The notes under the pieces were generated by a model. The model was not told where the DNA came from, did no database searches, and saw only the letters and a list, made by a program, of their open reading frames with translations. Below are positions 1 through 64,000 of a stretch of DNA of 64,000 bases, piece by piece. The first letter of the stretch is position 1. Each line of letters begins with the position of its first letter. Source of the stretch: Paludibacter sp. GTDB taxonomy: Bacteria > Bacteroidota > Bacteroidia > Bacteroidales > Paludibacteraceae. The stretch spans positions 1-64,000 of the forward strand of contig JAQUWU010000012.1 in the NCBI GenBank assembly GCA_028692715.1. Reading direction: 5' to 3'. The position numbers and the translations under genes are program-made.

Positions 1-1837
1 GCACGTTATTTGTAGCATAGGCACGTACATAATATTTAGTATTGCGAATTAAGTTTGTCATAGCAACTGTAAATGCTCCTGTAGCCGTAGCCATTCCATT
101 ATCCACTTTGCTATCCATAATGGTTGGCATTCCAGTTGTATTCCAGCAAACCCCATAGGCAGTTGGATTAGGATCACCTAAATCTTCCATATTAATATTT
201 CCGGTAGCCAAAGTGATGCCAATATTACTAACAGCTTGAGTTGTTACAGTTGGAGGCAAACCTTCAATTATATTCGTAAAATCTTTCCATTGAGTAGCAC
301 TAGCATATAATGATTTTTTTCCAGCAGGAACATACAACAAACAGGTAGCAGTAGGTACGCTATTAAAAACACTAGATCCAAGGGTTATAATACTTGGATT
401 AGTACCATAAGTTTTTATAGATGTTAGTTTTAAGCAATAATAAAAAGCTGAAGATCCAATAGAAGTTACATTGATTGGTATATTAACAGCTGTCAAAGAA
501 AAACAGTTTGCAAAAGCATAATTCCCAATTGATTTCAATGATATCGGCATAATAACATATTTCAAACTACTGCTAGTAAAAGCATTAGATCCAATTGAAC
601 TTACATTATCCCCTAATTTAATATTGCTTATTCTACATTCACGAAAAGCGTCATCATAAATAGATATAACTGAAGCTGGTACTTCATAATCACTCGTTTT
701 TGAGCCCGGATATTCAAGAAGTATAGTTTGATCTTTATTAAATATCACACCGCTTAATGATGAATAATTCGGATTGTCTGCTTCCACAATGAATTCATTA
801 ATAGTACAACTGCTAAAAGGACTAACTCCGAATGTTATAACTGAAGAAGGTATTGTTACAGTGCCAGTGTATCTATTAAAGCTAAATGCATAATCGCCTA
901 TTGATGTAACTGAATTTGGAATCGTTAAACTACCACTTAGACTATTGCAAAAATTAAAAGCATTCGAGCCAATGGTTTTTACTGAACTTGGAATTATCAA
1001 GTTACCACTAAGACCAGTACAACTATTAAAGCTAGCGAATCCGATAGTTTCCACATTCGAAGGAATAATTAACGAACCAGCTAAATTGGAACAACCATTG
1101 AATGCATTATCTCCTATCGAAATAGTCGTTGTTGGCATAGCTACCGATGTCAGGCTGACTTTCCCTTTATAAGTTGAATTACTAAAGAAAGCTTTTATCG
1201 GTATTCCATTTGCCGGATAAGTAAAAGTACCTGTACCAGCTGTTCCTAAAGATCCGCTGTATTCCACAATAGTAGCTCCGCTCATATCTAATACCGCAAG
1301 TAAAGGCATATCATCGCGCATGGCTTTGAAATCACGAGCGTCAATGGTGCCAGTAATGGTAAGGTCGGTTAAGGTTGATAAATCTAAGTCTGCGTTGGTT
1401 ATAGCAGCTGTTAAACCACCGGCTGTAACCTCCATGATGCCATCACCGGCAGCTTGTGTTAGGATTATAGTTTGGGGACTTAAGCCCGATGCCGATATCG
1501 TTAGCGTAGCATTACGAGTGGATGTGGTTGGATTTTGTTTTATAGCCGTTAAGGTTAAGGTTGCATTCCCATTGTTTGTTAGCGTACTTGCCTCTAACCA
1601 CGATTTATCCGAACTGACTGTCCATACCGTATTCGAAGTCACGTCTATAGTAGTTTGACTATTGGCAGCAGCAGCCACATTGGCAGTTGTTGCCGAAAGG
1701 GTAACCCACACATCTCCTCCGGGAGTTATTATCTGGGACTGAACGCTAGTGTTCATCCATGCTATAAGGCATATTAACCCCAAACTAAATCTTCTAAATG
1801 TTCTCATTCTACTTACATTATTTATATTTCGTTTCAT
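1..1837 (-). CDS. BACON / BspA-like leucine-rich-repeat surface protein, 3' end outside window
   Basis: An open frame runs from ATG at 1837 off the left edge with no stop (about 612 codons visible). The N-terminus has a signal peptide (hydrophobic stretch after MRTFRRF). Next comes a BACON-like beta-sandwich (about residues 40-125, motifs TVWTVSSDKSWL and ATLTISASG). Then follow BspA-type LRR_5 repeats with the pattern IPSSVxxIGxxAFxxC, and from about residue 530 an FN3-like module (PPTVTTQAVSNIG) related to the repeats of the next gene. BspA-like LRRs in this phylum are usually cell-surface adhesive modules; the role here is inferred. The gene starts 14 nt after the stop of the 1687-residue gene, so the two are probably co-transcribed. 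An internal ATG at 1807 is an alternative start; 1837 is preferred because a purine-rich AAAGAAAAGAAAG precedes it. Confidence 0.8.
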   Translation of the reverse strand, partial: MKRNINNVSRMRTFRRFSLGLICLIAWMNTSVQSQIITPGGDVWVTLSATTANVAAAANSQTTIDVTSNTVWTVSSDKSWLEASTLTNNGNATLTLTAIKQNPTTSTRNATLTISASGLSPQTIILTQAAGDGIMEVTAGGLTAAITNADLDLSTLTDLTITGTIDARDFKAMRDDMPLLAVLDMSGATIVEYSGSLGTAGTGTFTYPANGIPIKAFFSNSTYKGKVSLTSVAMPTTTISIGDNAFNGCSNLAGSLIIPSNVETIGFASFNSCTGLSGNLIIPSSVKTIGSNAFNFCNSLSGSLTIPNSVTSIGDYAFSFNRYTGTVTIPSSVITFGVSPFSSCTINEFIVEADNPNYSSLSGVIFNKDQTILLEYPGSKTSDYEVPASVISIYDDAFRECRISNIKLGDNVSSIGSNAFTSSSLKYVIMPISLKSIGNYAFANCFSLTAVNIPINVTSIGSSAFYYCLKLTSIKTYGTNPSIITLGSSVFNSVPTATCLLYVPAGKKSLYASATQWKDFTNIIEGLPPTVTTQAVSNIGITLATGNINMEDLGDPNPTAYGVCWNTTGMPTIMDSKVDNGMATATGAFTVAMTNLIRNTKYYVRAYATNNV

Positions 1838-1851
1838 CTTTCTTTTCTTTA

Positions 1852-4800
1852 TTAGCGGATGATTAATTTTTCGTTTTTCAGCAAACTTGCAGTTTCTGCT
1901 TTGCCCACATAAGCACCCGGCATCAAACCCTGAGTGGATACAGTGCTCAGTTTATTGCCCTCAAATTGTACTCGTTTTATGGCTACTCCTTTTATATCGT
2001 AGAGGGTAAATTCGCCTCTTTGATTGCTGAAGTTCTGGATATAAAGTACTCCATCCGAGTTATAGATTTTCAATTGTTCCTTGTCTGCAATGCCCTGGTT
2101 TTCGGTTATTGTAGTCACAATTTTAAAGCGCTTGGTTGCCTCAGGACTTGTTTCGGCAGTAAAACTGTATTCCGAACCATCGGCAGTTATATCGGTAGTT
2201 GTACCGGTTAACAGATCCACTAAATACAGTTTTCCATAAGCTAAAGCTGTGTTTTGATGCGTAAACTTCAAGCTATATTCTTTGTCCTGACCGGCCTGGA
2301 ATCCAAGATAGATTTCATTCAGATCATTTACCGCATCAATTTGATAGTTACCATCTGCTTCCATGGCAAAAAGTTGCGGATTAAGCACCGATCCCATCAT
2401 TTTATATCCGTCCCATCCGTTGTCGAAATTGCGGGTACAGCTTGGTTCGGTAAATATCCACATCCGATCGGCCGATAGTTTTCCGCTTACATCGATGCGG
2501 GTAAACACTTTTTCTGCTGATGCCGCTTTGCGTGGAGCACGTTGCATATCAGTGTTAGGAAGTGGTCCCCAAGTTACGTATGATGGAATATCGATTGATC
2601 CGGTAGCTTCGTTTATTGATCTCACCAAAAATCCCTGCATAGATGGTATTTGATTAGGGATTAAGTCAGTTCCTGCTGTTTCCTTAGAAGATACTGTATA
2701 TTGTCCGGGGGCATTCCCATCGTAACCGGTGTTCGACAAACTATTGGTATAGGTTCCGGTATTGTACAAGTAAACCGAGTTGTCGGTATTTCCTCCGAAT
2801 GTAATGCTTTTGATATCAATAGCACTGGTGTATGGATTTCCTAATACATATTGTCCCGGATATTTTGCACTCATCGTATAGGGTAAACTTACTGAGAAAT
2901 CGGCATTGGTCAGTTCTCCTTTAAAGGTGTATTTTGTTGGAGCATCCTGAGTCAGTTCATAACCTGTACCCGAAGTTAGAATAGAGTCGGGACCTTGTGT
3001 TTTCCATAGTCCGGCATCATCGGGCGAAGACTCGTACTGTTTCCGTACAATGCAATTACTGAAAACATCACTATAAGCCATCGTTTTTACCGGAATACCG
3101 AAATATTGCCAGTTGTATTTGCTGCCGGCAGGTTGGGATAAATCCCAACTGGCTTTGGAGTACATCTCTACTGTTGCCAAAGGATCTTGGTTACTTTTTT
3201 TAGCGTTTCCCACACTGGCTTTGATATGTGGTTGAGTAATTTCTGCATTGTTAAAGTAAAAAAAGCTTGCATTTGGAAGTGCAGGATCGGCTTTGATTAT
3301 AAACCCTTCGGCTCCTGAATGATTTGTGATAGTACCTGTAACGGCAAATATTTGTGCAGCATTCAGTGTTAATTTAGCACCACTATTGATAATTAAATCT
3401 TCACACAATAATAAACCCATATCCATTTCTCCCGTATTTGTAATCGTACAAATACCATCTATTACAGGTGAACCTTCTCCAGCGGGCACTTCCTGAACAT
3501 TCCATCTTTCAGCATCTTCCCAGTTCCCCGTTCCGCTAAATACAGGAACATTGGAGAAACTTGATTCATCTGATAGGATAGTGATTCCGGCCGGAGTCGT
3601 TACATATCCTTTGTAATAAATGGTAGAACTGTTGTCTAAATTGGTCACATCTACCGTAAATGTACCTCCGGTAGTGCCAACAGCTACTTCATTATTGTCT
3701 GTTGTAGTAACACCCAATGAAGTGCTCCAATAGATACCTCTTTCGGTAACCGGTGCATCCGCAGGTACAATGCTTGCACCAAGCGTAGCAGTAGTTAATT
3801 TAATATTGGTGGCAGTTGGTGAGGTAATGCTGTAAGTGATATCGGGCAAAGTTGTAAAACTAACTTCTGATCCATAACTTGTGCCTGCCGTGTTGGTTGC
3901 ATAAGCCTTGATATAATAAGTTGTATTAGCCGTCAGACCAGTTATTGGACTTGTAAATGCTCCCGTTGCAGCAATTGCTCCCATTGCTGTTTTGGTAGTT
4001 AATGCTACAGTAGGATTAGTCAATGTGCTCCATACTACTCCATATTGTGTTGGATTGGGTACACCAAGATCAGTGATATTTCCATTTCCCGTGGCAGAAG
4101 TTTTTGCAATAGACGAAACTGCTTGTGTGGTAACGGTTGGAGCTAGAGGCAAAGTTGTAAAACTAACTTCTGATCCATAACTTGTGCCTGCCGTATTGGT
4201 TGCATAAGCCTTGATATAATAAGTTGTATTAGCCGCCAGGCCAGTTATTGAACTGTTAAATGCCCCGGTTGCAGCAATTGTACCCAATGTTGTTTTGGTG
4301 GTTAATGCCACAGTAGGATTAGTCAATGTGCTCCAGACTACTCCATATTGTGTTGGATTGGGTACGCCAAGATCAGTGATATTTCCATTTCCCGTGGCAG
4401 AAGTTTTTGCAATAGACGAAACTGCTTGTGTGGTAACTGTTGGTGCTATTGGCAAAGTTGTAAAACTAACTTCTGATCCATAACTTGTGCCTGCCGTGTT
4501 GGTTGCATAAGCCTTGATATAATAAGTTGTATTAGCCGCCAGGCCAGTTATTGAACTGTTAAATGCCCCGGTTGCAGCAATTGTACCCAATGTTGTTTTG
4601 GTGGTTAATGCCACAGTAGGATTAGTCAATGTGCTCCAGACTACTCCATATTGTGTTGGATTGGGTACGCCAAGATCAGTGATATTTCCATTTCCCGTGG
4701 CAGAACTTGTAGCAATGGTCGAAACTGCTTGTGTAGTAACGGTTGGAGCTAGAGGCAAAGTTGTAAAACTAACTTCTGATCCATAACTTGTGCCTGCCGT

Positions 4801-6915
4801 GTTGGTTGCATAAGCCTTGATATAATAAGTTGTATTAGCCGTCAGACCAGTTATTGGACTTGTAAATGCTCCCGTTGCAGCAATTGCTCCCATTGCTGTT
4901 TTGGTAGTTAATGCTACAGTAGGATTAGTTGATGTGCTCCATACTACTCCATATTGTGTTGGATTGGGCACACCAAGATTGGTGATATTTCCATTTCCCG
5001 TGGCAGAAGTTTTTGCAATAGACGAAACTGCTTGTGTGGTAACTGTTGGTGCTATTGGCAAAGTTGTAAAACTAACTTCTGATCCATAACTTGTGCCTGC
5101 TGTATTGGTTGCATAAGCCTTGATATAATAAGTTGTATTAGCCGCCAGTCCAGTTATTGAACTGTTAAATGCCCCGGTTGCAGCAATTGTACCCAATGTT
5201 GTTTTGGTGGTTAATGCCACAGTCGGATTAGTCAATGTGCTCCAGACTACTCCATATTGTGTTGGATTGGGGGCACCAAGATCAGTGATATTTCCATTTC
5301 CCGTGGCAGAAGTTTTTGCAATAGACGAAACTGCTTGTGTGGTAACCGTTGGTGTCACAATATATGTAAATTGATCAACACTACTTGTGATACTCGTTCC
5401 ACCGGCAGTTGTTACAGTTACATCCACTGTACCAGAACCGGCAGGAGAAGTAGCTGTTATTTGCGTAGATGAATTAACCGTATAATTTGTAGCAGCAGTA
5501 CTTCCAAACAGAACTGCTGTTGCACCGGTAAAATTTGTTCCGGTAATAGTAACGGTGGTTCCTCCGGCAGTTGAGCCATTTGTAGGGTAAATACCTGTTA
5601 CTGATGAAGCAGCAACTACAGGTATAAACACCCAAGAAGCACCCAGTTCACTGTTATCACCAGACCCTCCCACCAGGGCGGTATTGCCATCGGCCGAAAG
5701 AGAAACTGAACTAGCTTGTTTTGGATATGTACCTATACCTCCGGTGCCCACTAATTTTCCCCCTTGCTGAGACCATACGCCTGTTGTTCGGATATAGACC
5801 CAAGCGGCACCCTGATTACTATTATCAGTATATCCCCCCACCATGGCGGTATTGCCATCGGCTGAAAGAGAAACGGATATGCCTTGTTGGGCACCACCCA
5901 CAGCTCCGGTGCCCACTAATTTTCCCCCTTGCTGAGACCATACGCCTGTTGTTCGGGTATATACCCAAGCGGCACCCTGATCAATATTATCACCATATCC
6001 CCCCACCATGGCGGTATTGCCATCGGCTGAAAGAGAAACTGACCGGCCTTGGTATTGTGATGTACCTATACCTCCAGTGCCTACTAATTTACTCCCTTGC
6101 TGAGACCATACGCCTGTTGTTCGGGTATATACCCAAGCGGCACCCTGATCATTATTATCCCATTGTCCACCCACCAAGGCGGTATTGCCATCGGCAGAAA
6201 GAGAAACTGAACTGCCTTGATTGGCACCACCCACAGCTCCGGTGCCCACTAACTTACTCCCTTGCTGGGTCCACGTACTTCCCGAACGGATATATACCCA
6301 GACGGCACCCTTATTATAGTTATCAGAATATCCTCCCACTATGGCAGTATTGCCATCCGCGGAAAGTGAAACTGAACAACCTTGATTTGAAGCACTTGTA
6401 GCTCCCGTACCTACTAATTTATCCCCCTGTTGCGTCCATACGCCTGCCACACGGGTATAGACCCAAGCTGCACCCTTACCATAGTTATCGTAGCTTCCTC
6501 CCACTATGGCGGTATTACCATCGGCGGAAACAGAAATGGAAGAGCCTTGATATGCATCTCCTGTATTATCAGTGCCCACTAATTTAGAGCCTTGCTGCAT
6601 GCCCGGAAAGGAAGTGGCAGTAACCGTAAAATCACCGGTACTGGTGGCTGTGCCTTCGGCTGTAGTAATAACTGCTGTTCCTGTAATTGCTCCGGGCATC
6701 ACCATACCTACCAATGTTGTACCATCATTGGATACGGCAATGGCCGTTACTCCACCTATAGTAAATGCAGTTGGCGTATTTAGATTGGTACCGCTAATGC
6801 TAACCAATGTTCCCACTGGCCCAGTTGTAGGAGTAAAAGAAGTAATAGTTGGAACTGCTGCCTGTCCAATAAAATACAGACTTAAGCAAAGGCTGAGTAG
6901 AATTAGTTTTTTCAT
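1852..6915 (-). CDS. Giant T9SS-exported repeat protein (IPT/TIG, FG-GAP-like, five FN3-like repeats)
   Basis: 1687 residues. A signal peptide (about 1-19) is followed by an IPT/TIG domain (about 21-95). Next are six 55-residue FG-GAP-like propeller repeats (pattern SVSLSADGNTALVGG ... GAAWVYTR) to about residue 430, then a second IPT/TIG domain. Five almost identical 101-residue FN3-like repeats follow (about 521-1026), then a diverged sixth module. The C-terminus is a T9SS type A sorting domain (last about 70 residues, ending LKNEKLIIR). Known families indicate secretion across the outer membrane by T9SS and attachment to or release from the surface; ligand unknown. The repeats suggest an extended stalk with a propeller head. 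It probably heads an operon with the downstream LRR protein. Confidence 0.85.
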   Translation of the reverse strand: MKKLILLSLCLSLYFIGQAAVPTITSFTPTTGPVGTLVSISGTNLNTPTAFTIGGVTAIAVSNDGTTLVGMVMPGAITGTAVITTAEGTATSTGDFTVTATSFPGMQQGSKLVGTDNTGDAYQGSSISVSADGNTAIVGGSYDNYGKGAAWVYTRVAGVWTQQGDKLVGTGATSASNQGCSVSLSADGNTAIVGGYSDNYNKGAVWVYIRSGSTWTQQGSKLVGTGAVGGANQGSSVSLSADGNTALVGGQWDNNDQGAAWVYTRTTGVWSQQGSKLVGTGGIGTSQYQGRSVSLSADGNTAMVGGYGDNIDQGAAWVYTRTTGVWSQQGGKLVGTGAVGGAQQGISVSLSADGNTAMVGGYTDNSNQGAAWVYIRTTGVWSQQGGKLVGTGGIGTYPKQASSVSLSADGNTALVGGSGDNSELGASWVFIPVVAASSVTGIYPTNGSTAGGTTVTITGTNFTGATAVLFGSTAATNYTVNSSTQITATSPAGSGTVDVTVTTAGGTSITSSVDQFTYIVTPTVTTQAVSSIAKTSATGNGNITDLGAPNPTQYGVVWSTLTNPTVALTTKTTLGTIAATGAFNSSITGLAANTTYYIKAYATNTAGTSYGSEVSFTTLPIAPTVTTQAVSSIAKTSATGNGNITNLGVPNPTQYGVVWSTSTNPTVALTTKTAMGAIAATGAFTSPITGLTANTTYYIKAYATNTAGTSYGSEVSFTTLPLAPTVTTQAVSTIATSSATGNGNITDLGVPNPTQYGVVWSTLTNPTVALTTKTTLGTIAATGAFNSSITGLAANTTYYIKAYATNTAGTSYGSEVSFTTLPIAPTVTTQAVSSIAKTSATGNGNITDLGVPNPTQYGVVWSTLTNPTVALTTKTTLGTIAATGAFNSSITGLAANTTYYIKAYATNTAGTSYGSEVSFTTLPLAPTVTTQAVSSIAKTSATGNGNITDLGVPNPTQYGVVWSTLTNPTVALTTKTAMGAIAATGAFTSPITGLTANTTYYIKAYATNTAGTSYGSEVSFTTLPDITYSITSPTATNIKLTTATLGASIVPADAPVTERGIYWSTSLGVTTTDNNEVAVGTTGGTFTVDVTNLDNSSTIYYKGYVTTPAGITILSDESSFSNVPVFSGTGNWEDAERWNVQEVPAGEGSPVIDGICTITNTGEMDMGLLLCEDLIINSGAKLTLNAAQIFAVTGTITNHSGAEGFIIKADPALPNASFFYFNNAEITQPHIKASVGNAKKSNQDPLATVEMYSKASWDLSQPAGSKYNWQYFGIPVKTMAYSDVFSNCIVRKQYESSPDDAGLWKTQGPDSILTSGTGYELTQDAPTKYTFKGELTNADFSVSLPYTMSAKYPGQYVLGNPYTSAIDIKSITFGGNTDNSVYLYNTGTYTNSLSNTGYDGNAPGQYTVSSKETAGTDLIPNQIPSMQGFLVRSINEATGSIDIPSYVTWGPLPNTDMQRAPRKAASAEKVFTRIDVSGKLSADRMWIFTEPSCTRNFDNGWDGYKMMGSVLNPQLFAMEADGNYQIDAVNDLNEIYLGFQAGQDKEYSLKFTHQNTALAYGKLYLVDLLTGTTTDITADGSEYSFTAETSPEATKRFKIVTTITENQGIADKEQLKIYNSDGVLYIQNFSNQRGEFTLYDIKGVAIKRVQFEGNKLSTVSTQGLMPGAYVGKAETASLLKNEKLIIR
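3842..5356 (-). repeat. Five tandem 303-bp coding repeats
   Basis: Equivalent bases recur exactly 303 bp apart (for example 3992, 4295, 4598, 4901), giving five in-frame copies of a 101-residue FN3-like module inside the 1687-residue protein. Long runs are identical at the nucleotide level between adjacent copies, so recent duplication or gene conversion is likely. Copy number may vary between strains, and assembly collapse is possible. Confidence 0.9.
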
Positions 6916-7174
6916 AATGAGTGAGTATAAATGAGTGTATTGTTTATTCTTATATGGGTATTATTGATTTTTTATATGTACAGATGGTATTATTTCTTCT
7001 CCCCCCTTTGTAACAAAGAGTTATTTGTTTCTAACTAAGTGCTATTTCTTCACTAATTTCCGTTCTACCGCTCCTGTGGAAGTAATGCTTTTATATATTT
7101 CATTCTATTTATTGTTTATTCCAATTATCAACTTATCTATTTCAATTTCATCTTCGACTTGATTGCAGCTTTCT
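6916..7174. other. Intergenic stretch, no gene seen
   Basis: Very AT-rich spacer between the T9SS giant gene and the thiol-redox/SPOR gene. I see no open frame, hairpin or TAnnTTTG box that stands out; a promoter for the minus-strand giant gene should lie here. Confidence 0.4.
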
Positions 7175-7858
7175 TCATTTTGCAATCGCAAGTAAATAGC
7201 AATTTTGATTGTATTTTCGTGTATTTATAAGTTCTTGTTCTGCCAATTCCTGCTTTAGGAAAAGTTTGTTATAAACACGATACATGCCATTGCTGAAGAC
7301 AATTCCGGCATAGGAGTATCCATTATCTATCAGTTTTTGCATGGCAGTTTTTGCGTCGGTTTCAGTACTGAATTCGGCTACTATCAATACGCTCGGGTTG
7401 GTGGCTTGTATGCTACAGTCCGATTCAGAATTTATTGTTTGAGGAGTTGTGGTAGGTTGTGGTGCTAATTGCAGACTTGTAAAATGAAGCTCTCCGCTTT
7501 TGTATTTGCGGATAAGTGTGTCCATTACATTGGCAATATCAAGCGTTATCAATCCGGAAGGTGTTTGATATGCGGGATGGTATAAGCGGTTGTTCAGAAA
7601 AATAACCGGTAAGTTAATATCTTTTGTAAACTGAAGGGTTTTCAGTTTATGTAACATTTCTAAGGCATTGTGTTGGTCGGCTAAATCTTTTTCAATGAAA
7701 TTGATATTGTTATTGATCAAAGTCCGTTTTACAGCTTTACAGTTGGAACAACTTGCTTGTGTATATATTACTAACGAATCCTGAGCCGATACAGATTGTA
7801 TCAAAACCAGGATGCATATTGTAGCAAGAAATATTTTATAGATTTTTTTTACTATCAT
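7175..7858 (-). CDS. Secreted glutaredoxin/thioredoxin-like protein with SPOR-like C-terminus
   Basis: 227 residues from ATG 7858. A signal peptide (MIVKKIYKIFLATICILVL) precedes a glutaredoxin-like fold with a CSNC (CxxC) active-site motif (YTQASCSNCKAVKRTL) and a cis-proline-like strand (INLPVIFLNNRLY). A Thr/Pro-rich linker leads to an about 70-residue tail (VAEFSTETDAKTAMQKL ... YRVYNK) resembling a SPOR peptidoglycan-binding domain. The frame can be extended 8 codons upstream, but that part lies in a hairpin (7874-7908) that looks like the terminator of the preceding gene, and it would spoil the signal peptide. It follows the GCTD-repeat protein, whose many Cys pairs could be substrates of a periplasmic thiol oxidoreductase; this link is inference. 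Confidence 0.7.
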   Translation of the reverse strand: MIVKKIYKIFLATICILVLIQSVSAQDSLVIYTQASCSNCKAVKRTLINNNINFIEKDLADQHNALEMLHKLKTLQFTKDINLPVIFLNNRLYHPAYQTPSGLITLDIANVMDTLIRKYKSGELHFTSLQLAPQPTTTPQTINSESDCSIQATNPSVLIVAEFSTETDAKTAMQKLIDNGYSYAGIVFSNGMYRVYNKLFLKQELAEQELINTRKYNQNCYLLAIAK

Positions 7859-7873
7859 GAAAACAAAATATGC

Positions 7874-7908
7874 CATACCCAACCAGTATTAATTGGCGGG
7901 TATGGCGA
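7874..7908 (-). terminator. Hairpin terminator after GCTD-repeat gene
   Basis: GCCATACCC (7874-7882) pairs with GGGTATGGC (7900-7908); on the minus strand it is followed by ATATTTTGTTTTC. It lies between the stop of the GCTD-repeat gene and the ATG at 7858, so transcripts of the two genes may be partly separated. Confidence 0.55.
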
Positions 7909-7918
7909 TTTTTAAAGA

Positions 7919-10525
7919 TTATTCTTTTACGAATTTTTGGGTATCTATCACTTGTCCTTCACGGTAAAGTTGAATCATATACATTCCTGAACTCCATGCA
8001 GAAGTAGTTAATATTGATTGGTTTTGACCGTTTACAAAATTCAACTGTCCTGTTGAAACACGAATTCCTTCTAGACTGAACACACTGTATTGTATTTGCT
8101 CGTTTTCTTCGCTTGTAAATGCAATATGCATTTCGTTACGTACCGGAACAGGATACACTTTTAAACGATTCGATGTTTGTAATTTAGCTAAAGCGGAAGT
8201 GCCTCCTTCACTTTCCAAAACAGCTGAAAAAGTTATTGCATTTAATGACTGACTTGATGACTGGCTCGATGACATCTTGCTGAGACCCTTTATGAGGGTT
8301 GCAGAGTTTTTACAAATCAGTGACAAATAGAGTAAAGAGTTACCGTCTTTAGAAATACTGTAAACTTGTTTTACACTTGTAACGTTAGTGCCCTGACGAA
8401 CTCCCCAAGTAACTTCCAACTGAGTTTCAGTTACAGTTTCGGTACTGATTATGTATACCGTGTCAATTGGAATGCTGTAATCAAAGCTACAGAATCCATC
8501 CTGAACCATTGACAATGTATCAGCCAATATTGTAGTTTCAGGTATTATTACAGTGACTAAATTCATCGGTTTGGCAAACACACAACTTCCATCGTCGATT
8601 ATTGCTTTGTTATTATAATTGAGCGCCATACGAGACATACATCCACTAATTGGAGTAGTTGTATTATAATTGTAAATACATTGACTATTGTCTGTTTGCA
8701 TCGCAATCGGATTATAATTTAATGCAGTAGCATCTGTACAACCTTTAATGGTATCGCTAATCGTAACGTAAATACAACTTCCGTTATCTTTATTAGCATA
8801 AGGATTATAATTTTGCGCATGCGTATCAATACATCCAAGTGCTATATTTTGATTGTATATACAACTTCCATTTTCTTGATTAGCTAAAGAATTGTAATTT
8901 AATGCTGCAGCATCTGTACAACCTTTTATCTTTTGAGCATAAGTACAGTATCCATCATTATGATTCGCTTTCGAATTGTAATTTTCAGCTAAAGGATCAG
9001 TACAGCCCCAAATTTTTGCTTCATATTTACAAGTACCATCATTTACGCTTGCTGTAGCATTGTAATTGAGTGCCAACGAATCGGTACAACCCGGAATTAT
9101 TGCTTTGTAAATACAATTGTTATTTGTGATTTTTGCATAGGAGTTGTAATTCATAGCCGTTGGGTCAGTACAACCATATACCACTGTCGTAGAGTCGTAT
9201 TTACAACTTCCATTATTAACCGTTGCTAATGCATTGTAGTTAGTGGCCTTTTTATCAGTACAACCAACAATTACTTTAGTTGTGTCATACAGGCATGAAC
9301 CGTTATCTATTGTTGCTTTCGAGTTATAATTTAATGCAGCTTTTTTGGTACATCCCGAGATTACAATTATTGTATCATATTTACAAGTACCATCATCCTT
9401 TGTTGCTAATGAATTATAATTTTTTGCAGATGGTTTCATACATCCGTATACTACCTGAATTGAATCAGTCTTATACCTACAGCTACCATTATTCATTGTT
9501 GCTAAATGATTGTAATTTAATGCTAAAGAATCTGTACAGCCGTATACTATTTGTACTGAATCAGTCTTATACCTACAGCTACCATCATTCATTGCTGCTA
9601 AATGATTGTAATTTAATGCTAAAGAATCTGTACAGCCGTATACTATTTGTACTGAATCAGTCTTATACCTACAGCTACCATCATTCATTGCTGCTAAATA
9701 ATTATAATTTATTGCTAATGAATCTGTGCACCCATATACTATGTTAACTGACACAGTTCCTACAAAATTAATTAGCCTTTCTTCAGCTCCGGTAGAAGTC
9801 ACATGCAACTGGTTTTCATAAGTTCCTGTTTCCAATCCGGCTTTTAGACGAACATAAATTCGTGTAGAATCTACAGATCCTACATATTGATGAATAGTGA
9901 TAGCTGTTGAATCAAAACCATAATTATTGTTTTCGGAAATTTCATAGTTCCCAGATGGTGTAATAACAATGTCTCCCATTAAAGAACTTCCCTCAACAGT
10001 AAAACTCTGAACGACAGAAGGCCCAGCTCCAAAAACATAATTAAATCCGACTAACGAACTGCTGGATGTTATCAAAATAGGATCTTCATTGCCTATGGAA
10101 ATTTCGGGAGTTACTGTTCCATTTACATTAATAGTGTTAGATATAGCTCCGTTTGATGTTACAGATAATATATTTTGATAAAATGCCGGATCCAATCCTG
10201 CTTTCAAACGAACATAAATTCGTGTAGAATCTACAGATCCTACATATTGATGAATAGTGATAGCTGTTGAATCAAAACCATAATTATTGTTTTCGGAAAT
10301 TTCATAGTTCCCAGATGGTGTAATAACAATGTCTCCTGTCAACGAACTTCCTGCTACCGTAAAACTTTGTACTTCAGATGATCCGGAATTGTAAACATAA
10401 TTGAATCCGGTCAAACTGTTTGTGGAAATTGTCAAAGTAGGATCAGCACTTGTGTTCATTGTATTTGAATACAAATTGAAACACAGGAAACTTAGCATGA
10501 TAAATGTAATCTTGATTGATTTCAT
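7919..10525 (-). CDS. T9SS-exported protein with 13 GCTD/Cys repeats
   Basis: 868 residues with a signal peptide. Two near-identical about 120-residue beta-sandwich modules follow (about 27-255). Then come 13 repeats of about 25-32 residues with the pattern GC(T/M/I)DxxAxNYNxxAxxxDGSCxY, each with two Cys that could form a disulfide. A beta-rich region leads to a C-terminal T9SS sorting domain (about 790-868, KVYPVPVRNEMHIAF ... QKFVKE). GCTD-type repeats are a recurrent Bacteroidetes secreted-protein motif whose function I do not know. The acidic Asp/Asn-rich DDGSC segments could bind calcium, but this is only inference. Neighbouring repeats are nearly identical in DNA (96-bp period around 9530-9725). 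Confidence 0.8.
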   Translation of the reverse strand: MKSIKITFIMLSFLCFNLYSNTMNTSADPTLTISTNSLTGFNYVYNSGSSEVQSFTVAGSSLTGDIVITPSGNYEISENNNYGFDSTAITIHQYVGSVDSTRIYVRLKAGLDPAFYQNILSVTSNGAISNTINVNGTVTPEISIGNEDPILITSSSSLVGFNYVFGAGPSVVQSFTVEGSSLMGDIVITPSGNYEISENNNYGFDSTAITIHQYVGSVDSTRIYVRLKAGLETGTYENQLHVTSTGAEERLINFVGTVSVNIVYGCTDSLAINYNYLAAMNDGSCRYKTDSVQIVYGCTDSLALNYNHLAAMNDGSCRYKTDSVQIVYGCTDSLALNYNHLATMNNGSCRYKTDSIQVVYGCMKPSAKNYNSLATKDDGTCKYDTIIVISGCTKKAALNYNSKATIDNGSCLYDTTKVIVGCTDKKATNYNALATVNNGSCKYDSTTVVYGCTDPTAMNYNSYAKITNNNCIYKAIIPGCTDSLALNYNATASVNDGTCKYEAKIWGCTDPLAENYNSKANHNDGYCTYAQKIKGCTDAAALNYNSLANQENGSCIYNQNIALGCIDTHAQNYNPYANKDNGSCIYVTISDTIKGCTDATALNYNPIAMQTDNSQCIYNYNTTTPISGCMSRMALNYNNKAIIDDGSCVFAKPMNLVTVIIPETTILADTLSMVQDGFCSFDYSIPIDTVYIISTETVTETQLEVTWGVRQGTNVTSVKQVYSISKDGNSLLYLSLICKNSATLIKGLSKMSSSQSSSQSLNAITFSAVLESEGGTSALAKLQTSNRLKVYPVPVRNEMHIAFTSEENEQIQYSVFSLEGIRVSTGQLNFVNGQNQSILTTSAWSSGMYMIQLYREGQVIDTQKFVKE
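9848..9976 (-). repeat. 129-bp direct repeat, copy 1
   Basis: Identical by eye to 10208-10336, exactly 360 bp away and in frame, within the two N-terminal modules of the GCTD-repeat protein. The flanking parts of the modules have diverged, which suggests local gene conversion. Confidence 0.85.
10208..10336 (-). repeat. 129-bp direct repeat, copy 2
   Basis: Second copy of the block at 9848-9976; see that entry. Confidence 0.85.
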
Positions 10526-10699
10526 GTTCTAATATTTAATTTGCCTACTCTACAGCTTTTCGGCTACCGCTCCTTACTCTTTTTGGGATTTTTGGGATAC
10601 TCCAGTACTTTTATTTATATAATTTCAAATTGACTTAATACAGGATATTCTAAACACCACTTAAATACATTTTTATTAAATTCACTTAATGATACAGCA

Positions 10700-10707
10700 C
10701 AAAATTA
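10700..10707 (-). promoter_or_regulatory. -7 box, probable promoter of GCTD-repeat gene
   Basis: Reads TAATTTTG on the minus strand, matching TAnnTTTG. It is about 175 nt upstream of the ATG at 10525. No convincing -33 TTTG is seen at 19-21 nt, so moderate confidence only. Confidence 0.35.
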
Positions 10708-10732
10708 ATAAACTAAAATACTCCAGACCGGA

Positions 10733-10806
10733 CAAAGGGTAATGATTATTGTCCAAAGTGTAAAGAAAAGGGGACAAAGTGTAAATTAGAGCTATCCAAA
10801 AGGTAC
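10733..10806. promoter_or_regulatory. Putative operator array: four direct repeats at 21-22 bp spacing
   Basis: CAAAGGGTAA (10733), CAAAGTGTAA (10754), CAAAGTGTAA (10775) and CAAAAGGTA (10797) start 21, 21 and 22 bp apart, so all face the same side of the helix. The array lies between the divergent GCTD gene and susC, about 60-135 bp upstream of the susC -33 element. AraC-type proteins classically bind direct half-sites 21 bp apart, and two AraC-type regulators lie just downstream of susCD. Binding by them is inference. Confidence 0.5.
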
Positions 10807-10866
10807 ATTTTTACAATATCACAAAAAATAAGCATTAAGTGACAGTGAATTAATTTGATTTTTAGA

Positions 10867-10896
10867 TTGTGAAGGAAGAAAATTGTATTAATTTTG
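10867..10896 (+). promoter_or_regulatory. Bacteroidetes-type promoter of susCD
   Basis: TTG at 10867-10869, a 19-nt spacer and TAATTTTG at 10889-10896 match the -33/-7 pattern TTTG-N19-21-TAnnTTTG. It leaves an about 215-nt leader before the ATG at 11117; no other recognisable signal is seen in the leader. Confidence 0.5.
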
Positions 10897-11116
10897 CAAA
10901 TGAAATCAGTATAATAAATTTATCCCCAATAAACTACAAAAACGGCCGGAACTTCAGCAGTTGTTATTATAGTATACTAGAGAGAAATTTACCTTTCAGA
11001 GAAATATACATTTAAGAGAATATAGTGCTAGGTTCAAATAGTTCTATTTTGATATTCAAAATGATAGATATTACAATGACAGAGTATTGAATTACTATTT
11101 TAACTACTATTTTTTC

Positions 11117-14100
11117 ATGAGTTTTATAAAAAAAGGAGAAGTATTATCTGATTTAATCATCCGTTTATTATTGCTATCTGTTTTCTGCATTTTTGCATTT
11201 TTTGCTCATGCGCAATCCAAATCATTATCCGGAACTGTCACAGATCAAAAGGGAGAAATTCTTGTGGGGGTAAATGTAATTGTTGAAGGAACAACTGCCG
11301 GAACAATATCAAACAAAACTGGCAAATGGACGCTTTCTCTTCCGAAAAATGCAACCGAATTAAAATTCACTTCTATCGGTTATACCGACAAAATAGTAAA
11401 AATTGGTTCTGGAAACACTATTCATGTAGTTCTCTCTGAATTATCAAATCAAATTGACGAACTTGTAGTTGTAGGCTATGGAACTGTTAAAAAAACCGAC
11501 TTAACCGGTTCAGTTTCTACAGTGAAAGCAGAAGCCATTGTGCGTAAACCGGTTGCAAACGTGGCTCAAGCACTTCAGGGCTTGTCTCCAGGGCTTTTAG
11601 TTACATCGAATTCGGGTTCACCGGGCGGTACTGTTTCAGTCAGAATCCGTGGTATTGGTACAGTAAATGACCCAAGTCCGCTTTATGTGGTAGACGGGCT
11701 GCCGGTAAACGATATTGCATTTTTAAGTTCATCGGAAATTGGAAGCATAGAAATACTCAAAGATGCTTCGGCAACTGCCATTTACGGTTCACGAGGGGCT
11801 AATGGAGTAATTATGATTACGACGAAACTGGGTGTTGAAGGCAAAGATGTGATAACACTTGATTCTTATTACGGTACTTCCCGTATAAACACCAATACGC
11901 ACTTACTTTCCGGACAACAATGGTATGATATTCAATCAGCTATAAACACAACGCGCCTTACTCCAATAAATTTAGCCAATGCCGACCCATCTGTTTCAAC
12001 CAACTGGCTGAAAGAAATAAGTCAGGTAGGAACTATTCAAAGTCATAACGTCAGCTTTTCGGGAGGAGTAAAAGATTTCACCTACAACCTGAATTTAGGT
12101 TATCTGGATCAAAAAGGCACTATCAAAAATACAGATTACGACCGTGTAAATGCCCGGATTAACTTAAAGCGCAAAATGAATAAAATCATAACCGTCGGGA
12201 CGAATACATCGGTTTCCAATTCTTCGCGCAACAAAATACTTGAAAACAATTACACTTTTGGTGCTATCAATAATGCATTAGTAGTAGAACCGGTAGTACC
12301 TGTTTACAATTCAGATGGTAGTTATGGCTATTCAAAATACAGCAATAATTATAATCCGGTGGCGGCAATTGCTTATACAAATAGCATGGAAAAGAACCTA
12401 ACTATCATTGGAAATATTTATGGTATTGTAGAGTTTACGAAAAGGTTGAATTTTAGGAGTTCATTAGGTATGAATTATAATCGATACGATTCTTACGATT
12501 TCAAACCTACTTATTATGTAAGTAATGCTCAAAGTAATTCCGTAAGTTTAGTCACTCGTGGATATGCGCTTACCAACAATCTTGTCTCGGAAAATACCTT
12601 AAACTTTAATCATACATTTAATATGAATCATGTTGTGGATGCTATGTTGGGATTCACTGCCGAGCAAACTCGTTACGAAAACCTGATTGGGAGTAAAGCA
12701 AATACTCCTAACGACAACCTTGACATGCAGTACCTTGATGCAGCATCTAATAGTACGTCTGCTACAGCTAATGGCACAGCTTACGAATCGGCTTTAATTT
12801 CATATATAGGTCGTATAAATTATAGCTACGACAACAAATATTTAGCTACCGCCACCATTCGTCGTGATGGTTCATCTCGTTTTAATAAATCCAATCAATA
12901 CGGTAATTTTCCTTCGATGGCAGTTGCCTGGAAAGTGAATAATGAAACATTTTTCAAAAACTGGAATCAACACATTATCAACACAGCGAAAGTTCGGGTT
13001 GGCTGGGGAATAGTCGGAAACCAAAATATTGCCAATTATGCGTATCAAAGTTTATTGACATCTTCATCACAATATGCTTATCTTTTTGGACTTCCCGAAA
13101 CACTATATCAAGGTATTGCGGCAGTAGCTTTGGGCAATGCCAATATTAAATGGGAATCAACAGAATCGACAAATATTGGAATAGATGTATCCTATTTGGA
13201 TAACAAATTAACTCTGTCGGCAGATTATTACAACAGAACTACCAATGATATGCTACTCGTTGAACCTATCCCTTACTTTTTGGGTTTCGAAACGGGTCCT
13301 ACCACCAATGTAGGTTCAGTAAATAATAATGGGTTGGAAGTACAAATTGAATGGAAAGATAAAATAGGTGAAAGTTTTAATTACAGTATTGGAGGAAATA
13401 TTTCAACGATTAACAACAAAGTATTGAGTTTAGGAACCGGAACTGCAGTTGCTGGATATGCCATACGTAACGGATATACTAGCTACACGAAAGTTGGGAC
13501 TCCTATTGGAGCATTTTGGGGGTATAAAACCAATGGTTTGGTACAAACACAAGAAGAACTGCAAGATGTAATAACCCGCCAGCCCTATGCAGATTTAGGA
13601 GATGTTATTTTTGATGATACTGATGGTAACGGCGTTCTAAACGATTTGGATAAAACATTGATAGGGAATCCAATACCAAAATTCTATTACGGTTTTACTG
13701 TAAATATGGAATACAAAGGCATTGATCTTTCAGCCAATTTTGAAGGCAGTTACGGAAACGATATTTTTAATGCCATGCGCTATTATACCTATAGTGAAGC
13801 TGATGTTACTCAAAAGTCGGTTGATGTGCTAAACTACTGGACTCCGACTAATACAAATACCAACATGCCGAGGTTGAATGGAAATGATAAAAATGATAAC
13901 CTTAGGATTTCCGATCGTTATATAGAAGATGGTTCGTACCTCCGTTTGAAAACCCTGCAAGTTGGCTACAGTTTACCACAAGCAATTGCTCAGAAAATTT
14001 TCATGTCTAGTATGAGAATTTACATTTCAAGCAATAATCTGTTGACATTTACTAATTATTCAGGATCAGACCCTGAAATAGGACAACTAACTTCTGATAA

Positions 14101-14179
14101 CACATTAAGTAAGGGAGTTGATATAGGAGCTTATCCTCAAGCTAAAACAGTAGTGGCCGGTATTAATATTACATTCTAA
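11117..14179 (+). CDS. SusC/RagA family TonB-dependent outer-membrane transporter
   Basis: 1020 residues from ATG 11117. The frame extends upstream only to a TTG at 11087, and the ATG gives a proper signal peptide (to FFAHAQ). Order: carboxypeptidase-regulatory-like beta-sandwich (LSGTVTDQKGEILVGVNV), the SusC signature segment (ELVVVGYGTVKKTDLTGSV), the plug domain (IRIRG-like VRIRGIG, YVVDGLPV, IEILKDASATAIYGSRGANG), then a 22-strand-type barrel ending in INITF. SusC proteins form the barrel of a SusCD lipid-anchored import complex for glycans or peptides, energised by TonB. No glycoside hydrolase is linked within the window, so the substrate cannot be guessed. Confidence 0.95.
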   Translation: MSFIKKGEVLSDLIIRLLLLSVFCIFAFFAHAQSKSLSGTVTDQKGEILVGVNVIVEGTTAGTISNKTGKWTLSLPKNATELKFTSIGYTDKIVKIGSGNTIHVVLSELSNQIDELVVVGYGTVKKTDLTGSVSTVKAEAIVRKPVANVAQALQGLSPGLLVTSNSGSPGGTVSVRIRGIGTVNDPSPLYVVDGLPVNDIAFLSSSEIGSIEILKDASATAIYGSRGANGVIMITTKLGVEGKDVITLDSYYGTSRINTNTHLLSGQQWYDIQSAINTTRLTPINLANADPSVSTNWLKEISQVGTIQSHNVSFSGGVKDFTYNLNLGYLDQKGTIKNTDYDRVNARINLKRKMNKIITVGTNTSVSNSSRNKILENNYTFGAINNALVVEPVVPVYNSDGSYGYSKYSNNYNPVAAIAYTNSMEKNLTIIGNIYGIVEFTKRLNFRSSLGMNYNRYDSYDFKPTYYVSNAQSNSVSLVTRGYALTNNLVSENTLNFNHTFNMNHVVDAMLGFTAEQTRYENLIGSKANTPNDNLDMQYLDAASNSTSATANGTAYESALISYIGRINYSYDNKYLATATIRRDGSSRFNKSNQYGNFPSMAVAWKVNNETFFKNWNQHIINTAKVRVGWGIVGNQNIANYAYQSLLTSSSQYAYLFGLPETLYQGIAAVALGNANIKWESTESTNIGIDVSYLDNKLTLSADYYNRTTNDMLLVEPIPYFLGFETGPTTNVGSVNNNGLEVQIEWKDKIGESFNYSIGGNISTINNKVLSLGTGTAVAGYAIRNGYTSYTKVGTPIGAFWGYKTNGLVQTQEELQDVITRQPYADLGDVIFDDTDGNGVLNDLDKTLIGNPIPKFYYGFTVNMEYKGIDLSANFEGSYGNDIFNAMRYYTYSEADVTQKSVDVLNYWTPTNTNTNMPRLNGNDKNDNLRISDRYIEDGSYLRLKTLQVGYSLPQAIAQKIFMSSMRIYISSNNLLTFTNYSGSDPEIGQLTSDNTLSKGVDIGAYPQAKTVVAGINITF

Positions 14180-14188
14180 CGAAAAAAC

Positions 14189-15682
14189 ATGAGAGGATTT
14201 AAATTCATCGGATTATTTATTGCAACCACTCTGCTTTGGGGATGTAATGATGATTTTTTAAATAAAACCAAACTTGGGGCATTAACAGCCGAAAATTACT
14301 TTGTTACCGAAAATGATGCTTTTCAATCGGTGGTCGCAGCCTATTCCGATTTAAAAGATTATCGTTACACGGTAACTCTTTGGTGTTTTGGCGATGTATT
14401 GTCCGAAGATGCCACCTATAGCGGTAGTGACGATGATGTGCAAACATTTTCACTTATGGAATCCTATCATTATCCTGCCGATAATCCACGCATTTTGGAT
14501 CGATGGCGAATATTATTCAGGGGAATAAACAAAGCAAATCAGGCTATTGATGGAATTTCCAAAATGGATAATGCTCTTTTTAAAACCCAAAGCAAGAATC
14601 GTCTGTTGGGTGAAGTTTTGTTTCTTCGTGCTTATTATTATCATGAATTGGTCATTGCTTTTGGGGATGTCCCATTGATGACAAAAACACCCACCATCAA
14701 TGACAAAACACTTCCCCGCACACCTGTTAATCTGGTATATGCTCAAATTGAAAATGATCTAATTGAAGCAGCAAACTACCTCCCAAAAAATTCAACCCTG
14801 AATATGACAACTGATGCAGGAAGAATAACTAAAGCTGCTGCCAATGCTATGCTTTCGCGTGTTTATCTATACGAAAAAAAATACGAAGAATGTAAAACGG
14901 CTTCGAAAGATGTATTTGCTGAAACGGATTATAGTTTAGTTCCCGATTATGAAGATGTATTTAAACTCAGTGGCGAACATTGTTCAGAATCCATTTTCGA
15001 AATTACTCAATACGACTCTCCTGCTGGAGCAAGTGTAACATATACGAATAATAATGGAAACTTTCAAGTATTACTAATGATGCCAAGTGGTACAAGCTAT
15101 GGCTATGGCTATAATCAACCCACTGTGGTATTGGCAAAAGCATATATAAGCGAAGGTGACAGCATACGCAAACATGCAACATTACTTACAGAGGATAGCT
15201 TACAAGTGTGGGAATCTGCAGCTAACTTCGCAAAATTAGTGCGTAACAGAACCGGCTTTTATAATCAGAAGTTTTATTTAAAACCGGCAGAACGATCGGC
15301 ATTACGTAGTAATAATGCTACAAACTTTAGGCTAATAAGATTGCCCGAAGTATATCTGAATTATGCTGAAGCTTGCGCACTGCAACCAACGGCTGGTGAT
15401 GGAGAAGATGAAGCTCGGTTTTATTTGAATAAAGTGAGAACCCGTGTTCATTTAGCTGATAAAAACAGCACGGGAACAGCCTTATTTGATGATATAATGC
15501 TGGAACGACGCCTTGAGTTTGGCGGTGAAGGTCGTCGCTATTGGGATATGGTTCGTACGGACATGGCTGCAACTGCTTTTCTGTCGAAAGGAACGTTTAA
15601 CCCTGCTACTTGTAATCTAATGCCGGTGCCTCAAGCCGAAATCGATGCCAGTGGAGGTATAATTGTTCAAAATCCCAGATAA
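14189..15682 (+). CDS. SusD/RagB family substrate-binding lipoprotein
   Basis: 497 residues, 9 nt after susC. A lipobox (TLLWGC, Cys19) predicts an outer-membrane lipoprotein. The N-terminal segment NDDFLNKTKLGALTAENYF, the TPR-like helices and the C-terminal RRLEFGGEGRRYWDMVR region are typical of SusD. It acts as the lid and ligand-capture subunit of the SusC barrel. It is probably transcribed from the promoter at 10867-10896. Confidence 0.95.
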   Translation: MRGFKFIGLFIATTLLWGCNDDFLNKTKLGALTAENYFVTENDAFQSVVAAYSDLKDYRYTVTLWCFGDVLSEDATYSGSDDDVQTFSLMESYHYPADNPRILDRWRILFRGINKANQAIDGISKMDNALFKTQSKNRLLGEVLFLRAYYYHELVIAFGDVPLMTKTPTINDKTLPRTPVNLVYAQIENDLIEAANYLPKNSTLNMTTDAGRITKAAANAMLSRVYLYEKKYEECKTASKDVFAETDYSLVPDYEDVFKLSGEHCSESIFEITQYDSPAGASVTYTNNNGNFQVLLMMPSGTSYGYGYNQPTVVLAKAYISEGDSIRKHATLLTEDSLQVWESAANFAKLVRNRTGFYNQKFYLKPAERSALRSNNATNFRLIRLPEVYLNYAEACALQPTAGDGEDEARFYLNKVRTRVHLADKNSTGTALFDDIMLERRLEFGGEGRRYWDMVRTDMAATAFLSKGTFNPATCNLMPVPQAEIDASGGIIVQNPR

Positions 15683-15761
15683 ATATTGTTTGTTTGCTTT
15701 GCTTTGCTTTTAAATTGCATCAGGTCTGGATTAAATATTAATCTACAAATTTTCATGTAAC

Positions 15762-16925
15762 ATGCTTTTAACTTTTGCCCTTTTATCTCCTTTATATGTA
15801 ACTCTTTTTTGGACAATCCTACTGAATAGTCAAAAAGACACACACTCCACCCCTCGTTCATTTTTAGCAAAATTCATGTTATTATTAGCATTGATCAATA
15901 TAGCTAGATTTTTACAACTGGAACCTTTACCTGAACTTTATGTCTATTTTGATATCTTTTATTTGTTTGCCGGGCTTTTGGCTTTTCCATTTAATCATAT
16001 TTATTTCAGACTGCTTACGGTCGACAAAAAATTTTCTTGGAAAGCTCATTATCGATTTTTAATTTTCCCGTTAGTGCTGGGCTCTATATATTTTATAGCA
16101 GTTTTTTCAACTCCATTTAACGAATATAAAACATGGTTATTCGATAGAAGTGTTTTTCAGGATATTCCACAGATACGTTTTCTTAAAATTATACGATTAG
16201 TTATTATTTCTTCAGTTGAACTCCAGGCAATTTATTATCTTGTTTTCAACACTTTATTGTTGAAAAAATATAGCAATAGAGCCGAACAGTTTTATTCAAA
16301 TATTGGAGATGGAAAATTCAATAATGCAAAGATGTTGAACTACCTTTTAATTATCAATTGTTTGATACATGTTGTTACTGCAATTGATTTAATGCATATT
16401 ACAACAACTAAGTTATTTGTTTATTCAGCTTTGTATGCTATAGATTATTATATGATTGGTTATATGGGCTATCGACAAAAAGCAATTAATCCAACCTTTG
16501 ATGTTCAACCAGATGTTCGTTTGGATCAATCTACAGTAGACGAATTAACTATAGATCAGAAAAAAATATTGCAAAAGTTATTGTGTGAATTCGATAAGAA
16601 TAAGATTCATCTCAATAGCGAACTTACCATTTTGGATGTTGTGCAAGTAATCGGAACAAATCGAACCTATGTCTCAACATTAATTAATCAGGAATACAAT
16701 CAAAACTTCTGTACATTTGTAAATGGCTATCGTATGAATGAATTGGAGCGTATTATACAAGATGAGGATCCTGCCATCAATGAAGTTCTGGCTGAAAATG
16801 CAGGTTTTGGTTCAGTGAAATCAATGAAACGTGCTGTTTCTTCCAAAACAGGATTATCTTTGTTCGAATGGAGAAAACAACTCAAAGTTCAAGAAATTAA
16901 ACCTGAAGGTTCACTAAAACAGTAA
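15762..16925 (+). CDS. Membrane-anchored AraC-type transcriptional regulator (copy 1)
   Basis: 387 residues. Seven hydrophobic segments occupy about residues 1-245, followed by a cytoplasmic AraC-type helix-turn-helix (about 262-375; HLNSELTILDVVQVIGTNRT, YRMNEL, then AGFGSVKSMKRAVSSKTG). The closest architecture is a 7TM sensor directly fused to an AraC output domain, with no kinase or receiver domain. It begins 79 nt after susD and sits 5 nt from a paralogue, so it may sense a signal linked to the SusCD substrate and act on the upstream array at 10733; that target is inference. Confidence 0.8.
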   Translation: MLLTFALLSPLYVTLFWTILLNSQKDTHSTPRSFLAKFMLLLALINIARFLQLEPLPELYVYFDIFYLFAGLLAFPFNHIYFRLLTVDKKFSWKAHYRFLIFPLVLGSIYFIAVFSTPFNEYKTWLFDRSVFQDIPQIRFLKIIRLVIISSVELQAIYYLVFNTLLLKKYSNRAEQFYSNIGDGKFNNAKMLNYLLIINCLIHVVTAIDLMHITTTKLFVYSALYAIDYYMIGYMGYRQKAINPTFDVQPDVRLDQSTVDELTIDQKKILQKLLCEFDKNKIHLNSELTILDVVQVIGTNRTYVSTLINQEYNQNFCTFVNGYRMNELERIIQDEDPAINEVLAENAGFGSVKSMKRAVSSKTGLSLFEWRKQLKVQEIKPEGSLKQ

Positions 16926-16930
16926 AATTT

Positions 16931-18070
16931 ATGTTACGAACAATGCTACTCATATCTCCCATCTACATTGCGTTACTGTGGTCTGTTACATTGGTTGGAA
17001 ACACGAAGAAATACAGCAATCCACGGATTTATTTAGGTTGGTTCATGCTAATTCCCTTTGTCATTTTCTTGTCTCATTCCTTATATTTTGCTGCACTCAC
17101 TAATATTTATCCTTATTTTGATATCGTATTACAATGTGCTTCCCTTTTGGTCTTCCCGGCTTATTATATCTATTTCAGATTATTAACAGTAGATGATAAG
17201 TTTTCTGTCAAAGCTCATTATAGATATTTTCTTATTCCAATTATTTTAACGGTTGTTTATGCAATAGCGATTTTATTTACTCCCAAAATCGAATTTAGAA
17301 CATGGCTTTTCAATGAACGTGCATATCCTGATTCACCCAATATTCAGCTTTTAGGCATATTGCGTTTTATTATTAAGCTAACCTATTTGATACAGATAGG
17401 GTTGACACTCCTTGGAAATTCTATCCTAATAAAAAAATACGGTTCAAAAGCCGAACAGTATTATTCCAACGAAAAAGACGGAAAATACAACAATGCTAAA
17501 ATGCTGAACTATTCCATTATAATTATGAGTTTAGGAGCTTTTGTACTTACTATTTTAGGTCGTCAGCTTTTAGTATCTAAAGAGTTAATTATTTGCCTTG
17601 GCTGGTCTATTTTTAGCTTGGTGTTGTTTATAATCGGTTACATGGGCATTACACAAAAACCCATAAATCCAACTTTCGATTTGGTGGTTGATAATCTCTA
17701 TAGTGAACCGATAGATATGACAAATATTAGTCAAAAAAAAATATTACAGAAACTTCTGACAGAGTTTGAACACAATAAGATTTTCTTAAATAGTCATTTA
17801 AATATTTTAGATGTTGTGAAAACTATTGGTTCCAACCGAACTTATATCTCCACAATTATCAACCAACGATACAACCAAAACTTTTGCACTTTTGTGAATG
17901 CTTACCGAATGGCAGAACTCAAGCGTATATTTTTAGAGAATGTTGATTATACGAACGAGGCACTAGCTAAATATAGTGGTTTTGGATCTGTAAATTCAAT
18001 GAAGCGAGCTATTTTATCTCAATCAGGATTATCACTGTCCGACTGGAAAAAAACACTAATAAAAAAATGA
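16931..18070 (+). CDS. Membrane-anchored AraC-type transcriptional regulator (copy 2)
   Basis: 379 residues, a tandem paralogue of the previous gene. It has the same seven-helix N-terminal half and the same AraC HTH (about 255-370; FLNSHLNILDVVKTIGSNRT). The DNA-binding halves are much more alike (shared NQNFCTFVNxYRM) than the sensor halves, which suggests similar operators with different input signals, or heterodimers. The short 5-nt gap indicates translational coupling to copy 1. Confidence 0.8.
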   Translation: MLRTMLLISPIYIALLWSVTLVGNTKKYSNPRIYLGWFMLIPFVIFLSHSLYFAALTNIYPYFDIVLQCASLLVFPAYYIYFRLLTVDDKFSVKAHYRYFLIPIILTVVYAIAILFTPKIEFRTWLFNERAYPDSPNIQLLGILRFIIKLTYLIQIGLTLLGNSILIKKYGSKAEQYYSNEKDGKYNNAKMLNYSIIIMSLGAFVLTILGRQLLVSKELIICLGWSIFSLVLFIIGYMGITQKPINPTFDLVVDNLYSEPIDMTNISQKKILQKLLTEFEHNKIFLNSHLNILDVVKTIGSNRTYISTIINQRYNQNFCTFVNAYRMAELKRIFLENVDYTNEALAKYSGFGSVNSMKRAILSQSGLSLSDWKKTLIKK

Positions 18071-18227
18071 ACACCTTAACAACATTTAACAATTAGCACA
18101 CCTGACAGAAGAAATTATACTGCCGTCATAAGTCTTTTACTTCATTTTCTCTTTGTACCTGCCCCGACTGCTATGAGATTTCTACCGGGGAAAAACATAT
18201 CATTAAATATTGGAAACTACTCAAATA

Positions 18228-20810
18228 TTATCTAACTATCAGTTTCTCCGTTTTTTGTATTCCATTTTCTATTATCCTCACAAAATAGATACCTGCGCTC
18301 AAACCATGAATATCAATACGTTGTTCTCCAACGGAATTAAATTGATTGATTTTCAATATTGAGCCTTGTAAATTCAGAATTTCAATTTTGACATTTTTTA
18401 AAGTTGTACTAACGAAGAATTGGTTGTGTGCAGGATTTGGATAAATAAGATAATCTCCCTTCGTTATCTTTGCTACTGCTGTAGTTGAATAATTTTTTTC
18501 TCCCGGAGAGCCGTTTTTAAGCATATCGGCAAACCAATTATTCCCATCAGCATTATCTAATGCCGGATCTTTTAATTCAAGTGTTGCACCTGTTCCAGAT
18601 GCAGTAAGAGGCCATGGAAGAACTATACTATACTCTACTGAATCAATCATTAATCCATAATTATCATATAATCGAACGGCCTCGCCCGAAGCAGAAAGTC
18701 CAAAACCTGTATTTCCCAAAACAGTTGAAACATCTGGACGAGCAGCTTTGAAGACTAAACTATCTTCCGCTACCACAACAAATCCGTTTGAAGCTAACAA
18801 AAAACCATAAGGAAACGGGAATGCATGATCATTTTTACCATCTTTAAAAATCCATCCTGACAGATCGACTACCGTTGCATTCGGATTATAGATTTCTACC
18901 CAATCGCCTGTAGGTTTTTCTGAGCCTGATTTATAATTAATCTCATTAATAATCAAAGCAGGACTTTGAACTGTAAGTGTATGAATGGAATCCACTTTTG
19001 TTGAAACCAATGGAGTAAGAACCGAAGAGAGTAAATGAAGCGAATCGCCTACTGCTAATTGGTAATATAAATTATAGAAACTTCGTTTCCCATTAAAGAA
19101 CTGACTTCCCAAATTGTAATTAGATGAAATATAGATTGTTTCTTCTGGTTCCAGCACCACATTTTCGGTAAACATAAAATCATTTTCAGCTTTATTTAAC
19201 CGTAAATGACAATACGATAAATCAATCGGTACAGTGGCAGAAAGATTTTTAATTTCAACAAAACTATTATTCTTATACTTAAACATCTTTCCTATTGCCA
19301 GACTATCAGCGATGTTATCCACTGAATTACCTTTATTAATGGCATAGGATTTTGAACTGTAATAATCTATATAAAAAATTCCGTTTGGAGGATAATTTTG
19401 TTCCGCACCTGTTATAGAAAAAGGGACTAACGGACTCACAAACAAACTCGCATCTTTTGTATTGCCATATACCAAATCATTTGCCAATAAATCATCATGC
19501 AAGCCATCATCATACAGTTGCATTCTGCTAAATTTAAATGGCTGTCCAAAAACATTAAAATCAACTGAATCGGCAAAAAACATATTTACAGGCTGTACAA
19601 CGGGCGATTTAATTCTGAAAGTAACTGAGGAATTGGATGCTGTCGGCATTGGATTGGAACAATAAAAATTGGTCAGCACATTTCGTTCGGGCAACTCATT
19701 GTTTTGAAGGAAGGTCTTTCGGTTTTCCATAAACCATTTTAATCGTGGAATCGCATTATCGAAATCTTCATTTGTTGCTTCCCTCATTGTATCGGCATAA
19801 ACATCACTTTTAATTCTAAGATAAGTATTATCAATTAAAGTGTCTAACATCGCGAAACCGTCTGTGAGAATTCGATTTATTTTATTCTTAAACAAGGATT
19901 TATAAGTTGGACTTTCAAGCAATCGTTGAAATACTACCTGGTATTCAGGTGTGAATGCATCTTTCAAATTATAGGCAACCAAAGTAGAATCGAAAATCCC
20001 ATAGGCAGAATTTCCAAATGAACCTTCATTGTCCCATGGAAGAAGTTCCCATTTATTATTATTGCTGTTTTTATTAAAAAAAATATTCTTCGTAAAATTA
20101 TCCATATCAACAAATACAAAATGGACAGCAAAAAAATTCAGAAAATTATCAACATCTATGGTTTCTGAAATATTGGCTTCAAAATCCGACTTTGACCAAT
20201 AAAGAAATTTATTAAACAAAACACGAAGTTCATTATAGGTAAGATCACCACCGCCCTCAACCTCCCATATTCTGGAAAAATACTCATCATGTAAAGGGGG
20301 TGCCATCAATGCAGCATGATTATTTGCTTTATACAATGACATTACAGATCGTCCGTTTCTGGCAAGAAATTCAGCATCAACCTGTTCGGTTTGGGTATAT
20401 ATTCCATACGGTTCGCTGTTCACTTCATAAGTTACATGTTTAATCTGCGATGCAGGTGATCCCAGAAAATCAAACAAATTTAGAATAAGAAAATTCCGCA
20501 TATTCGAATAATCCTTATAGTCGGCATGAAGATTAATGCGTGTAACGCCAAAATAATTATTTGCATTATCAAATTTTATTGCCCAGCTTTTTTTAGGATA
20601 TGTTAAGGTCGTAGAACCTTTGAATCTAGCCTGGACTTTATAGGAGAAATTTTCTACTTCAATTGTTGCAGGATAATATACCTCATCCTTTGGATGAGCA
20701 TACATTGAGTCCAAATCTTCAGGTGCAATGGTAAGTTTATAATGAGGCAACTGTTGTGAAAAAGCAGTAACAGTAACAAAGGACAAAATTAAAAACAGGA
20801 ATTTTTTCAT
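18228..20810 (-). CDS. Secreted CotH-like kinase-fold protein with lamin-tail domain and T9SS sorting domain
   Basis: 860 residues with a signal peptide (to FSQQ). A CotH-like domain spans about 20-370: ARFKGSTTLTYPKKSWAIKF, the NLHADYKDYSNMRNFL segment, YGIYTQTEQVD and WELLPWDNEGSFG, the last matching the metal-binding D-containing motif of CotH kinases. A beta-rich linker and a lamin-tail domain (about 625-745; LIINEINYKSG, WVEIYNP) follow. The T9SS type A sorting domain ends in KTEKLIVR. CotH kinases phosphorylate spore-coat proteins in Bacillus; here the protein would act outside the cell and its substrate is unknown. It is monocistronic. Confidence 0.85.
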   Translation of the reverse strand: MKKFLFLILSFVTVTAFSQQLPHYKLTIAPEDLDSMYAHPKDEVYYPATIEVENFSYKVQARFKGSTTLTYPKKSWAIKFDNANNYFGVTRINLHADYKDYSNMRNFLILNLFDFLGSPASQIKHVTYEVNSEPYGIYTQTEQVDAEFLARNGRSVMSLYKANNHAALMAPPLHDEYFSRIWEVEGGGDLTYNELRVLFNKFLYWSKSDFEANISETIDVDNFLNFFAVHFVFVDMDNFTKNIFFNKNSNNNKWELLPWDNEGSFGNSAYGIFDSTLVAYNLKDAFTPEYQVVFQRLLESPTYKSLFKNKINRILTDGFAMLDTLIDNTYLRIKSDVYADTMREATNEDFDNAIPRLKWFMENRKTFLQNNELPERNVLTNFYCSNPMPTASNSSVTFRIKSPVVQPVNMFFADSVDFNVFGQPFKFSRMQLYDDGLHDDLLANDLVYGNTKDASLFVSPLVPFSITGAEQNYPPNGIFYIDYYSSKSYAINKGNSVDNIADSLAIGKMFKYKNNSFVEIKNLSATVPIDLSYCHLRLNKAENDFMFTENVVLEPEETIYISSNYNLGSQFFNGKRSFYNLYYQLAVGDSLHLLSSVLTPLVSTKVDSIHTLTVQSPALIINEINYKSGSEKPTGDWVEIYNPNATVVDLSGWIFKDGKNDHAFPFPYGFLLASNGFVVVAEDSLVFKAARPDVSTVLGNTGFGLSASGEAVRLYDNYGLMIDSVEYSIVLPWPLTASGTGATLELKDPALDNADGNNWFADMLKNGSPGEKNYSTTAVAKITKGDYLIYPNPAHNQFFVSTTLKNVKIEILNLQGSILKINQFNSVGEQRIDIHGLSAGIYFVRIIENGIQKTEKLIVR

Positions 20811-20850
20811 GGTTATTAATGTTGCTACTTGTAAAATATAATATATCTAT

Positions 20851-21309
20851 TTATCTATTAGACTGATAATTAAACCCAAAATAATAAAATCGTATCGCAG
20901 ATAAAAACAAAGGTAAACCCATAGTAATGTAAAATTCGGATAAATAATTCACAGGAACAATGCCTGATAATCTTATTGCAATGCCAGAACCAATCATAAT
21001 AAACATTAATGCATAACTACTCCAGCTAAAAAACGAAAAAAAGCAAGGACGTTCAATAGGTAAATGAATAATTCTCAGCGAATGTTTCAATGAAACTTTA
21101 GAAAAAACGATAAGGTAAAAGATAAGTCCGGCAAAAAGACTAACAATTAATTGAATCCTGAAGTTTTCATGTTGCTGAATAAGATAATGAACTCCACGAA
21201 ACATAAGCATTCCTCCTGCAAACGTCCACATGATAGCAGCCACAAACAGTAAGCATTTTTTGGAAATTCTGGGTTTAATCTTTTGTAAGAAAGGAGTTGA
21301 TTGAGCCAT
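20851..21309 (-). CDS. Four-helix membrane protein of unknown function
   Basis: 152 residues with about four hydrophobic segments (CLLFVAAIMWTFAGGMLMF, LIVSLFAGLIFYLIVF, FFSFFSWSSYALMFIMIG, and FYITMGLPLFLSAIRF). There is no signal peptide or catalytic motif. A TAATTTTG box (21338-21345, minus) lies 29 nt upstream of the ATG, so it has its own promoter. I do not recognise a function. Confidence 0.65.
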   Translation of the reverse strand: MAQSTPFLQKIKPRISKKCLLFVAAIMWTFAGGMLMFRGVHYLIQQHENFRIQLIVSLFAGLIFYLIVFSKVSLKHSLRIIHLPIERPCFFSFFSWSSYALMFIMIGSGIAIRLSGIVPVNYLSEFYITMGLPLFLSAIRFYYFGFNYQSNR

Positions 21310-21337
21310 ATTTGAGTTTATTCTGTCGGTGAAATTA

Positions 21338-21345
21338 CAAAATTA
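21338..21345 (-). promoter_or_regulatory. -7 box of the 152-residue membrane protein gene
   Basis: TAATTTTG on the minus strand matches TAnnTTTG, 29 nt upstream of the ATG at 21309. The -33 element is not clear. Confidence 0.4.
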
Positions 21346-21410
21346 TATTCATTCCAATAAATAATTAATATAAAGTTATTATTAAAAGATGATTAGATAT
21401 CTGATTTACT

Positions 21411-21441
21411 TTTCATACATCGCATTTTTTTGCTACTTTTG
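21411..21441 (+). promoter_or_regulatory. Promoter of SemiSWEET-aroQ
   Basis: TTTC at 21411-21414, 19-nt spacer, TACTTTTG at 21434-21441. The box ends 15 nt before the ATG at 21457, implying a very short leader. Confidence 0.5.
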
Positions 21442-21456
21442 CACAAAATTTCGTCT

Positions 21457-21738
21457 ATGACATTTGATATTGTTTTAGTAGGCTATTTTGCTGGTTTTTG
21501 TACCGCAGTAGCACAATTTCCACAAGCCTACAAAGTTGTCAAAACAGGTAATACCGAAAGCATTTCACCAATAATGTATTTTATAATGACAATTGGGATA
21601 TTCTTTTGGTTCATTTATGGATTGTTAATCCCTGATTTGCCAATGATTATTGCGAACTTTGTTTGTCTGATTCCTTCATTGTACATACTTTATATTACAA
21701 TACGTAATTTGAAAAGAACAAAAAAACAATCAATATGA
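21457..21738 (+). CDS. SemiSWEET-type sugar transporter
   Basis: 93 residues from ATG 21457; the in-frame TTG at 21430 falls inside the promoter box and is rejected. Three transmembrane helices form one triple-helix bundle with the PQ-loop signature (AQFPQAYKVVKTGNTESISPIM). Family members dimerise and carry mono- or disaccharides down their gradient. The gene overlaps aroQ by 4 nt (ATGA), so translation is coupled. A metabolic link to the shikimate pathway is not obvious. Confidence 0.85.
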   Translation: MTFDIVLVGYFAGFCTAVAQFPQAYKVVKTGNTESISPIMYFIMTIGIFFWFIYGLLIPDLPMIIANFVCLIPSLYILYITIRNLKRTKKQSI

Positions 21739-22157
21739 AACGCATTCAGATTATCAACGGACCAAACCTGAACCTGTTAGGCACTCGTGAGCCTTCGGTG
21801 TATGGTAATCAAACTTTCGAAGCATATTATCGCGATCTTAAATCGAAGTTCCCGGAAATAGAATTGGATTATTTTCAATCTAATACCGAAGGAATTATCA
21901 TTGACAAATTGCACGAAACAGGGTTTTCGTACGATGGAATTGTGCTCAACGCCGGAGCATATACTCACACTTCCATTGCCATTGCCGATGCTATTCGTTC
22001 AATATCCGCTCCCGTGATTGAGGTGCATATCTCCAATGTTTTTAAACGGGAAGAATTCCGCCACCATTCTTATTTGTCAGAAGCATGTAAAGGATGTATT
22101 GTAGGATTTGGTCTCGATTCGTATCGATTAGCCGTCGATGCGATTTTACAATTCTAA
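21735..22157 (+). CDS. aroQ: Type II 3-dehydroquinate dehydratase
   Basis: 140 residues, a normal length for the family. It converts 3-dehydroquinate to 3-dehydroshikimate in the shikimate pathway. Visible motifs are INGPNLNLLGTREPSVYG (catalytic Arg and Tyr in the mobile loop), NAGAYTHTSIAI, and IEVHISN with the catalytic His. The protein assembles as a dodecamer in the cytoplasm. It overlaps the SemiSWEET stop codon by 4 nt and shares its promoter. Confidence 0.95.
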   Translation: MKRIQIINGPNLNLLGTREPSVYGNQTFEAYYRDLKSKFPEIELDYFQSNTEGIIIDKLHETGFSYDGIVLNAGAYTHTSIAIADAIRSISAPVIEVHISNVFKREEFRHHSYLSEACKGCIVGFGLDSYRLAVDAILQF

Positions 22158-22248
22158 TACTATTTTATTAAGTAAAATCACAATATTATTTTTTAATAAC
22201 CAAAACTGCGGTAATACCTACCGTATATAAAAATATAAAATAATTTGT

Positions 22249-23691
22249 ATGTCAAAATCAACTAAAATAGTTGCCACCATCAGCGATAAAAATTGCGATG
22301 TAGAGTTTATACAAGCAATGTATAACGCAGGAATGAATGTTGTACGCATGAATTCTGCCCACTTACAACGCGAAGGTTTTCTGAAAATAATCAACAATGT
22401 TCGTGCTGTAAGTACGAGTATTGCTTTATTAATGGACACCAAAGGTCCTGAAGTAAGAACCACTATAGCTCAGGATGACGCTATTGAGTTACATACCGGT
22501 CAATTGATAAAAGTTGTGGGTAAACCCGAATTAATGTCTACTCCTGAATGTATTTCTGTAAATTATCCGTTTTTTGTTCGAGATTTGAATCTGGAAGATG
22601 ACATTTTGTTCGATGATGGCGAAATAGATTTAAAAGTAGAATCAAAAGATAAAGATTGCTTATACTGTCGGGTGTTAAACGACGGAGTGTTGGGAAGTCG
22701 TAAAAGTGTAAATGTTCCAGGAGTTCGTATAAATTTACCATCACTCACCGAACGCGACCGCCAGAATATTCTTTTTGCCATTGAGCTGGATTTGGATTTT
22801 ATTGCGCACTCATTTGTTCGGAATAAACACGACTTGCTCGATATTCAACAGATACTTGACGCACACAATAGTCCTATCAAAATTATTTCCAAAATTGAAA
22901 ATCAGGAAGGTGTTGACAATATTGATGAAATTTTGGAATACACTTATGGTGTAATGATAGCTCGTGGTGACCTTGGCATTGAAGTAGCGCAAGAAAAAAT
23001 TCCCGGCATCCAACGTCGTTTGATTCGCAAATGTGTAATGGCAAAAAAACCGGTGATTGTTGCCACTCAAATGCTTCATTCCATGATTAAAAATCCTCGT
23101 CCTACACGAGCAGAAGTAACAGATGTTGCAAACGCAATTTATTACCGTACCGATGCATTAATGTTGAGTGGCGAGACTGCTTATGGAAAATATCCTGTTG
23201 AATCGGTTCGTACCATGGCAAAAATTGCGAAGGAAGCAGAGACAACTAAATTATCCGAAAATGATATTCCAATTAACATAAGCACCAGCGACATCACGTC
23301 TTTTCTTGCAAATGCAGCAGTAGAAGCCAGTACAAAAATTGGAACCAAAGCAATAATAACAGACACTTACAGTGGGAAGACCGCACGTCATTTAGCAGCC
23401 TACAGAGGAACAAATCCTGTTCTGGCACTTTGCTACCACGAGCGTTCTACCCGTGAACTGGCACTTTCTTATGGTGTTTTCCCCATTTATCAGAGTATTA
23501 AAGGAAATACCCAGAATTATTTTATGGCTGGACTTCAGGAATTACTAAAAGGAGGACTTATCAACAACGATGATTATGTCTGTTATCTGAGTGGTAGTTT
23601 TGGTGAAGGTTTTGGAACTACTTTTCTCGAAGTAAACAGAGTAGATAAAATTTTTGAATCAAGAGACAAGTATTTATTACCAAATTTCTGA
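22249..23691 (+). CDS. pyk: Pyruvate kinase
   Basis: 480 residues. It transfers phosphate from phosphoenolpyruvate to ADP, the last step of glycolysis. Motifs: TKIVATISD at the N-terminus, MDTKGPEVRT, the active-site block KIENQEGVDNIDEIL followed by GVMIARGDLGIEV, and KPVIVATQMLHSMIKNPRPT. VRMNSAH replaces the more usual RLNFSHG. A small hairpin (CGGTA/TACCG, 22209-22223) lies in the leader, and a clear terminator follows the stop. It appears monocistronic. Confidence 0.95.
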   Translation: MSKSTKIVATISDKNCDVEFIQAMYNAGMNVVRMNSAHLQREGFLKIINNVRAVSTSIALLMDTKGPEVRTTIAQDDAIELHTGQLIKVVGKPELMSTPECISVNYPFFVRDLNLEDDILFDDGEIDLKVESKDKDCLYCRVLNDGVLGSRKSVNVPGVRINLPSLTERDRQNILFAIELDLDFIAHSFVRNKHDLLDIQQILDAHNSPIKIISKIENQEGVDNIDEILEYTYGVMIARGDLGIEVAQEKIPGIQRRLIRKCVMAKKPVIVATQMLHSMIKNPRPTRAEVTDVANAIYYRTDALMLSGETAYGKYPVESVRTMAKIAKEAETTKLSENDIPINISTSDITSFLANAAVEASTKIGTKAIITDTYSGKTARHLAAYRGTNPVLALCYHERSTRELALSYGVFPIYQSIKGNTQNYFMAGLQELLKGGLINNDDYVCYLSGSFGEGFGTTFLEVNRVDKIFESRDKYLLPNF

Positions 23692-23712
23692 TGTTAATAA
23701 ACATATTTTCAT

Positions 23713-23737
23713 AAAAGGCGTTTTAATTACGCCTTTT
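23713..23737 (+). terminator. Intrinsic terminator after pyk
   Basis: AAAAGGCG (23713-23720) pairs with CGCCTTTT (23730-23737) around a 9-nt loop, followed by a T-rich tail GTTTTATT. It is 22 nt after the pyk stop. Confidence 0.8.
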
Positions 23738-23841
23738 GTTTTATTAACTAATTATACAATTAGCACTTTAAACTTTCGCTCCTTTGAGCAGTCTAAGTTT
23801 TTCGTATTCTAATTTCTCAGTATTAATATTATATTTTCATT

Positions 23842-26307
23842 ATGAAGAAGTTTTTATTTTTATTTATTATTTCAATTATTTCATTTCAACTTTTCGCATC
23901 ATCAACAATCAAAGGAACAATCATAGATGCCGGCACTCAAGCTCCGCTCGAATTTGTAAATATAACACTCTTAAAAAAAGGTTCTAAAATTCCTTTATCT
24001 GGTATGAGTTCCGACCCTAAGGGGGCATTTGGATTCTCTAATATAAGCAGTGGAAATTATGTTTTACAATTCAGCTTTGTAGGGTATAACGCATTTAATA
24101 AAGAAGTAAATATAACCGATGACCCTATTAACGTAGGGATAATTAAACTAGAGGAAGACAGTAAAAGTCTTTCAGAAGTAGAAGTTGTGGGTCAAGGATC
24201 ACAAATGCGCTTTGAAATTGACAAAAAAGTGTTTAGTGTTGACCAGAACATTTCTGCAGCAGGTGGTTCGGCATCTGATGTATTGAAAAATATTCCTTCT
24301 GTAACCGTTGATATTCAAGGAAATGTTTCTCTCAGAAAAGATGGAAATGTGGAAGTCTGGATAAACGGGAAAGCATCGGGCTTAACGGCTGATAACAGAG
24401 CTCAAGTGCTTCAGCAAATGCCTGCCGAGAATATTGAATCCATTGAAATAATGACAAATCCTTCCGCTAAATATAACCCGGAAGGTTCAGCTGGAATTAT
24501 TAATATCGTATTAAAAAAACAACGAAAAGCCGGATATTATGGAAGTGTTTCTGCCGGAGTTATTTATCCTGATGGAGCCGATTTGGGATCAAATTTAGGT
24601 GCAAGTGTTAATTATAGCAGCAGTAAAGTGGATGCATACCTTAATATCGGATATCGAGCTATGTCATTTAAGGGTGGAAGTACTACTGACAGGTACAATT
24701 ATTTAGAAAATGACACAACGCTCCTCAATCAGAAGGGAACTTCACTCATGGCTTTCTCGGGACTATTTATGAGAGCCGGAGTTGATTATCATATTGATGC
24801 AAAAAACACCCTAAGCCTTTCAGGTTTTGGAATGGCGGGAAGTGGCATTCAGAATAGTAGTACAAACTATCTTTTAAGTAATTATACAGTCAATTCAAAT
24901 GCTGTTCTGCGTGATTATAGTCGTGAAACCAATTCAACAGGAACACGTCCAAGTTTAAACCTAAACATTGATTATAGACATGATTTTGATAAAGAAAGTA
25001 ATTTAATGACCAGTTTAGGATATTCTAAGCATAACAGAGGGTTCAATAATAACTATTTGGATTCCATGACTACTTATAATACCGACCTTAATCAAAACGT
25101 TATGGGTTTGCATCAGGAGTGGGAACTGAAAGTAGATTACACTAAAAAATTTAATGCAAACAGCAAACTGGAAGCAGGTTGGCAAAGCGATTTAGTAAAC
25201 CGATTAAGCACTTCAACTGGATTTGACAATTTGACTCAACTCGCTTTAAATGATTACTTTGATAATTTTAAGTATGATGAACAAATTCATGCCGGATACA
25301 TCACTTATGGAAACAAGTTTGATAAATTTACTGTTCAGACCGGTTTAAGAGCAGAGCTTTATACCAGAAATTTTTCCGATACAACTTATATTGCAAATAC
25401 GCAAAATAAAACGGTACAAGTGTTTAACTCTGACCCGATATATCATTTTTTTCCAAGTTTGTATCTTTCATATAGCTTACCAAATGAGGCAGAATTACAG
25501 TTTAATTATACAAATCGCGTCAACCGTTCACGCGGCAGACAAATTAATCCATTCAGAGATTACTCCGATTCAACAAATATAACCTATGGTAATCCATATC
25601 TGAAGCCTCAATACATTTCGTCTCTTGAATTAAATTACATAAAAAGCTGGGGAGCGCAAACATTATCCGGTTCACTTTACTATAAATACACCGACGATGT
25701 AGTGCAAAGTGTACGATTTTTGAATAATGCAATATTGGAAAGCACTTATTTAAATATCGCAAAATCGCAAAATTCGGGGTTAGAATTAATTTCAAAAAAT
25801 AGATTATTCGAATTTCTCAGTTTAACTACTTCATTGGATTTTTATTATAGCAAACTAGATTCTTCAACTTACGAAAACCCCTATAATCCTACAACAATCA
25901 CAACCATTCCCGAACAATCAAAATTTTCGTATAGTGGCAATATAATGGCTAACTTTATGTTGAGTAAAAACTTTTCAGGTCAAATTACAGCAGAATACGA
26001 TTCACCTCAGCTTATTGCTCAGGGAGTAGAAAATGCCAGTTATTCCATCGACTTGGGGTTTCGTCAGATGCTTCTCGACAAAAAACTTAGTGTAAACTTA
26101 ATGGTGAGAGACTTATTGAATTCAAATCGCCACAACTCCACCTCTTCTGGTAGCGGATTTTATCAAACATCAACTTCTTATTTTCATGGTAGAATGTTGG
26201 GCCTAACGCTAACTTATAACTTTGGTAACATGAAACCTAAAAAAACAGATATGAAGAAAAGTGATGGTGGAGGTGTGGATATGAATATGGATGGTGGAAT
26301 GGATTAA
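23842..26307 (+). CDS. Outer-membrane beta-barrel family receptor (TonB-dependent-receptor-like)
   Basis: 821 residues with a signal peptide (to LFASS). It contains a carboxypeptidase-regulatory-like domain (IKGTIIDAGTQAPLEFVNI), a plug-like domain (VLKNIPSVTVDIQGNVSLRK, then VWINGKASGL and IEIMTNPSAKYNPEGSAGIINI) and a large barrel of the OMP_b-brl_3 type. The tail is Met/Asp/Gly-rich (VDMNMDGGMD) after the barrel, which is unusual and could bind metal. It is not next to a SusD gene, so it is not a SusC. The substrate is unknown. Confidence 0.85.
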   Translation: MKKFLFLFIISIISFQLFASSTIKGTIIDAGTQAPLEFVNITLLKKGSKIPLSGMSSDPKGAFGFSNISSGNYVLQFSFVGYNAFNKEVNITDDPINVGIIKLEEDSKSLSEVEVVGQGSQMRFEIDKKVFSVDQNISAAGGSASDVLKNIPSVTVDIQGNVSLRKDGNVEVWINGKASGLTADNRAQVLQQMPAENIESIEIMTNPSAKYNPEGSAGIINIVLKKQRKAGYYGSVSAGVIYPDGADLGSNLGASVNYSSSKVDAYLNIGYRAMSFKGGSTTDRYNYLENDTTLLNQKGTSLMAFSGLFMRAGVDYHIDAKNTLSLSGFGMAGSGIQNSSTNYLLSNYTVNSNAVLRDYSRETNSTGTRPSLNLNIDYRHDFDKESNLMTSLGYSKHNRGFNNNYLDSMTTYNTDLNQNVMGLHQEWELKVDYTKKFNANSKLEAGWQSDLVNRLSTSTGFDNLTQLALNDYFDNFKYDEQIHAGYITYGNKFDKFTVQTGLRAELYTRNFSDTTYIANTQNKTVQVFNSDPIYHFFPSLYLSYSLPNEAELQFNYTNRVNRSRGRQINPFRDYSDSTNITYGNPYLKPQYISSLELNYIKSWGAQTLSGSLYYKYTDDVVQSVRFLNNAILESTYLNIAKSQNSGLELISKNRLFEFLSLTTSLDFYYSKLDSSTYENPYNPTTITTIPEQSKFSYSGNIMANFMLSKNFSGQITAEYDSPQLIAQGVENASYSIDLGFRQMLLDKKLSVNLMVRDLLNSNRHNSTSSGSGFYQTSTSYFHGRMLGLTLTYNFGNMKPKKTDMKKSDGGGVDMNMDGGMD

Positions 26308-26325
26308 TTCTTTAACTATAATATC

Positions 26326-26370
26326 AAAAAAAATCCTGTAAATTCATGAAAGAATTTACAGGATTTTTTT
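26326..26370. terminator. Bidirectional terminator between two convergent genes
   Basis: Nearly perfect 19-20 bp stem (core ATCCTGTAAATTC / GAATTTACAGGAT) with T-runs on both strands. It serves the barrel receptor on the plus strand and the SpoU methyltransferase, whose stop is at 26373, on the minus strand. Confidence 0.85.
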
Positions 26371-26372
26371 GA

Positions 26373-27125
26373 TTAATTTCTTCTCCTGAATTCGCCACAA
26401 ACCAGTGCAGTAGCTACACCGACATTCAACGATTCAGATGTTTTTTGACCAATAGGAAAGTTGGGAATCAATAACCGTTCGGAAACCAGTTTTTCTATTT
26501 CCTGCGAAATTCCCTTTCCTTCATTACCCATTACAATAATTCCTTTTGGTGACAGCGATGAATTATAGATATTCTTTCCATCCATAAAAGTTCCATATAC
26601 AGGCATAGTAGAAGGAAATGCCGATAGAAAATCTTTTAGATTTACCGAATGAACTTTTACTCTTGCCAAAGCTCCCATAGTAGCTTGAACGGTTTTTGGA
26701 TTATACACATCCGCCGAATGTTCGGAACAAAAAATATCAGAAATTCCAAACCAGTCGGCAATTCGAATAATGGTTCCAAGATTTCCCGGATCCTGAACAT
26801 CCTCCAAAGCAAGGTTAAGTTTATTGCTCACATCGTTTGTTGACCAGGAATATTCAAGTTTTTTGAAAACAGCTATTACACCTTGTTGTGTCTTTTGATT
26901 TGATATTTTATGGAGCTCATTTTCAGTCACTTCAATTAGTTCCAATGTATTTATTGTCGGATTTGTATTCAACCATTCGACAGTAGCAACCAGAATTAAG
27001 CACTCAAAAGCAGTCGACAAATCGGTCACAAGTTTGGTTCCTTCTGCTATAAAAAGACCTGTTTCGTCGCGAAACTTTTTCTGAGAAAGACCCGAAATGA
27101 ATTTTATCTTGTTTTTTGAAAGCAT
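26373..27125 (-). CDS. SpoU/TrmH family RNA 2'-O-methyltransferase
   Basis: 250 residues. It has an N-terminal substrate-binding domain (KFISGLSQKKFRDETGLFIAEG) and a SPOUT knot domain. The three SpoU motifs are visible: DPGNLGTIIRIADWFG, IIVMGNEGKGI and IPNFPIGQKTSESLNVGVA. The family methylates ribose 2'-OH in rRNA or tRNA using SAM; which RNA cannot be told here (23S rRNA, as for RlmB, is plausible). It has a divergent promoter pair with tamL. Confidence 0.9.
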   Translation of the reverse strand: MLSKNKIKFISGLSQKKFRDETGLFIAEGTKLVTDLSTAFECLILVATVEWLNTNPTINTLELIEVTENELHKISNQKTQQGVIAVFKKLEYSWSTNDVSNKLNLALEDVQDPGNLGTIIRIADWFGISDIFCSEHSADVYNPKTVQATMGALARVKVHSVNLKDFLSAFPSTMPVYGTFMDGKNIYNSSLSPKGIIVMGNEGKGISQEIEKLVSERLLIPNFPIGQKTSESLNVGVATALVCGEFRRRN

Positions 27126-27231
27126 GTTTAAATTTTTAAATCAGAATTTGAATATTTTTTATCATATAATTTCCTCTAAAGCAGTATTTATTACATTGAT
27201 AATTTTTTAATTGGTTTAAAATTTGTTGTTA

Positions 27232-27239
27232 CAAAGCTA
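27232..27239 (-). promoter_or_regulatory. -7 box of SpoU methyltransferase gene
   Basis: TAGCTTTG on the minus strand, about 107 nt upstream of the ATG at 27125 and 21 nt from the opposite-facing box of tamL. Confidence 0.4.
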
Positions 27240-27260
27240 AGAAAGAAAATTATAAAAAGC

Positions 27261-27268
27261 TATATTTG
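27261..27268 (+). promoter_or_regulatory. -7 box of tamL
   Basis: TATATTTG matches TAnnTTTG. It sits 36 nt before the chosen ATG at 27305 and overlaps the upstream TTG, which is therefore rejected as a start. No clear -33 TTTG. Confidence 0.45.
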
Positions 27269-27304
27269 CAGAATATTTTTAATTCAGTTTTTTACACCGG
27301 AATA

Positions 27305-29587
27305 ATGAAGTGGATTTTTAAAAACTTTATCTATATATTTGTTTTATTGTTGTTTTCGTGCAACACCACTAAGTTTGTACCTGATGGTGACTATCTGTTG
27401 AATAAAGTAAGTATTAAAACCGATTCGAAGGATATTGATAAAAACGAATTACATGATTATCTTCGTCAAACGCCTAATGCTGCTATTTTTGGATTATTCA
27501 GAATGCAACTGGGGCTATACAACTGGGCAGGGAAAGATTCTTCTAAATGGGTTAATAAAATGCTTAAACGTATTGGCGACCCACCGGTGATTTATAATTT
27601 TTCACTGGCATCACTTTCAACTCAGCAGCTTCAATTGCAGTTGCAAAACAAAGGATACATGAATGCTAAAGTAGAAAGTGAGCTTAATACAAAAGGGAAA
27701 AAAGCAAATGTAACTTATGTTGTAAAGTCAAATAAACCTTATCGGGTTGGAAATTATTCGATAGATATTGATAATGATATTTTAAAAGCAATTGCTTCCG
27801 ACACTTCACGCACACTAATACGTCCCAACATGCTATTCGACACTGATGTTTTAGATGCCGAACGAGAAAGAGTTTCCTCACGGCTTCGTCTAATGGGACA
27901 TTATAATTTTAATAAAGATTTTTTGATTTATTCTGCCGATAGTACTTTAACATCCAACAATATAGATTTAAAGCTTGAATTTCAGGATTATCTGAAAAAC
28001 AGTGCTGATTCAACATTGAAAATAATTTTTAAAAGATATACCATCAGAAAGGTAAATTTTTATACAAATAATGATGCCATTGCCAAAATCGAGAATAATG
28101 GAAATCAACTTTCAGACACCACTCATTTCAGGGATTTCACTTTAATAAGTTCAAATAATTATAAACTTAAACTGGATGCATTGGTTCAAAATACGTTTAT
28201 AAATCCAAATACAAGATATAACGACAAAGCTGTAGAGCGAACTTATTCTGCACTGAACTCTCTTGGTCCTATTAAGTATGTAAATATTAGCTTTAAGGAA
28301 ACAATGGACACCCTATTGGACTGTAATATTTATATTATTCCAACAAAAGCAATTTCTATTTCAACTGAATTGGAGGGAACTTATACCGGTGGATATTGGG
28401 GAGGTGCAGTCAATGTGAATTACGCAGACAAGAATGTTTTTAATGGAGCTGAAACTTTTACTTTGCAAGGCAGAGTTGCACCCGAATGGCAAAAAGAAAT
28501 TTGGGCACAAGAATATGGTGTACAGGCCGGCCTTAAATTTCCACGATTTATGTTACCGGTTGGCAGTTACGATTTTAAACGAAATATCCATGCCAACACA
28601 GAATTTACTTCTGTCTTTTCATACCAGTTCCGACCCGAAGAGTTTTCTACCATTAGTTTAAGTGCCGGTGTAAAGTACTCGTGGGATCGACGTCAGTTTC
28701 AACATAATTTTCAGTTATTCGATTTGAATTATGTGTATTTTCCATTAATTACGACTGCTTTTAGAGACAGTTTTTTGAATGTTGTTCCACCTAAATTTAA
28801 TCCCTATAACTATACTGATCATTTTATTATGCGAATGGGATATAGCGGAACTTTTACAAATTTCAATGCAAATCGTCCACTGAGAAACTATTCTACTATG
28901 CGCTACAGTATTGAAACTGCAGGGAATTTACTTTATGCAATAAATCATTTGTTGGGTAGCGTACCTAGCAGTGACGATGGATCTTACCGAATTTTCAATA
29001 TCCGTTATTCTCAATATGTAAAAGCAGAGTATAACATAACCCATCATCAGATTTACGATGCCGAAAACCGATTTGTCTATCATTTGGGTGTGGGAATAGG
29101 TGTTCCATATGGTAATGCCAATTCAATCCCTTATGAAAAACGATTTTATAGTGGCGGGGCAAATAGTGTAAGAGGCTGGAGCGAAAGCACACTAGGTCCG
29201 GGTGTTTATACAAATTCCACATCTACAAGTTACACATCCCGCGATTATAATCAAGTGGGTGATATAAAACTGGATATGAATATGGAATACCGTGCTAAAA
29301 TGTTCTGGTTAATGGAAGGAGCTCTTTTCCTTGATGCAGGAAATGTGTGGACTATACAGGATTATGATACACAAACGGGTGGCACTTTCTATTTTGACTC
29401 ATTTATGAAACAAATAGCTATTGCATATGGATTTGGCGTTCGTTTCGATTTTTCGTTTTTTATCGCCCGTGTAGATGTGGGGATAAAACTTTTTGATCCG
29501 GTATTAAGTCGACGCGAACAATGGCGCATCAATCCGACCTGGGGTGATGATTTTGCATTGCACTTCGCTATTGGATATCCTTTCTGA
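27305..29587 (+). CDS. tamL: TamL: lipoprotein TamA/BamA-like outer-membrane assembly factor
   Basis: 760 residues from ATG 27305. A lipobox (LLLFSCN, Cys at about 17) replaces the plain signal peptide of proteobacterial TamA. POTRA-like domains follow (ATYVVKSNKPYRVGNYSI region), then an Omp85-type barrel (VRGWSESTLGPGVY, GALFLDAGNVWTI, FDFSFFIARVDVGIKLFDP). TamL replaces TamA in Bacteroidetes and works with TamB to insert outer-membrane proteins. No tamB is within the window. It has its own promoter at 27261-27268. Confidence 0.85.
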   Translation: MKWIFKNFIYIFVLLLFSCNTTKFVPDGDYLLNKVSIKTDSKDIDKNELHDYLRQTPNAAIFGLFRMQLGLYNWAGKDSSKWVNKMLKRIGDPPVIYNFSLASLSTQQLQLQLQNKGYMNAKVESELNTKGKKANVTYVVKSNKPYRVGNYSIDIDNDILKAIASDTSRTLIRPNMLFDTDVLDAERERVSSRLRLMGHYNFNKDFLIYSADSTLTSNNIDLKLEFQDYLKNSADSTLKIIFKRYTIRKVNFYTNNDAIAKIENNGNQLSDTTHFRDFTLISSNNYKLKLDALVQNTFINPNTRYNDKAVERTYSALNSLGPIKYVNISFKETMDTLLDCNIYIIPTKAISISTELEGTYTGGYWGGAVNVNYADKNVFNGAETFTLQGRVAPEWQKEIWAQEYGVQAGLKFPRFMLPVGSYDFKRNIHANTEFTSVFSYQFRPEEFSTISLSAGVKYSWDRRQFQHNFQLFDLNYVYFPLITTAFRDSFLNVVPPKFNPYNYTDHFIMRMGYSGTFTNFNANRPLRNYSTMRYSIETAGNLLYAINHLLGSVPSSDDGSYRIFNIRYSQYVKAEYNITHHQIYDAENRFVYHLGVGIGVPYGNANSIPYEKRFYSGGANSVRGWSESTLGPGVYTNSTSTSYTSRDYNQVGDIKLDMNMEYRAKMFWLMEGALFLDAGNVWTIQDYDTQTGGTFYFDSFMKQIAIAYGFGVRFDFSFFIARVDVGIKLFDPVLSRREQWRINPTWGDDFALHFAIGYPF

Positions 29588-29606
29588 GTTTGATAGTCAC
29601 AAAACA

Positions 29607-29640
29607 CCTCACCCCTAGCCCCTCTCCCAAGTGAGAGGGG
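29607..29640. repeat. GC-rich REP-like palindrome R1
   Basis: CCCCTAGCCCC head followed by a hairpin CCCCTCTC / GAGAGGGG (29619-29640), 20 nt after the tamL stop. It belongs to the family seen only between 29.6 and 40.5 kb. It may also act as a terminator. Confidence 0.65.
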
Positions 29641-29684
29641 AAAATATAATTGAGATACTACATTTTGTAATTATTAGTAAGGAG

Positions 29685-30341
29685 TTATTTCTTTTCCAGT
29701 TTTTTATCACCTAACAAATTATAGGTCATTCGATGATAGGGCGTGGTTCCATGTAATCGAATTCCGGCTCTGTGTTTTGGCGTTGGATAGGCTTTGTTAT
29801 TATTCCAATCGTAAACAGGATATTCAGCATGAAGTTGCTGCATCTTTTCATCACGGTGAGTTTTTGCCAAAACAGAAGCAGCAGCAATGGAAAGGTATTT
29901 ACTGTCGCCTTTCACAATAGTTTGGTGATGGATGTCGGCATAGGGTTTGAATTTATTCCCGTCAACAATTATAAATTCTGGACGAATTGATAATTTGTCA
30001 ATGGCTCTGTGCATAGCAAGAATGGATGCATTCAGAATATTGATTTCATCAATTTCTTCATTACTCACTTCGGCCACTGCCCATGCAAGTGCTTCACGTT
30101 CAATTATCGGACGGAGAGTTTCGCGTTCCTTTTCCGTTAATTGTTTGGAATCATTTAATTGTGGACAAACAAAACCTGCAGGTAATATAACAGCTGCTGC
30201 TACAACTGGACCAGCCAGACAACCTCTTCCTGCTTCGTCACAACCACATTCATATTGAAAAGACGAAAAATTTGCTTTTAACCCCTTTTTTTCTTCAAAA
30301 AGCCGAATATCCGAATCAGTAAACTTCAATTTTCTCTTCAT
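29685..30341 (-). CDS. rnhB: Ribonuclease HII
   Basis: 218 residues. It cleaves RNA of RNA-DNA hybrids and starts ribonucleotide excision. The DEAGRG catalytic motif (D35, E36; [20 protein letters not shown]) and the later catalytic Asp (FIIVDGNKF) are visible, with [17 protein letters not shown]. The start overlaps the 3' end of cvpA by 26 nt, so the two genes are translated from one message. Confidence 0.95.
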
Positions 30342-30852
30342 TCGTTTTCTCTTTTTCTCTATTTATTGCTTTTGCATTTTTAGTTTCTTCCCACAAAGTT
30401 GGTCCGAGTTTCATCATCGGCTGATATCCAATAGATTGTTCTTTTAAATCTTGGTTTATTAAACTAAAACGACAATCCAACGCATTAAATACATTGAGCA
30501 AAACACTTATTATTAAAGCATATTTCAATGCACCAAAAAGTCCGCCCATCAATTTATTTAATCCTCCCAACGAAAGTGAATTAAATATCTTGTCCAGAAA
30601 ATTAGCAAGAACTAAAAGAAAAACAGCAATGACAATAAATAGTATCAAATAAGCAATGGGAGTAGCTGTTTTTTCAGAAAACTTTAATGATTTAATCAGC
30701 ATTTCAGAAACATTAGGTGCAAAAAGTTTCGCTCCAAAAATACCTAAGAAAATAGCAGCCAATGAAGTCAATTCTTTAATTAACCCTTTAAACAATCCGG
30801 AAATAAATCCGACTCCAATAGGAATTAATATTAAAAAATCAAGTGTATTCAT
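30316..30852 (-). CDS. CvpA family membrane protein
   Basis: 178 residues with four transmembrane helices (first [20 protein letters not shown]), matching the colicin V production protein family, and a charged C-terminal tail ([13 protein letters not shown]). Family members support envelope homeostasis; the exact role is unresolved. It is the first gene of a cvpA-rnhB unit with its promoter box at 30878-30885. Confidence 0.8.
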
Positions 30853-30877
30853 TCTGCTTTTGTTTTTATATGATTTG

Positions 30878-30885
30878 CAAAGATA
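30878..30885 (-). promoter_or_regulatory. -7 box of cvpA-rnhB
   Basis: TATCTTTG on the minus strand, 25 nt upstream of the ATG at 30852. Confidence 0.5.
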
Positions 30886-31151
30886 AAAAAATTAGGATGA
30901 AATAAAATTGTAATTAAAACAGTTTTAAAAAAATGTACTTTTAAAAAATAAATTTTGAATAAACATACTGACGTGACAGCCTTTTTTAAATTGTTGATAT
31001 TGTGATATATAATACATGTAGCTTCGTAAACGCTTAGAAATAATATGTAAAAATATACTTTGGCACAGATATTGGATATAGTTGAGTACAATAAATTTTG
31101 AAAAGAAGATATTGAACAGAACCACAGTATTCACAGCTAAAATATACAATT
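30886..31151. other. Intergenic AT-rich spacer
   Basis: Between the divergent cvpA and 403-residue secreted protein genes. No RNA gene, repeat or clear promoter for the plus-strand gene is seen. Confidence 0.4.
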
Positions 31152-32363
31152 ATGAAAACAAAAGTAGCAAGCCTGTTAGTGGTATTATTAATAGCCACCA
31201 CTCAACTATCGGCACAACAGAAAATTACAGTTGAAGCACAAAATGATGACATCAGTTACAATCTGGATTTAAAAGCTGTGGCATCTATCTTTGGAGACTC
31301 AAAGGATCTTGAGGAATTTGAAATGAAATTGAACGATTATGATAGTCAAATCTCGAATCTTGATTTAAACAACGATGGAGAAGTAGATTATTTAAGGGTA
31401 ATTGAAACAACAGAAAAAAATATCAATGTAGTAGTTATACAGGCAGTATTAGACAGAGATGTTTTTCAGGATGTGGCAACCATTGTAGTAGACAGAAGCA
31501 TATCGAACAGAACAGTTGTACAGGTGATAGGCGATCCATACATGTATGGTAATAATTACATAATTGAACCTATTTACTATCGCACGCCTTTAATCTATTC
31601 ATACTTCTGGGGAAGAAACTACCGAACATGGAATTCACCCTATTATTGGGGTTATTATCCATCATATTACCATAATCGTCGTCCATTTGCAATAAACATT
31701 TATCTTTCTAACATTCATACTCATATTAATTCGAGATATGATTACAGATATTCTAATACCTGGAGAAACGATAACTCATATAGGTTACATAACTCAATAA
31801 GTAGAAATGATTATTACAAAGTTCATCCGGATCGCACTTTTAGCAAACGAAATGATAAGGTTGTAAATAAATATGACTTTGAAAAAAATAACAAAACCGA
31901 ATCTGCAAGAAGAACAACCAGTAGTTATAATAATAATTCAAGCGGAAGTCGCAACCAATCAAGTTCCAGAAATACAAGTCCAACCTGGAGTGGTGGCCAA
32001 ACGATTCAAAGAAGTTCTTCAGCAACTAATGGAAGTCGCAGCAATGACGTAAGAAGAACATCGAACACAACAACTACAGTAACAAGACCTGTTCAAACAG
32101 ATTCAAGAAGAAATAACAGCAGTCAAAATACAGTTACAACTAATAGTAGTAGAACAAATACTTACACTACTCCTTCGAGCAATACGAAAAGTGTTGATAG
32201 TCGTAAAACTACTCCAACTGTAGTAAACAGACCTGTACCTACTGTAAGAAGTAGTAGTACGCCAAAAGTTACTACTAAAACAGCTACTCCCAGCAGAGCT
32301 ACTGAATCAACACCTGCAACAGAGAAAACAACTAAAAGTAGTACTTCAACCAATAGAAGATAG
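31152..32363 (+). CDS. Secreted protein with EF-hand-like loop and Ser/Thr/Asn/Arg-rich tail
   Basis: 403 residues with a signal peptide (to TQLSAQQ). The N-terminal domain (about 25-135) includes DLNNDGEVDYLRVIE, an EF-hand or dockerin-like Asp-rich loop, and a beta-rich segment (VVIQAVLDRDVFQDVATIVVD). A Tyr/Trp/Asn-rich middle follows (about 140-225). Residues about 250-403 are low-complexity Ser/Thr/Asn/Arg with no hydrophobic segment, a likely disordered basic tail. I do not recognise a function. A strong terminator follows the stop. Confidence 0.7.
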   Translation: MKTKVASLLVVLLIATTQLSAQQKITVEAQNDDISYNLDLKAVASIFGDSKDLEEFEMKLNDYDSQISNLDLNNDGEVDYLRVIETTEKNINVVVIQAVLDRDVFQDVATIVVDRSISNRTVVQVIGDPYMYGNNYIIEPIYYRTPLIYSYFWGRNYRTWNSPYYWGYYPSYYHNRRPFAINIYLSNIHTHINSRYDYRYSNTWRNDNSYRLHNSISRNDYYKVHPDRTFSKRNDKVVNKYDFEKNNKTESARRTTSSYNNNSSGSRNQSSSRNTSPTWSGGQTIQRSSSATNGSRSNDVRRTSNTTTTVTRPVQTDSRRNNSSQNTVTTNSSRTNTYTTPSSNTKSVDSRKTTPTVVNRPVPTVRSSSTPKVTTKTATPSRATESTPATEKTTKSSTSTNRR

Positions 32364-32400
32364 GAACCAATAAAATTAATGTTTGTTTAGTCAACAAAGA

Positions 32401-32435
32401 CCGTTGAAGAATTGAATTTCTTCAACGGTTTTCAT
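32401..32435 (+). terminator. Intrinsic terminator
   Basis: CCGTTGAAGAA (32401-32411) pairs perfectly with TTCTTCAACGG (32418-32428) and is followed by TTTTCATTT. Confidence 0.85.
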
Positions 32436-32786
32436 TTATACCATTTGTAATTATAAAATAACTCAAGGGTAGTAGTATAATTTTGTTACTACTCAGCCCC
32501 CCAACCCCTCCCTTCTACGTCAGGAGGTAAACACCTAAAGGGGGAGTTCTGGAGCGACATTCATCATTTAGGCGCTTTAATTTGGCTGTTTTTTTGTGAA
32601 AATTACATTTTTTTACTCTGCAATTTTCCCTAAGAACGTCAAATGAAGTACTTCTTGAAGTGCTGAGTAGTCACATAATTTTGTTGTGCATAAAACCGCT
32701 ATAAACAAGAAGTCTCAATGAGAGAATTTGCCACTACTTGTAGAAGGTATGGGCGAAGTTGGACAATACTGTTTGTGCAAACGGGA
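32436..32786. other. Intergenic region with palindrome R2 and a 10-bp inverted repeat
   Basis: No gene. It holds the GC-rich palindrome R2 (32495-32546) and ACTACTCAGC (about 32488-32497) facing GCTGAGTAGT (about 32660-32670). The latter pair brackets R2 and about 110 nt of unrecognised sequence. Confidence 0.5.
32495..32546. repeat. GC-rich REP-like palindrome R2 (degenerate)
   Basis: CCCCCCAACCCCTCCC on the left and GGAGG ... CCTAAAGGGGGAG on the right form a longer, imperfect fold of the same palindrome family as R1 and R3-R9. Confidence 0.55.
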
Positions 32787-33734
32787 TTATTTTTTTACAG
32801 CATGAATTTTAGCCAGATATTCCTGTTCGGTTTGACCGGGAGTGGGTATAAATTCAGCTTTATCCAAACAGTTCAATGTCTCCAAATCCATTATGGTAGA
32901 ATAACCCGAGCGACAAATAATTTTTTTCGACCCCACCAAAAATGAAGCCAAATCATTATCGGAAAGATGAGAAAAAATGCTAATATTACCTTTTGTTTTT
33001 TTGAAGTTCTCCTTCTCCGGTTGCCCTGACACAATAAGAGTTTTATACGGTTCTGATTTGTATTTATTGATTAAATAATTTTCAAATATTGTACGTTGAG
33101 GTTCAGGTCCTGAAACAATTCCAACAACATCGTAGCTTGTATCCTGTTGAATATTTTTCATCCCTGTAAAGCGGGATTGCGCACCAATAAATCTTGCATT
33201 TTTCGGCAAAGGATATTTATGTGATAAATCGCCCGATAATCCACTATTATCATCTACCCGATCAGGAATCCAGCATTCGTTATAACGATTCATAATCAAC
33301 CGGTGAATAATCCAGATTATTGGTTCAAACAACTTTAACCGGCGAGGCATTTTCACCATTATCTGGTGTGTGATATAAATTGAATATACATTTTTGCTCC
33401 AGATTCCAAAACGATTATCGGAGATTATCTGATCAAAATGCTCTGATAGCAATAAATTCTTAAGCCATTTATGCTCTTCATAAATACCATAGATGATATC
33501 AGGAGAATTAAAAAGCATTGCAATAATTTGCGAATTACTTGAAGAATAATATACCGTAAACGACGAATAGTCAATAAAACGAAGGGAAGGAAATTCTTGT
33601 TTTAAAAATTCCAATGGATAAGCATCGGACACAATCACAACTTCATGACCATCAGCCACAAGTTGTCGGATAATAGGAACACAGCGAGTTGCATGACCTA
33701 ATCCCCAGTTTAATGGACAAACGAGTACTTTCAT
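32787..33734 (-). CDS. Glycosyltransferase, MurG/GT28-like
   Basis: 315 residues. The N-terminus (VLVCPLNWGLGHATRCVPII, then ADGHEVVIVSD) is the glycine/His-rich start of GT-B, MurG-like enzymes. The C-terminal half carries VVGIVSGPEPQRTIFE, TLIVSGQPE and the sugar-nucleotide-site-like IICRSGYSTIMDL. It probably transfers a sugar from a nucleotide donor during surface glycan or glycolipid synthesis; donor and acceptor are unknown. A REP-like palindrome (R3) lies directly upstream of the ATG. The end (AKIHAVKK) is slightly short for such proteins but looks intact. Confidence 0.8.
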   Translation of the reverse strand: MKVLVCPLNWGLGHATRCVPIIRQLVADGHEVVIVSDAYPLEFLKQEFPSLRFIDYSSFTVYYSSSNSQIIAMLFNSPDIIYGIYEEHKWLKNLLLSEHFDQIISDNRFGIWSKNVYSIYITHQIMVKMPRRLKLFEPIIWIIHRLIMNRYNECWIPDRVDDNSGLSGDLSHKYPLPKNARFIGAQSRFTGMKNIQQDTSYDVVGIVSGPEPQRTIFENYLINKYKSEPYKTLIVSGQPEKENFKKTKGNISIFSHLSDNDLASFLVGSKKIICRSGYSTIMDLETLNCLDKAEFIPTPGQTEQEYLAKIHAVKK

Positions 33735-33735
33735 G

Positions 33736-33784
33736 ACCCCAACCCCTAAAGGGTAATTGAATAACCCCTAGCCCCTAAAGGGGA
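33736..33784. repeat. GC-rich REP-like palindromes R3 (two units)
   Basis: Two tandem units: CCCCAACCCCTAAAGGG (33737-33753) and CCCCTAGCCCCTAAAGGGG (about 33765-33783). The second is an inverted partner of R4 about 75 nt away. R3 directly abuts the glycosyltransferase ATG at 33734. Confidence 0.75.
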
Positions 33785-33859
33785 ACATAAATTTCTTTTG
33801 TCTAGTATATTGTTCACTATATTCATTTCTCTTATTTTAATAATCAATACTAATATTTC

Positions 33860-33881
33860 TCCCCTTTAGGGGTTAGGGGTT
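33860..33881. repeat. GC-rich REP-like palindrome R4
   Basis: CTCCCCTTTAGGGGTTAGGGG is the reverse complement of the second R3 unit apart from one or two bases. It sits just downstream of the radical SAM stop (33886). R3 and R4 make an inverted pair like a REPIN. Confidence 0.75.
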
Positions 33882-33885
33882 ATCT

Positions 33886-34656
33886 TTATCCAGCCACCGA
33901 AACATCAAATCCACTTAGTCTTGCCTTTTCAGCAATAATATTAAGTTCTTCGACAGAAATTTTTTGTAGGCTTTCAGTAGGCGCTTCCCGATCGAGACTA
34001 TATATCATAACCTTTTGTGGTCGAATTTCCTTTAAGGCACGCAACCATGCTTCTACTTCTTCATCGGTAGTATTATCAAATGGTTCACCTTTGTATACTC
34101 CACTTAAAAACATTGTTTGTATAATCAGTTTCCCTTCAAATTTCTTTAGATTTTCAATCAACCAATTCACATTTATATGCGTACCTACAGGACAATTCAT
34201 CAGTTTCATGGTTCGGTCGATGGCCGAGTCAAATTTCAGGATATTATTATCAACTTTGTTTAACGCTTTAAAAACATACGATTTATGAATTCTGGTAGAA
34301 TTGGAAAGTACACTTACTTTAGCTGTTGGACAAATATCATTGCGAAGCTCGATAGTATCATCTATAATTCCATCAAAATCGGGATGCAAAGTAGGTTCGC
34401 CATTCCCTGCAAAAGTAATGACATCAGGAATTTGGTTTTCAAAAACCATCTCCTTTAGTTTTGCTTTCAGGGTTTCTTTTACTTGTTGACGCGTAGGGAT
34501 TGGTGATTCATGCATCGTTGTATTAAAGCCGCATTCACAGTAAATACAATTGAACGTACATATTTTTGCATCAATGGGTAATAAGTTTACTCCTAATGAA
34601 AGTCCCAGTCGGCGACTCTTTATGGGACCGAAAATTATTTTGTCGTATAATGTCAT
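33886..34656 (-). CDS. Radical SAM protein
   Basis: 256 residues. CTFNCIYC gives the CxxxCxxC cluster motif (C33, C37, C40) that binds the [4Fe-4S] centre. TFAGNGEPTLHPDF matches the GGEP-like SAM-binding segment. There is no C-terminal SPASM-type Cys cluster. It is likely a class of radical SAM enzyme with unknown substrate. Its start codon overlaps the stop of the DUF3267 gene by one base (TAATG), so the two are translationally coupled in the dnaG operon. Confidence 0.85.
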   Translation of the reverse strand: MTLYDKIIFGPIKSRRLGLSLGVNLLPIDAKICTFNCIYCECGFNTTMHESPIPTRQQVKETLKAKLKEMVFENQIPDVITFAGNGEPTLHPDFDGIIDDTIELRNDICPTAKVSVLSNSTRIHKSYVFKALNKVDNNILKFDSAIDRTMKLMNCPVGTHINVNWLIENLKKFEGKLIIQTMFLSGVYKGEPFDNTTDEEVEAWLRALKEIRPQKVMIYSLDREAPTESLQKISVEELNIIAEKARLSGFDVSVAG

Positions 34657-35288
34657 TATATATTTTGTTTAGCGTAAAAATAAGTTTTTCCTTCAATTTT
34701 TATATCGTAAGTTACAATTTCTTGTTCAGGTCTGTTTTGAAAAAAGCAAAGCAATCCGAAATCTCCGGCACAAAACAAACTGTGAAATGCAAAAATAGGT
34801 AGAAAAAAGAAGAAATAAGGTTGGGTGTAAAAAATAACCATTCCAAAAATGGAAAGAACAGCTACAATAACTGCAGGTGCAAGAGCCACTTTTTTAAATT
34901 GTTCGTAATTCAACACTTGTTTATCGGCCATTACCCAGAACATAAACTTTTTCAAATCCATTCCGAATGACAGTTCTTTTGCTCCTACAAGTTTATATGC
35001 TGCCGCATGAACTAATTCATGAAACACAATGAGAAAAGAAAAAGTAAATAATAATCCATAGCTAAGCCAGATTAGATATTGAGCCTCTCGATGAACAAAA
35101 AAAGGCATAAAAGCTTTAAAGCCACCTAACACAAAAGCCAACACACCCGTAATCTGATACATATTTGCCACACGAGACCAACCTGAATTATCGGTAATTT
35201 CCTTTACCAACATTTCTTTCAGGTTCTTGTGCTCCAACACAGCAATTTCAGAAAAATCGGAGTTTTGTTTTAATTCTTTATAAGTCAA
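34656..35288 (-). CDS. DUF3267 membrane protein with zinc-metallopeptidase motif
   Basis: 210 residues with four to five hydrophobic segments. HELVH (H90, E91, H94) within IVFHELVHAAAYKLVG is an HExxH zinc site next to a membrane helix, as in DUF3267 / site-2-protease-like families. A protease role is therefore likely but unproven, and no substrate is known. It starts 17 nt after the dnaG stop and ends in the radical SAM start codon. Confidence 0.75.
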   Translation of the reverse strand: MTYKELKQNSDFSEIAVLEHKNLKEMLVKEITDNSGWSRVANMYQITGVLAFVLGGFKAFMPFFVHREAQYLIWLSYGLLFTFSFLIVFHELVHAAAYKLVGAKELSFGMDLKKFMFWVMADKQVLNYEQFKKVALAPAVIVAVLSIFGMVIFYTQPYFFFFLPIFAFHSLFCAGDFGLLCFFQNRPEQEIVTYDIKIEGKTYFYAKQNI

Positions 35289-35304
35289 TTGATGTTGTAT
35301 CTAT

Positions 35305-37254
35305 CTAGAGTTTCGTTATTATCCTTTCACCAAGTGTTTTCGAAAGTTGCTTCTTTATCACTTCCAACTGGCTCATTTCCTGCATTATTTGATCAACAAC
35401 TACATTGTTTTTTGCATCATTTGCAACTTTTAAATCTCCTAGTTTCAGTTTTATCATATCAATAATCAGACAGTTTTTAAATTCATACACCACACGCGGA
35501 ACTAAATCGATAAATCGTTCGGCATCAGATTCTACCCTTTTTATTTTGGAATGAATGCGGCTCAGCGTATATTTTTCAGAAATCAGATCGGCAGTAAGCA
35601 TACTGATTTGGGAGTTGGAATGATAGAGAAAAAACTTCTCGGCGATAAACCCAGCCTGTTTATGATGAATTTTATATTCTTTGAGCATTAATGCGTGAAT
35701 ATCATTATAAAAAACAATATTATCCTTGTCAAATTCATCTAAAATATAATCGCCAACTGTTACCGGAACTTGTTTTTCTTCATCTGCATAATAGAAAATT
35801 GCCTCGCCGTGTTTTATCAGAACCTGTAAAATGTTTTTTTCCTGTTCATCAAATTTAGAAACTACCGGACCCATTTCATCTTGATAAAATTCATCTGGTG
35901 AAGGACCATCCGGAGCATCATTCGGACGACGAATAAGACTCTTTTCCTTCTCAGCACTTTTTAGTTTGTTGATTTCGTAGTAAAGCATCTGCTCTTCTAC
36001 GTTCAGCAAGGTGCTACATTCTTTCACATATTCGCCACGAATTGCCGAATTGGGAATAATGGCTATACTTTTCACAATATCCAACACCAAACCGGCACGT
36101 TTTACAGGATCGTTACCAGCATCGTTCAGTAATAAATTGGTTTTGAAACGAATAAAATCAGATGCATTCTGCTGAACATATTCAATAAAATCGGAAGCAT
36201 TGGTTTTGCGGGCAAAAGAATCAGGATCATCGCCATCGGGCAACAACAACACTTTTATATTTAACCCTTCTTCCAGCAATAAATCAATCCCACGGATAGA
36301 TGCTTTAATGCCGGCTGCATCACCGTCGTATATCACTGTCACGTTTTCGGTAAAACGATGGATCAGTCGGATTTGTCCCGGAGTAAGCGAAGTCCCGGAT
36401 GAAGCCACCACGTTTTCGATGCCACTCTGGTGCATGGAAATTACATCGGTGTAACCTTCCACCAGAAAACAGCGCTCCTGTTTTACAATAGCCTGTTTGG
36501 CAAAATAAATGCCGTAAAGCTCGTTACTTTTATGGTATATTTCTGATTCAGGCGAATTGACATACTTCGCCATTTTATCATCCTTTTTCAGAATGCGACC
36601 ACCAAAAGCCACCACTTTTCCGGAAAGAGAATGAACGGGAAACATCACACGCCCCCGAAACCGATCGGCCACATAATTATTTTCGCCTTCGATTGTAAGA
36701 CCTGTTTTAATCAGGTATTCTTTGTTGTAACCGGCTTTTATGGCTGCTTGTGTAAAAGCATCGCGTTGTTCAAGACTATAACCAAGCTGAAATTTTTGAA
36801 TAATATCTTCGCGAAAACCACGCTCACGAAAATAACTCAAACCGATAGATTTCCCGTCGATATGGTGATGAAGTGTTTGAGCAAAATGTTTTTGAGCAAA
36901 TTCGTTTACTAGAAACATGCTTTCACGGTCATTCCGCACAGCCATTTCTTCCGGAGAAAGTTCCCGTTCCTGAACCTCAATATTATACTTTTTGGCCAAA
37001 TATTTTAGCGCATCGTAATAGCTAATCTGTTCGTGTTCCATAATAAAATGAACAGAATTTCCACCTTTACCGCACCCAAAACATTTAAAAATCCCTTTTG
37101 CCGGCGAAACGATAAACGAAGGCGTTTTTTCATTATGAAAAGGACACAAGCCAAGCAAGTTCACTCCGCGTTTCTTCAGTGTAACGTAATCGCCCACCAC
37201 ATCTTGAATTTGTGCGGCTTCGGTAATGCGGTCTATGGTTGGTTGGTCTATCAT
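35305..37254 (-). CDS. dnaG: DNA primase
   Basis: 649 residues. It makes RNA primers at the replication fork. The CHC2 zinc-binding domain (about 37-65: CPFHNEKTPS ... CFGCGKGG) is followed by the primase core with its Toprim motif (FLVEGYTDVISM ... YDGDAAGIKA) and a C-terminal helicase-binding region. The start MIDQPTIDRI is typical. A palindrome (R5) sits directly upstream of the ATG and is probably in the 5' UTR of a transcript begun at the box 37313-37320. It heads the operon dnaG-DUF3267-radical SAM. Confidence 0.95.
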   Translation of the reverse strand: MIDQPTIDRITEAAQIQDVVGDYVTLKKRGVNLLGLCPFHNEKTPSFIVSPAKGIFKCFGCGKGGNSVHFIMEHEQISYYDALKYLAKKYNIEVQERELSPEEMAVRNDRESMFLVNEFAQKHFAQTLHHHIDGKSIGLSYFRERGFREDIIQKFQLGYSLEQRDAFTQAAIKAGYNKEYLIKTGLTIEGENNYVADRFRGRVMFPVHSLSGKVVAFGGRILKKDDKMAKYVNSPESEIYHKSNELYGIYFAKQAIVKQERCFLVEGYTDVISMHQSGIENVVASSGTSLTPGQIRLIHRFTENVTVIYDGDAAGIKASIRGIDLLLEEGLNIKVLLLPDGDDPDSFARKTNASDFIEYVQQNASDFIRFKTNLLLNDAGNDPVKRAGLVLDIVKSIAIIPNSAIRGEYVKECSTLLNVEEQMLYYEINKLKSAEKEKSLIRRPNDAPDGPSPDEFYQDEMGPVVSKFDEQEKNILQVLIKHGEAIFYYADEEKQVPVTVGDYILDEFDKDNIVFYNDIHALMLKEYKIHHKQAGFIAEKFFLYHSNSQISMLTADLISEKYTLSRIHSKIKRVESDAERFIDLVPRVVYEFKNCLIIDMIKLKLGDLKVANDAKNNVVVDQIMQEMSQLEVIKKQLSKTLGERIITKL

Positions 37255-37256
37255 TA

Positions 37257-37279
37257 CCCCTTAATCCCCTAAAGGGGAA
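37257..37279. repeat. GC-rich REP-like palindrome R5
   Basis: CCCCTTAATCCCCTAAAGGGG ends just 2 nt from the dnaG start codon. On the transcript it would form a CCCCTTTAGGGG hairpin over the ribosome-binding region, so it could affect dnaG translation. Confidence 0.7.
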
Positions 37280-37312
37280 ATTTTGGTTAGAAATGTATTA
37301 AAAATTGGATTA

Positions 37313-37320
37313 CAAAGCTA
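37313..37320 (-). promoter_or_regulatory. -7 box of dnaG operon
   Basis: TAGCTTTG on the minus strand, 58 nt upstream of the dnaG ATG. The -33 element is not clear. Confidence 0.4.
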
Positions 37321-37481
37321 CGGATTTTATTTGTGAAATTGGGAAGGAAGAGAATTAAAAAAGGTGCATTAGGCTTACTCTTGATAATAAAATATCTTCT
37401 GGATAGTTATTAAAATAATATTCTTTAAAAAAGAGATAAACGTCTTTATATGAAATTGAGTAGATAATTATTTGACTACAA

Positions 37482-37943
37482 TCAATATTTTACTGCGTAT
37501 AATTCAATTTCACTACTTAGTTTTTCTACTCTCCAATTATAAAAAACCACAATCAACTTATTTTTATCAAAGGAATTTAGCCTCCATTCTGAGTAATAAC
37601 TAAAGCCTATATCTGTTGATTCAGTTAAAAAAGCATTCTCGGTCGGAAGCAAGTCGAACACTTTTATACTTTTCTTATCAAGATAGTATTGCTTGTAGAC
37701 AGTATCTTTTATTGGCACTAATGAATCGTTTAACGTTTCATATCTATAACCAATAATTTCTAGGGTATTATTATTTCTAAAAAAATATTTAAATGTATCA
37801 ACTGTCATATCAATAGGATACTTACGATATGCATTAAAACAATAATAATACTCATTAAAAAGATAATTATGAGAGATATATTCTTTACATCCACAAAATA
37901 GGATTGAAAAAACTAAAAGAGTCAATTTTAATTCTTTTCTCAT
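37482..37943 (-). CDS. Small lipoprotein of unknown function
   Basis: 153 residues. A signal peptide with lipobox (ILFCGC, Cys19) predicts a lipidated envelope protein. The mature part is rich in aromatic residues (YYYCFNAYRKY, FDLLPTENAF) and has no motif I recognise. The base composition is even more AT-rich than that of its neighbours, which may mean recent acquisition. Isolated gene; 288 nt separate it from rpoN. Confidence 0.6.
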   Translation of the reverse strand: MRKELKLTLLVFSILFCGCKEYISHNYLFNEYYYCFNAYRKYPIDMTVDTFKYFFRNNNTLEIIGYRYETLNDSLVPIKDTVYKQYYLDKKSIKVFDLLPTENAFLTESTDIGFSYYSEWRLNSFDKNKLIVVFYNWRVEKLSSEIELYAVKY

Positions 37944-38164
37944 TAGTGCAAATAACTTTTAATTTTAAAACAAAAAACAATTAACAAAACTATGAAAATT
38001 ATCTTGAAAAACAATTATATATCCGATGGTGTTTTATTGTCAATCCTTAAAACAAATAATTTGATGCGATTTATTATGCCTGTAATAAAATATTTATGAA
38101 TTATAACCTTGAAATTTTGTCAACCCCCGTTCTTAATACATTGGAATGAAATTTGTAAAGCACC

Positions 38165-38195
38165 TTGAATTTCTTCCAAAAAAAGCTTATCTTTG
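38165..38195 (+). promoter_or_regulatory. Promoter of rpoN
   Basis: TTG at 38165-38167, a 20-nt spacer and TATCTTTG at 38188-38195 match the Bacteroidetes -33/-7 pattern. The ATG at 38232 is 36 nt downstream. The preceding 38.0-38.16 kb holds no other recognisable signal. Confidence 0.6.
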
Positions 38196-38231
38196 CCGAC
38201 AGATGATACGAATTAGGATGTTTTCCAAGTT

Positions 38232-39683
38232 ATGTTAAAGCAGCAATTACAACAAAAGTTACAACAAAAACTATCGCCTGCGCAAATTCAGGTTATAAAA
38301 ATGCTCGAAGTGCCTACTTTGGAGCTGGAAGAGCGCATCCGTCAGGAATTGGTGGAAAACCCTGCGTTGGAAGAAGGTGCTGAAATGGACAAAGAAACTG
38401 ACGAAATGGATGACCTGAGCATAGATGATGGGGGCAATAATGATGATTTCGATCCGGAGGAATATATGGCCGATGATGATATCCCTGATTATAAACTAAA
38501 AGCAAATAACACTTCGAAAGACGACAAACACGAAGATATTCCTTTCTCGGCAGGGATGACTTTTCATGAGTTTTTGCTAAGCCAGATTGGATTAATGCAA
38601 TTTTCAGACAACGAGCGATTGCTTACTGAATACGTGATTGGGAATATTGATGATGAAGGTTATCTGCGCCGAACAGCCGAAGCTATGGTGGATGATATTG
38701 TCTTCCAGGCAGGAGTCCAGACCACTGATGAAGAAATGATTCGGGTGATTGAAAAGGTACGTCAACTTGATCCGGCAGGAGTTGGGGCTACAAATTTGCA
38801 GGAATGCTTACTGCTTCAACTCGAACGCAAAAATCAAAGCGAGGAAGTCATATTTGCCCGCGAATTGATCAAAGATTATTTTGAAGAATTCTCAAAAAAA
38901 CATTTTGATAAAATTCAAAAAGGGCTTGACATTGACGATACAGTGCTTAAAAATGTAATGAATGAAATCATTCACCTGAATCCCAAACCGGGAAATGCAT
39001 GGGGAGGGAATATACTGGAAAAATCAATGACAACCATTGTCCCTGATTTTATTCTGGAAAATGATGAAGGTTTATTATCGGTTTCGCTCAACAATTCTAA
39101 TGTACCTGAACTACGTGTAAGCAGTACTTACAATGAAATGTTGCAGGATTATGCCGGAAGTAAAGAAAATCGGAGTCGCGAAATGAAAGATGCAGTAATG
39201 TTCGTTAAACAAAAGATAGACTCTGCGCGTTGGTTTATAGATGCAATTAAACAACGTCAGCAAACGTTGCTATCCACCATGATGGCCATTGTCGATTTTC
39301 AACACGATTTTTTTATTGAAGGCGATGATACTTTTATGAAACCAATGATTCTGAAAGACATTGCTGACATTACTGGATATGATATTTCAACGATTTCGCG
39401 TGTTAGTAACAGTAAATATATTCAGACAGAATTTGGTGTTTTTGCCGTGAAATACTTTTTTTCCGAATCAATGACAAACGATTCAGGCGAAGAAGTTTCA
39501 ACACGCGAAATAAAGAAAATTTTGCAAGATTGTGTGGATAACGAAAACAAGAAAAAACCATTGAATGACGATGCTTTAGCTGAAGTTCTGAAAACGAAAG
39601 GCTATTTAATTGCTCGTCGGACAGTGGCAAAATACAGAGAACAATTGAGTATTCCGGTAGCACGAATGAGGAAGGAAATATAG
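38232..39683 (+). CDS. rpoN: RNA polymerase sigma-54 factor
   Basis: 483 residues. The Gln-rich activator-interacting region I (LKQQLQQKLQQKL) opens the protein, followed by an acidic region II (about 50-95). The C-terminus carries the RpoN box (ARRTVAKYREQLSIPVA) that reads the -24 element. Sigma-54 needs an AAA+ enhancer-binding protein; none is in this window. A REP-like element (R6) follows the stop directly. Confidence 0.95.
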   Translation: MLKQQLQQKLQQKLSPAQIQVIKMLEVPTLELEERIRQELVENPALEEGAEMDKETDEMDDLSIDDGGNNDDFDPEEYMADDDIPDYKLKANNTSKDDKHEDIPFSAGMTFHEFLLSQIGLMQFSDNERLLTEYVIGNIDDEGYLRRTAEAMVDDIVFQAGVQTTDEEMIRVIEKVRQLDPAGVGATNLQECLLLQLERKNQSEEVIFARELIKDYFEEFSKKHFDKIQKGLDIDDTVLKNVMNEIIHLNPKPGNAWGGNILEKSMTTIVPDFILENDEGLLSVSLNNSNVPELRVSSTYNEMLQDYAGSKENRSREMKDAVMFVKQKIDSARWFIDAIKQRQQTLLSTMMAIVDFQHDFFIEGDDTFMKPMILKDIADITGYDISTISRVSNSKYIQTEFGVFAVKYFFSESMTNDSGEEVSTREIKKILQDCVDNENKKKPLNDDALAEVLKTKGYLIARRTVAKYREQLSIPVARMRKEI

Positions 39684-39684
39684 T

Positions 39685-39714
39685 CCTCACCCTAGCCCTT
39701 TACTAAGGAGAGGG
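39685..39714. repeat. GC-rich REP-like palindrome R6 (degenerate)
   Basis: CACCCTAGCCCTTTACTAAGG then GAGAGGG, starting directly after the rpoN stop. It is an inverted partner of R7 about 47 nt away. Confidence 0.6.
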
Positions 39715-39760
39715 AACAATAAATGAGAAACAAGTAATTTAAACAATCTACCTTATAATA

Positions 39761-39811
39761 ACCCCCCATTTGGTAGCGCAACTCCCCTCCTTTGGAGGGA
39801 TTGGGGGAGGT
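39761..39811. repeat. GC-rich REP-like palindrome R7
   Basis: CCCTCC TTT GGAGGG hairpin (39784-39799) with a GATTGGGGGAGG arm that is the complement of the usual CCCCCAAT head. It ends 6 nt before the ATG of the PAP2-like gene, so the GGGGGAGG may double as a ribosome-binding site. Confidence 0.65.
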
Positions 39812-39816
39812 AAAAT

Positions 39817-40422
39817 ATGAAAACATTATTCAACATCGTTACCTACATTTTCCAACCAATTCTGGTTCCTACCTATGGCATGACTTTACTCATGAGTATG
39901 GATATATTTTCACCTCTTTCTTTCTTTTGGAGAATGGTAGCCATTATCGGGACTTTTATTTTTACCGGAATTCTACCAGCAGTTCCTATTTTGCTTTTAA
40001 TGCGACGTGGTGAAGTACACGATATTTTTATTTCGAACCGCGAAGAACGAACCATGCCTTATTTATTTTCATTTATGGCTTATGTATTCTGGGCATTGTT
40101 CATGTGGCGCACCATGCAGTTTCCATTGTTTATTGTATCAATGGGGATTGGGTCGGCTATTTCTATTTTCATCATTATTTTTATTAATATGAAATGGAAA
40201 ATCAGTGCTCATGTAGCCGGTATGGGTGGATTATCAGGGGCCGTTTTTGGTGTTTGCTATCGTTTAGCCATTAATCCGGTTTGGTTATTTATTCTGGTAT
40301 TAACAGTATCGGCAATCGTAGCTTTATCACGTATCGAACTGAAAGCTCATACACCCCTTCAAACTATGGCCGGATTTCTTATCGGATTTTTAGCCGTATT
40401 TATTCCTTGCTTTTTCTTTTAG
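39817..40422 (+). CDS. PAP2-like integral membrane protein
   Basis: 201 residues with about six transmembrane helices. Degenerate PAP2 phosphatase motifs are visible: SNREERTMPY (like KX6RP), SAHVAGMGG (like PSGH, with His) and SRIELKAHTPLQTMAG (like SRX5HX3D, with Gln in place of Asp). The conserved Arg and two His suggest binding of a phosphate group, but the missing Asp leaves catalytic activity open. The probable substrate class would be lipid phosphates. It is flanked by REP-like elements R7 and R8. Confidence 0.7.
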   Translation: MKTLFNIVTYIFQPILVPTYGMTLLMSMDIFSPLSFFWRMVAIIGTFIFTGILPAVPILLLMRRGEVHDIFISNREERTMPYLFSFMAYVFWALFMWRTMQFPLFIVSMGIGSAISIFIIIFINMKWKISAHVAGMGGLSGAVFGVCYRLAINPVWLFILVLTVSAIVALSRIELKAHTPLQTMAGFLIGFLAVFIPCFFF

Positions 40423-40424
40423 CT

Positions 40425-40449
40425 TGCCCTCAAACCCCCTAAAGGGGAT
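40425..40449. repeat. GC-rich REP-like palindrome R8
   Basis: CCCTCAAACCCCCTAAAGGGG right after the PAP2-like stop; it pairs in inverted orientation with R9. Confidence 0.75.
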
Positions 40450-40503
40450 TTAAGACATTATATCACAATATTTAAAAAATAATCAAAACATAAACCGCTT
40501 TTT

Positions 40504-40528
40504 AGCCCCCTTCAGGGGGTTGGGGGCC
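40504..40528. repeat. GC-rich REP-like palindrome R9
   Basis: CCCCCTTCAGGGGGTTGGGGG, the reverse-orientation partner of R8, with about 55 nt of AT-rich spacer. R9 ends 13 nt before the prfB ATG. Confidence 0.75.
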
Positions 40529-40541
40529 AAAAACTAAAGAA

Positions 40542-41643
40542 ATGATAACATCAGACCAACTTAAAAATGTGTTGGAACGCGAGTCAGCGTTGAGGAGGTA
40601 TCTTTGACGTCGATACTAAATTAATCCAAATAGAAGAAGAAGAATTACGCACGCAAGTTCCAGATTTCTGGGACGATGCAAAGGCTGCTGAAGCTCAAAT
40701 GCGTAAAGTGAAAGAATTGAAAAACTGGGTAGTTGGTTACACTGAAGTGAAAACTGCTGCCGATGAACTTCAGCTGGCATTCGATTTTTACAAAGAAGAA
40801 ATCGTTAGCGAAGAAGAAGTGGATGAGGCTTATCGTCAGGCACTTGAATTAGTCGAGAACCTCGAAATGAAGAATATGCTTTCGAACGAAGAAGATAAAC
40901 TGGGAGCAGTTATCAAAATCGTTGGTGGAGCAGGCGGAACCGAAGCTCAGGATTGGGCACAAATGCTTTTCCGTATGTATCAGCGCTGGTGCGAACGTCA
41001 GAATTATAACTGCGAAATCACTAACCTACAGGAAGGTGACGAAGCAGGAATCAAAACGGTGACGATGCAGATTGAAGGCGAAATGGCGTACGGTTACCTG
41101 AAAAGTGAGAATGGCGTACATCGCTTAGTGCGTGTTTCGCCGTTCAATGCACAGGGAAAACGCATGACTTCCTTTTGTTCGGTATATGTAATTCCATTGG
41201 TTGACGACACTATTGAGATAGAGATAAATCCGGCTAATCTTACTTGGGATACGTTCCGTTCGTCGGGTGCAGGTGGTCAGAATGTAAACAAGGTGGAAAC
41301 AGGCGTTCGTTGTCACTATAAATTCAAAAATCCGGTTACTGAGTTGATGGACGAAATAGTGATTGAGAATACTGAAAGTCGCTCTCAATTTGGGAATAAA
41401 GACAATGCCATAAAGTTACTTAAATCACAACTTTATGAATTGGAACTCGAGAAACGTCGTGCTGAAACGGCAAAAGTTGAAGCCGGCAAAAAGAAAATAG
41501 AATGGGGATCGCAAATTCGCAGCTATGTTTTCGACGATCGACGCGTAAAAGATCATCGCACCAATTATCAAACATCGAATGTTGGAGCAGTAATGGATGG
41601 AGATATTGATGCATTTATTAAAGCCTATTTAATGGAGTTTTGA
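40542..41643 (+). CDS. prfB: Peptide chain release factor 2, with programmed +1 frameshift
   Basis: 366 residues once the frameshift is included. The zero frame from ATG 40542 reads 21 codons to an in-frame TGA at 40605-40607 preceded by CTT (40602-40604). An internal Shine-Dalgarno-like AGGAGG (40593-40598) lies 3 nt upstream of CTT. Skipping T40605 continues as LDVDTKLIQ and on to the stop at 41641-41643. RF2 releases peptides at UGA and UAA. The recognition tripeptide SPF (VSPFNAQGKRMTSF) and catalytic GGQ (GAGGQNVNK) are present. Low RF2 favours frameshifting, so the protein regulates its own level. Confidence 0.95.
40593..40608 (+). promoter_or_regulatory. prfB +1 frameshift site
   Basis: AGGAGGTATCTTTGAC: an internal SD, a 3-nt spacer, the CTT slippery codon, the TGA stop and a following C. 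It matches the classic bacterial RF2 signal except AGGAGG in place of AGGGGG. Confidence 0.95.
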
Positions 41644-41674
41644 AAAAACACTCTTTGTAAGAAAACAAAATATG

Positions 41675-41715
41675 CGTATTTCAGACTTTTTAGAAAGGCT
41701 GAAATACGTTTTTTT
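41675..41715 (+). terminator. Intrinsic terminator after prfB
   Basis: CGTATTTCAG (41675-41684) pairs with CTGAAATACG (41699-41708) and is followed by seven T. Confidence 0.9.
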
Positions 41716-41851
41716 AATTTTCGACGTTTCTAAAGAATTGATTAAGTCAAAGTAATTGAGAATTGAATTAATATCGTTTTTTTTTAATATTCCATTCAAG
41801 TAATTGGGAAGTCGCTTTTTCCTTGTATAAACCAATTGTACATATTCATCT

Positions 41852-42970
41852 ATGAGAAAAATTATTTCAGTAGTAGTATTCCTTTTATATCTCAATGTTT
41901 CCTTTGCAATTGATTACAGCAAAGTAGACAATCAATCTGCAACAGTCCCCGGAAATCCGAAAACCGTAGAAGAAATAACTTCGTCACTAACTAAAAATCT
42001 GACTTCTCCTACTGAAAAAGCCAGAGCCATATATTATTGGATTTCACACAACATTAGTTATAACTTTCAGTATTACACATCGAACCAATCATTAGCTTCG
42101 ACAGATGAATTGTTGGCAGAAACTCTGAAATCTCATCAGGGAGTCTGTGCAAATTATTCCGAGCTTTTCAAGGCGTGTTGTAAAGCAGTAGATATTGAAT
42201 CGATTGTTATCAATGGTTATACTAAAACCGATGGAAAAATAGCAGATATTAGCCATGCTTGGAATGCCATTAAAATAAATGAAAAATATTATCTGGTGGA
42301 TGCTACGTGGGCAGCCGGTCATGATGAAAAAGGAAAATACATTCAGTATTTTGATGATCGGTATTTTATGATTTCACCAGAAGAGTTTATAAAAACACAT
42401 ATGCCTTTCGATCTAATTTGGCAGTTTTTGGACAATCCGCTTACAAATAAAGAATTTGAAGCGAGTGATTTTTCGAAATTGAATAAACCAGGCAATTTTA
42501 ATTTTTCAGATTCCATAAAAATACAATCTTCTTTGAGTCCCTTAGAAAAACTTGTCAGGGAAAACAAACGAATTTCAAATAGCGGTCTGACAAATAAATT
42601 GATTAGGAATAGAATGGCTTATAACCAGCTGAATATCACAAACGAACGCTATAATCTGACGGTAGAATTATTTAATAAATCAGTTCAGATATTCAACACC
42701 TACATTCTGGCAAAAAACAAACAATTCGATGGATTAAAAATGCCCGATGATCAAATTATTGAATTGCTTTCAACTGCAACAGCGAAACTGAATGAAGCCC
42801 AAAAAATAAACACATTCTTAAATTCAGATAACCCTGATTTAAATAAGTTGGTAGATCAAATGGGAATCTCTATTAAAGAACTGAGAACGAATCTGGAAAC
42901 TGAAGATGCTTTTATGAAAAAGTATTTAAAAAAATGGAAGCCGTTAAGAGTATTTATGTTTTATCGCTGA
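41852..42970 (+). CDS. Secreted transglutaminase-like (papain-fold) protein
   Basis: 372 residues with a signal peptide (to VSFAI). A transglutaminase-like core spans about 40-155 with the catalytic triad C99 (GVCANYSELF), H135 (SHAWNAI) and D150 (YYLVDATW). The rest (about 200-372) is helical and rich in Asn and Leu with no motif I recognise. Such proteins act as periplasmic or extracellular thiol proteases or cross-linking enzymes; the substrate is unknown. It has no obvious operon partner. Confidence 0.8.
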   Translation: MRKIISVVVFLLYLNVSFAIDYSKVDNQSATVPGNPKTVEEITSSLTKNLTSPTEKARAIYYWISHNISYNFQYYTSNQSLASTDELLAETLKSHQGVCANYSELFKACCKAVDIESIVINGYTKTDGKIADISHAWNAIKINEKYYLVDATWAAGHDEKGKYIQYFDDRYFMISPEEFIKTHMPFDLIWQFLDNPLTNKEFEASDFSKLNKPGNFNFSDSIKIQSSLSPLEKLVRENKRISNSGLTNKLIRNRMAYNQLNITNERYNLTVELFNKSVQIFNTYILAKNKQFDGLKMPDDQIIELLSTATAKLNEAQKINTFLNSDNPDLNKLVDQMGISIKELRTNLETEDAFMKKYLKKWKPLRVFMFYR

Positions 42971-43083
42971 TATAAATAATTAAATTTAAAATCATATTCT
43001 TATTTTGTAATCATTACAACTTTTTAATCCTATAGTCGTTCAATAGTTAGAATTAAATTAGTAATGTTTTTAAAATAGGATTT

Positions 43084-43623
43084 ATGAATACAAGAAATAG
43101 GTTAATTGTAAGATTTACGGTTTTATTCGTTGTTCTCTCTTCGTTAATAATCAGTTGTACAACAACAAATGACCCAGCTAACTCAACGACTACTACAACA
43201 AGTGGCTTAGTAGTTACAGCCAACACCAGCACTGCCGGTGGAAACTATTCTCCAAAAAATGTAATGGCCGTTTGGATTGAAAACAGTTCAGGTCAGTTTG
43301 TAAAATCCATCGCTGTTTATGCCGCATCACGGAAGTCCGATTTAACGCATTGGCAATCTGCTTCAAAAGGGAATGCTACGGATGCATCAACAAGTGCAAC
43401 ACGTTCGAGTTACAAATCAATAGCACTCACCTGGAACGGAACCGATACAAATGGAAATGTAGTAGCAGATGGTAGTTACAAAGTCTGTTTTGAATTGACA
43501 GATAAAAGCTCATCCGGGAATTATTCAAGCTTTAATTTTACGAAAGGGGCAACAGAACAAACAGAGACTCCGACAAGTGTTCCAAGTTTCTCTAACATAA
43601 CAATAAAATGGATGCCATTGTAA
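43084..43623 (+). CDS. DUF2271-like lipoprotein
   Basis: 179 residues. A lipobox (SSLIISC, Cys25) is followed by a Thr-rich linker and a beta-sandwich domain (about 40-178). WNGTDTNGNVVADGSYKVCFEL is typical of DUF2271 and FlgD-type Ig-like folds, and YSPKNVMAVWIENSSGQFVKSI is typical of DUF2271. It is envelope-associated; the role is unknown. A strong terminator follows, so it is transcribed alone. Confidence 0.75.
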   Translation: MNTRNRLIVRFTVLFVVLSSLIISCTTTNDPANSTTTTTSGLVVTANTSTAGGNYSPKNVMAVWIENSSGQFVKSIAVYAASRKSDLTHWQSASKGNATDASTSATRSSYKSIALTWNGTDTNGNVVADGSYKVCFELTDKSSSGNYSSFNFTKGATEQTETPTSVPSFSNITIKWMPL

Positions 43624-43649
43624 GCTGAAACAAATTTGTTTTATAATTT

Positions 43650-43690
43650 GCCCACACAAGTTCGGAATTTGAATTGTGTGGGCATTTTTT
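43650..43690 (+). terminator. Intrinsic terminator after DUF2271 gene
   Basis: GCCCACACAA (43650-43659) pairs with TTGTGTGGGC (43674-43683), followed by ATTTTTTT. Confidence 0.9.
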
Positions 43691-43724
43691 TCCATTTAAA
43701 CACCCTAAATATGCGTTAATTGTT

Positions 43725-43732
43725 TAAATTTG
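43725..43732 (+). promoter_or_regulatory. -7 box of GNAT-ovoA
   Basis: TAAATTTG matches TAnnTTTG, 17 nt before the ATG at 43750. It overlaps the upstream TTG at 43720, which is therefore not the start. Confidence 0.45.
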
Positions 43733-43749
43733 CAATTCAACAAATACCA

Positions 43750-44277
43750 ATGGAAATTATTCAGACTGAAAATATTAATTTTCGTAATAAAATTATTGCA
43801 TTATATCTTGAAACATTTTCGTCAGGTCAATCAGAACAATATATTGATTCGACGGAAATAAGTCGATATATTGATGGTTTTTTTGTGGATGGAAAAATTA
43901 TAATAGCCCATTCTTCAAATCATTTAGAAGGAGTTTTACTTTACGGTCAGCTAAATAAAGACCAATTACTCCCCAACAAAATAAAAGACAATTTTCAACT
44001 TGAAAAGTGCTTATATATAGCCGAAATAATGGTTTCAGAAGAATTTAGAGGAAAAGGAATTGGAACTCAATTAATACGTTCATTTTTTGAAAATGCTGAC
44101 AAAGAACAATACTCTGATGTTTTTATTCGGGTTTGGGATGAAAATTTGGCAGCATTATCTCTATATGAAAAGATGGGATTTCAAACAGTTTCATCAATGA
44201 ATCAAAAAAAGATAAAAGCTGACAAAAGTGGGACTTTCGATATGAAAAAAATATATTTACACAAAAAATTAGTATAA
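43750..44277 (+). CDS. GNAT family N-acetyltransferase
   Basis: 175 residues from ATG 43750. The acetyl-CoA-binding motif is clear (LYIAEIMVSEEFRGKGIGTQLIRSFF, with R/Q-x-x-G-x-G) and it ends with the usual NLAALSLYEKMGF. It transfers acetyl from acetyl-CoA to an unknown amine. It is followed after only 3 nt by ovoA, so the two are very likely co-translated. An acetylation step or resistance function linked to ovothiol is possible but unsupported by known biochemistry. Confidence 0.85.
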   Translation: MEIIQTENINFRNKIIALYLETFSSGQSEQYIDSTEISRYIDGFFVDGKIIIAHSSNHLEGVLLYGQLNKDQLLPNKIKDNFQLEKCLYIAEIMVSEEFRGKGIGTQLIRSFFENADKEQYSDVFIRVWDENLAALSLYEKMGFQTVSSMNQKKIKADKSGTFDMKKIYLHKKLV

Positions 44278-44280
44278 GTT

Positions 44281-46386
44281 ATGCAGGATTTACTGACGAA
44301 AACAGTTGACTTAAAGAATGGCCAACCGAAAGAAAAAAGAGCTGAAATTCTTGATTATTTTTTAAAAACATGGGCTATAGATGAAAAACTCTATACTCAA
44401 TTAAAATCAGATGATATTTTTTATCATCGTGGTGATCCATTGCGTCATGTTTTGATTTTTTATCTGGGACATACCGCTGTGTTTTTTATCAACAAACTTA
44501 TGCTCGCAAAAATTATTGACAACCGCATAAACCCCGATTTCGAGTCAATTTTTGCTATTGGCGTCGACGAAATGAGTTGGGACGATTTGAACGAGAAGCA
44601 CTATAACTGGCCCTCGGTATCTGAAGTACGAGAATATCGCGATAAAGCAAAAAAAATAATTATTGACGTTATTCAAAACGAGAAGCTCTCATTACCAATA
44701 AAATGGGAAGATCCATTCTGGATTATCCTTATGGGCATTGAACATGAACGCATTCATTTGGAAACATCTTCTGTTTTAATCAGACAGTTACCTTTGGATG
44801 AAGTAGTAGCAGGTAAATTTGGCGAAATTTGTAAAGAGACAGGTGAAGCACCCAAAAACGAAATGCTGACTGTGCCCGGAAAAAAAATGGAACTGGGTAA
44901 AAATGCCGATCACCATTTTTATGGCTGGGACAACGAATATGGTCATTATACAGAAGATCTGAAAGATTTCAAGGCGTCAAAATATTTGATTTCAAACAAA
45001 GAATTTCTTTCTTTTGTAGAAGAAGGAGGATATAAAACGGAAAAATACTGGACCGAAGAAGGATGGAACTGGTGTTCTTTTAAGCAAGCCCAAATGCCAC
45101 TCTTTTGGAGAAAAAATGGGATTGAATATAGTTTAAGACTTGTTGCTGAAGAAATTCCAATGCCCTGGAACTGGCCAGTTGAAATAAATTACCTCGAGGC
45201 AAAAGCGTATTGTAATTGGAAAACGAAAAAAGATGGAAGAACTTACCGCTTACCAACCGAAGCTGAATGGATTCGACTGGCAGAATATTGTAATGTACCC
45301 GATGTTGATAAATGGGAAACTGCTCCCGGCAATATAAATTTAGAAAAATTCGCCTCACCATGCCCTGTTAATATTTTTAAAAGCGGAGATTTTTATGATG
45401 TAGTGGGCAATGTATGGCAATGGACTGAAACGCCAATTACAGGATATGCAGGTTTTAAAGTGCATCCATTGTATGATGATTTTACTACACCAACTTTTGA
45501 CGGAAAACACAATTTAATAAAGGGTGGATCGTGGATTTCGACCGGAAACGAAGCAACTTTACATGCCCGTTACGCATTTCGCCGGCATTTTTACCAACAT
45601 GCAGGATTCAGAGTTGTAGAATCGGAGATACCGCTTGTCATTCATAACGATGAATACGAAACCGATGAGGAAGTAGCCATCTCCTGCGAAAATATGTGGG
45701 GAGATAATTATTCTGAATCATCAAATTATTCAAAACAAATTGCTGATTTAGTATTACAAACGGTTAAAGGTTCAACGATTCGGAATGTTCTTGATTTGAA
45801 TGCTGATACAGGAAGACTGGCATTTGAACTGGCTCCGCATTTCGAAAAAATTACAGCCATAGACTTCTCAGCTCGTTTTATACGTATACCAATTCAATTG
45901 CAGGAAAAGGGTTTTATCCGTTATATAGCAAAAGATGAGGGAGAATTGGTGTTATATCGCGATGTGGTTTTATCAGATTTTAGTCTTGGAGCAAATAACG
46001 AAAATATCCTTTTTATGCAGGATAATGCAAACAACCTTAAACCTAACTACAGCAACTACGACCTGATTATTGCTCCGAATTTACTGGAAGAGCTCACCTG
46101 TCCGATATTATTCTTACAAAACATCCATGAAAGACTGAATGAGAAGGGATATTTGATACTAATTTCCACTTACGATTGGGAAACAAACAACATTAAACCC
46201 GAACATTGGCCGGGAGGTTTCAAAAAAGATGGTGAACCTGTAACCTCATTTGAAGGGATAAAATCAATTCTGAGCGAGGAATTCAAATTGCTAAATGAAC
46301 CTGAAAATCTCACACTAAATATTCGAAAATCTTCCAGAATAACAGAACAGCGATTATCTGAAGTGAGTGTATGGAGAAAAAAGTAA
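44281..46386 (+). CDS. ovoA: Ovothiol biosynthesis enzyme OvoA (5-histidylcysteine sulfoxide synthase / N-methyltransferase)
   Basis: 701 residues, the normal OvoA length. It has an N-terminal DinB-like domain with the iron-binding HX3HXE motif (H155, H159, E161 in IEHERIHLETS) and a central FGE-sulfatase/EgtB-like domain (about 200-460; YRLPTEAEWIRLAEY, NVWQWTET, GGSWISTGNEATL, FRRHFYQHAGFRVV). The C-terminal SAM methyltransferase (about 480-700; VLDLNADTGRLAFEL, ITAIDFSARFI, DLIIAPNLLEEL) separates OvoA from EgtB. It joins Cys and His oxidatively and later N-methylates the ovothiol precursor. A PLP lyase (OvoB) is needed and is not visible in the window. Confidence 0.9.
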   Translation: MQDLLTKTVDLKNGQPKEKRAEILDYFLKTWAIDEKLYTQLKSDDIFYHRGDPLRHVLIFYLGHTAVFFINKLMLAKIIDNRINPDFESIFAIGVDEMSWDDLNEKHYNWPSVSEVREYRDKAKKIIIDVIQNEKLSLPIKWEDPFWIILMGIEHERIHLETSSVLIRQLPLDEVVAGKFGEICKETGEAPKNEMLTVPGKKMELGKNADHHFYGWDNEYGHYTEDLKDFKASKYLISNKEFLSFVEEGGYKTEKYWTEEGWNWCSFKQAQMPLFWRKNGIEYSLRLVAEEIPMPWNWPVEINYLEAKAYCNWKTKKDGRTYRLPTEAEWIRLAEYCNVPDVDKWETAPGNINLEKFASPCPVNIFKSGDFYDVVGNVWQWTETPITGYAGFKVHPLYDDFTTPTFDGKHNLIKGGSWISTGNEATLHARYAFRRHFYQHAGFRVVESEIPLVIHNDEYETDEEVAISCENMWGDNYSESSNYSKQIADLVLQTVKGSTIRNVLDLNADTGRLAFELAPHFEKITAIDFSARFIRIPIQLQEKGFIRYIAKDEGELVLYRDVVLSDFSLGANNENILFMQDNANNLKPNYSNYDLIIAPNLLEELTCPILFLQNIHERLNEKGYLILISTYDWETNNIKPEHWPGGFKKDGEPVTSFEGIKSILSEEFKLLNEPENLTLNIRKSSRITEQRLSEVSVWRKK

Positions 46387-46460
46387 AACTCATTGTTATA
46401 TATACATCTAATTGATAATAACGAACTTCCTTTATTTTACAAAACAAACTGTTTTTTTTG

Positions 46461-46468
46461 TAATTTTG
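46461..46468 (+). promoter_or_regulatory. -7 box of the SNF2 helicase gene
   Basis: TAATTTTG, 34 nt before the ATG at 46503. The -33 element is weak. Confidence 0.45.
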
Positions 46469-46502
46469 CAACTTTGTAAAATCAATTTCAATTAAGCAAA
46501 TA

Positions 46503-49500
46503 ATGGCAATTCAATTCGGTAAAACTTGGTGGGGCGAACATTGGTTACGCTCGTTGGAAAATGTAGATTATGACAACCGCTTACCTCGTGGGGCTTCGTA
46601 TGCCCGAAATGGGTATGTAAAAGAGGTGAAAATCAAAGAAAACATGATTAACGCCAAAGTAGCCGGGAGTAGACCTTCGCCGTACAAAGTCAATTTGATT
46701 GTTCCACCTTTTTTTGAGGACCAAGTTGAACAATTGATGACTAAGATAATTGAACGTCCTGCTTTGATTTCCAAGTTACTCAATCGCGATTTAGACCCCG
46801 AAATTCTAACAATAGCCGAAGAAGTAGGACTTAAAGTTTTTCCAAAACAATGGACAGATTTTAAGATGCAATGTTCGTGTCCCGACTGGGCAGTACCTTG
46901 CAAACATTTGGCAGCAGTAATTTACATGGTCAGCCGCGAAATTGATAACAATCCCTTCCTCGTATTTGAAATTCACAAGGTAAATCTACTTGATGAATTG
47001 AAAAAACGGGGAATTTTTATTGCCGATCAGAAAAAAACTGAGATTCCTTTACTTCGCAATTTGCTGAAAACAAACAAAGTAATTAATATTAATTACGATT
47101 CTGAAAGAGTTTACGACAGGATCAATTTTTCCCAAATACAAAATCTTTCGGAAGCACTGGTGCAATTGTTACCCGATTCACCCCCATTTTATCCGGGTGC
47201 AAATTTTCGAGAAAAATACGCTTCGCAATTTCTTCGTAATACCAAAGAAGCCAAACGAGTTTTAGCAAAAAAGCTGGATTTTGATGTTGTTTTTCCTTTG
47301 CCAAGCAAAACGACCGAAATCAATCATCACACAACTCTTTCAATTTTAGTCGACAGTAATAATATCACACTAATCAGCGGTGAAAATCACAAATTAAAAA
47401 GGTTGGAACAACTTATTCCTGCTGTTTTCAAACTTAATCCCGATAGGTTGCTCGATTACCAACCTTCAGTAGCCGCTTTTCATAAAATTCTGCTGGCTTC
47501 ACTGCATTTATTGGCAAATGGCATGGTTATTCCACAAATTGTGCAGCTTGAGAACAAGGAATTTATTATTCGTTGGTTGCCAGCCCTTATTGATAATCAA
47601 GTGCGTTTATTAATAGCCAAACTAACTGAAATACTACCTCACGATTTACTCCTGACAACGAAAATTATCCGTAAAGCGGAGCAACAATTACCAATTGAAA
47701 ATCAAACCGTTGAATTACTTTCATTAGTGATTACCCAGTTTGTTTCTCGTCTTTCTAAACAAACTTTTGGCGATTTGTATGAAGATCTGTTCTTCAAAAA
47801 CAAAGCCTATTCTTTCAATAGTGTAGGTGAAAATGCATTAAGTGGAGGCATAAAAGTATGGCTCGACCGTTATCACCTTACAAACGAAATCTATAAACCG
47901 ATAATTACTGTTACCGATCTTGATAATGAACAATTTGATGTATCAATTAGCATTGAAGATACTTCAGATACAAATCAGATTCCGCTTTCATTATCTAAAA
48001 TACTGAAGGAAAAGCAATTTGAAAAGCAGCGTTACAAAATTTTGCAAACCTTATCTTTATTGTCACCTTTTATTCGTGGGTTAGATACACACATCAACCT
48101 TGCTGCAAACCAACCGATACTTTACGACAGCAATGAATTTGCACCCTTCTTGATGGAAATTCTCCCGGCAATTCGGTTGCTGGATATAAAAATCATGCTA
48201 CCAAAGTCGTTGCAAGAATTACTTCGACCTAAAGCTTCGTTGAAATTAACAAAAAATTCCGATTCACAAGGATTTATCAGATTAGAACATTTACTTTCGT
48301 TTAACTGGCAGGTGGCCATTGGCGATACGCTTATGTCGCCTAAAGAATTTGATAAAATGATGAAAAATGCCTCACGTTTATTCAAATTCAAGGAGAATTA
48401 TATCTACGTTAGCGATGCGGAAATTGAGAAACTACATAAATTTTTCAGCGAAGAGAAACCGCTGAATTCTTATCAGTTACTTCAAACGGCTTTGTCGGAA
48501 GAATATGAAGGAGCACCAATTTTAATGACTGACGAAGTGCAGGAATTGATTCGTGAACTGACTTCCAAAGAAGACATAGCTCTACCCCAAGGACTAAATG
48601 CTCAACTTCGCCCCTACCAACAACGCGGTTATTCATGGATGTATCGCAACAGTCGCATTGGCTTTGGAAGCATTTTGGCCGACGATATGGGTTTGGGAAA
48701 AACATTACAAGTGATTTCTATTTTATTGAAATTCAAAGAAGAAAAGGCAATTGACGATAAACATAAAGCTTTGATTATTGTCCCCACAGGTTTATTGACT
48801 AACTGGCAAGCTGAAATAGAAAAGTTTGCGCCTTCAATTTCATCACATATTTTTCATGGTCAAAGTCGTGATTATAAACTGTTCGATGCCGATGTAATGC
48901 TTACAACCTATGGCGTATTGCGCAGCGATGCCGAATTGCTCAAAAAACAAAAATGGCAGGTGATGATTATTGACGAAGCTCAAAATATAAAAAATCACGA
49001 TACTGTTCAATCAAAAGCAGTGAAAAGTATACCTGCCAATATTCGCATTGCCATGAGTGGAACACCGGTAGAAAACCGTTTGACAGAATTTTGGTCCATC
49101 ATGGATTTTGCCAACAAAGGTTATTTGGGGACCGTAAAATCGTTTAAAACGGACTATGCTGAGCCAATACAGGTGTTTAATGATGAGCAAATTGTAGCAA
49201 AATTTCGAAAAATAACTTCACCATTCATGATGCGCCGTATGAAGTCGGATAAAAGCATTATTTCCGATTTACCGGATAAAGTGGAACAAAATCAATTTGC
49301 ATTGCTCACCAAACAACAAGCTGCATTATACGAAAAAACCATGCAAGTTGCAATGGCAGAAATCGAAGGCTTTTCCGATGATCAATCGCTATTTAAACGA
49401 CAAGGTTTAGTATTACAAATGATACTGGCACTGAAACAAATCTGCAATCATCCAACCAATTTTCTCAAAAACGGTCAATTCGACCCCTTGCTTTCTGGAA

Positions 49501-50009
49501 AGATAGAATTGCTTTTCGAACTACTCGACAGCATTATAGAAAGTGGCGAGAAAGTATTGATTTTCACACAATTTCGCGAAATGGGAGTTTTGCTTGAACG
49601 ATTTATCTCTGAACGTTTTGGAGAAAAACCCATGTTTTATCACGGTGGCAGCAGCATGAATCAGCGAAATGAAATGGTGGATCGTTTCCAGAACAATCGT
49701 GCCGATAAAATTTTCATTTTATCGCTCAAAGCAGCCGGAACGGGGCTGAACCTAACTGCTGCCTCACATGTCATACATTACGATTTATGGTGGAATCCTG
49801 CTGTAGAGAATCAGGCAACAGACCGGGCTTATCGTATTGGTCAAAAGAAAAACGTGATGGTACACCGCATGATTACAAAGAATACTTTTGAAGAACGAAT
49901 TGACGAAATGATTCAGAAAAAGAAACATCTAGCTGATATGACGGTTGCCACTGGTGAAAATTGGATTGGAAAACTTAGCAATAAAGAATTACGAGAAATT
50001 TTTAGTTAA
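46503..50009 (+). CDS. SWIM zinc-finger SNF2-family helicase
   Basis: 1168 residues. A SWIM zinc finger (C124, C126, C133, H135 in CSCPDWAVPCKHL) is followed by a long linker domain. The SNF2/RapA-type ATPase begins at about residue 710, with Walker A DDMGLGKTLQ (about 727), the DEAQ box IIDEAQNIK (about 823) and SGTPVENRL. The C-terminal helicase domain carries LIFTQFREMGVLLER, FILSLKAAGTGLNLTAA and motif VI QATDRAYRIGQ. These are DNA-dependent translocases thought to remodel protein-DNA or RNA polymerase complexes; the function is not established. The UPF0158 gene follows after 16 nt. Confidence 0.9.
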   Translation: MAIQFGKTWWGEHWLRSLENVDYDNRLPRGASYARNGYVKEVKIKENMINAKVAGSRPSPYKVNLIVPPFFEDQVEQLMTKIIERPALISKLLNRDLDPEILTIAEEVGLKVFPKQWTDFKMQCSCPDWAVPCKHLAAVIYMVSREIDNNPFLVFEIHKVNLLDELKKRGIFIADQKKTEIPLLRNLLKTNKVININYDSERVYDRINFSQIQNLSEALVQLLPDSPPFYPGANFREKYASQFLRNTKEAKRVLAKKLDFDVVFPLPSKTTEINHHTTLSILVDSNNITLISGENHKLKRLEQLIPAVFKLNPDRLLDYQPSVAAFHKILLASLHLLANGMVIPQIVQLENKEFIIRWLPALIDNQVRLLIAKLTEILPHDLLLTTKIIRKAEQQLPIENQTVELLSLVITQFVSRLSKQTFGDLYEDLFFKNKAYSFNSVGENALSGGIKVWLDRYHLTNEIYKPIITVTDLDNEQFDVSISIEDTSDTNQIPLSLSKILKEKQFEKQRYKILQTLSLLSPFIRGLDTHINLAANQPILYDSNEFAPFLMEILPAIRLLDIKIMLPKSLQELLRPKASLKLTKNSDSQGFIRLEHLLSFNWQVAIGDTLMSPKEFDKMMKNASRLFKFKENYIYVSDAEIEKLHKFFSEEKPLNSYQLLQTALSEEYEGAPILMTDEVQELIRELTSKEDIALPQGLNAQLRPYQQRGYSWMYRNSRIGFGSILADDMGLGKTLQVISILLKFKEEKAIDDKHKALIIVPTGLLTNWQAEIEKFAPSISSHIFHGQSRDYKLFDADVMLTTYGVLRSDAELLKKQKWQVMIIDEAQNIKNHDTVQSKAVKSIPANIRIAMSGTPVENRLTEFWSIMDFANKGYLGTVKSFKTDYAEPIQVFNDEQIVAKFRKITSPFMMRRMKSDKSIISDLPDKVEQNQFALLTKQQAALYEKTMQVAMAEIEGFSDDQSLFKRQGLVLQMILALKQICNHPTNFLKNGQFDPLLSGKIELLFELLDSIIESGEKVLIFTQFREMGVLLERFISERFGEKPMFYHGGSSMNQRNEMVDRFQNNRADKIFILSLKAAGTGLNLTAASHVIHYDLWWNPAVENQATDRAYRIGQKKNVMVHRMITKNTFEERIDEMIQKKKHLADMTVATGENWIGKLSNKELREIFS

Positions 50010-50025
50010 TCAAAATTTATTTATT

Positions 50026-50595
50026 ATGAACTCACAACAACTATTAGACGAAATACTCGGTATACTTCGCACAGTGAAAGATGATAAAGCAAAATTGCAA
50101 AAGATACGAGAATTTATGCAAAATGAAATTTTGATTGAAATTGAGGATGACAAAATTGAGATTCCGGCAAAGTTTCTATCGGTCATAAAAACCATTGTCG
50201 GAAATATTTATGCAGGGCTTATCTGTTATCTAAACACAGATACACTTGAAATTGAAGACATCCCTCAAAAGTTTGCAAATGACTATGATGAAATGGAAAA
50301 AGAAACTGGAATTTCAGTTAATGAATTAGAATTAAAACATTTTGATTGGGAAAACTGCATTGAATTTCTTCCGCTCGAATCACGGGAATCTTTCAGAATA
50401 ATGGAAGATTTCACTATGCAACTCAAAGATACAACTTTTAAAAATAAATTGATTAACGTACTCAACAACAGGAAACCATTTGCAAATTTCAACCGGATTA
50501 TCCACAATTCAGATTTTCGACAAGAATGGTTTGACTTTAAAACGAATCAACTTCATAAACATGTGAGATTCATTATTAGCGATTTTATTGACTGA
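50026..50595 (+). CDS. UPF0158 family protein
   Basis: 189 residues from ATG 50026; the frame runs further upstream inside the SNF2 gene but the ATG has the better spacing (16 nt after the helicase stop). It is acidic and helical, and the C-terminal signature FNRIIHNSDFRQEWFDFKTNQL matches UPF0158 (PF03682), a family of unknown function. It is likely co-transcribed with the SNF2 helicase. Confidence 0.75.
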   Translation: MNSQQLLDEILGILRTVKDDKAKLQKIREFMQNEILIEIEDDKIEIPAKFLSVIKTIVGNIYAGLICYLNTDTLEIEDIPQKFANDYDEMEKETGISVNELELKHFDWENCIEFLPLESRESFRIMEDFTMQLKDTTFKNKLINVLNNRKPFANFNRIIHNSDFRQEWFDFKTNQLHKHVRFIISDFID

Positions 50596-50668
50596 TTAAT
50601 AATTGTCTTAATTATCAGTACAATCAGACCTACTCCATATTTAACTTTTCATTCTTAATATTCTACTT

Positions 50669-50869
50669 TTATAATTTTATAATTTTGTACATTAAAGTAT
50701 TTTGATGAATAAGCGATTTTTGATGAGCAAAGAAAATTGTGCCGTTAACAGGTGAAAAAATCTCACGAAGAACTCCACCAGTAAACGGATCAAGAATTTT
50801 TGCCAGTAAATATGCGAAGACCGTTATGAATTTGTTGTTAAGTTGAACATAAATTTCTACATTTGCATT
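50669..50869 (-). pseudogene. Relic of an AstE/AspA-type deacylase (C-terminal fragment)
   Basis: The minus strand is open for 66 codons ending at TAA 50669-50671. It encodes a stretch reading AKILDPFTGGVLREIFSPVN then GTIFFAHQKSLIHQNTLMY, which resembles the C-terminal beta-barrel of succinylglutamate desuccinylase/aspartoacylase proteins. There is no upstream start or catalytic domain: the frame stops at a TAG just upstream. The rpiB promoter is embedded in it. Identification is by eye only. Confidence 0.4.
50835..50865 (+). promoter_or_regulatory. Promoter of rpiB
   Basis: TTG at 50835-50837, a 20-nt spacer and TACATTTG at 50858-50865, 23 nt before the ATG at 50889. Confidence 0.55.
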
Positions 50870-50888
50870 CTATAAAAAACTAGAACAT

Positions 50889-51338
50889 ATGAATCCATTC
50901 AAGAACCTGCGAATTGCAATTTGCAGTGACCATGCCGGTTACGATTTAAAAAACAAAATCATGGAATACATTAATGGAGAGGGTGTATTGGAATTAAAAG
51001 ATTTCGGAGCTTTTTCGTCCGAAAGTTGTGATTATCCTGATTTTGCTCACCCAATGGCAACAGCCGTTGAAAATGGCAAATTCGATTTTGGTATCTCCAT
51101 TTGCGGAAGTGGTAACGGAATAAGCATGACTGTAAACAAACATCAGGGAATACGTGCTGCACTTTGCTGGAACGCTGAAATTGCTGCTTTGGCTCGTCGT
51201 CATAACGATGCAAATGTTCTTTCATTACCTGCCCGTTTTGTCACAGAAGCGGAAGCTTTGAACATTGTAGACACTTTTTTTATGAGTAGTTTTGAAGGTG
51301 GCAGACATAAAACAAGAATTGATAAAATTCCCTGTTAG
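50889..51338 (+). CDS. rpiB: Ribose-5-phosphate isomerase B
   Basis: 149 residues. It interconverts ribose-5-phosphate and ribulose-5-phosphate in the pentose phosphate pathway. Motifs: ICSDHAGYDLKNKI at the N-terminus, YPDFAHPMA, and the catalytic Cys in SICGSGNGISMTVNK; ends in GGRHKTRI. The full length matches the RpiB/LacAB family. Two stem-loops follow. Confidence 0.95.
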   Translation: MNPFKNLRIAICSDHAGYDLKNKIMEYINGEGVLELKDFGAFSSESCDYPDFAHPMATAVENGKFDFGISICGSGNGISMTVNKHQGIRAALCWNAEIAALARRHNDANVLSLPARFVTEAEALNIVDTFFMSSFEGGRHKTRIDKIPC

Positions 51339-51344
51339 AAAAAC

Positions 51345-51370
51345 AACAAAGAGTGTGTAACACCTTTGTT
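51345..51370 (+). terminator. First hairpin after rpiB
   Basis: AACAAAG pairs with CTTTGTT around GTGT/ACAC; it is 6 nt after the rpiB stop and followed by CGTTTTTA. Confidence 0.5.
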
Positions 51371-51394
51371 CGTTTTTAAAATATTTAAATCTAT

Positions 51395-51432
51395 AACTTT
51401 CCCGGGTTAATAAACTCCGGGAAAGTTTTTTC
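51395..51432 (+). terminator. Intrinsic terminator between rpiB and thiL
   Basis: AACTTTCCCGG (51395-51405) pairs with CCGGGAAAGTT (51417-51427) and is followed by TTTTC. It ends just 15 nt before the thiL ATG. I see no thiamine-pyrophosphate riboswitch core, so it is best read as the rpiB terminator. Confidence 0.8.
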
Positions 51433-51446
51433 TAAAAACAAACAAT

Positions 51447-52475
51447 ATGCAACGAACAGAAATATCCAAATACGGTGAATTCGGACTCATCAAACATCTG
51501 ACAGAGAAATTCAACATCCAAAACACATCCACTTTAATTGGTGTTGGTGATGATGCAGCTGTTTTGAATTATGAAAATAAAAAAATATTGGTAACCACCG
51601 ATTTATTGCTCGAAGGGATTCATTTCGATTTGGTGTATGTTCCACTAATGCATCTTGGCTATAAAGCCGCTGTGGTTAATTTTTCCGATATTTATGCTAT
51701 GAACGGACAACCGAAACAAATTACCGTTTCGTTAGGAGTTTCCAAGCGTTTCTCTGTAGAAGATCTGGAACAATTGTATGCCGGAATAGAATTAGCCTGT
51801 AAAAAATATGGCGTTGATTTGATTGGCGGTGACACATCCGCTTCCCTTACCGGACTTACCATTAGCATAACCTGCATTGGTGAAGGCGAAGAAGGAAAAA
51901 TAGTTTATCGTAATGGTGCCGGGCAAACTGATTTAATCTGTGTTAGCGGTGATTTAGGATCAGCCTACATGGGATTACAGTTATTGGAACGGGAGAAAAT
52001 GGTGTTTTCGGGCAACGAAGAGGCACAACCCGATTTTGAAGATAAAGATTACATTTTACAACGCCAGTTGAAACCAGAAGCCAGAAAAGATATTATTGAA
52101 TTATTGGCTCAAAAAGGAATTGTCCCGACTGCAATGATGGATATTTCAGACGGTTTATCGTCTGAATTAATGCATATTTGCTCACAAAGCAATACGGGTT
52201 GCCGTATTTATGAAGATAAAATTCCGATTCAATACCAAGCGGTGGTTATGGCCGAAGAACTAAACATGAACATTGTAACCGCCGCACTGAATGGTGGTGA
52301 AGATTATGAATTACTTTTTACGGCTTCGTTGGAGGACTATGATAAAATTGTAGCGCTCGAAGGTGTTGGAATTGTGGGGCACATGACAAAACCTGAATTG
52401 GGATTACTGCTTGTTGGTCGTGAAGGCGAAGAAATTGAATTGCAGGCGCAAGGTTGGAATTCGTTGAACGATTAG
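51447..52475 (+). CDS. thiL: Thiamine-monophosphate kinase
   Basis: 342 residues. It phosphorylates thiamine monophosphate to the active cofactor thiamine diphosphate. Features of the AIR-synthase-like ATP-binding fold are visible: LIGVGDDAAVL, VTTDLLLEGIHFD, DLIGGDTSASLTGLTISITCIG and ALNGGEDYELLF. It probably has its own promoter in the gap after the rpiB terminator, although I cannot place one. No other thi gene is nearby. Confidence 0.95.
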   Translation: MQRTEISKYGEFGLIKHLTEKFNIQNTSTLIGVGDDAAVLNYENKKILVTTDLLLEGIHFDLVYVPLMHLGYKAAVVNFSDIYAMNGQPKQITVSLGVSKRFSVEDLEQLYAGIELACKKYGVDLIGGDTSASLTGLTISITCIGEGEEGKIVYRNGAGQTDLICVSGDLGSAYMGLQLLEREKMVFSGNEEAQPDFEDKDYILQRQLKPEARKDIIELLAQKGIVPTAMMDISDGLSSELMHICSQSNTGCRIYEDKIPIQYQAVVMAEELNMNIVTAALNGGEDYELLFTASLEDYDKIVALEGVGIVGHMTKPELGLLLVGREGEEIELQAQGWNSLND

Positions 52476-52524
52476 AGCCCGGAAATCAAATCAAAAAAAG
52501 TTGGTGGAATTATTCCACGCTATA

Positions 52525-52568
52525 AATAACTCATTAAAGTGAATTCTCAGTCGCTTTAATGAGTTATT
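52525..52568 (+). terminator. Terminator-like perfect stem after thiL
   Basis: AATAACTCATTAAAG (52525-52539) pairs perfectly over 15 bp with CTTTAATGAGTTATT (52554-52568). The following T-run is short, so strength is uncertain. Confidence 0.65.
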
Positions 52569-52670
52569 TGTAGGAGAATCAAATATCCACTTAATTGACT
52601 GATAAGCCATAAACACTTTAAATAAAACGTCAAAAACAAAAAATTCGGATTGTTCTATAAGTTTGATGAC

Positions 52671-52702
52671 AAAAAAGCCCTTTTCCAAAAGGAAAAGGGC
52701 TT
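52671..52702 (-). terminator. Intrinsic terminator of tRNA-Glu-rpsT
   Basis: On the minus strand AAGCCCTTTTCC (52691-52702 complement) pairs with GGAAAAGGGCTT, loop TTTT, and is followed by TTTTGTC. It lies 22 nt after the rpsT stop. Confidence 0.85.
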
Positions 52703-52723
52703 CTGTATTTTAGTAAGAAGCGA

Positions 52724-52978
52724 TTAGACTAATTTATTAACGTAAACAGTCAATTTTGATTTCAAATTGCTTGCTTTGTTTTTGTGAATAATGCTACGTT
52801 TAGCTAATTTGTCAAGCATTGCACTGATTTTTGGCAACATTTCAGTTGCAACAGTTTTATCAGTTGTTGCACGCAAATTGCGAACAGCATTACGAGCTGT
52901 TTTTGCATAATAACGATTGTGCAATTTTTTCTTGTCAGCCTGACGTATTCTTTTAATCGATGATTTATGATTTGCCAT
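52724..52978 (-). CDS. rpsT: 30S ribosomal protein S20
   Basis: 84 residues, highly basic and helical. Typical start ([19 protein letters not shown]) and internal Ala/Lys-rich helices ([17 protein letters not shown]). It binds 16S rRNA early in 30S assembly. It is transcribed behind tRNA-Glu, a common arrangement in Bacteroidales. Confidence 0.95.
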
Positions 52979-53011
52979 CTCAATCTTTTTTTTTAATTTT
53001 TTAATTTCTTG

Positions 53012-53083
53012 TAGTCCCTAGGGGAGTCGAACCCCTCTTTCCAGGATGAAAACCTGGCGTCCTAACCGATAGACGAAGGGACC
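53012..53083 (-). tRNA. tRNA-Glu (anticodon TTC)
   Basis: 72 nt, complete cloverleaf on the minus strand. The acceptor stem (GGTCCCT / AGGGACT, with a G-U first pair), D stem, anticodon stem CCAGG/CCTGG and T stem AGGGG/CCCCT all form. The anticodon TTC is complementary to plus-strand 53048-53050. CCA is not encoded. The D loop holds GGTTA and the T loop TTCGACT. Confidence 0.95.
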
Positions 53084-53128
53084 AAATGGTCGTTGTTGTT
53101 GTTCAATTGTTCCTCACAATTGCGGGTG

Positions 53129-53159
53129 CAAATATACGGCAGTTTTTTGAATTTACAAA
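53129..53159 (-). promoter_or_regulatory. Promoter of tRNA-Glu-rpsT
   Basis: Minus-strand TTTG (53156-53159), exactly 19-nt spacer, TATATTTG (53129-53136). It is the best -33/-7 match in the window, as expected for a strongly expressed stable RNA; it ends 45 nt upstream of the mature tRNA. Confidence 0.7.
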
Positions 53160-53271
53160 GCCTTTGCTACAAATATTTCAAATATTTTATAAAATGCTAT
53201 TTATCAGTATTTAATGTTTTAAAAGTAAGATAAATATCTATTATTATAGCTTCGTTAAAGAGAATATTTCT

Positions 53272-53279
53272 TATATTTG
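53272..53279 (+). promoter_or_regulatory. -7 box of recO
   Basis: TATATTTG, 19 nt before the recO ATG at 53299. Confidence 0.5.
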
Positions 53280-53298
53280 CCCGTTTTACTTTCAAAAT

Positions 53299-54021
53299 AT
53301 GCAACAAAAAACCAAAGGAATTATACTTCACAGCTTAAAATATTCCGACTCGGCATCTATTATAACAATTTATACTGAGCAATTTGGGCGTGCATCATAT
53401 ATGGTTCATGGCATAAACAAGAAAAAGTCCGTTTGTCGACCGGCATTATTGCAGCCACTATCATTGGTTGACATGAATGTAAATCATACCCCGGGAAAGG
53501 AATTAAACAGCATTAAAGAGCTGCAAATGGCCTACACGTTTACAGGCATACCCTATAACCCGGTAAAGAATGCTATCGCCCTTTTTATTTCCGAAATACT
53601 TTTCAGGACGCTGCGTCAAACCGAACCTGATGAGAGTTTATTTTTGTTTTTAGAAAATTCGATTCAACAGTTGGATTGTTCTGAAGAAGGAATGGCAAAT
53701 TTCCACTTGATTTTTTTACTGAAACTGACACGTTATTTAGGATTTGAACCCAATAGTGACGAAAGTCCTTTTCGATATTTTGATTTGATGAACGGCGTTT
53801 TTCAATTCGAAAAACCCTTACATATACACTATTTGATTATAGAGGATGCGGTGGATTTTGCAGCAGTTTTACATACAGATTACAGAAATGTAAATGCGTT
53901 GATCTTTTCGCGTCAAAAACGCATTAAACTGCTTGAAGGATTGGTGGAGTATTACCGCTTACACATCCCCGATTTTCACGAATTGCATTCACTGGCTATT
54001 TTACAACATCTTTTCGATTAA
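53299..54021 (+). CDS. recO: DNA repair protein RecO
   Basis: 240 residues. RecO helps RecA load on single-stranded DNA coated with SSB. The N-terminal OB-fold is clear (TKGIILHSLKYSDSASIITIYTEQFGRASYMVHGI), as is the helical C-terminal domain (FLENSIQQLDCSEEGMANFH). This member lacks the four-Cys zinc motif of some RecO proteins. Its stop is 6 nt from the stop of the convergent NlpC/P60 gene. Confidence 0.9.
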   Translation: MQQKTKGIILHSLKYSDSASIITIYTEQFGRASYMVHGINKKKSVCRPALLQPLSLVDMNVNHTPGKELNSIKELQMAYTFTGIPYNPVKNAIALFISEILFRTLRQTEPDESLFLFLENSIQQLDCSEEGMANFHLIFLLKLTRYLGFEPNSDESPFRYFDLMNGVFQFEKPLHIHYLIIEDAVDFAAVLHTDYRNVNALIFSRQKRIKLLEGLVEYYRLHIPDFHELHSLAILQHLFD

Positions 54022-54027
54022 AAGAAA

Positions 54028-55491
54028 TCAAATTGTTTTAGGATAAACAATAAGTTTTTCTCCTTTCATTAATTTATTATCCGTTTTATTATTCCAGCTT
54101 TTTAAATCAGTGATCGTACAACCATAGTTCTTTGCAATGGTATAAAAGGATTCACCCGGACCAACTTTATGAGTAATGAGTTTAGTTTTTTCTGTTGAAG
54201 CTAAATATTTTTCGTCCGTCTGTTTGAGATTTAATGTTTGTCCCGGGCGAATATTGCTGCCATCCAATTGATTTATTTTTTTCAATTCATCAATGGAAAT
54301 ATTGTATTTTTTTGAAATACTAAAAAGCGTTTCGCCGGAAACTACTTTGTGAGAAGTATTTATAGCAAGCTGTTCAGGCTTTAAAACTTCTTTTCTTATA
54401 GTATCTTTCTTTTGAGGTACTACTTTTGCAAATTCAGCCTTACTGAATGTATTTAATTTTAAAACATCGCCAAAATGAATACCGTTTCCGTTTAGTTGAT
54501 TGATCTTTTTTAATTCATCAATCGTGATATTATACATTTTAGAAATACTAAAAAGGGATTCTCCTTTTTTTACAATATGTGATGTAGGATTGGAACTTTC
54601 TGATTTCTCCGTTACATCTTTAGATTTAATGTTAGCAACTGATTTATTTTCTGCCAATTGGATATTTTCAACAGTTACAATTGTCTCTGAATCCTTTATT
54701 TTTAATTGCTGTGAAGGTTTGATTTTACTATTTGTCAGATTGTTTTTCTTTTTTAATTCGGCAACTGACAGACCAAATTTATTGGCAATAGTGCTTAAGT
54801 TTTCACCAGATTTTACCGTATGATATTTTGCCGGAATAATTTTTTTAATCTCTTTCGAAACCATTTTGACTGGAGGGGTTTTCAATGTTAATGGAGTTTC
54901 AACATCAGAATTATCTTTATTAAATTTATCACAACATAAAACTGAAAGCATTTTATTTTGACTAATTACTCGATTAGCCTTAATAAAACGGTTTTTATAA
55001 TAACTTTCAGCTGAATTTGAAATGGTTACACCATTATGTACCGATGCATGTATAAAATCAAAATCTCCTTCGTCATTTGCCGAAACTACGATACCCACAT
55101 GACCAACTCTATGACTTTTTCGTCTACCGGAAAAGAACACCAAATCGCCTGTTTTTACATTTTCAGGCTGTACCGGGTCAAATTGTTCAGCCTGATCGGC
55201 TGAAGAACGATCTAAATTGTAACCAAAATTGCTAAAAACAAATGAAGTAAATCCGGAGCAGTCAAAGGAAGAAGTTCCTGTAGAACCGTATCTATAAGGA
55301 GTGTCTAGAAATAATTTTCCGTAATTAATTAAAGAATCTGTTATTGCTACTTTATTTTGCGACAGATAATCTACTGTTAAATTATTATTAATATTATCTG
55401 CAGTAGATATGTCCGAAGACATTTCTGCAGACGAAAATTGGACAGAAAGAAATAATGTTATTAATACGAAAAAGAGTTTTTGTAAAGTCAT
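54028..55491 (-). CDS. NlpC/P60 endopeptidase with four LysM domains
   Basis: 487 residues with a signal peptide (to FSSAE). The NlpC/P60 domain spans about 50-175, with catalytic C78 (SFDCSGF), H131 (RVGHVGIV) and a third polar residue in FDFIHAS. Four LysM domains follow (starts at about 222, 308, 380, 440; e.g. YHTVKSGENLSTIANKFGL, SHIVKKGESLFSISKMYNI). It cuts peptide cross-links (gamma-D-Glu-diamino acid type) in peptidoglycan, with LysM anchoring to the wall. The order catalytic-then-LysM is the reverse of many Firmicute enzymes. Confidence 0.9.
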   Translation of the reverse strand: MTLQKLFFVLITLFLSVQFSSAEMSSDISTADNINNNLTVDYLSQNKVAITDSLINYGKLFLDTPYRYGSTGTSSFDCSGFTSFVFSNFGYNLDRSSADQAEQFDPVQPENVKTGDLVFFSGRRKSHRVGHVGIVVSANDEGDFDFIHASVHNGVTISNSAESYYKNRFIKANRVISQNKMLSVLCCDKFNKDNSDVETPLTLKTPPVKMVSKEIKKIIPAKYHTVKSGENLSTIANKFGLSVAELKKKNNLTNSKIKPSQQLKIKDSETIVTVENIQLAENKSVANIKSKDVTEKSESSNPTSHIVKKGESLFSISKMYNITIDELKKINQLNGNGIHFGDVLKLNTFSKAEFAKVVPQKKDTIRKEVLKPEQLAINTSHKVVSGETLFSISKKYNISIDELKKINQLDGSNIRPGQTLNLKQTDEKYLASTEKTKLITHKVGPGESFYTIAKNYGCTITDLKSWNNKTDNKLMKGEKLIVYPKTI

Positions 55492-55521
55492 GGGCTTTAT
55501 TCACTGATAATTGAATACTTA

Positions 55522-55529
55522 CAAAGATA
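55522..55529 (-). promoter_or_regulatory. -7 box of NlpC/P60-LysM gene
   Basis: TATCTTTG on the minus strand, 30 nt upstream of the ATG at 55491. Confidence 0.45.
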
Positions 55530-55602
55530 TATTTTTTTTTAAAAGTAATGCATATAGCTAACGTTCTTTTTAAATAAAAAAAATAATTCTTTTCAGAAAG
55601 CC

Positions 55603-56514
55603 TTAAAATTTAAGCAGGGATGCACTTTCATTAACGTTTAATTCAACATTTTTTCCTAATACCAAAGGCATATTATCATCAACATGACCGGAAGGAAAGT
55701 TAAAACAAACCGGATAATCATATTCTTTTACTGCATCGAAAATAATTTCGGCAATGCTTTGTTTCATCTGTGGATCTTCTTCACAATCAGAGAATTGTCC
55801 TACAATCAATCCTGAAATTTGCGATAAAACACCGCTAAATCTCAGGTTTTGCATCATGCGATCGATATGATAGGGTTTTTCGGCAATATCTTCGAAAAAA
55901 AGAATATTTCCTTTGTAAGGCAAATCGAATTCACTTCCGCGTAAGCCCATTAATACGGAAAGATTTCCGCCTACGAGTTTTCCTGAGGCATTTCCCTTGC
56001 GATTTAATAGGTTTGCAGCGATAGTATATTCCGGCAATTTCCCCGTAAGGATATTTTTAACTTGTTGCACTTGCTCACAATTTTCGGGCAATTCGGTCAG
56101 TTGTTTTGCCATAATTCCGTGAATAGAAGCAACCCCAAGGTTAGTGATAGCATTGTGTATAATGGTAATATCGCTGAACCCGATCAACCATTTTGGATTT
56201 TTTGTAAATGAACTAAAATCGAGTTTATCAATAATTTGTGCCACTCCATAACCACCTCTACTACAAATGATCGCTTTTACTTTTGGGTCATCGAGTGCCG
56301 ATTGTAAATTCGAAATACGTTGTTCTTTTGTTCCGGCAAATCGCCCGTATTCCGAGCGTGCAAATTCACCTTCCGTCACGCTGAATCCCCATGTTGTGAG
56401 TTTGCTCTTTGCACCATCAATATATTTAGGATCAATTGCTCCCGAAGGAGATACAATACGAATTTCGTCGTTGGGTTGTAAGTAGGGCGGTATCATCTGT
56501 TTTGTTATTTTCAA
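55603..56514 (-). CDS. LD-carboxypeptidase (S66 family)
   Basis: 303 residues, matching LdcA/MccF-type serine peptidases. SRGGYGVAQIID and GFSDITIIHNA (nucleophile Ser in GxSD) are in the N-terminal half; the C-terminal His lies in NFPSGHVDDNMPLVLG, with Glu in the preceding FSDCEED region. It removes the terminal D-Ala from L,D-tetrapeptides during peptidoglycan recycling. There is no signal peptide, so it is cytoplasmic. The gene follows a cupin gene after 3 nt. Confidence 0.9.
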   Translation of the reverse strand: MKITKQMIPPYLQPNDEIRIVSPSGAIDPKYIDGAKSKLTTWGFSVTEGEFARSEYGRFAGTKEQRISNLQSALDDPKVKAIICSRGGYGVAQIIDKLDFSSFTKNPKWLIGFSDITIIHNAITNLGVASIHGIMAKQLTELPENCEQVQQVKNILTGKLPEYTIAANLLNRKGNASGKLVGGNLSVLMGLRGSEFDLPYKGNILFFEDIAEKPYHIDRMMQNLRFSGVLSQISGLIVGQFSDCEEDPQMKQSIAEIIFDAVKEYDYPVCFNFPSGHVDDNMPLVLGKNVELNVNESASLLKF

Positions 56515-56517
56515 AAA

Positions 56518-56946
56518 TTATTTTTGTGCTCCATAATCTTTTATTACGAGATATTTAAGTTCTGTATCGCCCACATTGCTAATGCCATGTTCTACCATGG
56601 AAGGACAATAGAAACTGGCGTATGGCTCTGCAATAACTGAATCGCCATTCAAATAAAACTGAGCTTTGCCTTCCAGAATAAAAAAGAATTCATCCTCAGC
56701 ATGTTTATGAGGTGGGTGAGTCGCATCATGCGGTTTAACAACACTCATTTTAAGCGTTCTCCCATTCAAAAAATCTTTATCGGCAAACCAATACTGATAG
56801 CCTGCTTTGGTAGGTACAGTTTTATCTGCAGAAAATTGATTTACACAATTTTTGATGGTCCACTTTGTTTGGGTGGAATCTTTTGTCTGAGCTGAAATCA
56901 AACCACACAAACTGAATAATAGAAATAAAAATTTGATTTTTTTCAT
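56518..56946 (-). CDS. Secreted cupin-domain protein
   Basis: 142 residues with a signal peptide (to LISAQ). A single cupin domain spans about 55-140, with the metal-binding motif PPHKHAEDEFFFILEG (two His and Glu) and a second motif FYCPSMVEHGISN (His). It is likely a small metal-binding protein, enzyme or sensor with an unknown ligand. It is co-transcribed with the LD-carboxypeptidase (3-nt gap). Confidence 0.8.
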   Translation of the reverse strand: MKKIKFLFLLFSLCGLISAQTKDSTQTKWTIKNCVNQFSADKTVPTKAGYQYWFADKDFLNGRTLKMSVVKPHDATHPPHKHAEDEFFFILEGKAQFYLNGDSVIAEPYASFYCPSMVEHGISNVGDTELKYLVIKDYGAQK

Positions 56947-56976
56947 ATTTAATTTTATTTAAGAATTATATACTTT

Positions 56977-57402
56977 TCATTCATGATTTAATTGTTGAGT
57001 AAACTGTTCGAGTGTTGGTAGGGAGTTTTTAATTTCATTCGGTAATTCATTGTATGTAAATTGACTAACTCCCATAAGTTTATTTATATTTTTCAACGTA
57101 AAATCGACAACAATATTGTTTTTGTTTTTGCAGAGTAAAATGCCAATCGTAGACTTATCATCATCGGCTTTTACTAACTGGTTGATGGCTATCATGTGAA
57201 AATTAAGTTTTCCTAAAAACTCAGGTTCAAACTCTTTGACTTTTAGTTCGATAATTACGTGACATTTCAACTTCGTGTGAGAAAAAAGCATGTCGGTTCT
57301 GTATTCTTTTCCACCCACAACAAGTTGGAATTGCCGTCCCATAATTTGGTTTTGTGATTTCTCCATCAGCTTGTTGGATTTTATTATTTTCAAATTATCC
57401 AT
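56977..57402 (-). CDS. DUF1016 (YhcG-type) nuclease domain, N-terminus missing
   Basis: 141 residues from ATG 57402. It matches only the C-terminal PDDEXK-like half of DUF1016 proteins (GRQFQLVVGGKEYRTDMLF, HVIIELKVKEFEPEFLGKLNF, STIGILLCKNKNN, ending LPTLEQF). The D-ExK catalytic residues (RTDML and IELK) are present. The usual about 200-residue N-terminal domain is absent and nothing like it lies upstream, so this is probably a shortened gene or relic. Two 17-bp direct repeats lie at its start. Confidence 0.65.
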   Translation of the reverse strand: MDNLKIIKSNKLMEKSQNQIMGRQFQLVVGGKEYRTDMLFSHTKLKCHVIIELKVKEFEPEFLGKLNFHMIAINQLVKADDDKSTIGILLCKNKNNIVVDFTLKNINKLMGVSQFTYNELPNEIKNSLPTLEQFTQQLNHE

Positions 57403-57414
57403 CAACTTGTTGGA
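57362..57414. repeat. Pair of 17-bp direct repeats at the DUF1016 start
   Basis: TCCATCAGCTTGTTGGA (57362-57378) and TCCATCAACTTGTTGGA (57398-57414), 36 bp apart, one mismatch. The second provides the ATG of the shortened nuclease gene. Confidence 0.7.
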
Positions 57415-57579
57415 ATATTATATCTGATTGACTGTTAATTAAATAGAGTTTTTCAAAAAACCCAGTAGAAATAATAAACTTATTACTCAATAATAGCAAG
57501 TTAGATTATAGTCAATAAAAAATTATATTCTCTATTTTCTGTGTGCCCTGAGTTACCATATTTTACTAAAAAAAATCTT

Positions 57580-58902
57580 TTAGTATCGTAACCACTTCCA
57601 CATTTCTTTCCAACTGGCTTTTTTACCGTACATCAGAATTCCAGTTCGGTATATTTTTCCAGCCATCCAGGTTGTTCCGATAAACGATAAAACCAGAATA
57701 GACAAAGATAATATTATTTGCCAAACCGGAACGTCGAATGGCAAGCGAACCATCATTACTATGGGCGAAGTGAATGGAATCATCGAGCACCAAAAGGCTA
57801 ATGGTCCATCCGGATTTTGAGCGCTGTAAATGGCTGCATAAATACCAAAGATAATGGGCAAGGTTAATGGCAACGAAAATTGTTGTGTATCGGTTTCACT
57901 ATCGACAGCAGAACCTACAGCCGCAAAGAGAGAAGCATATAGCAAATAACCACCCAAAAAATAAACCACAAAAAGCACAATAATCTGCATAAAATCAAAT
58001 CCGTGTAACATGGCGAAAACCTGCTGAATTTCATTTGGATTTTGTGACATAGGTGAAGCCGACATCCCCATTTGGTTCGCTTGTTGCAAAGCCTCCATGT
58101 CCAAATTACCACCAAAGAAACTTCCTGCAGCCGTAGAAATTGCAATGGTCAAAATAAGCCACATTAAAAATTGAGTCAATCCTACCATTGCAATCCCAAT
58201 GATTTTTCCCATCATTAATTCAAAAGGTTTTACCGACGAAATCATAACTTCCACGATGCGACTTGTTTTTTCCTGAACAACACCTCCCATTACTTGTGCG
58301 CCATAAATAACAATAAACATATAAATAACAAAGGCCGAAATCATGCCGATGACTAAGGCCAATTCGGCTGAACCTTCTTTATTATCACCGTCTTCGCCCC
58401 ATTTAATAGTAGGAATGTCGATGTTTGCTTTCGATTTTTCCACCATTTCTTTTAGGTTTGGGATATTATACGATGCGAGTTTTTGTAATTCTACATATTG
58501 ATTCAGCAAACCTGAAATATAATTTTTCAGTTCTAGATTGACCTGTTTTTCTGAATAAAGCGTAGCTGCTTTAGGGTTATTGGCCAAATTGTCGGTAATT
58601 AAAAGCAAAGCGGTAAATTCTTTATCATCTTTCCCTTCATTCTCTTTTTTTACATCTTCTGCAGGTTTATCCACAAAATCAAATTCATAGGTTTCGTTAC
58701 TTTTCAATACTTGCGAGTAAATATTAGTGCGGTCGATAACCACAATATGTTTCTTATTGCTGTCCTTGATATTCGATAACCAAAGCGGAACAGTTATCAT
58801 ACCTGCAAACAGAAGTGGCGTAAGAAAGGTAAGAATGATGAAAGATTTTTTCATCACGCGGGTAGTGTATTCCCGTTTTATAATTAATGAAATTTTGCTC
58901 AT
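57580..58902 (-). CDS. ABC-2 type transporter permease (NatB-like)
   Basis: 440 residues. An N-terminal transmembrane helix (KKSFIILTFLTPLLFAGMI) is followed by a long periplasmic segment (about 45-190), and then by about five membrane helices, including VVQEKTSRIVEVMISSVKP typical of NatB-like ABC-2 permeases. It probably exports a substrate together with the ATPase at 59378-60274. A four-helix-bundle cassette now sits between the two genes. The substrate is unknown; NatAB homologues export Na+ or lipophilic compounds. Confidence 0.85.
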   Translation of the reverse strand: MSKISLIIKREYTTRVMKKSFIILTFLTPLLFAGMITVPLWLSNIKDSNKKHIVVIDRTNIYSQVLKSNETYEFDFVDKPAEDVKKENEGKDDKEFTALLLITDNLANNPKAATLYSEKQVNLELKNYISGLLNQYVELQKLASYNIPNLKEMVEKSKANIDIPTIKWGEDGDNKEGSAELALVIGMISAFVIYMFIVIYGAQVMGGVVQEKTSRIVEVMISSVKPFELMMGKIIGIAMVGLTQFLMWLILTIAISTAAGSFFGGNLDMEALQQANQMGMSASPMSQNPNEIQQVFAMLHGFDFMQIIVLFVVYFLGGYLLYASLFAAVGSAVDSETDTQQFSLPLTLPIIFGIYAAIYSAQNPDGPLAFWCSMIPFTSPIVMMVRLPFDVPVWQIILSLSILVLSFIGTTWMAGKIYRTGILMYGKKASWKEMWKWLRY

Positions 58903-58908
58903 AAAAAA

Positions 58909-58941
58909 TAATGGTAAATTGTTAATGGTAAATTATTAATG
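58909..58941. repeat. Inverted-repeat arm of four-helix cassette A (left)
   Basis: AT-only periodic sequence containing TTAATGGTAAATTRTTAATG-like units. The segment 58917-58940 is complementary to 59349-59372 over 24 nt with 3 mismatches. It lies 7 nt upstream of the ABC permease start codon. Confidence 0.75.
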
Positions 58942-59372
58942 CCAATAATGTTAGATTCTTTTTGAATGGAACATCATCTCATTAATTTATTTTGTTATGA
59001 TTCGATTTTGCTGTTTTAATAATACTTGTAATTAGTTTTATGATTTCCAACGCATCGTTATTTATGTTATCAAATTGCTCTTGACTTAAATAATCAGTTT
59101 TTGTTAATAATTCTAACCAATAGAGTGTCTCATTCATTTCTTTTTGAGCAATAGCCATTTTATGAATAAAATCAACAGTTGACTCAGCATGTTCTGCCTC
59201 TCGAACCATTGCTCCAACACTTGTTCCACTTCGTAAAACTTGTTTAGATAAAATAAATTCTTTTTTGGTTTCTGTTAAATGTTTAAATAATTTTACAATG
59301 CGTATTGCAAACAAAAGACTTTTGTCCTTAATTACATTCTCTTTCATAATTAACCATTTATCATTAACAATT
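58917..59372. mobile_element. Inverted-repeat-bracketed four-helix-bundle cassette A
   Basis: A 456-bp unit made of two inverted arms (58917-58940 and 59349-59372) enclosing the complete four-helix gene 58982-59347. It separates the ABC ATPase from its permease. The layout resembles 23S rRNA intervening sequences, which have an ORF of this family between inverted ends. Mobility itself is inference. Confidence 0.5.
58982..59347 (-). CDS. Four-helix-bundle protein (S23/IVP family), copy A
   Basis: 121 residues. It matches PF05635-type four-helix-bundle proteins first seen as ORFs in 23S rRNA intervening sequences (also the fold of Avd in diversity-generating retroelements): LRSGTSVGAMVREAEHAES, then DFIHKMAIAQKEMNETLYWLELL. 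The four helices span the whole protein. It is bracketed by inverted repeats and lies within the ABC exporter operon. The molecular function is unknown; the usual pentameric fold may bind nucleic acid. Confidence 0.85.
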   Translation of the reverse strand: MKENVIKDKSLLFAIRIVKLFKHLTETKKEFILSKQVLRSGTSVGAMVREAEHAESTVDFIHKMAIAQKEMNETLYWLELLTKTDYLSQEQFDNINNDALEIIKLITSIIKTAKSNHNKIN

Positions 59373-59377
59373 CACAA
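59348..59377. repeat. Inverted-repeat arm of cassette A (right)
   Basis: The complete 30-nt gap between the ABC ATPase stop (59378) and the ATG of the four-helix gene (59347). It is complementary to the left arm (see 58909-58941), so a transcript could fold with the four-helix gene in the loop. Confidence 0.75.
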
Positions 59378-60274
59378 TTATTTCTTCACCGTTTCAATGA
59401 AGATATCATTCATGCTTGGCAATAATTCTTCGAAACTAATAATCTCAGTTTGTTTTATGATTTCATTCAACAAAATGTTGTTGCCCCCCGAACTAATTTT
59501 TTTAATGGTACTTTCTACGATTCCATTCATTTGTTTTTCGGTCAATAATTCAAAATCAGAATTTCCCTCTATTGGTGTTGCAGTTGATATTTTATAGGTT
59601 TTGCTGGCAAAGGATTTTTTTATTTCAGTTACGTTTCCTTGTAAAACAATTTTAGCGTGATTAACCAGCGATATATTTTCGCAAAGTTCCTCTACCGATT
59701 CCATATTGTGGGTCGAAAAAATAATTGTTGCTCCCTTATCCCGTAAATCCAAAATTTCTCTTTTCAGTAAATCGGTATTTACAGGGTCGAAACCACTAAA
59801 AGGTTCGTCGAATATCAGTAGTTTAGGTTCGTGCAAAACAGTTGTGATAAATTGCACCTTCTGTGCCATTCCTTTCGAAAGTTCTTCCACTTTTTTGTCC
59901 CACCATGCCTGAATTTCGAATTTCTCAAACCAGAATTTTAATGCTTTCAACGCATCATTTTTTTTCATTCCTTTCAGTTGAGCAAGATACAAAGCCAGTT
60001 CGCCCACTTTCATTTTTTTGTACAAACCACGTTCTTCGGGCAAATAACCAATATGTTCCACATCGGCAGAAGTCATTCGTTTCCCATTCAAACGAACTTC
60101 ACCACTATCAGGAGCAGTTATGCAATTGATAATTCGTATCAAGGTGGTTTTTCCTGCACCATTTGGCCCGAGTAATCCATACACCGAATTCTCCGGGACT
60201 TCCAGACTGACGCCATCCAGCGCCCTGTGTCCCGAATATTGTTTTACTACGTTTTCTACTTCAAGTAATGTCAT
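59378..60274 (-). CDS. ABC transporter ATP-binding protein
   Basis: 298 residues. It has Walker A GPNGAGKTTLI, the signature region ELSKGMAQKVQFI (SKG replaces the canonical SGG), Walker B LLIFDEPFSG and the H-loop STHNMESVEEL. The family is NatA-like. It powers the ABC-2 permease 476 nt downstream. The order is ATPase, four-helix cassette A, permease. Confidence 0.95.
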   Translation of the reverse strand: MTLLEVENVVKQYSGHRALDGVSLEVPENSVYGLLGPNGAGKTTLIRIINCITAPDSGEVRLNGKRMTSADVEHIGYLPEERGLYKKMKVGELALYLAQLKGMKKNDALKALKFWFEKFEIQAWWDKKVEELSKGMAQKVQFITTVLHEPKLLIFDEPFSGFDPVNTDLLKREILDLRDKGATIIFSTHNMESVEELCENISLVNHAKIVLQGNVTEIKKSFASKTYKISTATPIEGNSDFELLTEKQMNGIVESTIKKISSGGNNILLNEIIKQTEIISFEELLPSMNDIFIETVKK

Positions 60275-60280
60275 TTTATT

Positions 60281-60331
60281 GATGTGATGATGTGATAATG
60301 AGTTGATGTGATGATGTGATGATGTGATGAT
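60281..60331. repeat. Inverted-repeat arm of four-helix cassette B (left)
   Basis: Simple-sequence GATGTGATGAT repeats interrupted by TAATGAGTT. The core ATGAGTTGATGTG (60298-60310) is the exact complement of 60739-60751, in a longer imperfect match (about 26 of 32). It lies just upstream of the ABC ATPase start. Confidence 0.75.
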
Positions 60332-60343
60332 TAAATGTATTGA

Positions 60344-60688
60344 TTATTTTGATTTCATTTTTGAGATGATACTTGACAAGAGTTTTTTTATACTTAAAAT
60401 CTTAATTTTCAGCTCCGAATTAAACGGATAATTTGGTGATTTTTCACACAACAATAACCAATACTCTGTTTCATCTGCTTCTTTTGCTGCAATTTTTAGT
60501 TTATGAGTGAAATCAGCATTGCTTTCACAATTTTGAGCTTCCCGTACATTTGCACCTATTGATGTTCCTGATTTTAGTAATTGATTTGCAAGAACAAACT
60601 TCCTTTTTTCTTCTAATAATTCTGTATATGTAATTATTTCAAGAGCAAATTCGAAGCTCAATTCTAAAATTTCGTTTCTCTTTTCCAT
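60344..60688 (-). CDS. Four-helix-bundle protein (S23/IVP family), copy B
   Basis: 114 residues, a diverged paralogue of copy A: LKSGTSIGANVREAQNCES, then DFTHKLKIAAKEADETEYW. Conserved positions coincide with copy A (GTSxGAxVREA, DFxHKxxIAxKExxET-YW). It sits alone between radC and the ABC ATPase and is bracketed by inverted arms (60281-60331 and 60731-60787). The function is unknown. Confidence 0.85.
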   Translation of the reverse strand: MEKRNEILELSFEFALEIITYTELLEEKRKFVLANQLLKSGTSIGANVREAQNCESNADFTHKLKIAAKEADETEYWLLLCEKSPNYPFNSELKIKILSIKKLLSSIISKMKSK

Positions 60689-60730
60689 AATATTTAGGTT
60701 TAATCATTCATCAATTTATTACAACATTAC

Positions 60731-60787
60731 CTCATCAGCACATCAACTCATCAGCACATTAGCACATCGCCTCATCATCACATCATC
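60731..60787. repeat. Inverted-repeat arm of cassette B (right)
   Basis: CATCA-type repeats (CACATCAACTCAT at 60739-60751 and CATCAGCACAT nearby). It reaches into the last radC codons. Confidence 0.75.
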
Positions 60788-61479
60788 CCTTCATCTGCAA
60801 AGCTATAATAATTTCCTCTGGCAATGATGATATGATCCAGAAAACTTATACCAATGGCATCGCAGCCTGCTTTTATTCTTTTCGTAATTACTTCATCTTC
60901 GTGGCTCGGACGATTTTGACCGGAAGGATGATTGTGTGCTACGACTATTGCCTGAGCCGATTTTTCTAACGCCATTTTCAACATCATTGGAATATCTACC
61001 ACGGTTTGTCGGGTTCCACCTTGCGTCAAGCGTTTAATTTCTATTACTTTGTTTGCCCCGTTTAACAGTCCAACCCAAAACTCTTCGTGCTGTAAATCGA
61101 TAAGTTGCGGTTCGAAAAGTTCAAATAAATCGATGCTGGAAGCAATTTTTTTCCGTTCCAGTATTTCATTTGTTTTGCGGCGTTTCCCTAATTCCAATGC
61201 CGCCATTATGGTAATAGCTTTTGCTTTGCCAATTCCTTTAAATCGTTTGCAAAGATCATTTACCGAAAGTTGAGCCAGCTCATTGATATTGTCCTTGCAT
61301 TCACGCATAATTCTTCGGGCAAGTTCCACTGCCGATTCATCTTTGTTGCCAATGGCAATGAGAATAGCTAACAATTCTGCATCCGAAAGACTTTGAGCGC
61401 CTTTCTTCAACATTTTTTCGCGGGGCTGATCATCTTCGGCCCACTCACGAATGGTTAGTCTTTTTTCATCGGATAGCAT
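60778..61479 (-). CDS. radC: RadC-family JAB domain protein
   Basis: 233 residues. It has an N-terminal UPF0758-type start (REWAEDDQPREKMLKKG), a helix-hairpin-helix (FKGIGKAKAITIMAALELG), and a JAB1/MPN metalloprotease-like domain with HNHPSGQNRPSHED (H182, H184, Asp195). Its once-proposed role in DNA repair is unproven. The promoter box lies only 4 nt from the ATG. Confidence 0.9.
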   Translation of the reverse strand: MLSDEKRLTIREWAEDDQPREKMLKKGAQSLSDAELLAILIAIGNKDESAVELARRIMRECKDNINELAQLSVNDLCKRFKGIGKAKAITIMAALELGKRRKTNEILERKKIASSIDLFELFEPQLIDLQHEEFWVGLLNGANKVIEIKRLTQGGTRQTVVDIPMMLKMALEKSAQAIVVAHNHPSGQNRPSHEDEVITKRIKAGCDAIGISFLDHIIIARGNYYSFADEGMM

Positions 61480-61483
61480 TTGC

Positions 61484-61491
61484 CAAAAATA
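61484..61491 (-). promoter_or_regulatory. -7 box directly before radC ATG
   Basis: TATTTTTG on the minus strand, ending 4 nt before the radC ATG. If used, the transcript would start at or next to the ATG and be leaderless. Confidence 0.4.
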
Positions 61492-61597
61492 CGAAAAAAC
61501 TTTTAGTTAATAGTTATTTGGTTTTTTTCTGTAATAAAAATGTGTGAAAACACAAAAAAAATGAAAGAAGAAAAACTTTAAATATCTATTGGACTTT
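61492..61597. other. Intergenic spacer upstream of repeat E1
   Basis: No gene, RNA or repeat is seen in this short AT-rich piece. The whole 61480-62072 gap holds repeat E1 and a terminator. Confidence 0.4.
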
Positions 61598-61786
61598 AGT
61601 AAATGGAACAAATTAATGTACCATTTAGAAACATTAATAGAACGCTGATTTTCGCTGATTTATTGGAATTCAAATCCGTTTTTACAAATCCACTCTATCA
61701 GTGAAAATTGCGCCTGCCTGTCGCAGGCAGGTTCTATTCTTAAATATATTCATGCAAAATACGACATTATTTGTTTTCAATTACTT
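61598..61786 (+). repeat. Interspersed non-coding element E1 (189 bp)
   Basis: Near-identical to E2 (62989-63265) along its entire length apart from an 88-bp segment missing here. It contains GCTGATTT-type units, the hairpin CCTGCCTG TCG CAGGCAGG (61713-61731) and a sharp 3' end at TTACTT. Both copies have the same orientation and no coding content. Confidence 0.9.
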
Positions 61787-62023
61787 CTATGGCTTTATCA
61801 ACAAAAAATTCCAGAAAGTATTTAATTGATTAACAGTTTATTGCAGCAAGTTGAAATCGTGTGACAGCGGGGTCGGTAGAAAATGCAAAGATGTTTAAGA
61901 AATCAGCACTACGTGCCTCGTTCCCAAACACCTTAGGTTCGATTTCTTTGCAGAAAGTATTAGCGGGGTATCGCTAGTGAGGTCATAAGTCAAAGCTTTA
62001 AAATCAAATGCAAATAAACAAAT
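61787..62023. other. Non-coding stretch between E1 and the M48 terminator
   Basis: 237 nt with no clear gene. A 29-codon open piece from ATG 61889 (MFKKSALRASFPNTLGSISL) has no recognised homologue and may be a relic. Confidence 0.3.
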
Positions 62024-62054
62024 CAGGCTGTTTCAAAATTAATGAAACAGCCTG
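62024..62054 (-). terminator. Terminator of M48 gene
   Basis: CAGGCTGTTTC (62024-62034) pairs perfectly with GAAACAGCCTG (62044-62054); on the minus strand it is followed by ATTTGTTTATTT. It is 18 nt after the M48 stop. Confidence 0.85.
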
Positions 62055-62072
62055 TATTATAGAAATATAATC

Positions 62073-62864
62073 CTATTTTTTGTAATACTTCATTGCTTCA
62101 GGAAGAAATTCCTTCAGTTTAGCAATTCTGTTGGCATCCGATGGGTGTGTGCTCGTAAATTCCATTGGTGCTCCATTTGAATTTGCTTCCATTCGTTCCC
62201 AAAAAGCTACAGCAACATTCGGATCGTAACCAGCCATAGCTATAAAAACCAATCCTAACTGGTCAGCTTCATATTCGTGTTTACGAGAGTAGGGCAACAT
62301 AACTCCAAACTGCGCTCCTATTCCATACAGCGTATTGATGCCGGTTCGTGTTGCATCAGATTTGTTGGTAAGAAGCACATCGGTAAGCGAAGCCCCGTAT
62401 TGTAATAACATTTGTTGACTCAACCGTTCACTACTGTGTTTTGCAACAGCGTGAGCTACTTCGTGTCCCATAACAACTGCAATTCCTGATTCACCTTGTG
62501 CAATTGGCAAAATTCCTTCAAAAAAGACCACTTTACCTCCTGGCATACAAAATGCATTCACCGAAGTGTCCTTAACCAGATTAAATTCCCAAGCATAATT
62601 AGCTATTTCAGATTCCTTACCGTTACTTTTCAAATACTCTTCTACCACAGAAGATATTTTTTTTCCAACTTTTTTTATTAATTGCGTATTTGCAATATCG
62701 GTTGAAGCAGGTACTGAGTCAATAAACTCTTTGTAACTTTGTGCGCTCATCGATAAGATTTCAGCATCGGGAACCAACAATAATTGCTTTCTGCCAGTAA
62801 TTAACACGCTGGAACAAGATGCTAATACAATGGTTACCAACATGAAAGAGAATAGTTTTTTCAT
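62073..62864 (-). CDS. M48-family metalloprotease lipoprotein
   Basis: 263 residues. A lipobox (IVLASC, Cys17) predicts an envelope lipoprotein. The zinc site is HEVAH (H134, E135, H138), with a third ligand Glu at about 198 (KHEYEADQLG). The family includes BepA/LoiP-like quality-control proteases. It has its own promoter and a terminator and lies between two copies of a duplicated non-coding element. Confidence 0.9.
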   Translation of the reverse strand: MKKLFSFMLVTIVLASCSSVLITGRKQLLLVPDAEILSMSAQSYKEFIDSVPASTDIANTQLIKKVGKKISSVVEEYLKSNGKESEIANYAWEFNLVKDTSVNAFCMPGGKVVFFEGILPIAQGESGIAVVMGHEVAHAVAKHSSERLSQQMLLQYGASLTDVLLTNKSDATRTGINTLYGIGAQFGVMLPYSRKHEYEADQLGLVFIAMAGYDPNVAVAFWERMEANSNGAPMEFTSTHPSDANRIAKLKEFLPEAMKYYKK

Positions 62865-62912
62865 ATATCAATATTTTATTTGTGAATATTTCGTTTTAAA
62901 ATTTCAAAATTT

Positions 62913-62928
62913 TATCTTTGCAAAGATA
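62913..62928. promoter_or_regulatory. Palindromic double -7 box (M48 gene and plus strand)
   Basis: TATCTTTGCAAAGATA is a perfect 16-bp palindrome containing TATCTTTG on both strands. The minus-strand box (62921-62928) serves the M48 gene with its ATG at 62864; the plus-strand box (62913-62920) faces E2 and VanZ. Confidence 0.5.
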
Positions 62929-62988
62929 ATTATTCATTTTAATTATTTTTAGATTCTATTTCTTTTTTGTGACTTGTCTAAATAACTA

Positions 62989-63265
62989 AGTAAATGGAAC
63001 AAATTAATGTACCATTTAGAAACATTAATAGAACGCTGATTTTCGCTGATTTATCGGAAAATGAAGGATAAAACAAAACGGATTTTTCTTGCCTTCGGCA
63101 AGATAATTAAGACACAACTATCTGTAAATCATTCCGATTTATCGGAATTCAAATCCGTTTTTTCAAATCCACTCTATCAGTGAAAATTGCGCCTGCCTGT
63201 CGCAGGCAGGTTCTATTCTTAAATATTTTCATGCAAAATACGACATTATTTGTTTTCAATTACTT
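62989..63265 (+). repeat. Interspersed non-coding element E2 (277 bp)
   Basis: Longer copy of E1. It has an 88-bp extra segment whose ends are the 11-bp direct repeat GATTTATCGGA (63048-63058 and 63136-63146), exactly 88 bp apart. That segment includes a CTTGCC TTC GGCAAG hairpin. It lies directly upstream of VanZ. Confidence 0.9.
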
Positions 63266-63302
63266 ATAAAAATTATTATCATCTAACATTAATACTTCAA
63301 CT

Positions 63303-63686
63303 ATGTTTATCTTAAAAAATTATTGGAAATCATTAATTATCATTTCCTGTATATTGTATTTATCATTTGCTTCACCCTCGTCATTTAAGGATATTCCTAC
63401 TTTCCATAACGAAGATAAACTTGTTCACATTCTAATGTATTTTGGTTTATCAATCGTCTTAATTTTTGATTATCGACGGTCTGCAAATAATAACATAAAC
63501 TTGTTAGCATTTGTTTTGATTTGTCTTATTTTTCCTACATTACTTGGCGGAGGCATCGAAATTTCTCAGGGACAATTTTTTGCCCCACGCACAGCCAGTT
63601 GGTTAGATTGGCTGGCCGATATTACCGGAGTTCTCATTGGCTGGATGGGAATGAGTTTGTTTAAACCAAAAAAACAACTAAAATAA
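63303..63686 (+). CDS. VanZ-like membrane protein
   Basis: 127 residues with four transmembrane helices. LVHILMYFGLSIVLIFD, the Glu in LLGGGIEISQGQFFAPRTASWLDWLADITGVLIG and the helices match the VanZ family, which is involved in glycopeptide tolerance in some Gram-positives but has no defined role here. It ends 28 nt before dprA and is probably co-transcribed. Confidence 0.8.
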   Translation: MFILKNYWKSLIIISCILYLSFASPSSFKDIPTFHNEDKLVHILMYFGLSIVLIFDYRRSANNNINLLAFVLICLIFPTLLGGGIEISQGQFFAPRTASWLDWLADITGVLIGWMGMSLFKPKKQLK

Positions 63687-63714
63687 GCATCATATTTCCG
63701 ATACTTTACTAACT

Positions 63715-64000
63715 ATGAATGATGAACTTTTAAAATACAAAATAGGTATAACACTTATTAAAGGGATAGGCAATAACCTAGCAAAAAGCCTTATTGCATA
63801 TATTGGAAGTGTGGAAGGTGTTTTCCTTGAAAAGCAACAAACACTGGCTAAAATTCCTGGGATTGGGAATATCCTCTCCCTTGAAATTGTTTCGCAAAAT
63901 GTATTACAAAGAGCTGAAAAAGAAATTGAATTTATTATTAAAAATAAGATTCAAACCAGTTATTTTACGGATAAAGATTATCCATATCGCCTGAAAGAAT
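63715..64000 (+). CDS. dprA: DNA-processing protein DprA/Smf (5' end only)
   Basis: Starts at ATG 63715 and runs off the right edge (95 codons visible). The helix-hairpin-helix N-terminus is typical: ITLIKGIGNNLAKSLI, then TLAKIPGIGNILSLEIV, before the YPYRLKE segment that opens the Rossmann domain. DprA loads RecA on incoming DNA in transformation. It is 28 nt after VanZ. Confidence 0.85.
   Translation, partial: MNDELLKYKIGITLIKGIGNNLAKSLIAYIGSVEGVFLEKQQTLAKIPGIGNILSLEIVSQNVLQRAEKEIEFIIKNKIQTSYFTDKDYPYRLKE

Follow-up and report, generated by a model that had tools for sequence, protein, structure and literature searches.

Putative mobile S23/IVP cassettes with inverted short-repeat arrays in an ABC exporter locus of Paludibacter sp.

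The window analysed here, a 64,000-nt stretch of a Paludibacter sp. contig, holds an ABC exporter locus with two short genes, A and B, each enclosed by its own pair of inverted repeats. The protein family of these cassettes is the one encoded by the S23p ORFs in 23S rRNA intervening sequences (IVSs) of Coxiella and Leptospira.

Two S23 cassettes between protein genes

Both A and B matched PF05635, in agreement with a preliminary description of the locus that had called them S23/IVP genes, with profile scores of 92.6 and 77.3 bits, respectively, at a cut-off of 33.8 (Table 1). The model of protein A comprised four helices (pLDDT 94.5) and resembled 2rld_B (E 5.6e-10, 63% identity), from the structure of BT_0352, an S23 protein of Bacteroides thetaiotaomicron VPI-5482; the crystal entries of two relatives, 2rld and 2gsc, each contain five chains. 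The same four-helix fold was found in the Avd protein of DGRs (4dwl_D and 8ub7_E; Foldseek probability 1.00, TM 0.72 and 0.75), but at 12% identity and with Foldseek E-values of only 0.07-0.08; no reverse transcriptase lay beside A or B, and the only RVT_1 matches of the genome fell in one frame on a different contig, C27. No known catalytic domain was found in the S23 element, and an ORF survey revealed no transposase between the arms of A or B, only the S23 ORF plus short antisense frames. Neither cassette lies within an rRNA gene, the neighbors being protein genes: cassette A separates the ATPase from the permease, as previously described, and the placement of B is corrected here to the interval between radC and the ATPase.

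Table 1. Features of the exporter locus, in window positions and in order of transcription, followed by the inverted pairs.
Feature	Position	Strand	Evidence
radC, host gene upstream of cassette B	60778..61479	-	PF04002 RadC, E 2.5e-38
Cassette B left arm (5' in transcript)	60712..60795	-	inverted repeats I1/I2/I8; period-8 self-match 0.68
S23/IVP protein B, 114 aa	60344..60688	-	PF05635, E 1.2e-21
Cassette B right (3') arm	60280..60337	-	inverted repeat; period-8 self-match 0.82
ABC ATPase, host gene	59378..60274	-	PF00005
Cassette A left arm, 7-nt units	59349..59386	-	inverted repeat I4; period-7 self-match 0.65
S23/IVP protein A, 121 aa	58982..59347	-	PF05635, E 2.2e-26; four-helix model
Cassette A right arm	58903..58940	-	inverted repeat; period-7 self-match 0.61
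ABC-2 permease, host gene	57580..58902	-	PF12698, E 3.9e-57
Cassette A inverted pair	58903-58940 / 59349-59386		38 nt, 84% complementary
Cassette B inverted pair	60281-60337 / 60712-60768		57 nt, 77% complementary
Cassette B alternative pairing	60280-60331 / 60742-60793		52 nt, 81%

The inverted repeats are genuine, as the best two inverted pairs in a scan of 2528 window positions at this spacing were those of B (score 54) and A (46), with scores of at most 33 elsewhere. The arms of A, previously termed AT-only, are instead AT-rich, with GG/CC present. The arms of the two cassettes do differ in sequence within a common layout, as had been noted, but the earlier account overlooked the rule that they share, namely tandem units (period 7 in A, 8 in B) set against an upstream stop and a downstream start codon. 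The left arm of A overlaps the ATPase stop codon and its right arm abuts the permease start codon; the left arm of B, with 8-nt units that are G-rich on the sense strand, extends across the radC stop codon, and the ATPase start codon lies 5 nt beyond its right arm.

Repeat units and S23 subfamilies in the genus and beyond

An excess of inverted repeats around other family members, for which the preliminary description had asked, was present in the genus, where 79 of the 97 S23 genes had inverted arms that exceeded the 99th percentile of shuffles (46 sites, many of them represented by orthologous copies; a score of 29 was reached at 37/46 sites). Cross-paired S23 flanks exceeded the same percentile in 5% of cases, and the arm test was passed by 12 of 579 other genes of genome G002 and by 2 of 56 short co-directional genes. 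The arms consisted mostly of tandem 7-mers, with 8-mers in some, and self-match at lags 7, 14, and 21 was 0.59, 0.59, and 0.62, compared with 0.34, 0.32, and 0.31 after shuffling. For the 77 elements with an arm score of at least 29, the median distance was 1 nt from the upstream stop codon to the left arm and 10 nt from the right arm to the next ATG. Both neighbors were co-oriented with S23 in 93/103 cases in the genus, vs. 354/580 genes of G002. The idea that every unit contains an AG dinucleotide, which would have suggested a TRAP-like reading, was rejected (18/33 units, shuffled mean 18.1).

The repeat unit was associated with the S23 protein (0/1000 by permutation). Where S23 identity was 60% or higher (127 different-site pairs), left arms were alike in 54% and right arms in 59%, compared with at most 2% alike arms in different-site pairs below 50% identity. 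Cassettes of one S23 subfamily, whose units are of the AAGAACC/AAGAACA type, were located within gene pairs for mutase, dehydrogenase, HlyD/AcrB, and GT2/CrcB, and both arms of a given cassette resembled each other far more than they did the arms of other cassettes. S23 of the matching type was present in all four genomes with >30 matches to the CAATCAACC unit, and in Geobacter sp. AOG1 all 16 matches of the typed three-copy pattern lay in a single array directly before an S23 gene. These correspondences argue against heptad arrays being independent simple-sequence repeats, whether products of slippage or translation signals, among which S23 genes occur by chance; such a reading, which we consider highly improbable, draws on the commonness of solo arrays (0/19 arrays near S23 in the sampled 0.8 Mb of G002) and on the abundance of B's unit in G001 (67 matches) and G009 (38), two genomes for which the matches listed included no B-type S23 at 60% identity. 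B's unit had >30 matches in five genomes, of which only G000 and G035 held S23 of at least 75% identity, and unit arrays occurred in genomes without the cognate S23 (5/34 for one unit, 12/43 for B's unit).

In the phylum sample, 232 of 296 genomes contained the S23 family, but only 11 of 30 best-match loci reached the genus arm score, a weaker signal than in the genus; outside Bacteroidota, both neighbors were co-oriented in only 16/29. Such genes have been annotated, for example, simply as "four helix bundle protein" (PMC5524665).

RNA folding and relation to rRNA intervening sequences

Both cassette transcripts scored better in folding than their shuffled versions did (z -3.0 and -4.0), the arms closing a stem, and a cassette's own arms also showed better pairing than did cross pairs from the same site (38 vs. 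14 of 53). The Coxiella IVS, as described in PMC4990558, is a 428-nt insert with complementary ends and a sense-oriented ORF that is preceded by tandem heptamers, and RNase III cuts its RNA inside a terminal stem of 28 bp; the link to rRNA intervening sequences drawn in the preliminary description is thus supported by family, layout, and heptads. Together with the sense orientation in the genus, these observations speak for an RNA-level intervening sequence. On this reading the arms serve to form a transcript stem that RNase III cleaves, and the S23 segment is then lost or translated separately, in the manner of 23S rRNA and with no role for the S23 protein. We nevertheless regard this as unlikely, since G-U-compatible arm mismatches were not in excess over A-C (83 vs. 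94, p 0.45; 43 vs. 45 when taken one per site), the protein is under purifying selection (median dN/dS 0.13 over 137 same-site pairs, of which the 91 with a finite dS were used), the unit tracks the S23 protein, and 51 of 56 examined arrays had no same-unit inverted partner within 700 nt (partners in 2/27 and 3/29 arrays). With a lenient alignment, in which columns beyond the arms are also counted, the figures were 964 vs. 1097 (p 0.004), the reverse of a G-U excess. Because G-U pairs were not in excess among arm mismatches, maintenance of the stem by base-pair selection is unsupported; it is likelier that S23 recognizes the repeats.

The present cassettes differ from 23S rRNA IVSs in lying between operon protein genes, at many sites, and with subfamily-specific units. 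Tandem heptamers like those of the S23 arms, as judged from published descriptions, form arrays in Xanthomonas (GGGAATC) and Nostoc (GGGGA(C/T)T) (PMC4692102) and in Beggiatoaceae, Cyanobacteria, and Bacteroidetes (TAACTGA; PMC4679880). Those of Xanthomonas and Nostoc are described as mainly located at a distance of 0-50 bp, either downstream of stop codons on the coding strand or upstream of start codons on the opposite one; two Xanthomonas genomes contain 70 and 75 inverted pairs, and Nostoc only a few (PMC4692102). Arrays in one Beggiatoaceae genome mostly lie directly before start codons (PMC4679880), and sampled Microcystis arrays are reported not to follow the start-codon rule (PMC4692102, PMC4679880). 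The main texts of both papers contain no occurrence of "S23" or "four helix", and the top results from the open-licence PMC literature included no link of S23 to heptads or to protein-operon inserts.

Cassette-free sites and a putative mobile element

Relatives of the ATPase (E <= 1e-60) were found in 39 of 48 genus genomes. S23 was absent from 25 of 30 ATPase/permease loci, and the genes of an sdhA/sdhB-like pair were 1-26 nt apart in 14 of 30, so the orthologous cassette-free loci that had been sought do exist. The possibility that all S23-free sites are pre-insertion sites was dropped, as one right-arm unit remained in the sdhA/sdhB-like gaps L171, L172, L174, and L185, and a deletion remnant in L176; these remnants indicate that cassette losses occur. 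Parsimony on the ATPase tree, in which 8/27 inner branches were well supported, required at least three changes at site A and at least four at site B. No near-identical copies at two sites were present in the sample (the highest nucleotide identity in the 45 listed different-site pairs was 86%), and no target-site duplication was visible by eye at two sites, whose boundaries are blurred by the repeats.

Gene and ends were found together at unrelated sites, and sites without them were also found, as for a DNA transposon. MITEs and REP/RAYT elements likewise have short inverted repeats and gene-less copies, but S23 cassettes carry no transposase ORF, their end sequence varies by subfamily, and their arms are tandem heptads. 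An alternative without mobility, in which S23 is an ordinary operon gene for a small regulatory RNA-binding protein and the arms are autoregulatory sites, accommodates the purifying selection, the conservation of site and subfamily across species, and the sense orientation within operons, but appears decidedly unlikely given the recurrence of one subfamily with one unit in unrelated operons, the cassette-free sites and scars, and the matches that carry in-frame stops.

Judged from these sequence comparisons, A and B are probably each a copy of a mobile S23/IVP element that is widespread and has inverted short-repeat arrays. No movement was observed; this weighs against the reading, as do the results on near-identical copies, target-site duplication, and catalytic domains, the weaker arm signal in the phylum, the lower co-orientation outside Bacteroidota, the orthology of many sampled copies, and the unit arrays in genomes without the cognate S23. 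The cassettes appear to be mobile elements of a kind that has drawn little notice and is related to rRNA-gene inserts, and we read the S23 element as kin of the 23S rRNA intervening sequences, residing in protein operons. Its layout is an S23 gene flanked on each side by an array of a 7-nt (sometimes 8-nt) repeat, the two arrays being inverted relative to each other. Within the genus it lies between two operon genes and reads in their direction, following the stop codon of the first and preceding the start codon of the second, so that the host operon can transcribe it. The S23 protein may bind its own repeat as a multimer, and this binding would keep both arms alike and drive the spread or maintenance of the element and of solo arms, any enzyme needed being supplied by the host. 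Because the insert directly adjoins the flanking stop and start codons and could form a stem, possibly one that RNase III cleaves as it does in 23S rRNA, its cost to the operon may be low. Of the minimal mobile or RNA-folding four-helix element first proposed, the element class is supported by the non-homologous operons, cassette-free sites, and scars; the RNA-folding part, given the missing G-U excess, is weaker.

More tentatively, the elements may form a distinct multi-phylum class with a heptad code that is read by each element's own small S23 pentamer. Full copies would then be a gene between two arrays, the commoner solo arms after stops or before starts would be non-autonomous derivatives or scars, and rRNA IVSs and the heptad arrays of Xanthomonas, Nostoc, and Beggiatoaceae would be branches or relics of this single class. 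If S23 genes are mobile elements with a protein-repeat code, the PF05635 family would gain a role, rRNA intervening sequences an origin, and bacterial heptamer repeats a single cause. The cassettes also show that elements can lie among the genes for core enzyme complexes while leaving the operon intact, and the match between protein and repeat makes this reading directly testable.

Armed S23 cassettes in the window and the genus

Cassettes A and B carry genes of the S23/IVP family (PF05635) within the minus-strand gene order radC, B, ABC ATPase, A, permease. The preliminary description placed each gene inside its own inverted arms, and an inverted-repeat search bore this out: in a scan of 2,528 window positions with matching spacing, B (54) and A (46) gave the top scores, and the next best anywhere was 33. 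The arms are arrays of short units, 8 nt and of the GATGTGAT type in B, and 7 nt in A, where they are AT-rich and not AT-only as originally stated. The arms of A and B abut or overlap a host stop or start codon, or leave at most 5 nt to it, and on folding of the transcripts the arms form a closing stem (z of -3.0 for A and -4.0 for B). A structure model of the A protein matches the S23 structures 2rld and 2gsc by structure comparison, and scores TM 0.72 and 0.75 against Avd of DGRs and of the DGR ribonucleoprotein, with a weak E-value.

Coordinates of the two S23 genes and of other features observed in the window
Feature	Position	Strand	Remarks
S23 gene of cassette A	58982-59347	minus	ATPase/permease junction (site A)
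S23 gene of cassette B	60344-60688	minus	radC/ATPase junction (site B)
142-aa frame	56977-57405		sole profile match YhcG_C nuclease (PF06250); may be a fragment
Two long tandem arrays	3845-5354 and 5630-6551		periods 303 (5 copies, 92% matches) and 165/333

The genome containing the window has 13 PF05635 matches, two being pieces of one broken gene (L008, L013); at most of its S23 loci, short tandem repeats on one side were seen by eye to be inverted on the other, and the units differ. PF05635 matches occur in 45 of 48 genus genomes. Loci from profile and ATPase searches, plus 60 regions hand-picked among the matches listed, yielded 103 distinct S23 genes, of which 97 with full 200-nt flanks were kept and six dropped. 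Their arm scores had a median of 39; dinucleotide shuffles and cross-paired flanks each gave 18, and direct orientation gave 19. The excess of inverted arms over shuffled controls, proposed earlier as a check, was found: 79 of 97 genes exceeded the 99th percentile of the shuffles, a level passed by 5% of cross pairs, 12% in direct orientation, and, in a sample of genome G002, 12/579 non-S23 genes and 2/56 short co-directional genes. Own arms outscored all 20 cross pairs in 61/97 genes; counted once per site, 37 of 46 distinct sites scored at least 29. The S23 cassette with arms is real and general within the genus.

Anatomy, placement, and breadth

Among 70 left (5′) arms scoring at least 29 and at least 24 nt long, 47 had a best period (of 4 to 12) of 7 nt and 14 one of 8 nt; self-match averaged 0.59, 0.59, and 0.62 at lags of 7, 14, and 21 (0.34, 0.32, and 0.31 for shuffled letters). 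C makes up 8.7% of left arms and G 8.1% of right (3′) arms. Over 77 elements, the median distance from the upstream stop codon to the left arm is 1 nt, and that from the right arm to the following ATG is 10 nt; both are at most 15 nt in 46. The whole inter-gene stretch holding the element has a median of 517 nt. S23 genes share the orientation of both neighbours in 93/103 cases, the base rate in G002 being 354/580 genes. Among the remainder, six lack a called neighbour upstream and two lack one downstream, within 600 nt in each case (at L077, the next called frame is 673 nt off on the opposite strand), and two have as their upstream call a short opposite-strand frame that overlaps S23 itself.

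Across the phylum, the S23 family was found in 232/296 sampled genomes; of the best 30 phylum loci, only 11 had arm scores >28, and 26 were co-oriented on both sides. A wider sample of 80 loci from named genomes, gathered via conserved S23 motifs, held 87 genes, five of which were dropped for short flanks. With genes assigned to phylum by record title, all 40 shuffles were outscored by 38/53 Bacteroidota and 21/29 non-Bacteroidota genes; co-orientation held for 48/53 and only 16/29, respectively. In Geobacter sp. AOG1, a three-copy CGGAACT pattern forms a single array adjoining S23. By eye, S23 also lies between putative groES and groEL in a Gastranaerophilales MAG (L377, genome of L218) and between putative rmlB and rmlD at two loci (L376, L379) of Vreelandella sedimenti (genome of L227), which has three S23 genes (with L374) within 13 kb of one contig. 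Separately, 200 nt of host-genus genome G005 are identical in MWCX01000086.1 of Bacteroidetes bacterium ADurb.Bin174 (L015/L220).

Loss, probable gain, and proposed repeat recognition

The preliminary description also proposed a search for cassette-free orthologous sites, and these exist. Of 30 loci examined among 41 ATPase matches in the genus, 25 lack S23 at site A, with a 4-nt overlap between the stop and start codons in eight; S23 is present at site A in five (the L053 copy has two in-frame stops) and at site B in five, one degenerate. For a sdhA/sdhB-like flavoprotein/iron-sulfur pair (30 of 45 matches examined), S23 occupies the gap in seven, plus an eighth truncated by a contig end; the genes are only 1-26 nt apart in 14, and one gap holds a deletion remnant keeping both arms. 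This remnant and the lone right-arm unit left in some short gaps show that cassettes are lost; that they are also gained is inferred from their presence at sites unrelated to one another. In-frame stops are present in 18 S23 genes among the genus matches listed, and same-site pairs have a median dN/dS of 0.13 (91/137 pairs with finite dS).

Other inserts were seen at these sites. A CCCC../GGGG.. inverted-end insert of 115-152 nt fills the sdhA/sdhB-like gap in 7/30 loci (L166, L175, L183, L186, L187, L191, L192), and one with such ends lies in the stop-to-start gap at site A in L063 and L064. At site B of L044, where other loci have S23 or nothing, the ATPase start follows a hairpin insert whose ends are TGGCAGAAT/ATTCTGCCA; GCTTCGCGTTATT-type repeats fill this gap 5′ of the ATPase start in L052 and L063, with inverted copies opposite in L063.

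Sorting the loci by S23 type and by both flanking genes revealed both orthologous sites and single S23 types at unrelated sites, and Pfam matches of the flanking genes confirmed that the sites of one type truly differ. The AAGAACC/AAGAACA type is hosted by methylmalonyl-CoA mutase genes, two dehydrogenases, HlyD/AcrB, and GT2/CrcB, and the TTGATTGG/TTAATTAG type by aminotransferase/FtsX-type, DUF2721/NAD synthase, deaminase/Mfd-like, and GT2/GT1 pairs; further hosts include an ETF-alpha/acyl-CoA dehydrogenase pair and another ABC pair. Among different-site pairs with S23 identity of at least 60% (n = 127), arms were alike on the left in 54% and on the right in 59%, falling to 5% and 4% at 50-60% identity and to at most 2% below 50%. 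Over all different-site pairs the arm/protein correlation was small (rho 0.11), though reached by 0/1000 permutations.

If pairing of the arms were under selection, G-U-compatible mismatches should outnumber A-C mismatches; no such excess was present (83 vs. 94 in all, and 43 vs. 45 with a single element for each site). Arms pair better within one element than across species at the same site (38 vs. 14 of 53). Together with the match between unit and protein type, this speaks for the repeat being recognised by S23 rather than for a stem kept by pairing.

Solo arrays and relation to known systems

Solo arrays of S23-arm units, lacking an S23 gene, lie 5′ of the permease start in L055 and L059, and before starts or after stops in G000, G002, and other genomes, some with tens of pattern matches. 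Intergenic tandem arrays of periods 5 to 12, surveyed in 0.8 Mb of G002 at even steps, comprised 16 of period 7, three of period 8, and 0-1 of every other period. Of these 19, 16 lie between co-directional genes and none near the sample's two S23 genes, whose arms are weak (score 26 each; L074, L077). Of the six G-rich arrays among these 16, three follow a stop by no more than 20 nt and none precedes a start so closely; of the ten C-rich arrays, six precede a start by no more than 20 nt and none follows a stop so closely. Two units traced through 60 loci gave 56 arrays: in 33 the outer end is within 25 nt of a start (11) or a stop (22), in the same sense as in G002; seven are inside called coding frames and six near S23. 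A CAATCAACC-derived pattern occurs in 15/48 genomes (maximum 178 overlapping matches; backward control 0/48), namely in 10/14 with its S23 type (identity of at least 60%, fragments counted) vs. 5/34 others (Fisher p 0.0003, kinship ignored). B-unit arrays occur in 5/5 genomes with a full-length S23 of at least 75% identity and in 12/43 others; two of these 12, G001 and G009, have many matches, and among their listed S23 genes none is B-type at 60%.

According to passages of PMC4990558, the Coxiella rRNA intervening sequence combines S23p, an RNase III-cut 28-bp terminal stem, and tandem GACAGAT heptamers. Heptamer arrays described in parts of PMC4692102 resemble the S23 arms in stop/start placement, and those in parts of PMC4679880 precede start codons, as do some S23-arm arrays here; the Microcystis arrays and Nostoc inverted pairs treated there are distributed otherwise. 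The words "S23" and "four helix" do not occur in the main texts of these two papers, and a link between their heptamer arrays and S23 arms is offered as a lead.

The cassettes are best read, from sequence comparison, as a putative S23 mobile element with heptad ends, housed in operons. On this reading it would be a new form of the intervening-sequence kind, and perhaps the chief form within some larger class.
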